From assembly GCF_000317225.1 (NCBI RefSeq), contig NZ_AJLL01000072.1:1-36714 (forward strand): a stretch of 36,714 nt of DNA. Reading direction: 5' to 3'. A program made the translations under genes and the position numbers. This DNA comes from Fischerella thermalis PCC 7521. GTDB taxonomy: Bacteria; Cyanobacteriota; Cyanobacteriia; Cyanobacteriales; Nostocaceae. The notes under the pieces are model-generated. The model had not been told where the DNA came from. It did not search any database and saw nothing but the letters and a program-made list of their open reading frames with translations. Below, piece after piece: positions 1-36,714 of the stretch; position 1 is the first letter of the stretch; every line of letters begins with the position of its first letter.

Positions 1-117
1 GAGGTTTTTCATGCTTGGCAGTGAGTGAAATTTTTTCATTGACACTTATTTCTTGAAAGCGCCCCTACTAAGTCATCCTTAGGTATGAAATTTTGAATCA
101 ATGTATTTCGTTTTGTA

Positions 118-140
118 TATATCCCATCCAGGGGGATAGG
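118..140. promoter_or_regulatory. Possible CsoR/InrS-like operator upstream of the ferrochelatase-family gene
   Basis: An inverted repeat TATCCC / GGGATA (arms 120-125 and 133-138) has a 7-base spacer that extends the G tract to GGGGG. AT-rich flanks around C and G tracts are the usual shape of CsoR/RcnR/InrS-family sites. It lies about 45 bases before the GTG start, where a promoter would be. No regulator gene is adjacent. The assignment is pattern-based and weak. Confidence 0.3.
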
Positions 141-183
141 ATAATAGATTAATAAGTAAGAAAAACAACAGAGGAATAAAATT

Positions 184-1296
184 GTGGTTGCCACACCGGA
201 AAAACTAGAACATAACCATGAGCAATCCTCAGGTCAACAGCGAGTAGCTGTGTTGCTGATGGGCTATGGCGAAGTCGAAAGCTACGAAGATTTTGCTAAC
301 TATAACGAACAAGCATTACACTTACTAACAGCAAAATTTGCACCAGTACCAGCTTGGATTTATCCACCCTTAGCTAGAATTTTGGCTTTATTTGACCGCC
401 ATGAATGGGGCCACCAACACAATGATTTTATTTCTCCCCACAATGCCATTTTTGAAAAGCAACGTGCTGGTATTGAGAAGAATTTACAGCAGAAGTGGGG
501 CGATCGCGTCCAAGTTTTCAAAGCCTTCAACTTCTGCGCCCCATTTCTTCCTCATCAGGTTTTAGCAGAAATCAAAAATCAAGGTTTTGATAAACTTTTA
601 ATTTACCCACTGTTGGTAGTAGATTCTATCTTCACCAGTGGAATTGCGATCGAGCAAGTCAATAAAGCTTTATCCCAGTTGACTGATGGTAGCGAACACT
701 GGGTAAAAGGGCTACGCTACATTCCTTCTTTTTACAACGAAGCCGCCTACATTGATATGATGGTGCATCTTGTAGAAGAGAAAATAGCTAGCGATTTAGC
801 TGCTGCTTATCTACCAGCAGAAATTGGTATTGTCTTGATGAATCACGGTTGTCCCCACAAAGCCAAAGGCTTCACCTCCGGAATTACCGAAAGTCAAGCA
901 CTCTACGACTTGATCCGAGATAAATTAATCAACCGCTATCCTTTGATTTCCATCGGTTGGTTAAATCACGATACACCATTGATTGAATGGACGCAGCCCA
1001 ATGTCGAACAAGCAGCGAAAAACCTCATTCAGTTGGGTGCAAAAACTGTGATGTTTATGCCCATTGGCTTTGCCACAGAAAACCACGAAACTCTCTTAGA
1101 TGTACACCACATTATTCATGCGCTAGAGAAAAAACATTCTCAGGTAAACTACGTGCAAATGCCTTGTGTCAACGATCACCCAGACTTCTTAGCAATGGCA
1201 GCCCAATGGGCAAATCCTCATATTGCTGATTTGTTGTCAGAAGAAGCAACGACGGTTAACCCACAACTAGCAGTAGCCCATCATCACCATCATTAA
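184..1296 (+). CDS. Ferrochelatase-family protein (class II chelatase) with His-rich C terminus
   Basis: A 370-residue class II chelatase-fold protein. The family inserts metal (normally Fe2+) into porphyrins in the cytosol or at the membrane. The N-terminal strand VAVLLMGYG matches the first strand of HemH. The catalytic His is seen in MNHGCPHK (His about 221) and the catalytic Glu in ATENHETLL (Glu about 302), so both key residues are kept. The start is GTG, chosen because GAGGA lies 8 bases upstream. Two features are unusual for HemH: a His/Asn-containing head (EHNHEQ) and a natural AHHHHH end, and the C-terminal chlorophyll-binding-like helix of plastid and cyanobacterial HemH is absent. 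It may be a paralog of the housekeeping enzyme, or act on another metal such as cobalt or nickel. The family is clear; the substrate is not. Confidence 0.8.
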   Translation: MVATPEKLEHNHEQSSGQQRVAVLLMGYGEVESYEDFANYNEQALHLLTAKFAPVPAWIYPPLARILALFDRHEWGHQHNDFISPHNAIFEKQRAGIEKNLQQKWGDRVQVFKAFNFCAPFLPHQVLAEIKNQGFDKLLIYPLLVVDSIFTSGIAIEQVNKALSQLTDGSEHWVKGLRYIPSFYNEAAYIDMMVHLVEEKIASDLAAAYLPAEIGIVLMNHGCPHKAKGFTSGITESQALYDLIRDKLINRYPLISIGWLNHDTPLIEWTQPNVEQAAKNLIQLGAKTVMFMPIGFATENHETLLDVHHIIHALEKKHSQVNYVQMPCVNDHPDFLAMAAQWANPHIADLLSEEATTVNPQLAVAHHHHH

Positions 1297-1695
1297 ATTA
1301 ACAGGGGAAAGGGGGCTGACAAGTATAGGTTTGTGATTTTGAGTATGAATGAGTACTCTTATTGTCAACTCCCTGTTCTCCAAATGATGGCAAGTTGAGA
1401 GCTATTATTTTGATCTACCACAAAGCCCGTACGCTATTATCATCTTGATCTTGTTGATTAGTTTCTGGTTTAGAGGTGAATCTGAATCAACTGCAATTGT
1501 TTGTTGATCAAGGTAAAAACTGATTAAAACTTACCCGATGACTACTTTTCTTACATCTTGCACCAAGGTCGAAACTAAAGTTTTGAACCCAAAGCACGCC
1601 ATGAGTTAAAACTCTTTCTAACCTTTGTCTGAGTAAGCTTTGAGCTTACTTAAACTTTTAGCCCCAAATTTATTTGAGGGCGGTATTTTGGGCTG
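1297..1695. other. Intergenic stretch with one small hairpin
   Basis: No convincing gene on either strand. The only structure seen is a 7-bp stem hairpin, GTAAGCT-TTG-AGCTTAC (1633-1649), followed by a short T-containing run. It could terminate the upstream transcript, although it lies more than 300 bases past that stop codon. Confidence 0.5.
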
Positions 1696-1965
1696 GTGCA
1701 AGATATAAGTTTTAGAAAATTTTGGTTGATAGGGGTAGCGATCGCTTTCCTGAGCAATGGCTGTGAAAGAGCAATAGAGTATTTACCACCCCTACCCAGA
1801 GTCGAAATACCTTCAAATCAATCTCGAAAACCTGCACTTGCTTCTCAGTCTGCTAGTACTGCAAAAATTGAAGCCGGAGTCGGTCAAAGCATTAACCAAG
1901 TGCGTCTACTACTATTGGTGGATGTAAAGGATGACCAAATCACTCAGGATAAAGCAAACCTCTAA
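1696..1965 (+). CDS. Small putative lipoprotein, function unknown
   Basis: An 89-residue ORF from a GTG start. The N terminus has basic residues (FRK), a hydrophobic stretch FWLIGVAIAFLSNGC and a lipobox-like LSNGC, so the mature protein would begin at Cys 23 and be membrane-anchored. The remainder is polar and Ser/Gln-rich with no motif I recognise. It lies 42 bases before another small lipoprotein gene and may be co-transcribed with it. No strong ribosome-binding site is visible, so the start is uncertain. Confidence 0.5.
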   Translation: MQDISFRKFWLIGVAIAFLSNGCERAIEYLPPLPRVEIPSNQSRKPALASQSASTAKIEAGVGQSINQVRLLLLVDVKDDQITQDKANL

Positions 1966-2007
1966 ATAGCTTCTTTGCTCATCCTCTCAATTCTTCAAGG
2001 AGGAGTT

Positions 2008-2187
2008 ATGAACAAAAAATTACTTTTTCTAGCTTCAGCTGTTGGCATCAGCATACTTATAAGTGCTTGTGAGCCTGCTAGACAAACTCCAACAACTACA
2101 CCACCAGCCGGTACTCCACCACCAGCTGATACTCCACCAGCAGGAGTTCCACAAATAACTCCAACGGTGACTCCAACTACCCCCTAA
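2008..2187 (+). CDS. Small Pro/Thr-rich lipoprotein
   Basis: A 59-residue protein. The ATG at 2008 is preferred over an upstream in-frame start at 1975 because a near-perfect ribosome-binding site (AAGGAGG) lies just before it. MNKKLLFLASAVGISILISAC is a textbook lipoprotein signal with an ISAC lipobox and lipidated Cys 21. The mature part is a low-complexity run of Pro, Thr and Ala with repeating TPPAGTPPPADTPP-type units, suggesting an extended linker-like envelope peptide. The function is unknown. A hairpin lies about 50 bases downstream. Confidence 0.65.
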   Translation: MNKKLLFLASAVGISILISACEPARQTPTTTPPAGTPPPADTPPAGVPQITPTVTPTTP

Positions 2188-2238
2188 TACCGTTTCACTA
2201 CAAGTCTGATTTAACGACTAGGGAGACAAGGGGGAAAA

Positions 2239-2257
2239 CAGCTAAGTTAGTTAGCTG
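2239..2257 (+). terminator. Possible hairpin terminator after the small lipoproteins
   Basis: CAGCTAA-GTTAG-TTAGCTG forms a 7-bp perfect stem about 50 bases after the lipoprotein stop, followed by CAATTT. The T tract is weak, so this is only a possible terminator. Confidence 0.3.
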
Positions 2258-2394
2258 CAATTTGGGTAGCTAGATTTAATTCTTTTCATAGGAAGCTATA
2301 AGTGATATAACTACTAACCCCATACCAGTTATCTTTACTAATAATCCCATTGCCAATTGCTATCTTATTTACGATGAAATTAAATCCCATAATG

Positions 2395-2790
2395 TCAGTG
2401 ATTTTTGTTGGCATTTTTTTCATGTTTAGGGCAATAGTCAGTGCAATTAATTGCTTCTTCTGTCAAAACTATAGAAGGTTGAACAGCACACTTAAGATGA
2501 TAGTTGTGTGAAAAATAATGACAGTTTCTACAGGGAACTTTATTATGTGAGGGTTGAACAGAGAAAAATAACTTATTATTTTGTGCAAGTCTCCTAATTC
2601 TGGATAAAAATACTAAAAATAATACCCAAATTATTATGAAGCCAAAAGATCCTCCAGCAATAATAATTTTTGCATGGGGTATGTTTCCTCCGTCAACTTG
2701 GGTATTATCTATTTTTACTTCACCTTGAAGAGGCTGATTGAAATTTGTTGCAGCCGCGAGATGTTGTATAAGTTTTTCTTGAATATACAT
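2395..2790 (-). CDS. Single-pass membrane protein with Cys/His-rich C-terminal motif, unknown function
   Basis: 131 residues, ATG start with AGGGG about 8 bases upstream. Residues 1-40 are soluble, about 42-64 form one strongly hydrophobic helix (IIIAGGSFGFIIIWVLFLVF), and an RIRR stop-transfer sequence follows. The C-terminal half carries PCRNCHYF, then LKCAV and INCTDYCPKH: six Cys and several His spaced like a small metal-binding or redox module. Short proteins with this CxxCxYF...LKCAV...CxDYxP pattern are, as far as I recall, common in cyanobacteria but uncharacterised. The gene stands alone on the minus strand. Confidence 0.6.
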   Translation of the reverse strand: MYIQEKLIQHLAAATNFNQPLQGEVKIDNTQVDGGNIPHAKIIIAGGSFGFIIIWVLFLVFLSRIRRLAQNNKLFFSVQPSHNKVPCRNCHYFSHNYHLKCAVQPSIVLTEEAINCTDYCPKHEKNANKNH

Positions 2791-3045
2791 ATAGAGAACC
2801 CCTTATGAAATTTATTTACAGCATTGTGAATGACTTGCATAAAGCTGACAAATTCATAATGTCAAAATCTCTACTCTTGGGGTAGAAAGTGACGTTTCAA
2901 TATTGATTACCGAACAAAACCAATATTATAGATGTAGCAAACTTTATATAAGAATATCTCTGTCGAGAGATTTGCTTGTAGATAATAGATTTATGCCAAA
3001 AGGAATAAGATTAAATTCTTGTGATTTGTTATGGACAATCATTGA

Positions 3046-3096
3046 ATAGGAAATAGGGAATAGGAAGGAGATTTCCCTATCTCCTATGTTTTATTC
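3046..3096. repeat. Imperfect hairpin repeat of GGAATAG units
   Basis: The left arm carries short units of the type ATAGGAAATAGGGAATAGG and the right arm carries CCCTATCTCCTAT, forming an imperfect stem. Short tandem-unit palindromes of this kind recur in the window (12896-12938, 21995-22062) and are typical intergenic repeats of filamentous cyanobacteria. Confidence 0.5.
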
Positions 3097-3143
3097 GGGA
3101 GATCCAGATTTCTCACACTTAGTAAAAAATCAATTTATATTGA

Positions 3144-3171
3144 CGTGACGACTGCGATCGCAGTCGTCACG
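3144..3171. repeat. Perfect 28-bp palindrome centred on a HIP1 octamer
   Basis: Every base from 3144 to 3157 pairs with 3158 to 3171. The arm is CGTGACGACTGCGA and the centre is GCGATCGC. A second GCGATCGC overlaps 3178-3185. It lies about 180 bases before nifJ. It may be a regulator site, a cruciform-forming element or a transcript hairpin. Confidence 0.8.
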
Positions 3172-3347
3172 CCAGGGGCGATCGCCAGTCCTCACAAGTT
3201 CTTCAAAATTATCGTTTAACTTCAAGGTAAAGTGATCGCACAACCATTTTGGGATTAGGAATTGAGAACCATTGATAATTTCTCAAGCCCTGACTGCCAA
3301 AGATTTGTTCAGCCATGTAGGTACTTGGTGATTATTTAAAGGTGACA

Positions 3348-6300
3348 ATGATGCTACAAAAAAATTTTGCCACCATCGACGGCAACGAGGCAGTTGCAAA
3401 AGTAGCTTATCAACTTAACGAAGTCGTTGCCATTTATCCAATTACTCCCTCTACACCAATGGGCGAATGGGCAGATGCTTGGACAGCAGAGGCAAAACCC
3501 AATCTTTGGGGTACGGTTCCAACAATTATCGAAATGCAAAGTGAAGCCGGAGTAGCTGGTAGTATTCACGGCGCATTGCAAACAGGGGCGCTGACCACTA
3601 CATTCACAGCATCCCAAGGCTTATTGTTGATGATACCGAACATGTACAAGATTGCCGGAGAACTCACACCGACAGTCTTCCATGTTGCTTCCCGTTCTCT
3701 GGCAACCCAAGCACTGTCTATTTTCGGCGACCATAGTGACGTGATGGCAACTCGGGCGACGGGTTTTGCTTTACTTTCTTCTGCTTCTGTACAGGAAGCA
3801 CACGACTTTGCCCTGATTGCTCAAGCTGCAACCCTAGAGTCAAGGATACCCTTCCTGCACTTTTTTGATGGCTTCCGCACTTCCCATGAAATTTCTAAAG
3901 TTGAATTATTAACGCCACCAGACTTGCAAGCACTGATTGATGAAACTTTTATTCTGGAACATCGGACAAGGGCGCTATCCCCTGATCGCCCAGTACTGCG
4001 CGGAACTGCTCAAAATCCCGATGTTTATTTCCAAGCCAGGGAAACAGTCAATCCCTATTACGTTGCTTGTCCCGATATTGTGCAATCCTGTATGAATAAG
4101 TTTGCCGCACAGACAAGCAGACACTATCACCTGTTTGATTATCATGGTGCGATCGATGCAGAACGAGTCATCGTTTTAATGGGTTCAGGTTGTGAGGTGG
4201 TGCATGAAACAGTAGACTATCTCAACGCCCGTGGTGAAAAAGTGGGTATAGTCAAAGTGCGCTTGTACCGTCCTTTTGATAGTAAACGGTTTATTGAAAC
4301 TTTACCTAAGACTGTGAAAGCGATCGCAGTCCTTGATCGTACCAAAGAACCAGGAAGTGCAGGTGAACCCCTTTATCTAGATGTCATCACAGCTATCTAT
4401 GAAATGTGGAAAGTAAAGGACAAGGAAAATTCTTCCACTCCTGACACTCTCCCCACTTCCCTCACTCCAACAATCATCGGTGGTCGCTACGGGCTATCTT
4501 CTAAAGAATTTACTCCCGCGATGGTAAAGGCTATCTTTGATAATCTAGCGGTCACTGAACCGAAAAATCATTTCACCGTGGGTATCAATGATGACTTAAG
4601 TCATAGCAGCCTCGACTATGACCCTGAATTTTCCATTGAACCAGATAATGTTGTCCGTGCTATTTTTTACGGTTTAGGCTCCGATGGTACGGTGGGAGCG
4701 AATAAGAACTCTATCAAAATTATTGGTGAAGAAACTGAGAACTACGCCCAAGGTTATTTTGTTTACGACTCGAAAAAATCGGGTTCTGTCACTACCTCCC
4801 ATTTAAGATTTGGTTCTCAACTCATCCGTTCCAGCTATTTAATTAACAAAGCCAATTTTGTTGCCTGTCATCAATGGGGATTTTTGGAACGTTTTGATAT
4901 GCTCAAACATATTGAGCCAGGAGGAATTTTCTTACTCAACAGTCCATACTCAAAAGCAGAAGTTTGGCAGAATTTACCCAGGATAGTGCAAGAGCAAATC
5001 ATTAACAAGCACCTGAAATTCTACGTTATCAATGCCTATAAAGTTGCCCGTGAAAGTGGTATGGGTGGGCATATCAACACAGTTATGCAAGTATGCTTTT
5101 TTGCACTGTCGGGTGTCTTATCTAGGGAAGAAGCGATCACCCAAATCAAACGTTCCATAGAAAAAACCTATGGTAAGAAGGGTGATGAAATTGTCGCAAT
5201 GAATTTACGAGCGGTTGACAAAACGCTAGAACATTTGTATGAGGTGTCAGTTCCCAACTCTGTTGACAGCAAGATTGAATTACCTCCACCAGTACCGGAC
5301 ACTGCACCTGAATTTGTTCGGGAAGTATTAGGCAAGATGATTGCTGGGTGTGGTGATGAGATTCCTGTAAGTGCCTTACCCGCAGATGGTACCTATCCCA
5401 CAGGTACAGCGAAATACGAAAAGCGCAATATTGCCCAAGAAATTCCGGTATGGGATGCTGATGTTTGCGTTCAGTGTGGTAAGTGCGTGATGGTTTGTCC
5501 GCATAGTGTGATTCGGAGTAAAGTTTACGACCCACAAAACTTAGACAATGCACCTGCAACCTTTAAGAGTACCGATGCCAGGGAGCATGACTGGCAAGGA
5601 TTAAAGTTTACCATTCAAGTAGCGACGGAAGATTGTACAGGTTGCGGTATATGTGTCGATGTTTGCCCGGCTAAAAACAAGGCACAACCACGTTTGAAGG
5701 CAATTAACATGAAACCGCAAGCGCCTTTGCGAGAGCAAGAACGGGAAAACTGGGACTTCTTCTTAACTATCCCCAATCCTGACAGACTCAAGTTGAAGCT
5801 AACGCATATTAACCATCAGCAAATGCAAGAACCGTTGTTTGAATTTTCTGGCGCTTGTGCTGGTTGTGGCGAAACTCCTTACATTAAATTAGTGAGTCAG
5901 TTGTTTGGCGATCGCGCTTTGGTTGCCAATGCTACGGGTTGTTCTTCAATTTATGGCGGTAACTTACCAACTACACCTTGGACTAAGAATAACGAAGGTC
6001 GTGGTCCTGCTTGGTCAAATTCCCTATTTGAAGATAACGCAGAATTTGGTTTGGGTTTCCGCGTGTCAATAGACAAACAAAGAGAATTTGCTTGTGAACT
6101 ACTTACACAGCTAGCACCTAAAATTGGGGAAGCATTAGTTGAGAGTATCTTAAATGCAGAACAAAAAGATGAAGCTGAGATTTACGAACAACGTGATCGA
6201 GTAGCAATTCTCAAACAAGGTTTGGATGAATTGTTGGTCAATCTAGAAACGGATCATGACCCATCTCTACAATCCAAAATCCAAAATCTTCAATTTCTTG

Positions 6301-6965
6301 CTGATTTACTAGTGAAAAAGAGCATCTGGATTATTGGCGGTGACGGTTGGGCTTATGACATTGGTTTTGGCGGATTAGACCACGTTTTGGCAAGCGGTCG
6401 AGATGTCAACATCTTGGTATTAGATACAGAAGTCTACTCCAACACAGGCGGACAGATGTCTAAAGCTACGCCTCGCGGTGCAGTAGCGAAATTCGCCGCA
6501 GCAGGTAAATCAGCAGCAAAAAAAGACCTGGGTTTAATTGCCATGAGCTATGGTAATGTTTACGTTGCTAGTGTGGCAATGGGTGCAAGAGATGAACACA
6601 CCCTCAAAGCTTTCTTGGAAGCAGAAGCCTACTCTGGCCCATCACTAATTATTGCCTACAGCCATTGTATAGCTCACGGTATTAACATGAGTACGGCAAT
6701 GCAAAATCAAAAAGCTGCGGTTGATTCTGGACGCTGGCTGCTGTACAGGTTTAACCCTGACCGGATTAACCAGGGAGAAAATCCATTGCAACTAGATTCC
6801 CGCACACCTAAGCTACCTGTGGAAAAATACATGTACTTAGAAAACCGCTTTAAGATGCTGACAAAGAGCTATCCAGAGCAAGCAAAGCGTTTATTGCAAC
6901 AAGCACAAGAGGATGTCAACCATCGCTATTCAATGTATCAATATCTGGCTGCAAGAGAGTTGTGA
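3348..6965 (+). CDS. nifJ: Pyruvate:ferredoxin (flavodoxin) oxidoreductase
   Basis: A full-length PFOR of about 1205 residues that oxidatively decarboxylates pyruvate to acetyl-CoA and reduces ferredoxin or flavodoxin. In cyanobacteria it serves fermentation and sometimes nitrogenase electron supply. Domains in order: pyrimidine-binding domain I (YPITPSTPMGEWAD near residue 30), domains II-III, two [4Fe-4S] motifs CVQCGKCVMVCP (about 704-716) and CTGCGICVDVCP (about 763-775), then the TPP domain with CAGCGETPY (about 836) and GDGWAYDIGFGGLDHV (about 997). Starts at 3342 (GTG), 3348 and 3351 are in frame; AAAGGTG favours 3348 or 3351. Two stretches look inserted: about 20 residues of Thr/Pro/Ser after EMWKV (4407-4473), and a segment including the DNA unit CCAAAATCCAAAAT near 6270-6285. 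The stop is 3 bases from the next gene. Confidence 0.97.
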   Translation: MMLQKNFATIDGNEAVAKVAYQLNEVVAIYPITPSTPMGEWADAWTAEAKPNLWGTVPTIIEMQSEAGVAGSIHGALQTGALTTTFTASQGLLLMIPNMYKIAGELTPTVFHVASRSLATQALSIFGDHSDVMATRATGFALLSSASVQEAHDFALIAQAATLESRIPFLHFFDGFRTSHEISKVELLTPPDLQALIDETFILEHRTRALSPDRPVLRGTAQNPDVYFQARETVNPYYVACPDIVQSCMNKFAAQTSRHYHLFDYHGAIDAERVIVLMGSGCEVVHETVDYLNARGEKVGIVKVRLYRPFDSKRFIETLPKTVKAIAVLDRTKEPGSAGEPLYLDVITAIYEMWKVKDKENSSTPDTLPTSLTPTIIGGRYGLSSKEFTPAMVKAIFDNLAVTEPKNHFTVGINDDLSHSSLDYDPEFSIEPDNVVRAIFYGLGSDGTVGANKNSIKIIGEETENYAQGYFVYDSKKSGSVTTSHLRFGSQLIRSSYLINKANFVACHQWGFLERFDMLKHIEPGGIFLLNSPYSKAEVWQNLPRIVQEQIINKHLKFYVINAYKVARESGMGGHINTVMQVCFFALSGVLSREEAITQIKRSIEKTYGKKGDEIVAMNLRAVDKTLEHLYEVSVPNSVDSKIELPPPVPDTAPEFVREVLGKMIAGCGDEIPVSALPADGTYPTGTAKYEKRNIAQEIPVWDADVCVQCGKCVMVCPHSVIRSKVYDPQNLDNAPATFKSTDAREHDWQGLKFTIQVATEDCTGCGICVDVCPAKNKAQPRLKAINMKPQAPLREQERENWDFFLTIPNPDRLKLKLTHINHQQMQEPLFEFSGACAGCGETPYIKLVSQLFGDRALVANATGCSSIYGGNLPTTPWTKNNEGRGPAWSNSLFEDNAEFGLGFRVSIDKQREFACELLTQLAPKIGEALVESILNAEQKDEAEIYEQRDRVAILKQGLDELLVNLETDHDPSLQSKIQNLQFLADLLVKKSIWIIGGDGWAYDIGFGGLDHVLASGRDVNILVLDTEVYSNTGGQMSKATPRGAVAKFAAAGKSAAKKDLGLIAMSYGNVYVASVAMGARDEHTLKAFLEAEAYSGPSLIIAYSHCIAHGINMSTAMQNQKAAVDSGRWLLYRFNPDRINQGENPLQLDSRTPKLPVEKYMYLENRFKMLTKSYPEQAKRLLQQAQEDVNHRYSMYQYLAAREL

Positions 6966-6968
6966 ATT

Positions 6969-8000
6969 ATGGACATCACTACAACATACATGGGATTGAA
7001 TTTGCGATCGCCGCTTGTTGCTTCTGCATCTCCTCTTTCTGAGAACATCGATAACATTAAACAGATGGAAGACGCAGGCGCGGGTGCGGTGGTAATGCAT
7101 TCGCTGTTTGAAGAACAATTACGGTTAGAGCGTTACGAACTGCACCATCATCTCACTCAAGGTACCGAGAGTTATCCAGAATCTCTTACCTATTTTCCAG
7201 AGCCAGCATCCTTTCGGGTTGGCCCAGAAGAATATCTTGAGCATATCCGTAAAATTAAGGAAAGTGTAAGTATTCCCATTTTCGCCAGTCTCAACGGTTC
7301 ATCTATGGGTGGCTGGACTAGTTATGCCAAGCAAATTCAGCAAGCAGGAGCAGATGCCCTAGAATTAAATATTTACTACGTTCCTACAGATCTAGATTTA
7401 ACTGCCCAGCAAATCGAGCAAACTTATATTGATATTCTCAAGGCAGTCAAAACCGCAGTGACAATTCCAGTTGCCGTTAAGCTTAGTCCCTACTTTACCA
7501 ATATGGGAAACATGGCTAAGCTCTTGGATGAAGCAGGAGCGGATGCTTTTGTACTCTTCAACCGTTTCTACCAACCAGATATTAACCTCAAAACATTGGA
7601 AGTGGAGCCTAATGTATTATTAAGCACAGCACAGGCAATGCGATTGCCGCTTCGGTGGATTGCAATTCTTTACGGGCGGATTAATGCCAGTTTAGCTGCA
7701 ACTAGCGGTATTCACAAAGGAGAAGATGTAGTAAAAATGCTCATGGCGGGTGCAAACATTACTATGCTGTGCTCTGTACTATTACAACATGGCATCGCTC
7801 ACATCCGAATCATTGAGCAGCAACTGCGGGAATGGATGAAGGAACACGAGTATGAATCTGTGCAGTTGATGCAAGGTAGTATGAGCCAGAAGCATTGTCC
7901 TAACCCAAGTGAATTTGAACGCGCCCAGTATATGCGGGCAATTCAATCTTATAAACCAGAATGGAGGCAAATTTATGAAGCATCTCATTATTTTGGATAG
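6969..8000 (+). CDS. Dihydroorotate dehydrogenase-like flavoprotein linked to nifJ
   Basis: A 343-residue TIM-barrel protein of the class 1 DHODH/PreA-like group, starting 3 bases after nifJ, so almost certainly in one operon. The N terminus MDITTTYMGLNLRSPLVASASPLS is the usual FMN-site strand of this superfamily, and the late ATSGIHKGEDVVKMLMAGA resembles the phosphate-binding GGI...A..AGA region. At the position where true DHODHs have NLSCPN with the catalytic Cys, this protein reads LELNIYYVP, so the catalytic base is missing and orotate formation is unlikely. The strict coupling to nifJ suggests a redox or FMN accessory role in pyruvate or anaerobic metabolism; that is inference. Confidence 0.85.
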   Translation: MDITTTYMGLNLRSPLVASASPLSENIDNIKQMEDAGAGAVVMHSLFEEQLRLERYELHHHLTQGTESYPESLTYFPEPASFRVGPEEYLEHIRKIKESVSIPIFASLNGSSMGGWTSYAKQIQQAGADALELNIYYVPTDLDLTAQQIEQTYIDILKAVKTAVTIPVAVKLSPYFTNMGNMAKLLDEAGADAFVLFNRFYQPDINLKTLEVEPNVLLSTAQAMRLPLRWIAILYGRINASLAATSGIHKGEDVVKMLMAGANITMLCSVLLQHGIAHIRIIEQQLREWMKEHEYESVQLMQGSMSQKHCPNPSEFERAQYMRAIQSYKPEWRQIYEASHYFG

Positions 8001-8173
8001 CCGATGCCTTTTATTACTGTGCGATCACCCTGAGAAACAGTCTATACAACCGACATAAATCCCTCTTGGCTCTTTTTTAATCGCTCAATCCATTCTAGCA
8101 GTCTGCCAAGAAAATTATGACAGGTTTATTAGTTGTGTTGCAGAACTTGTTAGGCGCAAAACTTTGATCAAAG

Positions 8174-9100
8174 TTAACTAATTCCCCTTTCTTTGAGAAA
8201 CGTATCAAACGTTAACCGATCTGGAAGCGAAGTTTGTGCGCCTAATTTAGTCGCTGCTATAGCACCTGCTGCTGCACCCCAAACTATCGCCTGACGTAAA
8301 GGAAGTCCTTGAGAAATTGCAGCAGCTAAACCACCATTAAATGCATCTCCGGCTGCAACTGTGTCCACAGCCTTCACGGGAAATGCAGGTACAAAAAAGG
8401 TTTCAGCAGATGTGGCACAAACTACACCTTGTGCGCCTAATTTCACGATCGCATTTTTCACACCCCTGTTTAGTAAAGCTTCGGCTGCTTTTTTTGCTGA
8501 CTCTTGTCCATCGACGGGAAAACCCACTAATTGCCCTGCTTCTACTTCATTAGGGGTGATGATATCTACCAAGGGGTATAGTTCATTTGGTAAATTAGAC
8601 TGGGCGGGTGCAGGATCGAGAATTACGGTTACTCCTGCTGTTTTTGCTGTTTGTGCTGCTGCAACTACCGTAGATAGAGGAATTTCTAATTGTAAAAGAA
8701 GTGCAGAACTTTCTGGCAATAGACGCGACATTCTGGTTACATCTTCTTGATTAACACATCCATTTGCACCGGGAATCACAACTATTTGATTTTGACCTGT
8801 ATCGTCGATGATAATGATCGCGACACCAGAACTGACGGTTTCGTCTACCAACACATTTTCAGTTTGTACAGCAGCAGCCTGCAAACTCTCAATCAGTTCT
8901 GCACTAAAACTTTGTGCGCCCACACGTCCCACCATTTGCGTAGGAATTCCTAGTCGTGCTAGTGCTACCGCTTGATTTGCACCTTTACCCCCAGGGACTT
9001 TCAAAAAATCATGTCCTAACAGTGTTTCCCCTGGAAGTGGTAAACGAGGTGCAGTTGCAACCAAATCTAGATTGATACTACCGAAGACGATAACTGTCAT
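8174..9100 (-). CDS. rbsK: Ribokinase (PfkB family)
   Basis: 308 residues. Phosphorylates D-ribose to ribose-5-phosphate in the cytosol. The N-terminal FGSINLDLV and PGGKGANQAVALARLG match the ribokinase substrate-binding region, and the C-terminal DTVAAGDAFNGGLAAA is the PfkB signature with the anion hole and catalytic Asp. Length is usual for RbsK. No ribose transporter or repressor is next to it; the downstream neighbour (DHODH-like) is convergent. A related sugar or nucleoside kinase cannot be excluded, but the match to ribokinase is close throughout. Confidence 0.9.
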   Translation of the reverse strand: MTVIVFGSINLDLVATAPRLPLPGETLLGHDFLKVPGGKGANQAVALARLGIPTQMVGRVGAQSFSAELIESLQAAAVQTENVLVDETVSSGVAIIIIDDTGQNQIVVIPGANGCVNQEDVTRMSRLLPESSALLLQLEIPLSTVVAAAQTAKTAGVTVILDPAPAQSNLPNELYPLVDIITPNEVEAGQLVGFPVDGQESAKKAAEALLNRGVKNAIVKLGAQGVVCATSAETFFVPAFPVKAVDTVAAGDAFNGGLAAAISQGLPLRQAIVWGAAAGAIAATKLGAQTSLPDRLTFDTFLKERGIS

Positions 9101-9241
9101 ATCAAAATAATGCTTCGTTGTTAGGCGTTGGGCTTTTTTTGCCAGGAGATGAAGATACTTCAGGTCCTGGTGTAGATGTTTGGTTGGTATTGGCAGCAGG
9201 AGTATTATTAATTTGGCCGGAAGCGATCACACTACTAGTTT

Positions 9242-9376
9242 TTCGGACAAACCAGATATAGTTTACCAATTGGAATGCAAATTGTCGGTAAACGCTGGCG
9301 AGAAATGGAATTACTAGCGATCGCCCAGGAGATTAACCAAGTGGTTGGTGATTTCCGCCGTCCGGCTGGTTATTGA
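9242..9376 (+). pseudogene. Remnant of an amidase (GatA/AmiE-signature family) C terminus
   Basis: After an in-frame TAG (9236-9238), the plus strand encodes QTRYSLPIGMQIVGKRW, then EMELLAIAQEI and VGDFRRPAGY before TGA at 9374. This matches the usual end of amidase-signature enzymes (SGLPIGMQIVG..., ending in a short Pro-Gly tail). The other 400 or so residues are absent; the bases before it encode an unrelated hydrophobic peptide in another frame. The stop overlaps the end of the convergent CBS gene by a few bases. It is best read as a gene relic left by a deletion. Confidence 0.55.
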
Positions 9377-10320
9377 ACAGTATCTTTCAACTTCTCAACC
9401 GTTCTTTGTAATGTCTCAACAATTCCATGCATTTGGATCGGATCGAGCATTCGCAGCAGGTTACTTTGTGTGATTAATCCTAATCCTCTGCCACCATCCC
9501 AAGATACAACTAATCTTCGTACCCGTCGCCTCTGCATTTCTAGATGAGCAGTCCATAAAGAATCTTCTGGATTGAGTAAAAATAGCGGTGTACTCATCAC
9601 AGTCTCCGCCCGCACTTGTGCTAAGTTGAGTTGCATTGCCTGAAATTGGATAATATCTCGCTCTGTGACAATTCCTATGGGTTTATGAATAAAGCATCCT
9701 AAATCTAATTGCAGTTCTTCCTCACTAATTACTACACAACTAACTCGATACTCTGCCATCACTTGAGCTAAACTTAACACCGAAGCTGTCTTGGGAGTAC
9801 GGATAACTTGAGTGTTCATCACATCTGCCACACGTATAACTTTGAGCAGATGAGCTGGCGTTAAGATGCTACGAATACTCTCAGGTGAGACTACGCCAAT
9901 GATTTCTCCATTAGCACCTAAAATTGGCAAGTGACGAATTCGATATCGCCGAAACAGAAATAGCGCTCCAAAAATATCAGAAAACTCAGCCTGTGATAGA
10001 GTAATCACTGGCTTTGTCATAACTTCAGCAATTGTTACCTCTTGAAAGTTAACACAACTAGCTGTTAACCGAACAATGTCCCTTTCAGTCAATATTCCTA
10101 CTAATTCTTTTGCCTGCACCACTAAAACACAGCTGGAGTGTCTTTGATTTTTGCTGAAGTAGACTGATGATGAGTCTACAGAAGATTGACTGTGAGATGT
10201 CGATTGGTTCATTAAAGCAATGACATCTACCAGTAAAGTTTCAGGTGCGACAATCAGTGGGTTTTGGTCAATTGCCGCCTCAGTTGATGGTTCACTAAGC
10301 AGGAGGTCATTAAATTGCAT
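9370..10320 (-). CDS. CBS-domain protein with four CBS motifs
   Basis: 316 residues made of two tandem CBS pairs (Bateman modules). Repeats of the pattern V-(G)I(L/V)TERDI(V/I) are seen at about residues 73-85 and 212-222, with GVVSPESIRSI at about 143 and GLITQSNLLRML at about 281; each follows a 'V..M.T/P' strand such as IAEVMTKPVITL, VADVMNTQVIRT and AETVMSTPLFLL. No fused catalytic domain is present. Such proteins sense adenine nucleotides or modulate partners. It is divergently placed from pyrB with a roughly 200-base shared upstream region. The partner is unknown. Confidence 0.85.
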   Translation of the reverse strand: MQFNDLLLSEPSTEAAIDQNPLIVAPETLLVDVIALMNQSTSHSQSSVDSSSVYFSKNQRHSSCVLVVQAKELVGILTERDIVRLTASCVNFQEVTIAEVMTKPVITLSQAEFSDIFGALFLFRRYRIRHLPILGANGEIIGVVSPESIRSILTPAHLLKVIRVADVMNTQVIRTPKTASVLSLAQVMAEYRVSCVVISEEELQLDLGCFIHKPIGIVTERDIIQFQAMQLNLAQVRAETVMSTPLFLLNPEDSLWTAHLEMQRRRVRRLVVSWDGGRGLGLITQSNLLRMLDPIQMHGIVETLQRTVEKLKDTVQ

Positions 10321-10449
10321 GTTTATTCAAGCTAGGGAACACTATCTCAAAGTTACTAAAATATTTGAGGAAGCCCTTTAATGTTTTACATGGTGTTTTG
10401 TATCAAGTATGTTACATTTTGTTTCAGTGAATAGGGATCGGGCATGAAT

Positions 10450-10500
10450 CAGTTAACAGTGAACAGTGACCAGTTTAATTTGATAACTGATAATTGATTA
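10450..10500. repeat. CAGTTAACAGT/ACTGATAACTGAT palindromic repeat
   Basis: The left arm (CAGTTAACAGTGAACAGTGA) and right arm (GATAACTGATAATTGATT) form an imperfect inverted repeat of short units. The half-unit AACTGATAACTG recurs at 14743-14758 and 31999-32010, each time just upstream of a plus-strand gene. Confidence 0.5.
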
Positions 10501-10517
10501 TTTGTCTCCCTTGTCTT

Positions 10518-11507
10518 ATGCCTACAACTGATTGGACTCGTCATCATGTTCTCTCTTTAGCTGATTTCACCTCAGCTGAATACGACACTGTACTGCAAAC
10601 CGCCGCCAGTTTTCGGGAGGTACTATCAAGGCGAACCAAGAAAGTGCCTACTTTGCAGGGACAGGTGGTGGCAAATTTATTTTTTGAACCTTCGACGCGT
10701 ACTCGTAGCAGTTTTGAACTTGCTGCAAAACGTCTTTCGGCAGATACGCTTAACTTTGCCTCAGCCTCTTCTTCGATGACAAAAGGAGAGACTATCCTAG
10801 ATACGGCCAAGACTTATTTGGCGATGGGAACTGATATTATGGTGATTCGCCATAAGGAAGCAGGAGTACCCAATGCGATCGCCCAAGAAATGGATCGTCT
10901 AGGTGTACGAGTTAGCGTCCTCAACGCTGGTGATGGTCAACATGAACATCCTTCTCAAGGTCTGTTAGATTTATTTACAATCTGTACTCTGCTTGATCCA
11001 GATTACCCTCGTCTCGAACTTCTCAAGGATAAAAAGATTGCTATTGTTGGGGATATTCTTCATTCCCGTGTAGCGCGATCAAATATTTGGAGTATCAGCG
11101 CTAGTGGTGCAGAGTTGCATTTGGCAGCACCACCGACTTTATTACCAAAATTATTTGCAGATTTCGGCAAAGACAGACCAGGTAAGCTTTTTGTCCACTG
11201 GCAATTAGAACCAGCTCTCAAAGATGCTGATTTTGTGATGACGCTGCGGTTGCAAAAGGAACGCATGACTGCACATTTGTTGCCTTCTTTGCGGGAATAT
11301 CATCAAATGTTTGGGATCACACGCTCAAAACTACAGTTGTGCAAACCTAATGTCAAAGTTTTGCACCCAGGGCCAGTAAACCGTGGCGTTGAAATTAGCT
11401 CCGACTTAATGGATGATCAGGAATTTAGTTTGATTCAGACTCAAGTTACAAGTGGTGTTGCTGTACGTATGGCTTTGCTGTATTTAATTGGGACTAGTAG
11501 GGCTTAA
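10518..11507 (+). CDS. pyrB: Aspartate carbamoyltransferase catalytic subunit
   Basis: 329 residues. Condenses carbamoyl phosphate and aspartate in the second step of de novo pyrimidine synthesis. The carbamoyl-phosphate site [15 protein letters not shown] is at about residues 55-69, [10 protein letters not shown] at about 137, [12 protein letters not shown] at about 178, and [10 protein letters not shown] near the C terminus. The ATG at 10518 is preferred over the TTG at 10494 because [17 protein letters not shown] is the usual start of cyanobacterial PyrB and the upstream codons fall in a repeat. No regulatory PyrI chain is adjacent. Confidence 0.96.
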
Positions 11508-11515
11508 CCAAGCAT

Positions 11516-12682
11516 TCAGATGACGGGGGATTTACGCTTTACGACTCCTAAAGTTGTACCCACAACACCTACTGTCAGTAAACCTAGTATTGGAGTGGCT
11601 TCGGGAATACAGGTTGGAGGCTCAGACTCCGGATCGGCACGGAAAATGCCACCAGTGCCATCAGCAAGTATTGCATAGAATACTATTTGATTGTTGTTAT
11701 TTAATCCCTTATTGGAAAAATAAATATTTGTTACTGTCAAGCCCAACAAAGTATCACCTGTGGCAATCACCTTATCAGCTACTGGATCTGGCCCAGTATA
11801 AATACCCAAGCCACCGTCTTTAAGTACACCTTTGAATGCTACCGTTCCTACATCATTGATGGCAGGATTCTCGAAAAAGCTAAAAGTATTACTGTTGTCG
11901 GCGATAGTTGTTATTGTTCCATTATTAACTGTAAATATGCCTTCTGTGCCTTCCTTAAGAATTCCCTTAAATGCCACGGTTCCTGGATTGTTGATAGCAG
12001 GAGGAAAAACAAAACTAAATTTACTAGTTGTGTCGGCAATAGGGAAGGTTACTCCATCTGAAGTAATTGTGAAAATACCACGTTCTCCTGTATCTAACCT
12101 AGCTGAAAAGGCAATGGTATTTGCGTCATTAATCGCATACCCATCAAAGTCACTGAAAGAATCATTGGTATCAACAATAGAAGTTGTTGAGCCATCAATA
12201 CTGAGGAAGATGGCAGAACCATTCTCTACCTGAGACAAATATGCAACAGCAGATTTGTTATTGATTACAGGAAGACCAAACGCACCTCTAGGCTGATTGC
12301 TCTCAGCTATGGTGGTTGTTACTCCGTTGCTAACAGTAAAAATACCACTACCTACAGTATCAAGATTGGCAAAAAAAGCTACAGTGCCTAGATCGTTAAT
12401 TACAGGTCTCTCCCCAAACAAGCTAAACGACCCATTAGTGTCAGTGATGGTGGAGGTTGTCTCACCATTACTAGTGAAGATGCCGCTGCCCACCGCATCT
12501 GAGTTTGCGGAGAAAACCACAGTGCCATCATTATTGATCGTAGGGTTGAATCCAAATGTAGTAAATGCATCATTGGTGTCAGCAATTTTAGTGAAAGTGA
12601 AAGCCGTAGCTTCACCCATGGCCAGTAAGCTCGTAGAAATACTAATTGCCGTTGCCGCTAAAAATTGTTTGATTGCAGCCAT
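11516..12682 (-). CDS. Secreted repeat protein with PEP-CTERM-like sorting tail
   Basis: 388 residues. A signal peptide (FLAATAISISTSLLAMGEATAF, cleavage after ATA) is followed by six to seven repeats of about 45-50 residues built on 'tTI.DtN..F..F..PaINd.GTVAF.A.LD....GIFT', probably a beta-propeller or beta-solenoid-like array. The C terminus reads CIPEATPILGLLTVGVVGTTL and then VKRK: the motif-helix-basic layout of PEP-CTERM exosortase substrates, with PEA in place of PEP. It is thus likely exported and processed at the outer envelope. It lies 8 bases from the convergent pyrB stop. The function is unknown. Confidence 0.75.
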   Translation of the reverse strand: MAAIKQFLAATAISISTSLLAMGEATAFTFTKIADTNDAFTTFGFNPTINNDGTVVFSANSDAVGSGIFTSNGETTSTITDTNGSFSLFGERPVINDLGTVAFFANLDTVGSGIFTVSNGVTTTIAESNQPRGAFGLPVINNKSAVAYLSQVENGSAIFLSIDGSTTSIVDTNDSFSDFDGYAINDANTIAFSARLDTGERGIFTITSDGVTFPIADTTSKFSFVFPPAINNPGTVAFKGILKEGTEGIFTVNNGTITTIADNSNTFSFFENPAINDVGTVAFKGVLKDGGLGIYTGPDPVADKVIATGDTLLGLTVTNIYFSNKGLNNNNQIVFYAILADGTGGIFRADPESEPPTCIPEATPILGLLTVGVVGTTLGVVKRKSPVI

Positions 12683-12895
12683 AATTTATGTTGTTTTCAA
12701 TATACTGAGTAAAATTATTGCCAGCTTCCATATTAATAATACTGGTATAAAATAGGAGAAAATTACAAATTAATTAATAATCCAACTGCTTTCTTGCGTG
12801 TTATTACTTGCCAAACAAGGTAACAGCCAAAACTGCTTCACCAATGCTATTAGGTGATAAAAGATGGATTGTTCTCAGGTTCGCTACCTATGAAG

Positions 12896-12938
12896 ATAGG
12901 TAATCAGTAATGGGAAAAACCAATTACCAATTACCTAT
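12896..12938. repeat. ATAGGTAAT...ATTACCTAT hairpin repeat
   Basis: ATAGGTAATCAGTAATGG, a short A-rich loop, then CCAATTACCAATTACCTAT: an imperfect 18-bp stem just downstream of the minD-like stop codon. It may double as a terminator for that gene. A related copy lies at 21995-22062. Confidence 0.6.
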
Positions 12939-12974
12939 GACCAGCCTCAGCGACAATATAAGTATTCCAGCGAT

Positions 12975-13805
12975 TTAAAAATAGGGATATAAACTTATAA
13001 AGTCAGTAGTTGGATCGATTGTAGAACCTCTATCTAAGATTCTGTCATTAGATAAGTCAACATCAAGAGATTTGTTGACCTTTTCGCCTCCTAAACTATG
13101 AGCAATTTGATTAAAAGCAACTACAGCAGGTGATTTGTTTTTTCCTAATACTAAAGGATCACCATGATTGGTAGAAACGATAACACGTTCATCTTCACAA
13201 ATCGACCCGATGAGGGGAATTGCTAGAAGTTCTTGGACATCTTCTGGTGACATCATATTCAAATCACGTACCATCCTGGGTCTCACACGGTTAATAATTA
13301 ACTGAATAGGCTTAATCTTTTCTGCTTCTAGTAAGGAAATTACACGGTTAGCATCACGTACTGAGGAAATTTCTGGTGTAGTCACAACTAACGCTTCAGT
13401 CGCAGCTGCGATCGCATTTTGAAACCCTGTATCAATACCTGCTGGACTATCTATAAGTACATATTGATACTTCTGTGCCAAGTCGTTCAATAATGATTTG
13501 ATCTGTTCTGGAGTGACTGATTCTTTGTTACGTTTTTTGCCTGCTGGTAAAAGTACTAAACCTGGCTGACGTTTATCTTTGATCAAAGCTTGTTCTAAGC
13601 GGCATTCCCGGGCTAGAACATCAAATAATGAGTAGATTACTCGTTTTTCTAATCCCAGCAGCAAATCTAAATTTCTCAATTCAAAATCAGCATCAACTAA
13701 TGCTACCTGATAACCCATCTTGGCTAAAGCTATGCCCAAGTTGGCTGTGATGGTGGTTTTACCCACACCGCCCTTGCCGGAAGTAATGACAATAATCCGA
13801 GTCAT
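12975..13805 (-). CDS. minD: MinD-like ATPase, stand-alone
   Basis: 276 residues of the ParA/MinD deviant-Walker family. The N terminus MTRIIVITSGKGGVGKTTITANLG has the deviant Walker A with signature Lys 11, then DADFELRNLDLLLGLE (switch I, LRNLDLLLG being MinD-specific) and VLIDSPAGIDTGFQNA (Walker B, residues about 117-132). These point to the septum-site protein MinD, which with ATP binds membrane and recruits MinC. However, minC and minE are not adjacent, and the last 30 residues (DRILDRGSTIDPTTDFISLYPYF region) lack the basic amphipathic helix that anchors MinD. It is probably a paralog; the symbol is by family resemblance. Confidence 0.75.
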   Translation of the reverse strand: MTRIIVITSGKGGVGKTTITANLGIALAKMGYQVALVDADFELRNLDLLLGLEKRVIYSLFDVLARECRLEQALIKDKRQPGLVLLPAGKKRNKESVTPEQIKSLLNDLAQKYQYVLIDSPAGIDTGFQNAIAAATEALVVTTPEISSVRDANRVISLLEAEKIKPIQLIINRVRPRMVRDLNMMSPEDVQELLAIPLIGSICEDERVIVSTNHGDPLVLGKNKSPAVVAFNQIAHSLGGEKVNKSLDVDLSNDRILDRGSTIDPTTDFISLYPYF

Positions 13806-14763
13806 GATAGAAAAGTTCTATTTAGGACATAGGGCTAGCACCCCGTTAATCATCTCTACCAAAAACTTAAACATTAACCGGAGCAAAATTATCACTTGTA
13901 AAAGTTTGTAAGGAAGAATTACTGATGTGTAATTACTTATAAGATTGTGCTAAATAAATAAAAATTCCGTATTTAATCTATCTTTCTGTAATTTTGACGA
14001 CATTTGAACTTTATCAATGGTTAAAAGCTAGATTTAGTACCAAGGGTATCTTACACACCTACTTGCTAGATGCGATCGCATACCTCCGAGTCTCTTGCTT
14101 GTAATATTAAATGCCATCCTCAGAGAAAGCTGCGATTTTGGGCATTAATACAGTCTGCTCAGGAACGCGATTAAATAAAATACATAACCTCACTTCTTTC
14201 TCCAAACTCGCGGAGAGGGAGTGAGGTTAATAAATAAATTGCACCTTACTTAATCCACAATCCTCAATTTCTATCAGAAATTTAAATTTAGTAAGCTGAC
14301 ACAGTTATCAACCGTGTATTATAATTTATTACATTATGATTACTGCAGATGTGGCTATTATGAATAGCAGCCTCTATCATAGTTACCGTTGGTAAAACTT
14401 ATCTCGGATGATTAACAAGCGAAATTATTTTTACTAATTTAAAAAATTTATCTCAAATTCAGCGCTTGCGTGTCCCAACAGTTCAGAGCTTACATACATA
14501 GTACAAGAGGAAATGTACCGTCACTCAAAAGCGGCGGCTGCGTAGACGCACGGAAATTACTGAGAATCTGGGAGGTTAGCTTAAAAGTAGCTATCCTTAA
14601 AAGAGTGTGTCATAACTCACCAGTGGAGTTTTTTCCATGCGATAGACGCTTTGCTCTGACGACTTACACGCGAGTGTTTATTTTACTTAAAAAGTAAATT
14701 TATATGTTTACATCTTTAAGGATCACTCCATTAAATTAGTGAATAACTGATAACTGATAAAAT
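13806..14763. other. Long intergenic region with one hairpin, no supported gene
   Basis: About 960 bases. A hairpin with arms 14186-14203 (AACCTCACTTCTTTCTCC) and 14212-14228 (GGAGAGGGAGTGAGGTT) is the only strong structure. A 75-codon ORF at 14470-14697 was considered and rejected: its composition is not that of the neighbours and it spans a GCGTAGACGC repeat-like motif. The AT-rich sequence near 14400-14460 and the AACTGATAACTGAT unit just before the AAA gene may hold its promoter. Confidence 0.5.
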
Positions 14764-15966
14764 ATGGAATTTGATTATTTCGGACAGCATGAAGGTTCTC
14801 CTGTTAATAACAACCGTCAAAGTTTATTGGCTAGTGGTTGGCGACCTTTTCATCGGGAATTTGACTGGAAATTTTTAGGTCAACTGATGTTGCATGATAC
14901 ACAGGAGTTAACTCAAAAAAGTCTGAATTTAGCAAGTAGCATTGCGGAAACTTTAGGACGCAATAACTATGCTTGGTGGGCAAATTTATTAAATATTGTT
15001 TCAGAAAATACGCGCTACGAAGTTGAGAAATTCTGGAACTATATCACACCAGATCCACTGACACCTGATTATCGTTATAAGGATGTTTTAAATACAGATA
15101 CACCCATTACGCAATTTGTTAGTCGCAACAGTATTCCCATCGATTATGTCCTGAATAGGCTACAAGAAATTACCGTGATGCGGGTTTTAAAACTATTAGG
15201 ACGTCCTGATGTAATCACTCAATATTATTTAGAAAGGAGTTTTTATTTTCCCGTTGAGAAATTTGTAAATTGGGAACGGATCGATGTGATCAATACTGTT
15301 TATGCATATTGGTCAAAAGATGATGTATGGTTACAAATTGATCCCTATGATCGGGGACGGCGGCATTATAGTTTAATGGCAAAAAACTTATCTCCATTAA
15401 TTAACAAAGCAACTTATGATTTAGCAATCATGTTGAGTGGATATCAAAGTCGTGTAGGTAAAGTGCAGAGTCAATTTATGATTCGCAGTTTTCCAGAAGA
15501 TATTCAACACTTTACCGATATAGTTCAACAGGCGGTTCTAAACCAAAACCAATTAGCAGTTTTAGTACATGGTAAACCAGGAACAGGTAAAACTGCGTGG
15601 ACACAAGCAGTAGCAAAAGAAATTTTGGTATCACTTGGGTTTGTGATTTTTATTTTGGATCATGATGCGATCGCTAACTTTGTACCACCTACTTATTTAG
15701 AGCGAATTTGTATTATTATTAATGAGGCAGACAATTTAGCTCAAGACCGAGCTAGCGAAGTCGCACAGCATAGCAATAAGACTGAACATATTTTAAGCTT
15801 GCTAGATGGCACTTTGTATCAAAGTGTTGTTGAGGATTCTGGTATGCAAATGCAACAAAGGTTGGTAGTACTGATGACTTGCAACACCACAGAAAGACTA
15901 GATCCCGCTATGCTGCGTAAAGGTAGGGTAGATTTGATGTATGAATTTACTCATTTATTTATTTAA
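14764..15966 (+). CDS. AAA ATPase with unknown N-terminal domain and no lid
   Basis: 400 residues. Residues 1 to about 235 are an uncharacterised alpha-rich, aromatic-rich domain. The AAA core follows: Walker A HGKPGTGKTAW (about 269-279), Walker B-like ICIIINEADNL (about 313-323) with Asn where the Asp of D-E is normal, sensor-1 LMTCNTTERLDPAML (about 370) and an arginine-finger-like RKGRVDLMYEF (about 387). The protein stops about 11 residues later, so the C-terminal helical lid typical of AAA proteins is absent. Eight bases separate it from the Nudix gene, so the two are likely co-transcribed. The function is unknown. The Glu is kept, so hydrolysis may persist. Confidence 0.75.
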   Translation: MEFDYFGQHEGSPVNNNRQSLLASGWRPFHREFDWKFLGQLMLHDTQELTQKSLNLASSIAETLGRNNYAWWANLLNIVSENTRYEVEKFWNYITPDPLTPDYRYKDVLNTDTPITQFVSRNSIPIDYVLNRLQEITVMRVLKLLGRPDVITQYYLERSFYFPVEKFVNWERIDVINTVYAYWSKDDVWLQIDPYDRGRRHYSLMAKNLSPLINKATYDLAIMLSGYQSRVGKVQSQFMIRSFPEDIQHFTDIVQQAVLNQNQLAVLVHGKPGTGKTAWTQAVAKEILVSLGFVIFILDHDAIANFVPPTYLERICIIINEADNLAQDRASEVAQHSNKTEHILSLLDGTLYQSVVEDSGMQMQQRLVVLMTCNTTERLDPAMLRKGRVDLMYEFTHLFI

Positions 15967-15974
15967 ATTGGAGA

Positions 15975-16397
15975 ATGCGTAAAATCAAATCTTGTGGTGT
16001 GCTTGTAATGCGATCGCAACCACAAATGAGTTTTTTACTCCTGTTAAAATCCAACCGTTATGATCTACCAAAAGGTCATATAGAAACAGGTGAAGATGAA
16101 ATCAGTTGTGCTTTACGCGAATTATTTGAAGAAACTGGAATTGGAATTAATGATATTGAACTAGATCATAAATTCCAGTTTCATGTCACTTATCTAGTTA
16201 AATCTAAGCGGACTCAAAACAAAAAAGCAGAGAAAAAAGTTGTCATATTTTTAGCATGGTTAAAGAACGAAGTTCTGATTAAAACCAGTGAACATAGTGG
16301 CTATGTGTGGGTAGAATGGAAACCGCCACATACAATTCAGCCAAAAACTATTGATCCTTTGTTGCAGGAGTTGGAAAAATATCTGTTGAAGCTGTAA
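15975..16397 (+). CDS. Nudix hydrolase
   Basis: 140 residues. Nudix enzymes hydrolyse nucleoside diphosphates linked to another moiety. The full box GX5EX7REUXEEXGU is present: GHIETGE, seven residues, then RELFEETGI (about 34-56), with all metal-binding Glu residues. The N-terminal SCGVLVMRSQPQMSFLLLLKS and the preceding YDLPKGH resemble the diadenosine tetraphosphatase (Ap4A)/MutT-like subgroup. It follows the AAA gene by 8 bases in the same direction, suggesting a functional pair. The substrate cannot be read from sequence. Confidence 0.85.
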   Translation: MRKIKSCGVLVMRSQPQMSFLLLLKSNRYDLPKGHIETGEDEISCALRELFEETGIGINDIELDHKFQFHVTYLVKSKRTQNKKAEKKVVIFLAWLKNEVLIKTSEHSGYVWVEWKPPHTIQPKTIDPLLQELEKYLLKL

Positions 16398-16472
16398 AAA
16401 TCTCGAAAATTTAATCTTAAAACTCAGCATAGCTGCCTTGTTTATTAACAGTTTAAAGGAATCAAAATCAGA

Positions 16473-16592
16473 GTGAAAATACAACAACTAATTTCAGAAG
16501 CACTGAGACTGCCTAATAACGCGATCGCTTATCATGTCAGTCAGGAATTAGCTGCACTATATCTCAGCAAAGCAATGCTAGAAGAAGACTAG
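16473..16592 (+). CDS. Possible 39-residue small protein
   Basis: A GTG-started frame encoding MKIQQLISEALRLPNNAIAY, then HVSQELAALYLSKAM and LEED. It looks like a compact alpha-helical peptide with normal cyanobacterial codon use and a HIP1 octamer in frame. Its stop codon coincides with the first base of the tandem palindromic repeat at 16590, so it may be the head of a gene cut by that repeat. The ribosome-binding site (AAGGA) is about 14 bases upstream, rather far. Low confidence. Confidence 0.35.
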   Translation: MKIQQLISEALRLPNNAIAYHVSQELAALYLSKAMLEED

Positions 16593-16864
16593 TGTTGAGT
16601 GAATTATTTGAAAAAACGAACACAGATGTACACAGATGTACACAGATAAATCATCGGTGTTTATCGGTGTGTATCGGTGGTCGATTTTCAAATCCTAATT
16701 TTGCCACGGCTTGGTTTATAACATTGAGGCTAGTGTTGAGTGAATTATTTGAAAAAACGAACACAGATGTACACAGATGTACACAGATAAATCATCGGTG
16801 TTTATCGGTGTGTATCGGTGGTCGATTTTCAAATCCTAATTTTGCCACGGCTTGGTTTATAACA
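16590..16864. repeat. Two tandem 134-bp identical copies (141-bp period) of a palindromic repeat
   Basis: 16590-16723 and 16731-16864 are identical base for base, separated by TTGAGGC. Inside each copy, ACACAGATGT units are followed by inverted TATCGGTGT units, giving a long imperfect hairpin of CACAGATG / CATCGGTG type. Related material occurs at 35957-35979 and 36441-36511. The open frame across the array is a by-product. Perfect identity implies a recent duplication. Confidence 0.9.
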
Positions 16865-16884
16865 GGTCTACTCATACAGGTATT

Positions 16885-17856
16885 ATGTTAAAGTTTCATT
16901 CTGTTACGTTTGTCGATATCGAAATGGCTGCGAAGCATCTTGACCATATTGCTCACCGTACGCCAATAATGACTTCAACAACTGTCAATCAACGCACAAA
17001 TAGTCAAGTTTTTTTCAAATGCGAAAACTTTCAGCGCACAGGTTCTTTTAAATTTCGCGGTGCGTACAATGCACTTTTGCAGTTATCAGCAGATCAAAAA
17101 CAAAAAGGTGTGATCACATTTTCATCTGGGAATCACGCTCAAGCGATCGCCTTAGCTGGAAGTTTGCTCAATATCCCCACAACTATAGTCATGCCAGACG
17201 ATGCCCCCACTGTCAAACAATCAGCAACTCGTGGTTATGGTGCAGAGGTAATTTTATATGACCGTAGCGAAACACATAGGGAAGAATTGACCCAAACTTT
17301 AGCACTAGATAGGGGTCTAACAATTATCCCTCCCTACGACCATCCCCACATAGTCGCGGGACAGGGAACAGCAGCGAAAGAACTCATAGAGGAAGTTAGT
17401 GGATTAGATTTACTGTTAGTGTGTTGTGGTGGTGGCGGCTTACTTTCTGGAAGTGCGATCGCAGCTAAAGCACTTGCACCCAATTGTAAAGTCATCGGTG
17501 TAGAACCAGAACGCGCTGACGATGCTACCCGTTCTTTTCACACTAAAACCCTCCACACTATCAATAATCCTGATACTATCGCTGACGGTGCGCGGACTCC
17601 TAGTTTAGGTAAAATTACGTTTCCTCTCGTATTAAATTACGTCGATGACATGGTGACAGTTTCTGAGGAAGCAATTGTTAGCACCATGTTCTTTTTATGG
17701 GAACGCTTAAAAATAGTTGTAGAACCCACTGGAGTATTAGCTGCTGCTGCTTTATTAGAAGGTGTAATTAACGAACATGATGCGAAGATTGGTGTAATTA
17801 TTAGCGGTGGGAATGTAGATTTTTCACAAGTAGTTCAATTGTTTTCTTCATCCTAA
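16885..17856 (+). CDS. Threonine/serine dehydratase-like PLP enzyme
   Basis: 323 residues, fold-type II PLP family (threonine dehydratase, serine racemase). The ATG at 16885 is used because the ORF upstream of it runs into the repeat. The Schiff-base Lys is in RTGSFKFRGA (Lys 56), SSGNHAQAIALA is the substrate loop, and CCGGGGLLSG (about 180) binds the PLP phosphate. The length and the lack of a C-terminal ACT domain match the short catabolic TdcB/serine-racemase type, not biosynthetic IlvA. It would deaminate L-Thr or L-Ser to 2-oxoacids or racemise serine. Monocistronic as far as can be seen. Confidence 0.9.
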   Translation: MLKFHSVTFVDIEMAAKHLDHIAHRTPIMTSTTVNQRTNSQVFFKCENFQRTGSFKFRGAYNALLQLSADQKQKGVITFSSGNHAQAIALAGSLLNIPTTIVMPDDAPTVKQSATRGYGAEVILYDRSETHREELTQTLALDRGLTIIPPYDHPHIVAGQGTAAKELIEEVSGLDLLLVCCGGGGLLSGSAIAAKALAPNCKVIGVEPERADDATRSFHTKTLHTINNPDTIADGARTPSLGKITFPLVLNYVDDMVTVSEEAIVSTMFFLWERLKIVVEPTGVLAAAALLEGVINEHDAKIGVIISGGNVDFSQVVQLFSSS

Positions 17857-17939
17857 AATATTAATATTTTACGTATTCAGTTATTATTATGACTAGCTTA
17901 GTAATAGAGAATTCCTAGATAACTTATGAAATTTCCTCT

Positions 17940-17976
17940 TTCTTTTCTTGGCGTCCTTGGCGTCCTTGGCGGTTCA
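17940..17976. repeat. TTGGCGTCCTTGGCG tandem repeat
   Basis: CTTGGCGTCCTTGGCGTCC followed by TTGGCGGTTCAT: three units of a roughly 10-bp repeat ending in GCGGTT. A second copy is at 29568-29602. This is one of the common intergenic repeats of Nostoc-like genomes. Confidence 0.6.
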
Positions 17977-18138
17977 TTAAAGAGGTTATTTTTTCACATA
18001 AAATGATATTGCTATAGCTAGATTTTTATTGTCGGTCAGAGTATTTACAGAAAAAAGAATAAACATAAGTAGCCCCTATAAACTGCGTACACTAATAATC
18101 TTTCCTTCTGCCTCCTGCCTTTTTACTACAAACAAAAT

Positions 18139-18675
18139 TTACTGGTGATGCATAATATCAATAACCGTTTTCAACCAATCAATATAAATCTTTTCTCTAC
18201 TTAACACCAACTCTAATACAAGTCTTTGCATAATCTGTTCACGACTCGCAGACTGATCGCCAAGTATGGGTAAATTAATCTTTTCACACTCAGTTAGTTT
18301 TTCGATACGTGCAGCTAACTGCTGTTCTAGGAGTTGAACGATCACTTCATTAGGTAAGTGTGCTGCGAAAAACAACTGAAGGAGTAATGGTTCTCTTTGT
18401 GTTGGTAAAGGATGGGGAGATTGTAACCATTGAATGAATTCAACTTTTCCCGCTTCCGTCACACTATAGACTTTACGATTAGGGCGATCACATTGAATTT
18501 CAATACTACAAGTAATCCAACCCTGTTCCAGTAGTTTATCAAGGGTTCTGTAAATCTGTGCTTGGTCTGCTGGCCACAAATGAACAAGATATTGATCGAA
18601 GCAGTTTGTTTTCAGTTCGTAGCCTGTCCTCTGTTCTTGCTGAAGCAGACCCATTATTGCATATGCTAGCGACAT
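18139..18675 (-). CDS. PadR-family transcriptional regulator
   Basis: 178 residues. The N-terminal winged helix MSLAYAIMGLLQQEQRTGYELK, then IYRTLDKLLEQGWI and RKVYSVTEAGKVEFIQWL are the standard PadR DNA-binding domain (about 1-85), followed by a helical C-terminal dimerisation domain of the Vir/PadR type (about 90-175). PadR proteins repress nearby genes and respond to phenolics or other small ligands. The divergent gene begins about 350 bases away; whether it is the target is unknown. Confidence 0.88.
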   Translation of the reverse strand: MSLAYAIMGLLQQEQRTGYELKTNCFDQYLVHLWPADQAQIYRTLDKLLEQGWITCSIEIQCDRPNRKVYSVTEAGKVEFIQWLQSPHPLPTQREPLLLQLFFAAHLPNEVIVQLLEQQLAARIEKLTECEKINLPILGDQSASREQIMQRLVLELVLSREKIYIDWLKTVIDIMHHQ

Positions 18676-19030
18676 AGACGGTTTTCCGAAAATAAAGTAG
18701 TTGAAGCTCTATCTGTCATTTCTGATATGGATGCTAATATAAGACTAATCATATATAAGAGTTATCCAGCACGTTTATCTTGATGACGGCGCAACTTAAC
18801 AAAAACCGTAAATATCTGGTTGTGGATTGAACAAACTACCAGCTTTTGCCGTTTACTTTTTACAACATTGAATTGGAAGGTGAGGAAGTGGCGATCGCCA
18901 ATTTATTCAGATGCGAAATCACCATTGAATTTGTTGCTAATTGCTGGCGTACCACTCAACTAACTCTGCAAAATCATTCCAGCTACTGCAAACTATTGTA
19001 ACGAGAGGATGGGTTCCATTGACTTCTAAC
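18676..19030. other. Intergenic region between PadR and the divergent gene
   Basis: No clear gene. One plus-strand frame (about 18830-19000) encodes a 40-50 residue peptide (YNIELEGEEVAIANLF core) with gene-like codon use and a HIP1 octamer but no convincing start, so it may be a relic. A possible PadR operator could not be recognised by eye. Confidence 0.4.
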
Positions 19031-19429
19031 ATGCTTCTACAGCGAATACATCAACATCAATATCTGCGCGATTTGCGAAATAGATTGCTACACCTTCACC
19101 GGATGTTGCTGGATACAGAACGCATCAGTTACGAACAGGTGCGTGGACGAGTATCGAACGGAGAATTACTCCGACTCGTCATCGAAGATGAACAATTCGC
19201 TTGGCTACATCGCATATCTGAAGTGGTTGTGCAAATCGATGAAATGCTGCAAGCAGATAAACCAGTATCACTGGAAGATGTCGAAAATTTGATTGCTGAT
19301 GTCCGCGCACTGCTGACACCACAAGAGGAAGGTAATGCATTTGCCAGAAAATACTATACTGCTCTCCAACGGGAAGCTAGCGTTGTATTAGCACACGCAG
19401 AGGTGTCACAATTGCTTGCATCCAAGTAA
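19031..19429 (+). CDS. Conserved hypothetical helical protein
   Basis: 132 residues from ATG 19031 (MLLQRIHQHQYLRDLRNRLL); a TTG at 19019 preceded by GAGAGG is an alternative. It is predicted almost entirely alpha-helical, with the distinctive stretch RVSNGELLRLVIEDEQFAWL and a following amphipathic helix. No catalytic motif, signal or membrane segment is visible. I recall similar hypothetical proteins in bacteria with the same FAWLH..SE..VQIDE pattern but know of no function. It ends about 60 bases before a strong hairpin. Confidence 0.65.
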   Translation: MLLQRIHQHQYLRDLRNRLLHLHRMLLDTERISYEQVRGRVSNGELLRLVIEDEQFAWLHRISEVVVQIDEMLQADKPVSLEDVENLIADVRALLTPQEEGNAFARKYYTALQREASVVLAHAEVSQLLASK

Positions 19430-19490
19430 TTGCTACTACCTGATAAATCTATCGTGACGGAGATTGTTGGTTCAACGAGTCTACCTTAAG

Positions 19491-19523
19491 TAAAAATAGG
19501 TAATATCGAATTACCTATTTTTA
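19491..19523. terminator. Strong 13-bp stem hairpin
   Basis: TAAAAATAGGTAA-TATCGAA-TTACCTATTTTTA: a perfect 13-bp stem with A and T runs on either side, so it could terminate in both directions. It is positioned about 60 bases after the stop of the hypothetical gene and before the DUF937 gene. Confidence 0.6.
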
Positions 19524-19612
19524 CTGGGGGAGTTCATGTATCCTCTTTCTCGCGGTTCGGGGTTTTACTACTCCCCCAAAACCCATGTTCTGATAAGGGA
19601 TCACCAAAGCTT

Positions 19613-20128
19613 ATGGGACTTTTTGACCAAATTATTAATGCGATCGACAATCCTAGCCAACAAGGCAGTACAGGGCAGTTAGGTGATATCGTCAATACTG
19701 TACAGCAGCTAAGTAATCGGACTGGTGCAGATCCTTCTACCATGCAATCAGTTATTGGTATTGTGGGTGGTTATGTACGTTCTGCTTTGCAACAAAAGCA
19801 AGCTCATGATGGTAACGCAGAAGCGCAAGCTGTAGTTAATCAATACGGCGGTACTTCTCCCAGCCCCCAAGCTGTAAACTCTCTATTTTCGCTAGGAATG
19901 CAACGACAGGTGGCTGAAGCTGTTTCCCAGCGTACAGGCTTGGATGCTGGTATGATTGAACAATTACTACCGGTGTTGGTTCCTATCGTTTTGAATTTCT
20001 TGAAAACAGGTGCAAGTTCCCAAGCAGGCGGGAACTCTGTCTTGAATTCTTTCCTAGATGCTGACAATGATGGTGATGTTGATATTGCTGATGCGATGCA
20101 GATGGCAACTAGGTATTTAGGAAGATAG
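19613..20128 (+). CDS. DUF937 family protein with C-terminal calcium-binding-like loop
   Basis: 171 residues. It begins MGLFDQIINAIDNPSQQGS, typical of DUF937 proteins. The body is Gln/Ala/Gly-rich with two helical repeats (MQSVIGIVGGYVRSAL and IEQLLPVLVPIVLNFL). The C terminus DADNDGDVDIADAMQMATRYLG contains the D-x-D-x-D-G-x-x-D loop of EF-hand or dockerin-type Ca2+ sites at about residues 150-161. No signal peptide. The function of DUF937 is unknown; the loop suggests Ca2+ binding. Confidence 0.85.
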   Translation: MGLFDQIINAIDNPSQQGSTGQLGDIVNTVQQLSNRTGADPSTMQSVIGIVGGYVRSALQQKQAHDGNAEAQAVVNQYGGTSPSPQAVNSLFSLGMQRQVAEAVSQRTGLDAGMIEQLLPVLVPIVLNFLKTGASSQAGGNSVLNSFLDADNDGDVDIADAMQMATRYLGR

Positions 20129-20133
20129 ATATT

Positions 20134-20193
20134 TTACAAAGATTTAATTAAAGCTTCTTGTAGTTTTCTACGCTGTGGACCAGATAAAACCAT
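20134..20193 (-). pseudogene. Possible 5' stub of an effector-associated-domain (EAD1-like) gene
   Basis: Nineteen codons on the minus strand, MVLSGPQRRKLQEALIKSL, then TAA. The pattern 'LSGpQrkkLqeALi.aF' is the usual beginning of EAD1-type adaptor domains, which link conflict-system proteins; here it ends in place of the expected 'F(P)'. The rest of such a gene is not seen on the far side, where DUF937 ends. It is short, so this could be chance similarity. Confidence 0.35.
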
Positions 20194-20236
20194 ACTTATC
20201 AACATCCTATATTTTCAATACAAGTTGAGAATTATT

Positions 20237-20632
20237 GTGGTTGGTTGTAAGCGATCGCTACCCGATTACAGCTTAGTTACTTTGTCTGTGTTCACAAACT
20301 CACTAATTACTTATCAGGATTTAGCGACTGAAGAGGTTCTTTTTTATCATAACGATCCTTCGACAGCAATTTTTGCAGTAGAATCTGGACGAATTAAGCT
20401 GGTTCACTATACAGAAGCAGGAAAGACTGTTAATCATTACTCGATTTCAGTTGGAGAGTACTTTGCTGAAGTTGTACTGTTTGATGATGTTTATGTTTGC
20501 ACAGCGATCGCAGAACTCCCCTCACGGATAATTTTGTTCCCCAATGGCGATCGCTTCTTGATCTTTGTGTATTTCTGGTTCTTGATGTTGTGCTTGATAT
20601 TCACCACATTGCTGAATCAGTTTAGCAACTAA
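20237..20632 (+). pseudogene. Truncated Crp/Fnr-family regulator
   Basis: The N-terminal cyclic-nucleotide-binding-like jelly roll is recognisable: LFYHNDPSTAIFAVESGRIK, HYSISVGEYFAEVVLFDDV and CTAIAELPSRIILFP. At about 20545 the homology ends, and the next 30 codons (FLIFVYFWFLMLCLIF...) are the antisense of the GH63 remnant. The rest of the beta roll, the dimer helix and the helix-turn-helix DNA-binding domain are all missing, so it cannot bind DNA. The GTG at 20237 is the likely original start. It is a gene relic. Confidence 0.65.
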
Positions 20633-20748
20633 GCCTGTCCATCCTGTTTATAGTCCCACGCAGTACCATTAGGGCTGTAATCTTCGCGCACCGTTCCCCA
20701 CTGGCGATCGCTCAAATATGGCCCCCATCTTTGCCAAAAGGATAACTG
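20522..20748 (-). pseudogene. GH63/MGH1-like glucosidase reduced to its two ends
   Basis: Reading the minus strand from about 20748: [20 protein letters not shown], then [11 protein letters not shown] (ending at 20650), which is the conserved N terminus of MGH1-like glycoside hydrolases. Immediately after, shifted by one frame, comes [18 protein letters not shown], the conserved C-terminal end of the same family, running to a TGA at 20522-20524. The several hundred residues between them are gone, joined at about 20648-20650 with a frameshift. It lies tail-to-tail with the truncated Crp/Fnr gene. Confidence 0.65.
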
Positions 20749-20794
20749 GAATAAATAGGGATGAATCTAGCATAGGTTTGTTTCCCCTACTGGT

Positions 20795-20825
20795 AAAAAG
20801 CCCACTCATGAATGAACGGGCTTTT
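20795..20825 (-). terminator. Rho-independent terminator of the 34-residue membrane protein gene
   Basis: On the minus strand, AAAAGCCC ... GGGCTTTTT forms a GC-cored stem with a T run exactly on its 3' side, 35 bases after the small ORF's stop codon. The T run is on the correct side for minus-strand transcription. Confidence 0.75.
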
Positions 20826-20859
20826 GTAAACTTTGTTTACTAAAACTTTAATCTGTATC

Positions 20860-20964
20860 TTAAAACAAACTCATCAACGTAATAACGCTAGCACTAGTCA
20901 GCACCACTAATGCTCCCATCACCAGAGACTGATTTAGTTGATTTGGAGTTTTTGAGTCGTTCAT
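20860..20964 (-). CDS. 34-residue single-pass membrane protein
   Basis: MNDSKTPNQLNQSLVMGALV, then VLTSASVITLMSLF: a polar 12-residue head followed by one transmembrane helix up to the C terminus. The ATG is preceded by an AAGGGAT ribosome-binding-like sequence about 10 bases upstream, and a good intrinsic terminator follows at 20795-20825, so promoter-gene-terminator order is complete in a short space. The layout resembles tiny photosynthetic or NDH subunits of cyanobacteria, but the sequence does not match PsbX, Psb30, PetM or other peptides I know. Function unknown. Confidence 0.6.
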   Translation of the reverse strand: MNDSKTPNQLNQSLVMGALVVLTSASVITLMSLF

Positions 20965-21126
20965 TTTCAATGATCCCTTATTTTTAAGGATTCTATTTAC
21001 GATATCAAAGTCAGCATATTTATCAACTAAAGTATGGTAAAACTTAAAATAGCGTTACCTATCTTAGTAAATATAACGGTGATGACTAACTATTTAGTGG
21101 TTAGTAGTTGATTGTTGGTTGTTATT

Positions 21127-21165
21127 TACTCCTCCTACTCCTCACACCACCCCATCTCCCCAAAT
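21127..21165. repeat. CTCCTACTCCTC...CCCCATCTCCCCA pyrimidine repeat
   Basis: A C/T-rich intergenic repeat of the form CTCCTCCTACTCCTCACACC followed by ACCCCATCTCCCCA. Similar tracts appear inside the CoaT-like gene (25746-25817) and nifJ (4430-4470), so this looks like the stand-alone form of an element that also inserts in frame. Confidence 0.5.
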
Positions 21166-21263
21166 CCGCGTAGCAATTACCGAATATCCGACCAAAATAT
21201 GTGTCTTTTTAGTGTAAAATCATGGTTACGAAAGCTACGGAACTGTTTGACTAGAAAATAACC

Positions 21264-21989
21264 ATGACCATTTCCACAGTATCTAGGAACCAAATCGCCA
21301 ATTTAGACTTAGATCAATTGAATCAGAAGTATGAAAATGCTCATCCAAGTGAAATATTGGCATGGTCTGTCGAGAATATTGCCACAGGATTGGTACAAAC
21401 CAGTGCTTTTAATGTCGATGACATGCTGATCACAGATATTTTGTACCGTGAACTCAAGCATCGAGTACCTGTGATATTTCTCGACACCCTGTTTCACTTC
21501 CGGGAAACTTTGGAATTGGTGGAAAAAGCCAAGCAAATTTACGACCTAGATTTGAAAGTTTACAAAATCCTTGATGTAGATTCCCGTGAAGCTTTTGCAG
21601 CCAAATATGGCGACGAACTCTGGGAAAAAGATATTGCTAAATTCCATCAACTCACCAAAATTGAACCTTTGCAAAGAGGTCTAGCTGAACTGAATACTGT
21701 TGCTTGGATTACCGGACGCCGCCGTGACCAGGCTGTGACTCGTGCTAATATGCCCATATTTGAAATTGATGGTAATGGCCGGGTGAAAATCAATCCCCTA
21801 GCCAATTGGACACGTAAACAAACTTGGGGTTACGTTGCTGAACATGGGGTAATTTACAATCCTCTCCATGACCAAGGATATCCCAGCATCGGCGATGAGC
21901 CAATCACTACCCCAGTCGCTGAGGGTGAAGATGAACGTGCTGGACGCTGGCGTGGTTTTGGGAAAACTGAGTGTGGAATTCATATTTAA
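21264..21989 (+). CDS. cysH: Phosphoadenylyl-sulfate (PAPS) reductase
   Basis: 241 residues. Reduces PAPS to sulfite with thioredoxin in assimilatory sulfate reduction. The PP-loop-type fold shows SVENIATGLVQTSAFNVDDM at the N terminus, IFLDTLFHFRETLEL (about 75), the sulfonucleotide-binding WITGRRRDQAVTRANMP (about 149) and the C-terminal catalytic ECGIHI with Cys 237. The paired Cys motifs that hold a [4Fe-4S] cluster in APS reductases are absent, supporting PAPS specificity. It stands alone, 74 bases before the SbcD-like gene. Confidence 0.95.
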   Translation: MTISTVSRNQIANLDLDQLNQKYENAHPSEILAWSVENIATGLVQTSAFNVDDMLITDILYRELKHRVPVIFLDTLFHFRETLELVEKAKQIYDLDLKVYKILDVDSREAFAAKYGDELWEKDIAKFHQLTKIEPLQRGLAELNTVAWITGRRRDQAVTRANMPIFEIDGNGRVKINPLANWTRKQTWGYVAEHGVIYNPLHDQGYPSIGDEPITTPVAEGEDERAGRWRGFGKTECGIHI

Positions 21990-21994
21990 TAGTT

Positions 21995-22062
21995 AATAGG
22001 TAATTGGTAATGGATAATGGAAAAGAAAATGACCAATTGCCAATCACCTATTACCAATTATC
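21995..22062. repeat. TAATTGGTAATGG...CCAATTGCC palindromic repeat
   Basis: TAATAGGTAATTGGTAATGG on the left and ACCTATTACCAATTATC on the right form a long imperfect stem between cysH and the nuclease gene. It is the same family as 12896-12938. Because it is repeat DNA, the in-frame ATG at 22010 within it is not taken as the downstream start. Confidence 0.6.
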
Positions 22063-22063
22063 T

Positions 22064-23380
22064 ATGATTAAAATCCTCCATCTTGCAGATATCCACATGG
22101 GAAGCGGTTTCTCTCACGGACGTATTAATCCTGATACAGGTTTAAATACTCGGTTGGAGGATTTTGTCAAAACTTTGTCTCATTGTATAGACCAAGCACT
22201 AACGCAGGGCGTGGATTTGGTCATTTTCGGTGGTGATGCTTTCCCTGATGCGACACCACCGCCTTATGTGCAAGAGGCTTTTGCTGGTCAGTTTCGTCGT
22301 CTTGTTGATGCCCAAATTCCTACAGTCCTGTTAGTAGGTAATCATGACCAACATTCCCAAGGGCAGGGTGGAGCAAGTTTATGTATTTACCGCACTTTGG
22401 GAGTGCCGGGGATTGTAGTAGGTGATACTTTAACTACTCACCGTATTCAAACTCGTAATGGGTTTGTACAAGTCATTACTCTACCTTGGTTGACTCGTTC
22501 TACGTTGATGACTCGCCAGGAAACTGAAGGTTTATCTTTAAGCGAAGTCCATCAACTCCTCATTGAACGTCTGCAAGTAGTTTTAGAAGCAGAAATTCGC
22601 CGTCTTGACCCTAATATACCAACAATTCTTTTGGGTCATTTGATGGCAGATAATGCTAGTTTGGGAGCAGAGCGTTTTTTGGCAGTTGGTAAGGGTTTTC
22701 TCATTCCCTTATCGATGTTGGCGCGACCCTGTTTTGATTATGTAGCTTTAGGACATGTCCACCGCCACCAAAACTTGAATAAATCAAATAATCCACCGGT
22801 GGTTTACCCAGGAAGTATTGAACGGGTGGACTTTAGTGAAGAAAAAGAAGATAAAGGCTACGTAATGGTTGAGTTAGAACGTGGTAGTGCTAAGTGGGAA
22901 TTTTGCCCTTTGCCCGTACGGATTTTTCACACCATTGAAGTGGATGTATCAAAGGCAGAAGATCCACAAGCAGCAATTGTGAAAGCGATCGCCAAGTATA
23001 ATATTGAAGATGCAGTCATCAGACTAATTTACAAACTTCGTTCCGAACAGTTGGATTTAATTGATAACGCCGCACTCCACAAACTATTAGCTCCAGCTCA
23101 TACCTACACTATTCAACCAGAATTAGTCAGTCAATTAGCTAGACCGCGCGTCCCGGAATTAAGCGCTAGTAATAGTATTGATCCTATAGAAGCACTCAGA
23201 ACATACCTAAACAACCGCGAAGATTTAAAAGATATAGCAACATCAATGCTGGAAGCAGCGCATAAATTACTAGCTGCGGACGAAGAAAACTGGATAGAAC
23301 CCAGCTCAGTGGAAGAAAACACCAATCAAATAAATCAGATTAAACTAGACAACACAGAGCATCAATTACGATTACTTTAA
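22064..23380 (+). CDS. SbcD-type DNA exonuclease/metallophosphoesterase
   Basis: 438 residues from ATG 22064, just after the repeat; MIKILHLADIHMGSGFSHGR is the family's normal beginning. The Mn2+-binding motifs are all present in order: DIH (about 9-11), GGDAF (about 54), GNHDQHS (about 92), GHLMADN (about 193) and GHVHRHQN (about 233). This is the Mre11/SbcD nuclease family, which processes DNA hairpins and double-strand ends with an SbcC/Rad50 ATPase; no SbcC is next to it. The C-terminal 140 residues are the less conserved capping region. A nuclease of the broader calcineurin-like group is the alternative. Confidence 0.88.
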   Translation: MIKILHLADIHMGSGFSHGRINPDTGLNTRLEDFVKTLSHCIDQALTQGVDLVIFGGDAFPDATPPPYVQEAFAGQFRRLVDAQIPTVLLVGNHDQHSQGQGGASLCIYRTLGVPGIVVGDTLTTHRIQTRNGFVQVITLPWLTRSTLMTRQETEGLSLSEVHQLLIERLQVVLEAEIRRLDPNIPTILLGHLMADNASLGAERFLAVGKGFLIPLSMLARPCFDYVALGHVHRHQNLNKSNNPPVVYPGSIERVDFSEEKEDKGYVMVELERGSAKWEFCPLPVRIFHTIEVDVSKAEDPQAAIVKAIAKYNIEDAVIRLIYKLRSEQLDLIDNAALHKLLAPAHTYTIQPELVSQLARPRVPELSASNSIDPIEALRTYLNNREDLKDIATSMLEAAHKLLAADEENWIEPSSVEENTNQINQIKLDNTEHQLRLL

Positions 23381-23494
23381 ATATTGGTTTGTTTCATGGT
23401 TGTGAAGGGTTGCGAGAGTTCAGATCCCAGACTTTTGAAAAAAGTTGGGGATTGCTCTTTACCTAGATGAAATTACGTACAACTAACGAAAAAA

Positions 23495-23530
23495 TTAACC
23501 GCAGAGGACGCAGAGTACACAGAGGAATAG
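23495..23530. repeat. AACCGCAGAGGACGCAGAG repeat
   Basis: AACCGCAGAGGACGCAGAGT followed by ACACAGAGGAAT: tandem units around GCAGAG, a frequent intergenic repeat of Nostocales genomes. Found between the nuclease and WD40 genes. Confidence 0.6.
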
Positions 23531-23637
23531 GAGTTTGAGAGTTTTTTACGTAAGTCGTAATTAACCTAAGTATAGGATCATCTGCCTATGGTGTGATTCA
23601 ATCTACTAATATACAAAAAATATTTAAGTGATTAGCA

Positions 23638-25119
23638 ATGACTTCTAGGCAAATATCCTTAAAGACTATAGCGCCAATGGTAGTTGCAGTAGTTGCGATC
23701 GCAGCTGGGTTGTATCTGTTTAAATTGCAACCATCGTCAAAAACAGACACAACAGCAGGTTCTGATTCCAAAACTCTTGTACCCCCAGAACTTTGGCGCG
23801 ATACTCAACTGCAAACTACTCTTGCACAAGCTTCTAGTCGCAGTGAGTGGGTTAATTCTCTCGCAGTCAGCACAGATGGTAAAGCCCTGATTAGTGGTAG
23901 CGATGATAAAACTATTAAAATTTGGAATTTAGAAACTGGTAAGCTACAAAATACACTTTCTGGTCATAATGCTGCTGTTAATTCTGTGGCAATTAGTCCT
24001 GATGGCAAACAAATTGTCAGTGGTAGTGATGATAAAACTATTAAACTTTGGGATTTAAGTTCAGGCAAAGAGTTATATTCTTTTGCTGATAATTCTAGTG
24101 AAATCAAGTTTGTTGATTTTAGTGCAGATGGTAAAACTCTCATCAGTGTGAGTGATGAGAAAAAATCTGACAAAGATGACAAAACTAATAAAACTATTAA
24201 AATTTGGGATGTTAATTCTTTTAAAAAACTTGAGACTTTCACTGGTAGTACAGGAACGGTAAATGCTGTTGCTTTTAACCCCAAAACCCAAATTCTGGCT
24301 ATTGGTAGTAATAATGCTAATACCATCGATTTGTGGTATTTAGCAAACAAAAAGTTAGTCAATACTGTGACAACACAATCACCAAAAGTTGTGGCTGTGG
24401 CACTCAGTCCAGATGGTACAACCTTAGCAGGTAGCGGCAATTATGGTGTGGTTGAACTTTGGAAGCTTGACTTGGAAAAATTAAAGTTACCCATTGCTAG
24501 TTTAGATCCTCAACAAAGAAAAAGTCTTTCTGGCAATTCTGGTACTGTGGAAGCGATCGCCTTTAGTCCAGATGGTAAGACATTATTTACTGGTTCGCGG
24601 GATCTAACCGTCAAAACATGGAATGTTAGCAACGGTGAGTTAGTTCGGATTCTCAAAAATAGTGCTTGGGTAGAAGCTGTTAGTATCACGCCTGATGGCA
24701 AAACTCTCATCACTGCTACCGCGCTAGGTGAAATTAATTTATGGCGTCCTTCTAGTCAAGGATATGCACTTAGAAAAGAAGTCGCAGAAAATGTGAGTAA
24801 ATTGTTGTCAACTAGGAACTGCAAAGAATGCGATCTTAGTGGTGCGGATCTAAGTAATTTAAGTTTAAATGATGTAGATTTACGTTGGGCAAATCTGAGC
24901 GGTGCTAACTTAAGTAATACGAATCTCAGTGGTGCGAATTTAGAAAATAGTATTCTGTTTGCAGCTAACTTAGAGCGTACAAATTTAACTAAAGCTAAAC
25001 TTGAAGGTGCAAATTTAGCAAAAGCAAAATTAACTGCTACTATTATGCCTGATGGCAAAGTTAGCCAAGATAAAACCAAGCAAGAAAATAGTGCATCCGC
25101 TAAGGCAGTTAAACAGTAA
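23638..25119 (+). CDS. Membrane-anchored WD40 and pentapeptide-repeat protein
   Basis: 493 residues. One N-terminal transmembrane helix (IAPMVVAVVAIAAGLYLF, about 11-28) is followed by about seven WD40 repeats (about 70-385) with units such as AVNSVAISPDGKQIVSGSDD and TIKLWDL; a propeller of this size binds protein partners. Residues about 405-475 are A(D/N)LSN/A(N)LSG pentapeptide repeats, which form a right-handed beta-helix, ending in a Lys-rich tail. One repeat has a charged insertion (EKKSDKDDKTNK, about 180-192). Membrane-tethered scaffolds of this kind are frequent in filamentous cyanobacteria; the partner is unknown. Confidence 0.9.
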   Translation: MTSRQISLKTIAPMVVAVVAIAAGLYLFKLQPSSKTDTTAGSDSKTLVPPELWRDTQLQTTLAQASSRSEWVNSLAVSTDGKALISGSDDKTIKIWNLETGKLQNTLSGHNAAVNSVAISPDGKQIVSGSDDKTIKLWDLSSGKELYSFADNSSEIKFVDFSADGKTLISVSDEKKSDKDDKTNKTIKIWDVNSFKKLETFTGSTGTVNAVAFNPKTQILAIGSNNANTIDLWYLANKKLVNTVTTQSPKVVAVALSPDGTTLAGSGNYGVVELWKLDLEKLKLPIASLDPQQRKSLSGNSGTVEAIAFSPDGKTLFTGSRDLTVKTWNVSNGELVRILKNSAWVEAVSITPDGKTLITATALGEINLWRPSSQGYALRKEVAENVSKLLSTRNCKECDLSGADLSNLSLNDVDLRWANLSGANLSNTNLSGANLENSILFAANLERTNLTKAKLEGANLAKAKLTATIMPDGKVSQDKTKQENSASAKAVKQ

Positions 25120-25120
25120 A

Positions 25121-25178
25121 TTTGTTGTTTGTTGATTGTTGGTTGTTAGTTGAAATAAACACCAAACAACGAACAACT
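25121..25178. repeat. TTGTTTGTTG...CAAACAACGAACAAC hairpin repeat
   Basis: TTGTTGTTTGTTGATTGTTG and, after a short loop, ACCAAACAACGAACAAC: an imperfect stem filling the gap between two convergent genes, where it may act as a bidirectional terminator. Copies of the same TTG/CAA family lie at 27228-27275 and 30797-30868. Confidence 0.6.
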
Positions 25179-25180
25179 AG

Positions 25181-27157
25181 TCAATTTTTTAATAATCGTA
25201 AACCACTCAGGGTAACTAACACAGTAGATCCTTCGTGTCCTACAACACCGATAGGTAAGTTAATTTCACCTAAGAAATTACCAATCAACAATACAATAAT
25301 AAACCCTAAAGCAATAGTGATATTTTGTTTTACTATTTCTTGTGTTCTTTTTCCTAAGCGTATAGCTACTTCGATTTTCTCTAATCTATCTGCCATTAAG
25401 ACAATATCGGCAGTTTCTAATGCTACATCGCTTCCTGCTGCACCCATTGCAATACCTACGGATGCTTGGGCTAGGGCTGGTGCATCATTAATACCATCAC
25501 CTACCATCGCTACTGTTTTATACTCTTGCTGCAAACGGCGAATTACATGTAGCTTATCTTCTGGTAGTAACTCTGCATATACTCGATCTACTCCTAACTC
25601 CCGCGCTACACTTTCAGCAGTCTGTTGGTTATCTCCAGTCAACATGACTATTTGCTCAATTCCCAATTTTTTCAGACGAGAAATAGTTTCTGCTGCTTGC
25701 GATCGCACTGTGTCAGCAATGGCAATTATACCTAGTACTTGATGTTCGGGTAGTGGGATGGTGGGGTGAAATCTTTCTCCCCATCTCCTCACCTCTCCTT
25801 CTCCCCACCTTTTTTCTGCTATCCAAACAACTGTTTTCCCCTGTAACTCTAGGTTTGTAGCAATCTCAATTAAATTTTTCGGTAAATCTGCCACATATTT
25901 TTTGACAAAATCATCTTTCCCAGCTATGACTTCCTGGTTATCGATAATACCTACAATTCCCTGTCCAGGGAAAGCCTGTACTTCTGTTGCAGCTTTCCAA
26001 TCTAGGTTTTTTGAAGCTTTGACAATTGCTAGTCCAAGGGGATGTTCGGAACGCGATTCTACAGAAGCAGCAGCTTTTAATACATCAGCTTTTGTGTAAT
26101 CACTAGTAGGAATGACTTCACATACTTCTAAGAGTCCTGTAGTTAGAGTACCTGTTTTATCAAAAGCGATCGCTCGGACTTTCCCAATCATTTCCAATTG
26201 CGCGCCATTTTTAAACAAGATCCCCTGTCTTGCACCATTAGCAATTCCCGAAAGCAGTGTTGGCATAATAGCAGCCATCAACGCACAGGGAGAAGCCACC
26301 ACCAAAAAAGTCAAAGCCCGATAAATCGCTGTTTCCCAATCCCAATTCCAAAGGAAGGGTGGCAAAATTAACAGCAGTACTCCAGCGATCACAATTACCC
26401 GCGCATAGCCTCGTTCAAATCGTTCAATAAATTGCTGGGAAGGAGGCGTTTCTGTTTGGGCTTGCTGTACCAAACGAATCACCCGTTGAATCAAGCTACT
26501 TTCTGGTGGTTGATGCAGCTTTAATTTCAACGCCCCATACCCGTTTAACGTACCAGCAAATACTTCATCACCCACCGTCTTCTCCACAGGTAAAGACTCA
26601 CCAGTAATCGCAGCTTGGTTGAGAGTACTGTAACCTTCCACAATCACTGCATCTGTAGGAATTAACTCTCCTGGCTTGACGATGATTTCATCTCCTACTT
26701 GCAATTGCTTGATGGGAATAACCTCTTGATTTCCCCGACGCACAACCCTAGCTGTGTCTTGGGTTAAACTCATCAAACTGCGGATACTCCGTTCAGTTCG
26801 CCGCATAGCATAACCTTCTAAAGCACCACTAATTGCAAAGATGAGAATCAAAATAGCCCCATCAATAATTAAGTAATACTCTCTACGCCATAAACCAAGC
26901 CCCGCAGCACCAAGCGCCGCCACAATCATCAGCAAATCTACATCCAGTTCTTTTTCTTTGATGAGGGTTGTCAGTCCCTCGCGGGCGCTTTCGTAGCCAC
27001 CAATCACATAGGCTATGGGTAGCAGCAGCAACGCCCATCCCAAAAAGCCAAGATGCAAAGCAAACCATCCACAAAATAAGAACAACCCACACACAAGGGC
27101 TGCTACCGCATCTGCATGTTCTTTGGTAAATTGATGCAACCGTTCTGGATAAAGCAT
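25181..27157 (-). CDS. P1B-4-type heavy-metal ATPase (CoaT-like)
   Basis: 658 residues. Exports divalent metal across the inner membrane using ATP. No N-terminal metal-binding HMA domain. The order is TM bundle, actuator loop (TGESLPVEKTVGDEVFAGT), SPC in place of CPC (VASPCALMAA, about 289), phosphorylation DKTGTLTTG (about 331), SEHPLG, GDGINDAPALAQA and a last TM helix with HEGST (about 640). SPC plus HEG(G/S)T marks subgroup P1B-4, reported to move Co2+, Zn2+ or Fe2+; the cyanobacterial example is CoaT. About 20 residues of Arg/Gly/Glu/Trp (EKRWGEGEVRRWGERFHPTI) in the nucleotide domain look like an in-frame repeat insertion (25746-25817). An operator-like palindrome lies upstream. Confidence 0.9.
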   Translation of the reverse strand: MLYPERLHQFTKEHADAVAALVCGLFLFCGWFALHLGFLGWALLLLPIAYVIGGYESAREGLTTLIKEKELDVDLLMIVAALGAAGLGLWRREYYLIIDGAILILIFAISGALEGYAMRRTERSIRSLMSLTQDTARVVRRGNQEVIPIKQLQVGDEIIVKPGELIPTDAVIVEGYSTLNQAAITGESLPVEKTVGDEVFAGTLNGYGALKLKLHQPPESSLIQRVIRLVQQAQTETPPSQQFIERFERGYARVIVIAGVLLLILPPFLWNWDWETAIYRALTFLVVASPCALMAAIMPTLLSGIANGARQGILFKNGAQLEMIGKVRAIAFDKTGTLTTGLLEVCEVIPTSDYTKADVLKAAASVESRSEHPLGLAIVKASKNLDWKAATEVQAFPGQGIVGIIDNQEVIAGKDDFVKKYVADLPKNLIEIATNLELQGKTVVWIAEKRWGEGEVRRWGERFHPTIPLPEHQVLGIIAIADTVRSQAAETISRLKKLGIEQIVMLTGDNQQTAESVARELGVDRVYAELLPEDKLHVIRRLQQEYKTVAMVGDGINDAPALAQASVGIAMGAAGSDVALETADIVLMADRLEKIEVAIRLGKRTQEIVKQNITIALGFIIVLLIGNFLGEINLPIGVVGHEGSTVLVTLSGLRLLKN

Positions 27158-27191
27158 GAGAGTCGAATTAGTACTGACTCTCTTACGCTAA

Positions 27192-27219
27192 ACCTTGACA
27201 TTAGTGTCAATGTCAAGGT
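27192..27219 (-). promoter_or_regulatory. MerR-type inverted-repeat operator of the metal ATPase
   Basis: ACCTTGACATT and AATGTCAAGGT are perfect 11-bp arms around a 6-base centre. On the minus strand the left arm includes a TTGACA -35-like hexamer and the dyad spans the long -35/-10 spacer, the architecture of MerR-family promoters such as those of CoaR or ZntR. It begins 34 bases upstream of the ATPase start. No MerR gene is adjacent. Confidence 0.6.
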
Positions 27220-27227
27220 TTTATTGG

Positions 27228-27275
27228 TGGTTGTTGGTTTATTTCTCCAAACAACAAACAACGATCAACAAATAA
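27228..27275. repeat. TTGTTGG...CCAAACAACAAACAACG repeat
   Basis: The second copy of the TTG/CAA repeat family, GGTTGTTGGTTTATTTCTCC then AAACAACAAACAACGATC, placed just past the stop codon of the binding-protein gene, where it may help termination. Confidence 0.5.
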
Positions 27276-27279
27276 CTAA

Positions 27280-28176
27280 CTATTGAGAAATCTCTTCGCG
27301 GGATTCAATCACTATTTGCATGGTTTCAATTGCTAAATCACGTAAATCATTGTTCAGAAAAACCACACCATGGGAACCAAACCAGCGATCGAAGATAGTG
27401 GTATATCGTTTGTCACCATCCACAAATCCTTGCATGAACTTGTAGAGAGTATAGTTAACTGAGTCGAGGAATCTGGAGTTATTCTCAGGAACCATACATG
27501 CAATGCCTTCTCTAGAGTAAGGGCGATCGGGTACTACTTGAAAAGCATCAGGGTTTTTCGTTGTTCCTAACCATCCTTCTAACAAGATGCTATCTGATGC
27601 GAAAGCATCTATTTTCCCCTGTTGCAATGCAGCATATCCTTCTGCCCGATCTTTTAAAAAGACTAGTTTAGCTTGGGGTTGTACTCGCTTGAGTGCTAAT
27701 TCATTGGTAGTTTGGCTAAGTACACCAATACGTTTACCAATTAAAGACTCAGGAGAACCTAAATTGCTTCCCTTTTTGACTAATAATTGAGTACCTGTAG
27801 CACCATAACTAAGTGAAAAATCTACTTTTTGATCCCGTTCCCAGGTAAAACTACTCGCATCACAAACAATATCAAGTTGTCCATTAAGAATTTTGGGAAT
27901 CCGTTCTCCTGGTGCTACTGTGACCAATTGTAATTTAATTTTCCTTCCCAGTTGTTTTTCTAATTGTTCTTTAATCAGATTCAACATATCTACGGAATAA
28001 CCAACCAATTTTCCCTGATTATTGGTGTAGGCAAAAGGAATCGCATCTTTGCTCGTGCCTGCTGTCATTACTCCCGTCCGTGCTATTTTTTCCATCACAG
28101 TTTCTGCTTTCGCAACGGCAGGTGTGAATGTTGTTAATAAGAGACTCAAGGTAGTTATTGCCAGTTTTTTATACAT
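27280..28176 (-). CDS. Amino-acid ABC transporter substrate-binding protein (family 3)
   Basis: 298 residues. A Sec signal MYKKLAITTLSLLLTTFTPA with AKA cleavage directs it to the periplasm. The mature part is a type-II periplasmic binding fold of the SBP_bac_3 family: GVMTAGTSKDAIPFAYTNNQ, GKLVGYSVDMLNLI, the arginine-containing CDASSFTWERDQKVDFSLSY and the hinge-region DAFASDSILLEGWL. It would capture glutamate, glutamine or polar amino acids for an importer. No permease or ATPase is beside it, so it is an orphan binding protein or serves a distant transporter. Confidence 0.9.
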   Translation of the reverse strand: MYKKLAITTLSLLLTTFTPAVAKAETVMEKIARTGVMTAGTSKDAIPFAYTNNQGKLVGYSVDMLNLIKEQLEKQLGRKIKLQLVTVAPGERIPKILNGQLDIVCDASSFTWERDQKVDFSLSYGATGTQLLVKKGSNLGSPESLIGKRIGVLSQTTNELALKRVQPQAKLVFLKDRAEGYAALQQGKIDAFASDSILLEGWLGTTKNPDAFQVVPDRPYSREGIACMVPENNSRFLDSVNYTLYKFMQGFVDGDKRYTTIFDRWFGSHGVVFLNNDLRDLAIETMQIVIESREEISQ

Positions 28177-28439
28177 ATTCCATCTGGGAAAGATTGCTTT
28201 TTGTCGGCATATTGTACAAGGATGTTCAAAAGTAGTAAAGTCGCTTTATTTTTTTCCTTAGCTTTGTCAATGTCAAAATTACGGATGCAATTTCTACTTG
28301 ATTAATTGGAATTATAAATTACGTTTTGTTACATTCAACTTAATAATCAATAATCATATTTACCTTGAGATAGATATACAATATCAAGAAATATATGTTA
28401 CTTTGTTGTTTTAAGTAGAGTAAGTCAGCCTAATCTAGC

Positions 28440-28556
28440 GATTGACAACGCTAACGCTGGAGCGGAGGAACCACATTTTGGGGCGTATCTCATACGAGAA
28501 GGGCATCTCTCAGCCCTAGCCCGTCAGCTAACTTCGTAGGCATTGAGAGGAGACTG
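28440..28556 (+). ncRNA. c-di-AMP riboswitch (ydaO/yuaA type)
   Basis: Conserved blocks occur in the right order: CGCTAACGCTGGAGCGGAGG, AACCACATTTTGGGGCGTAT, then a hairpin AGGGC...GCCCT, and near the end AGCCCGTCAGCTAACTTCG, TAGGCATTGAGAGGAG. The CCGTCAGCTAAC...CGTAGGCAUUGAGAGGAG segment is the hallmark 3' part of the ydaO/yuaA class that binds cyclic di-AMP. The element is followed by TTTTTTT right before an ATG (28576), as in a terminator-type expression platform. In known cases it turns off transcription of wall-hydrolase or ion/osmolyte transport genes when c-di-AMP is high. I recognised it by eye; covariance scoring would confirm it. Confidence 0.75.
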
Positions 28557-28586
28557 AAGAGGCAGCATTTTTTTAATGTTTAAACC

Positions 28587-28672
28587 TCATCAGCATCCTT
28601 GGCTGGTACTGCTCAGGTTTTTGTACCTGCACTTAACTCTGTTGAGGTTGCATCTGATGATATTTCAACTGA
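28587..28672 (+). pseudogene. Leader remnant of a secreted protein downstream of the riboswitch
   Basis: In a frame different from the permease, the bases after the riboswitch read SSASLAGTAQVFVPALNSVE, then VASDDIST, which looks like the second half of a signal peptide (AGTAQVFVPA) and a mature N terminus. The frame is closed upstream by TAA at 28581-28583, and the ATG at 28576 is out of frame with it. A small deletion could have shifted an ATG-led signal peptide. Downstream the same frame enters the permease gene antisensically to its reading. I read this as the original riboswitch-controlled gene, now reduced to its leader. Confidence 0.4.
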
Positions 28673-29508
28673 ATTTGGCTGCAATATTTGCAGTCGCTGG
28701 GCAAACAGCTTGGAAAAAGGCAAAACCTTTCGTTCTCAAGGATGTAATCTTATATCCTACTTTGGGATTTTTGGGGATTATCCTCTTGTGGTGGGCGATC
28801 GCCTTAGCAAACCACGAATTGATGCCCACCCCACCAGAAGCACTTGTTGCCAATTTGGATTACATACTAAACCCTTTCTACCAACGTGGACCGGGCAACT
28901 TGGGGATTGGTTGGTTATTACTGGCAAGTATCAGACGAGTATTAATTGGTTTTCTTTTGGGTGCTGTAGTGGCGATTCCTGTAGGATTTTTGATTGGCAT
29001 GTCTAGATCAGCAATGCTAGCGATAAATCCTATCATTCAGATTTTTAAACCTGTGTCGCCTCTAGCTTGGCTACCTATTGCTTTAGCGATATTTAATTTG
29101 GCAGATCCTTCAGCGATTTTTGTGATTTTTATCACTTCTTTGTGGCCAACAATTATTAACACCGCTCTGGGAGTTTCTAGCGTTTCTAAAGATTATTTAG
29201 ATGTAGCGCGAGTATTGGAAATGCCGCGTTGGCGACAGATTACCAAGATTATTTTACCTGCTAGTTTGCCTTACATTTTTACAGGTTTGCGGATTAGTTT
29301 AGGAATTGCTTGGTTAGTAATTGTTGCGGTAGAAATGCTAACAGGTGGTATTGGTATTGGCTTTTTTGTTTGGGATGAATGGAGCCGTTTAAACTTGAGT
29401 TCTGTATTTCTTGCTGTATTGGTGATTGGCTTAACTGGGTTAGTTCTTGATTACGCTGTGGGCAGGCTGCAAGAATTTGTCACCCATCGTCCGAAAACTT
29501 CAACTTAA
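28657..29508 (+). CDS. nrtB: NrtB-type ABC transporter permease (nitrate/bicarbonate/cyanate family)
   Basis: 283 residues from ATG 28657 with a GAGG ribosome-binding-like sequence before it; an in-frame ATG at 28576 would add 27 odd Leu/His-rich residues encoded by the broken upstream gene. About six TM helices (for example YPTLGFLGIILLWWAIAL near 34 and LGAVVAIPVGFLIGM near 105) and the ABC-contact EAA-like loop SKDYLDVARVLEMPRWRQIT (about 180) are present, so the permease is intact. It belongs to the NrtB/CmpB/TauC group. Neighbouring genes for the binding protein and ATPase are broken, leaving it without obvious partners. The symbol is by family. Confidence 0.85.
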   Translation: MIFQLNLAAIFAVAGQTAWKKAKPFVLKDVILYPTLGFLGIILLWWAIALANHELMPTPPEALVANLDYILNPFYQRGPGNLGIGWLLLASIRRVLIGFLLGAVVAIPVGFLIGMSRSAMLAINPIIQIFKPVSPLAWLPIALAIFNLADPSAIFVIFITSLWPTIINTALGVSSVSKDYLDVARVLEMPRWRQITKIILPASLPYIFTGLRISLGIAWLVIVAVEMLTGGIGIGFFVWDEWSRLNLSSVFLAVLVIGLTGLVLDYAVGRLQEFVTHRPKTST

Positions 29509-29567
29509 GCTAGTGATTTATCGCATTAATTTTTGATGGGCTAGATAAAATTACCCTTTTTTCCTCT

Positions 29568-29602
29568 TCTCTTGGCGCACTTGGCGTCTTTGCGGTTTAA
29601 TT
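29568..29602. repeat. CTTGGCGCACTTGGCG repeat, second copy
   Basis: CTCTTGGCGCACTTGGCGTC followed by TTTGCGGTTTAAT, related to 17940-17976, between the permease and the truncated binding-protein gene. Confidence 0.6.
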
Positions 29603-29694
29603 TTAACCCCTCAGAACTAATAAAACAGAACACCACTGCCTAATAACTAAGTCCAATCAACAATTAACAATTCATCTCCTGTGGAGCTAAAGCC

Positions 29695-30195
29695 ATGAGT
29701 AACGCCGACCAAAATTATTGGCATCGACGAGACTTTATTAAGGGAATAGGAGCAACAGCAGCAGGAATGGCGCTCTCTTCCTGTGCAATCTCAGGCGATC
29801 GCTCTGCTAAAGGACTGACGGAAGAAGCTGCGGCTGTCGAACCTGTAGTAAATCCCAAATCTTTAGAAAAACCAAATATTACTGTTGGTTACGTTCCAGT
29901 TAACGACTGTGCGCCCTTTGCGATCGCTTGGAAAAAAGGTTTTTTCCGTAAATATGGATTGAATGTCAAACTCAACCGCGAAGCCAGCTGGGCAACATCC
30001 CGTGACGGACTAATTTTTGGTCGTCTTGATGCCTCCCCTGTAGTATCCGGTGCTGTTACCAACGCCAGAATCGGTGCAACAGTTTTGAAATTAGAGCCAA
30101 CGCTCCCACTCGTTTTTATATGTCTTAATTGTTGGGAGAAAAAAGTTATGGCGATCGCCATCTTGATCACTACAACCAAATTAATGCCTATCTAG
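29695..30195 (+). pseudogene. Truncated NrtA-type substrate-binding protein
   Basis: MSNADQNYWHRRDFIKGIGA has a Tat-like RR motif, followed by a lipobox LSSC; then NITVGYVPVNDCAPFAIAWK, KYGLNVKLNREASWATSRDG and RLDASPVVSGAVTNARIGA are typical for NrtA/CmpA proteins. From about 30078 on, the frame turns into unrelated residues and stops; a normal NrtA-type protein would continue for about 300 residues. A second, out-of-frame fragment (GEKSYGDRHLDHYNQINAYL) is seen at about 30130-30221. Probably a deletion followed by decay. Confidence 0.75.
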
Positions 30196-30270
30196 GCTTT
30201 AGTTTTGACGAAAAAATCTGACCATTTACTTCTAAAAGTATCAATAATTTTTCTAACCTTGGAGCATTTC

Positions 30271-30783
30271 ATGACTAAATCTACCTCTTTTGCTATGGAT
30301 GATAGGCATAAATTGAACAACTCTGCTTTTTTAGAAATAGAAAATTTAGTCAAGTCTTATCCCAAAAATGATGGCGGTGAATTTGTTGTCTTAGATAATG
30401 TCAATCTCACAGTAGGTGAAGATGAATATATTTCTGTAATTGGTCATTCTGGCTGTGGTAAATCAACGCTGTTAAAGATGGATGAACCTTTTGGAGCTTT
30501 AGATGCCTTAACTCGGGGAAAATTGCAGCGCCAAGTTTTAGATATTTGGGAAAATCATCGCCAAGCAGTGATGATGATTACTCATGATGTTGATGAGGCG
30601 ATTTACATGTCAGATCGCATTATTTTAATGACAAATGGCCCAGCTGCTAAAATAGGAGAAATTTTAGAAGTTCCCTTTTCCCATCCACGCGATCGCGCCT
30701 ATATGCGAAACTCAGAAAAATACTACGAACTCCGTAATTATGCGCTAAATTTCCTAGAACGAAATTTTACGACTGATGAATAG
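30271..30783 (+). pseudogene. NrtD-type ABC ATPase with in-frame internal deletion
   Basis: 170 residues from ATG 30271 (GGAG before it). Walker A GHSGCGKSTLLK (about 60-72) is followed directly by the Walker B/D-loop MDEPFGALDALTRGKLQRQV, then the H-loop MITHDVDEAIYMSDRIILMT and a normal NrtD end. The Q-loop, helical domain and LSGG(M/Q) signature between them are missing, about 90 residues compared with intact family members of about 270. The join keeps the frame. Without the signature motif the ATPase cannot function in the usual dimer, so this is a pseudogene or at most a residual nucleotide-binding protein. Confidence 0.8.
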
Positions 30784-30796
30784 TTTTTTGTTAGTA

Positions 30797-30868
30797 GATA
30801 GTAAATAGTAATTTGTTAATTGTTGTTTGTTGTTTGGGAAAACGAACTACCAACAATCAACCAGCAAC
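30797..30868. repeat. TTGTTTGTTGTTTGG...CCAACAATCAACC repeat
   Basis: The third copy of the TTG/CAA palindrome family, filling the gap between the ATPase remnant and the next gene. It also overlaps the false upstream starts of the UspA-like ORF. Confidence 0.5.
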
Positions 30869-30906
30869 TACCCACATCCAATTTTGATTGCAAAGAAGTG
30901 AATGCC

Positions 30907-31551
30907 GTGAATATCAAGCCAATGTTAATGCGTTTGCAAGACGCGATCAATAGAGATGACTTAATTGAGCAAATGTTATTGCACTGTAACCCAATTACAT
31001 CTTTTGTAAAACAAGCTCAATCCGCAAAACCAATCAACTTCATAGTTGGTTATAACAGTTCTCCCAACAGTCACACTGCGTTGGATATTAGTTTATTGAT
31101 TGCTCATCAAACCCGCTTAGCAACAAAATCACATGTGATAGTTCAAGCTGTCTATGTTTTAGAAGAATACCCAACCAATGATTTTTTTGACGTTTTGCCA
31201 ACACAGGATTTTAAAACTAGTGAATCCTTTGAGCAGATTCCAGCATATTGCCCCATCAGTTTACCATCAAAAAATGTTCAAACTACCGTCTTAACTCAAA
31301 CAAATAAATTTGCACAAGCAGAACGTATATTATGGCAAGCACGTTGTCTGGCTGACGAATGGCAAAGTTATTTTAAAGCTCATCTGCGCTTTGGTTGTGT
31401 TGCTGATGAACTAGAGAAAGTTGTTGCATCAGAAACTGCGACTGTGCTGTTTTTAGGTTGTAAATCAGCCAATCATCCGATTGTGCAACAGCTAGGTTCC
31501 CATTTCCCTTGTGCGATCATAGGCATACCTACTAGCATTGATGAAGAATAA
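30907..31551 (+). CDS. UspA-like universal stress domain protein
   Basis: About 214 residues from GTG 30907 (AAGAAG about 8 bases upstream; GTG 30898 is an alternative). The ORF upstream of this lies in repeat DNA. Residues about 45-75 (INFIVGYNSSPNSHTALDIS) are the usual first strand/helix of the UspA fold and the last strand region ATVLFLGCKSANHPIVQQLG fits its nucleotide-binding end, but the Gly-rich GXXG(S/T) loop is not complete. It is followed by a hairpin and precedes a permease gene by about 480 bases; Usp-like proteins often sit by transporters. Confidence 0.7.
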   Translation: MNIKPMLMRLQDAINRDDLIEQMLLHCNPITSFVKQAQSAKPINFIVGYNSSPNSHTALDISLLIAHQTRLATKSHVIVQAVYVLEEYPTNDFFDVLPTQDFKTSESFEQIPAYCPISLPSKNVQTTVLTQTNKFAQAERILWQARCLADEWQSYFKAHLRFGCVADELEKVVASETATVLFLGCKSANHPIVQQLGSHFPCAIIGIPTSIDEE

Positions 31552-31558
31552 AGATTAC

Positions 31559-31620
31559 AGCTTGTAATGAGTGCTAAGTGATAAGAAACTACTACACCTC
31601 TGCTGCACTCACTACAAGCT
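31559..31620 (+). terminator. Hairpin after the UspA-like gene
   Basis: AGCTTGTAATGAGTGC (31559-31574) and GCACTCACTACAAGCT (31605-31620) pair over 15 of 16 bases with a 30-base loop, followed by an AT-rich run. It lies 8 bases after the stop codon. The loop is long for a classical terminator. Confidence 0.5.
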
Positions 31621-32033
31621 TATATAATAGTAATTCGATTTGATTCATTGGTGGAGGTAGGCAAAAGGCACTCTTGCAATAGGAAATAAGACTATTTGAA
31701 ATGTGTTTAGTTTTTTCAAAAAAATAAATAATAATCTTATCTAGTAATTATTTTTGACCTATGTTTAGCTTTATTTAAACACTTAAGTATGTGTTTTTAT
31801 TTTTGCAAATAAAACTTAATTTTTTTATCATTTGTATTTATATATCTGGAAATAATCACTATTTATTATAGTACTATATAAAATTCATCTACAATAGGTG
31901 ACTTTTTCGCTTAATATGCGAATTATTAAATCAGTTATAGTAAATAGTAATCCGCTTTCAAATTTGCATTAGGGATTCAAACTTCCAGCAAAATAAATAA
32001 CTGATAACTGTTAATTTTATCCAGGTGTAGTCT
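31621..32033. other. AT-rich promoter region of the permease gene
   Basis: About 410 bases, very AT-rich, without an ORF. The AATAACTGATAACTGTTA unit (31997-32014) precedes the CCAGGTG ribosome-binding-like site at 32021-32027. No specific operator was recognised. Confidence 0.4.
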
Positions 32034-33371
32034 GTGGAAAACTGGCAAGCTATTCTGAGCATTTTTACTTTTGTTACTGTTATTTTTTTAATCATGACAG
32101 AGTGGATTCATCTAACAATAGCAGCGTTATTAGGTGCTTTGTTATTAGTATTTACCAATGTCATGACATTACAAGAAGCTATTGGCTATATAGGCAGAAG
32201 CCACAGCACAATAGGCTTATTTTTTGGTGTAATGGTACTGGTACGAGCATTTGAGCCGACAAAAATATTTGAGTATTTAGCGACTCAAATTGTACTACTA
32301 GCCAAAGGAGAGGGTAAACGGCTTTTACTCGGTATTGTGGCTATTACTACTCCTATTTGTGCAGTTTTACCTAATGCCACAACAGTAATGTTATTAGCAC
32401 CTTTAATTCCACCAATGGCTGAAGAAGTCGGAGTTAATTTTGTACCATTACTTATTTTAATGGTATTCATAGCTAATAGTGCTGGATTACTAACAATAGT
32501 CGGTGATCCAGCAACGTTTATTGTGGGTGATGCCATCAACCTTAGCTTTATAAATTATCTGGAACGCTTAAGTTTAGGTGGAGCGATCGCTGTTGTTACT
32601 GTAATAGCTACTTTACCATTTTTATTCCGCAAAATTTGGCATACAAAACTAGAAAATCTAGAACAGTTGCCACATCCACAAATTAATCATCCACGTAGTT
32701 TATTCTTAGGAGCATTAATTGTAGCTTTCGTACTACTATTTTTTGTCATCGGAGATTCCTTACCAGTGCCGATTTCACCAGCTGCTGTAGCTTTACTAGG
32801 AGCAGCTTTAGCAATGCTTTTGTCACATCATGGCAAAATAGATTCTGTTAATAATATTTTGCGGGATGTTGATTGGAGTACATTGATATTTTTTATGAGT
32901 ATCTTTGTGCTAATTGGAGGACTAGAAAAAACTGGCGTCATCAACAATTTATCAGGAATTTTGGGAATTGTTTTGGGAAAAAATATTTTTCTGGGTTCAC
33001 TTGTTTTACTATTTTTGATAGGACTATTGTCTAGCGTAGTTCCTAATATTCCTTTAGTAGTGGCAATGGTGCCTTTACTCAAACAGTACGTTGTTAATGT
33101 TGGGTTAGCGCCACCAGAAATTCTGGCGTCAAACTTTCAAGGACAATTTCCGCCAGAGGTATTACCACTGTTTTATGCAATGATGTTTGGTGCTACTTTG
33201 GGAGGCAATGGAACTTTAGTAGGAGCATCGTCTAACATCGTAGCAGCCGGGATTTCTGAACAACACGGACGCCGCATTTCCTTCAAAACTTTTCTGCACT
33301 ACGGTATTCCTATCATGCTATTGCAACTATTTACCGCGTCAGTGTACGTGTTGGTTCGCTTTTTACTCTAG
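32034..33371 (+). CDS. Ion-transporter superfamily permease (ArsB/NhaD/SLC13-like)
   Basis: 445 residues from GTG 32034 with CCAGGTG 7 bases upstream. About 11-12 TM helices are visible. Two inverted repeat halves each carry a conserved 'N-x(T/S)' motif: AVLPNATTVMLLAPLIPPMA with LLTIVGDPATFIVGD, and SSVVPNIPLVVAMVPLLK with GATLGGNGTLVGASSN; these are the ion and substrate sites of the ArsB/CitMHS superfamily. An arsenite, Na+/H+ or dicarboxylate permease is possible, and the sequence alone does not choose. No arsR or other operon partner is near. Confidence 0.85.
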   Translation: MENWQAILSIFTFVTVIFLIMTEWIHLTIAALLGALLLVFTNVMTLQEAIGYIGRSHSTIGLFFGVMVLVRAFEPTKIFEYLATQIVLLAKGEGKRLLLGIVAITTPICAVLPNATTVMLLAPLIPPMAEEVGVNFVPLLILMVFIANSAGLLTIVGDPATFIVGDAINLSFINYLERLSLGGAIAVVTVIATLPFLFRKIWHTKLENLEQLPHPQINHPRSLFLGALIVAFVLLFFVIGDSLPVPISPAAVALLGAALAMLLSHHGKIDSVNNILRDVDWSTLIFFMSIFVLIGGLEKTGVINNLSGILGIVLGKNIFLGSLVLLFLIGLLSSVVPNIPLVVAMVPLLKQYVVNVGLAPPEILASNFQGQFPPEVLPLFYAMMFGATLGGNGTLVGASSNIVAAGISEQHGRRISFKTFLHYGIPIMLLQLFTASVYVLVRFLL

Positions 33372-33402
33372 ACTAGATAGAAAACTAGGCAACAGTCCAT
33401 GC

Positions 33403-33485
33403 AAAGAGGATTTTCTTGACATCCACTCCGCACGCCACTACGTTTTGTGCGGGGGTTTCAAGATCACTCTTGGATTTTCCTCTTT
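33403..33485. mobile_element. Terminal relic resembling IS200/IS605-type or MITE end
   Basis: AAAGAGGA (33403-33410) and TCCTCTTT (33478-33485) are inverted and enclose a subterminal hairpin CCGCAC...GTGCGG (33428-33453) preceded by TTTTCTTGACATCC, the wording I associate with ends of cyanobacterial IS200/IS605 elements. There is no transposase reading frame. It is a probable solo end or small non-autonomous element. Confidence 0.4.
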
Positions 33486-33504
33486 CTATAAAAATAACTC
33501 CTCA

Positions 33505-33573
33505 CAGGTGTAGGTTTTTGCGCTTTGTCCCTCAAACACTGCTAGGGGTTTCTGAATTAAAAACCTACACTTG
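33505..33573. repeat. Inverted 15-bp arms around a 39-base loop
   Basis: CAGGTGTAGGTTTTT (33505-33519) and AAAAACCTACACTTG (33559-33573) pair in 14 of 15 bases. Together with the adjacent IS-like end this may be a second palindromic insert. No gene within. Confidence 0.6.
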
Positions 33574-33820
33574 TCAGCTCCCCTACCCTCCAATATTAAG
33601 TCGGGGATCTTATCTACCTAACTTATCCAGATACTTAAAGAAACTTTAACTATTTTTTAACTGTCCTGAGAAGCACATTTGGCGATCCCCGAGTAAAGAT
33701 ATAGAAGGACAAAAATACTACTCCAAACACACTACTATTCTGGGAAAACTACCTCCCTAGAGTTAAGCTTTTCCTGGTTTAGACAATCTCTGCAAAATCC
33801 ATAAAAGGGGGTGAAGTAGT

Positions 33821-33943
33821 ATGCTTTGTGACAGTTGTAGGCGTCAGCAATCCTGCTTACCGATGCTATTTTCCAAAAATGATCCGCAGTTGCAGAAAAT
33901 GCTCAAAAATCTGAAAAGATGTGAGTTGCATATAGCCAAGTAA
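33821..33943 (+). CDS. Small Cys-rich protein of 40 residues
   Basis: MLCDSCRRQQSCLPMLFSKN, then DPQLQKMLKNLKRCELHIAK. The ATG has a strong ribosome-binding site (AAAGGGGGTGA, 8 bases upstream). Four Cys in the pattern CxxC-x5-C...C with a basic C-terminal helix suggest a small zinc-binding or redox peptide. Too short to assign. It lies alone before the convergent aminotransferase gene. Confidence 0.5.
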   Translation: MLCDSCRRQQSCLPMLFSKNDPQLQKMLKNLKRCELHIAK

Positions 33944-33992
33944 AACCTTACTTACAGCGCGATCGCTGATCTTCGGATTGTCACACCATTAA

Positions 33993-35345
33993 TTATTTTG
34001 ATAGCACCGCTATCTCAGATAACTCTTCTAGCAACCGTCGAATTTCTGCCACCGTGTTGTAGTGTAATAGTCCAACTCGCACCAAACCACCACTAGCTTC
34101 TACTCCTAGCTTTTGTGTCAAGCTACTTGCGTAGAAATTGCCGTGCCAAGCAAAAATACCGCGATCGCCTAACATTTTTGCCACCATCTGGGGAGATTGC
34201 CCCTCTAGCCGGAATGCTACTGTTGGTGTCCGCCAAGCAAAGCGTTCTAGATCAGTAATACCGTAGATAGTTAGCCCAGGAATTTGCAAAAGTCCAGAAA
34301 TTAGGTGTTTACTAAGTTCTGCTTCATATTGTTGGATAGCTGTCATGGCAGTTACTAAAGCAGCACGCCGATTGGGAAAGGATGACGATGTTGAACGGCT
34401 GGGGGGACAACGAAATGTTTGCCATTTACCTGCATCAGCTTTCAGGAGGTCATAAAGCAAGTGATTTTCTTTTGAGGGCGCGACTTGACAACCTATTTTC
34501 GCCAAATAATTAATTGCTGCTACCATACCTGCTAAACCTTCGTGGTTGAGTGTACCAGTTTCCCAACGAGATGGTACTTCATCAGAAGCAGGTCGGACTT
34601 TGTAAGGTTGAAAACGGGCCAGATGTTCGTGTTTGCCGTAGAGAATGCCGACATGAGGCCCAAAAAATTTATAGACAGAACAGACAAGAAAATCACAATC
34701 GAGCGATCGCACATCAATGGGGCCATGAGGTGCGTAGTGGACTGCATCAACAAAAACTAACGCCCCGACAGCATGAGCAAGCTGTGCGATCGCAGCAACA
34801 TCATTAATTGTACCGACAGCATTAGAAGCGTACCCAACTGCTACTAAACGTGTACGCTCATTTATCTGCTGTTCAAGGTCACTCCAGTTGAGAGTACAGT
34901 CTTCAACATTAATATCAACAAAACGGACAGTTGCACCACGTTCTGCCAACGCATACCAAGGAGAAACATTTGCATCGTGGTCGAGACGTGTGACAATGAT
35001 TTCATCACCAGGTTGAATTTCCCGACCAATAGCCCGACTTAAAGCAAACGTGAGCGTAGTCATGTTTGCACCGAAGACCACTTCAGTGGCGTCACATCCA
35101 AGTAAATCAGCCGCCGCAGTCCGGGCCGAATCAATCAGCGCATCTGTCCGCGCACTTGTAGCAAAAGCCCCGTGGGCATTAGCATTTGACCTCACCAGGT
35201 AATCAGCGATCGCATCTATTACTGACCCAGGTACTTGTGTACCTCCCGGTCCATCAAAGAAAATAACGGGTTGGTTATTAATTATTTGGGTCAATGCCGG
35301 AAACTGGGCACGAATCCTTTCGATATCAAGACCTGGTGCTTTCAT
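33993..35345 (-). CDS. Class-V aminotransferase, cysteine-desulfurase-like but lacking the active Cys
   Basis: 450 residues, PLP fold type I, close to the cysteine-desulfurase-like (SufS-related, TIGR01976-type) group. FFDGPGGTQVP and RSNANAHGAFATSARTD at the N terminus, FVDAVHYAPHG (PLP-pyridine Asp) and CSVYKFFGPHVG with the Schiff-base Lys (about 232) are present. Where SufS has RSGHHCAQP with its persulfide Cys, this protein reads RGIFAWHGNFYAS, without Cys. A canonical sulfur-transfer role is therefore unlikely; it may act on other amino-group substrates. About 35 residues near 302-337 (SKENHLLYDLLKADAGKW) look like an insertion relative to the family. Confidence 0.85.
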   Translation of the reverse strand: MKAPGLDIERIRAQFPALTQIINNQPVIFFDGPGGTQVPGSVIDAIADYLVRSNANAHGAFATSARTDALIDSARTAAADLLGCDATEVVFGANMTTLTFALSRAIGREIQPGDEIIVTRLDHDANVSPWYALAERGATVRFVDINVEDCTLNWSDLEQQINERTRLVAVGYASNAVGTINDVAAIAQLAHAVGALVFVDAVHYAPHGPIDVRSLDCDFLVCSVYKFFGPHVGILYGKHEHLARFQPYKVRPASDEVPSRWETGTLNHEGLAGMVAAINYLAKIGCQVAPSKENHLLYDLLKADAGKWQTFRCPPSRSTSSSFPNRRAALVTAMTAIQQYEAELSKHLISGLLQIPGLTIYGITDLERFAWRTPTVAFRLEGQSPQMVAKMLGDRGIFAWHGNFYASSLTQKLGVEASGGLVRVGLLHYNTVAEIRRLLEELSEIAVLSK

Positions 35346-35541
35346 AGCTGACCGACTCCTGGCTTTGAGGCTAGTACCGCTCTCTTAGAAGTCAAAATTG
35401 AGCTTTGATTAGAGAGTATGTTTAATTACACAGTACCTTACTAGTGCAAGCTGGTTTTTGACTTAATTTTGACTGCATAGTTATCGTTGCCATGCTGCAC
35501 TAGTAATATTTTAACCTCTGCACCCTTAGCATTGCCAGAAA

Positions 35542-35796
35542 TTACAGGTCGTAAATTCGACATTCATCCGCTTCTGGATGTTCTTGACAATAATTTTCCA
35601 GGTAGGTTCGAGTTTTAGTCGAGTGTAGGCGGTGAGATTTTTCCGCTTGTAACTCTTCAACAATATCCCAAGCCACAGCACAAGCACTAGAGTTACTGCC
35701 ATTTAGATCACAAGCTTCCCGTGCTTCTGCGATCGCTTCGACAATAGCTTGTTCAAGAGTTTTGGCCAAATTTTGTTCAGAAAGAGTATTAACCAT
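35542..35796 (-). CDS. CP12, Calvin-cycle regulatory protein
   Basis: 84 residues. An intrinsically disordered redox switch that binds GAPDH and phosphoribulokinase and shuts them off in the dark. All marks are present: N-terminal Cys pair in REACDLNGSNSSACAVAWD, the PRK-binding AWDIVEELQAE, and the C-terminal Cys pair YCQEHPEADECRIYDL, including the GAPDH-binding acidic tail. It has no fused CBS domain. It lies alone; the upstream 160 bases hold its promoter. Confidence 0.95.
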   Translation of the reverse strand: MVNTLSEQNLAKTLEQAIVEAIAEAREACDLNGSNSSACAVAWDIVEELQAEKSHRLHSTKTRTYLENYCQEHPEADECRIYDL

Positions 35797-35956
35797 AATG
35801 TTTCAGCTGATTGTGCTGAGTATAAACAACAGACACCTTTACTTTAAAAAGGCTGATATCAACATACAGTGGGATAAACCGTAATTTCTGTATACAAATT
35901 ACCAGGTATGTAAGTTTTGTTTAAAGGAAAGGGAGAATTAGTTTTAGTAAAGTAAA

Positions 35957-35981
35957 AACGAACACAGATGAACACCGATCC
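35957..35981. repeat. Half copy of the CACAGATG palindromic repeat
   Basis: AACGAACACAGATGAACACC followed by GATCC: one arm of the repeat found in full at 16590-16864 and 36441-36511. Confidence 0.5.
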
Positions 35982-35998
35982 ATCCTGCGAACTCCACA

Positions 35999-36181
35999 TT
36001 AACCCAAGCGACGAAAACTCAAAGTCAACCTTTTAACTAAAGACCAGGGTAGAGAAAACAAGATTCGCCCACAACCTAGCCAACGTATCCAAACAGAAGC
36101 AGAAGTACTGTGGCGTTGCAAGATTGTCAAATTTTCCCAAATTCTCACTCTCCAAGGATGATGATCTCCGACGCCTTCCAT
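35999..36181 (-). other. Uncertain 60-codon ORF
   Basis: A 60-residue frame (MEGVGDHHPWRVRIWENLTI start) rich in Trp, Arg and Leu. The frame is open for about 15 further codons upstream of the ATG, reading NYVAVVG, and codon use is plausible, so it may be a gene relic. I do not recognise a family and there is no convincing ribosome-binding site. Confidence 0.25.
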
Positions 36182-36246
36182 CCCTACTACAGCAACATAA
36201 TTTCCCTTCAGTAGCTTATAATTCCTAGATCAAAACTAGAAAGTTC

Positions 36247-36425
36247 TGGCTGCAAACAGGAAATTTTTTACTTCAAACGAGAAATGTCACACTTAAAACA
36301 GGAATTTTTTTTACTTCAAACAAGAAGCTTTTCACTTGAAACAGAAAATTTCTTATTTGAAATGAGAAGCGCCACGTTTGAAACTGGAAACTTTTCATTT
36401 GAAATAAGAAATGCCACGTTCGCAG
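36247..36425 (+). repeat. Degenerate 21-bp tandem array encoding a heptad peptide
   Basis: About eight units of roughly 21 bp of the form (A/G)TTTGAAACNGGAAANTTT. On the plus strand it encodes heptads such as LQTRSFS, LETENFL, FEMRSAT, FETGNFS and FEIRNAT, ending in a stop at 36427; a run of eight T (36306-36313) shifts the frame between the second and third parts. The minus strand also remains open with the same 7-residue periodicity. The array resembles a decayed repetitive protein. Confidence 0.7.
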
Positions 36426-36440
36426 TATAGATGAGATGAT

Positions 36441-36511
36441 TAACGAACACCGATGCACACAGATGAACACAGATGGGTTATCGGTGTGCATCTGTGTTCA
36501 TCTGTGTTTGA
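36441..36511. repeat. Palindromic CACAGATG/CATCTGTG repeat
   Basis: ACGAACACCGATGCACACAG and ATGAACACAGATGG, the loop GTTA, then the inverse TCGGTGTGCATCTGTGTTCA, TCTGTGTTTGATTTTC: a nearly perfect long stem. The flanking ATTTTCAAA is shared with the copies at 16.6 kb, so it is the same family. Confidence 0.8.
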
Positions 36512-36714
36512 TTTTCAAAACAATCATTCACGCTGTCAATCAGAAATGGTAACTTGGCTTTGATAGTTGCGATCGCCTGCATTACTGCTTCTCTATCTGT
36601 CTGGGAAATATTGGAACTGATGCGATTAGCTGTTATATATATTACTCCTTGGGAGACTAAATTCAGTGTTCCCAAAATGAGACAAGCGATCGCACTGGCT
36701 GGGTAAAAAACCTC
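36478..36714 (-). CDS. Partial protein at the window edge, C terminus replaced by repeat
   Basis: The frame is open from the right edge of the window to a stop at 36478. It begins with a hydrophobic stretch (ASAIACLILGTLNLVSQGVI), then SQTDREAVMQAIATIKAKLP, a phrase I associate with small cyanobacterial hypothetical proteins continuing FLIDLT. Here the last residues, ENQTQMNTDAHR, are coded by the palindromic repeat, so the natural C terminus appears cut by repeat insertion. The start is outside the window or at TTG 36675. Function unknown. Confidence 0.35.
   Translation of the reverse strand, partial: EVFYPASAIACLILGTLNLVSQGVIYITANRISSNISQTDREAVMQAIATIKAKLPFLIDSVNDCFENQTQMNTDAHR

Follow-up and report, generated by a model that had tools for sequence, protein, structure and literature searches.

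In RF00379, the c-di-AMP (ydaO/yuaA) class of riboswitch, a pseudoknot joins a hairpin loop to the 3' tail of the aptamer. The member of this class that precedes nlpC in Corynebacterium glutamicum is judged, in the part of PMC9960051 that treats it, to act probably at translation, as indicated by reporter data; it has no canonical terminator, and a CTCC strand is proposed to alternate between an upstream GGAG and the ribosome-binding site as its pairing partner. For cyanobacteria, a portion of PMC10117731 describes slr0753 of Synechocystis as a riboswitch-controlled putative chloride exporter, and suppressor mutations in slr0753 are cited in a portion of PMC9896922. Earlier work has thus already described this class of riboswitch, its use by cyanobacteria and a variant that probably acts at translation. 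Among the papers found, none named an Nrt-type permease as a target of a c-di-AMP riboswitch; Nelson 2013 and Block 2010 may list it, and the nitrate passage in PMC7266159 is about ykkC RNAs.

We analysed a stretch of 36,714 nucleotides from Fischerella thermalis PCC 7521 (contig NZ_AJLL01000072.1), referred to throughout as the window, in which a riboswitch stands before a permease gene of the nitrate/bicarbonate group. We consider it quite probable, taking the explanation as a whole, that this is an ancestral cyanobacterial c-di-AMP riboswitch for an NrtB-type ABC transporter operon, which it would most likely regulate at the level of translation, with switch and permease intact in this strain and the transporter itself incomplete.

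The riboswitch and its pairing with a permease gene

28417..28557, forward strand: c-di-AMP riboswitch aptamer (RF00379), cmscan 79.9 bits against a cut-off of 38
28505-28512 (loop, AUCUCUCA) with 28544-28550 (tail, UGAGAGG), forward strand: aptamer pseudoknot, from pairing across the parsed leaders
28657..29508, forward strand: intact NrtB-type ABC permease gene, TIGR01183 233.5 bits against a cut-off of 209.05

Earlier, a sequence-only reading had proposed a c-di-AMP riboswitch followed by a permease of the nitrate/bicarbonate group, and both identifications are borne out by the scores above, although the span it gave to the element, 28440-28680, begins inside the aptamer. The RF00379 match is complete (model positions 1-134), lies far beyond chance (E 3.4e-17, cmscan) and is the only one in the whole 5.4-Mb genome. 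The pseudoknot and further aptamer elements could be parsed in 73 of 81 leaders (8 of 81 were not parsed), and the pseudoknot forms seven standard pairs in 71 of these 73, with a double change from C-G to U-A in four leaders. The host genome contains one DAC-domain match (129.3 bits against a cut-off of 27), and on the strength of that domain a diadenylate cyclase presumably makes c-di-AMP in this host.

We used the position of the riboswitch relative to the permease gene in other genomes to gauge the age of the arrangement. A scan of named genomes gave 541 relatives of the permease; among the best 80 of these 541, retained by permease similarity, every one (80/80) has the riboswitch core motif immediately upstream of the NrtB-type permease, 119-161 bases from the permease match by motif search. 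In a separate sample of 244 genomes from the phylum, a permease orthologue was found at E values up to 1e-95 in 41, the window's genome included, and in 38 of the 41 the kilobase upstream of it contains an RF00379 match, in one case (G271) below the family cut-off. The three orthologues with no RF00379 match upstream belong to G028, G111 and G054. From this common junction, in 80/80 named loci and 38/41 sampled genomes, we conclude that the riboswitch-permease pairing is old. Taken together, identity and age leave us nearly certain, on comparative grounds, that the element is a genuine and ancient c-di-AMP riboswitch, with ligand binding predicted.

Plasmid pAQ7 of Picosynechococcus PCC 7002 (L181) shows the pairing too: an RF00379 match of 63.9 bits is followed by permease, binding-protein and ATPase genes, in this order, and this plasmid-borne riboswitch and operon sit near siderophore and iron-uptake genes. 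G028 (locus L096) retains just a 5' remnant of the riboswitch before its permease, a case of the reverse kind of loss. A group I intron match (RF00028, 89.2 bits; L011 902-1147, reverse strand) lies near the riboswitch of G010. Transporters of the CitMHS family gave 45 matches in 44 genomes, 30 of them with a riboswitch match within 2.5 kb upstream, and 68 of the 98 riboswitch matches (two of which are below cut-off) could be assigned to a permease or a CitMHS gene.

The stretch between aptamer and start codon

28576..28656, forward strand: leader reading frame proposed earlier, read here as part of the platform and not as a gene (no conserved frame; covarying stems)
28549-28551 with 28596-28598 and 28554-28562 with 28585-28593 (span 28549..28598), forward strand: platform stem A, 99.0% of cells paired in 80 rows
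28602-28609 with 28623-28630 (span 28602..28630), forward strand: platform stem C, 98.0% of cells paired in 80 rows
28644..28648, forward strand: Shine-Dalgarno site GAGGT, from the aligned leaders

The sequence-only reading had taken the interval behind the aptamer for a broken, signal-peptide-like leader gene with the permease ATG inside it, and had suggested that, given read-through transcription, c-di-AMP control of the permease would be a rewired regulation. Two frames are indeed open across 28558-28656 in the window, and no frame is conserved there among relatives. When the permease frame is followed upstream from the permease start, it reaches the aptamer without a stop in 3 of 81 leaders and contains an ATG in 5 of 81, the window counted; in Fischerella muscicola the frame of the window's ATG at 28576 meets a TAA at the third codon. 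The second frame, which by eye resembles a secreted protein, runs for 134 codons in the window. In the 73 relatives in which the anchor for this count was located (7 of 80 without the anchor were left out) all three registers occur, and the frame reaches a stop within 5-44 codons in 63, at 68-82 codons in 6 and after at least 300 in 4. Most relatives begin their permease with M(I/V)(F/L)QLN, which equals the window's position 28657 and not the ATG at 28576. The start at 28657 lies 8 nt downstream of GAGGT, and the Shine-Dalgarno site reads GAGGT in 73 of the 80 aligned leaders, GGGGT in 3 and GAGAT in 1, being absent in 3 whose start is earlier. A leader gene or signal peptide at 28576-28656 is thus rejected, given the non-conservation of the frame and the start of most relatives at 28657.

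In place of a gene, the region 28558-28656 contains two covarying platform hairpins, stems A and C. We aligned 80 distinct permease leaders from the aptamer through the start codon and found 98.6% of the cells of the two stems paired, against 30.8-46.3% with slid partners. One pair of stem A varies among AU, GC and UA, and across both stems there are 19 cells changed on both sides, against 2.8 in shuffles, these being confined to two pairs; for the number of pairs changed and the number of pair types, the 80 permease leaders alone did not exceed shuffles. A covariance model built from this alignment and searched over 41 fetched loci returned 39 matches, in which 15 of 18 pairs show a both-side change, a value equalled by none of 500 shuffles. 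Since the alignment of those 39 matches had been fitted to the model, we realigned 38 of them (one antisense match was dropped) without reference to structure. The structure-blind alignment still gives both-side changes in 12 of 18 pairs and 30 cells; the highest values reached were 9 pairs and 16 cells among 300 shuffles, and 8 pairs and 17 cells among slid partners.

Leaders in L064, L066, L097 and L099 are among the matches of the platform model. In two of these loci a homologous riboswitch and platform precede a GT4 glycosyltransferase gene (L066 15017-16489; L099 7804-9280, reverse strand), possibly an osmolyte enzyme; the L066 protein is MshA-like and sucrose-phosphate-synthase-like at scores below cut-offs. 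Within the 41 loci the model left L092 and L181 unmatched, though both carry the riboswitch and the permease.

Judging from these alignments, the supposed leader reading frame is the riboswitch's own conserved RNA expression platform and not a broken gene, which corrects the reading of an RNA platform as a broken gene. The same data bear on the origin of the arrangement. Had the riboswitch of a secreted-protein gene been joined to the permease by breakage, c-di-AMP control of the permease would be new, and the two open frames of the window, one with the look of a mature secreted protein by eye, would be what such an event might leave behind. We regard this as highly improbable, as the same junction, with no secreted-protein gene between riboswitch and permease, recurs throughout the named loci and in nearly all sampled genomes with the orthologue, and the intervening stretch lacks a conserved frame and covaries as RNA. 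The comparison of related loci, which had been named as the means of deciding the matter, thus speaks against a rewired regulation.

A proposed switching mechanism at the permease start

28583-28593 (anti-Shine-Dalgarno) with 28639-28649 (Shine-Dalgarno region), forward strand: proposed alternative pairing, inferred, with 98.0% of cells paired over 9 pairs

The 3' strand of stem A is an anti-Shine-Dalgarno sequence: 28583-28593 has two complementary partners, 28554-28562 and 28639-28649. From the established elements of the locus (aptamer, pseudoknot, platform hairpins, conserved Shine-Dalgarno site and start codon, and a fixed riboswitch-permease pairing) we infer the following steps. Without c-di-AMP, an extended stem A (28549-28562 with 28585-28598) would sequester the anti-Shine-Dalgarno strand and the permease would be translated. 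With c-di-AMP bound, the aptamer and its pseudoknot would claim the tail at the base of stem A, positions 28549-28550 being common to both structures; the base of stem A would then be lost, the freed strand would pair with GAGGT, and translation would be turned off. Because the anti-Shine-Dalgarno strand could pair within its own hairpin or with the Shine-Dalgarno site, translational OFF control of the permease is the likeliest mechanism, one that we favour at somewhat better than even confidence from the aligned leaders.

The alternative pairing itself shows no both-side change among the aligned leaders, despite its high proportion of paired cells, and the complementarity could follow from the separate conservation of stem A and of the Shine-Dalgarno site. 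We also examined the ligand-driven switch by constrained folding. When the aptamer and pseudoknot were imposed on 71 leaders, Shine-Dalgarno pairing rose by more than 0.1 in 14 and fell in 2, and mean accessibility of the site was near flat (0.176 to 0.170); in the window itself pairing went from 0.03 to 0.00 and accessibility from 0.08 to 0.19, contrary to the model. With the aptamer alone imposed, pairing rose in 1 leader and fell in 3. Overall the ViennaRNA results are mostly flat, backing the alternative pairing weakly over the 71 leaders and not in the window.

Another way in which the hairpins could act is through transcription termination or attenuation, with the covarying stems belonging to a termination switch, as would suit the Bacillus subtilis prototype, which uses terminator formation according to a passage of PMC9960051. 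A consensus scan for terminators was empty between the aptamer end at 28557 and the start at 28657. The three terminator-like sites found in 28100-31000 all lie within 30148-30618, against a chance expectation of 2.8, and in the window neither stem A nor stem C is followed by a run of U. We therefore regard a termination mechanism as unlikely. For the preferred translational reading, the locus and its relatives supply a large comparative set of c-di-AMP riboswitches whose platform is probably translational; PMC9960051 is an experimental report on this mode.

Transporter decay, downstream genes and known systems

29695..30195, forward strand: NrtA/CmpA-like binding-protein gene with a Tat signal, disrupted by a loss of 1018 bp near 30078 that shifts the frame
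30271..30783, forward strand: NrtC/D-like ATPase gene, 324 bp deleted in frame near 30480
30898..31551, forward strand: stress-protein-like gene, 49% identical over 216 residues to L063:7203-7856, itself a PF00582 match
32034..33371, forward strand: CitMHS/ArsB-family transporter gene, PF03600 217 bits

Breakage at this locus affects genes further downstream, those for the binding protein and the ATPase, neither of which the sequence-only reading had mentioned. Of the named relatives found, Fischerella muscicola PCC 7414 (NZ_AJLK01000076) is the nearest; its permease is 99% identical, and it served as the reference for the 1018-bp and 324-bp losses. The ATPase deletion, by our reading of the motifs, sits between Walker A and Walker B. 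Neither a complete binding protein nor a complete ATPase is present in the window, and these two deletions leave the operon short of a complete transporter. Paralogous binding-protein matches show 29-42% identity, and the other full-length permease matches of this genome, among those listed, 40-46%.

The deletions could be assembly errors. Bearing on this doubt, a one-contig Fischerella relative (G002) shows the same type of decay: it keeps the riboswitch (65.2 bits) and the platform (124.1 bits), its permease, binding-protein and ATPase genes exist only in pieces, and past these remnants the stress-protein gene is open (92% over 217 residues) and the CitMHS gene has its full length. In G020, permease similarity stops at codon 78, after which the CitMHS gene follows, and the platform is weaker (62.7 bits).

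With both partner genes damaged, and no complete transporter unless paralogues supply the parts, the riboswitch and permease of the window strain might be functionless leftovers of a dead operon. We give this possibility real weight, at clearly less than an even chance. Against it, the permease differs from that of Fischerella muscicola by 3 non-synonymous and 25 synonymous changes (dN/dS 0.036), though most of these may predate the deletions, and riboswitch and platform are 97.5% identical between the two over 240 bases.

The genes beyond the transporter raise the question of what else the riboswitch may reach. The stress-protein gene, whose product in the window has no Pfam match of its own, was found in 23 of 41 mapped loci, the window counted. 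In 15 of the 23 it has a riboswitch core immediately upstream, a share that is not a frequency because the loci were fetched partly for holding a riboswitch; no such core precedes the gene in the window, L061, L062, L075, L077, L081, L084 and L087. In the window, no second riboswitch was found before the gene at E values up to 1, and 28560-32100 has no Rfam match. None of the four Fischerella loci compared (L061, L062, L081 and the window) has a second riboswitch, and in two of them the ABC genes are decaying. Where the stress-protein gene does have its riboswitch (L063 7009-7856 and similar loci), the platform is a different one, with a hairpin of the GGAACCCCC...TTGGGGTTTCC type and without the TGAGAGG tail. 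The CitMHS gene at 32034-33371 presumably belongs to the slr0753 (putative chloride exporter) family. On the other side of the riboswitch and divergent from it, 27280-28176 (reverse strand) encodes a protein matching TIGR04262, the orphan periplasmic protein GrrP (252.6 bits against a cut-off of 190).

It is conceivable that the riboswitch outlives the transporter and that control passes by deletion to the stress-protein and chloride-exporter-like genes, in a series of which the window would be an early stage, G002 a late stage and G020 a parallel case. The locus data permit such a passage of control and do not demonstrate it, and we think it doubtful; were it true, the surviving upstream riboswitch would govern both downstream genes. 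The locus suggests that the cyanobacterial c-di-AMP regulon may include a branch for anion transport, comprising an Nrt-like ABC transporter, a stress protein and a chloride-exporter-like protein.

Compared with the described systems, the locus resembles NrtABCD/CmpABCD in that the window permease exceeds the TIGR01183 cut-off, the Fischerella muscicola ATPase exceeds that of TIGR01184, and the Fischerella muscicola binding protein matches solved chains of nitrate/bicarbonate transporters, including CmpC and NrtA. Unlike those systems it represents a separate paralogous lineage in the order permease, binding protein, ATPase, with the last two genes broken in the window and a nitrate/bicarbonate type predicted from homology. 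With Synechocystis slr0753, as described in part of PMC10117731, it shares a cyanobacterial c-di-AMP riboswitch before an ion-transporter gene, and a CitMHS-family gene is present in the window locus as well; here, however, the switched gene is an ABC permease, and no separate riboswitch precedes the CitMHS gene in the window. As in the ydaO/yuaA class at large, a full aptamer above the gathering score and a loop-tail pseudoknot are followed by a transporter gene, whereas the window has covarying hairpins and an anti-Shine-Dalgarno strand in place of a terminator, and its target is a cyanobacterial NrtB-type permease. The C. glutamicum nlpC riboswitch, in the account that part of PMC9960051 gives of it, is alike in the absence of a terminator and in the either/or layout proposed for its CTCC strand there and for the anti-Shine-Dalgarno strand here, and differs in gene and in phylum, with reporter data there and comparative support for the upstream hairpin here.
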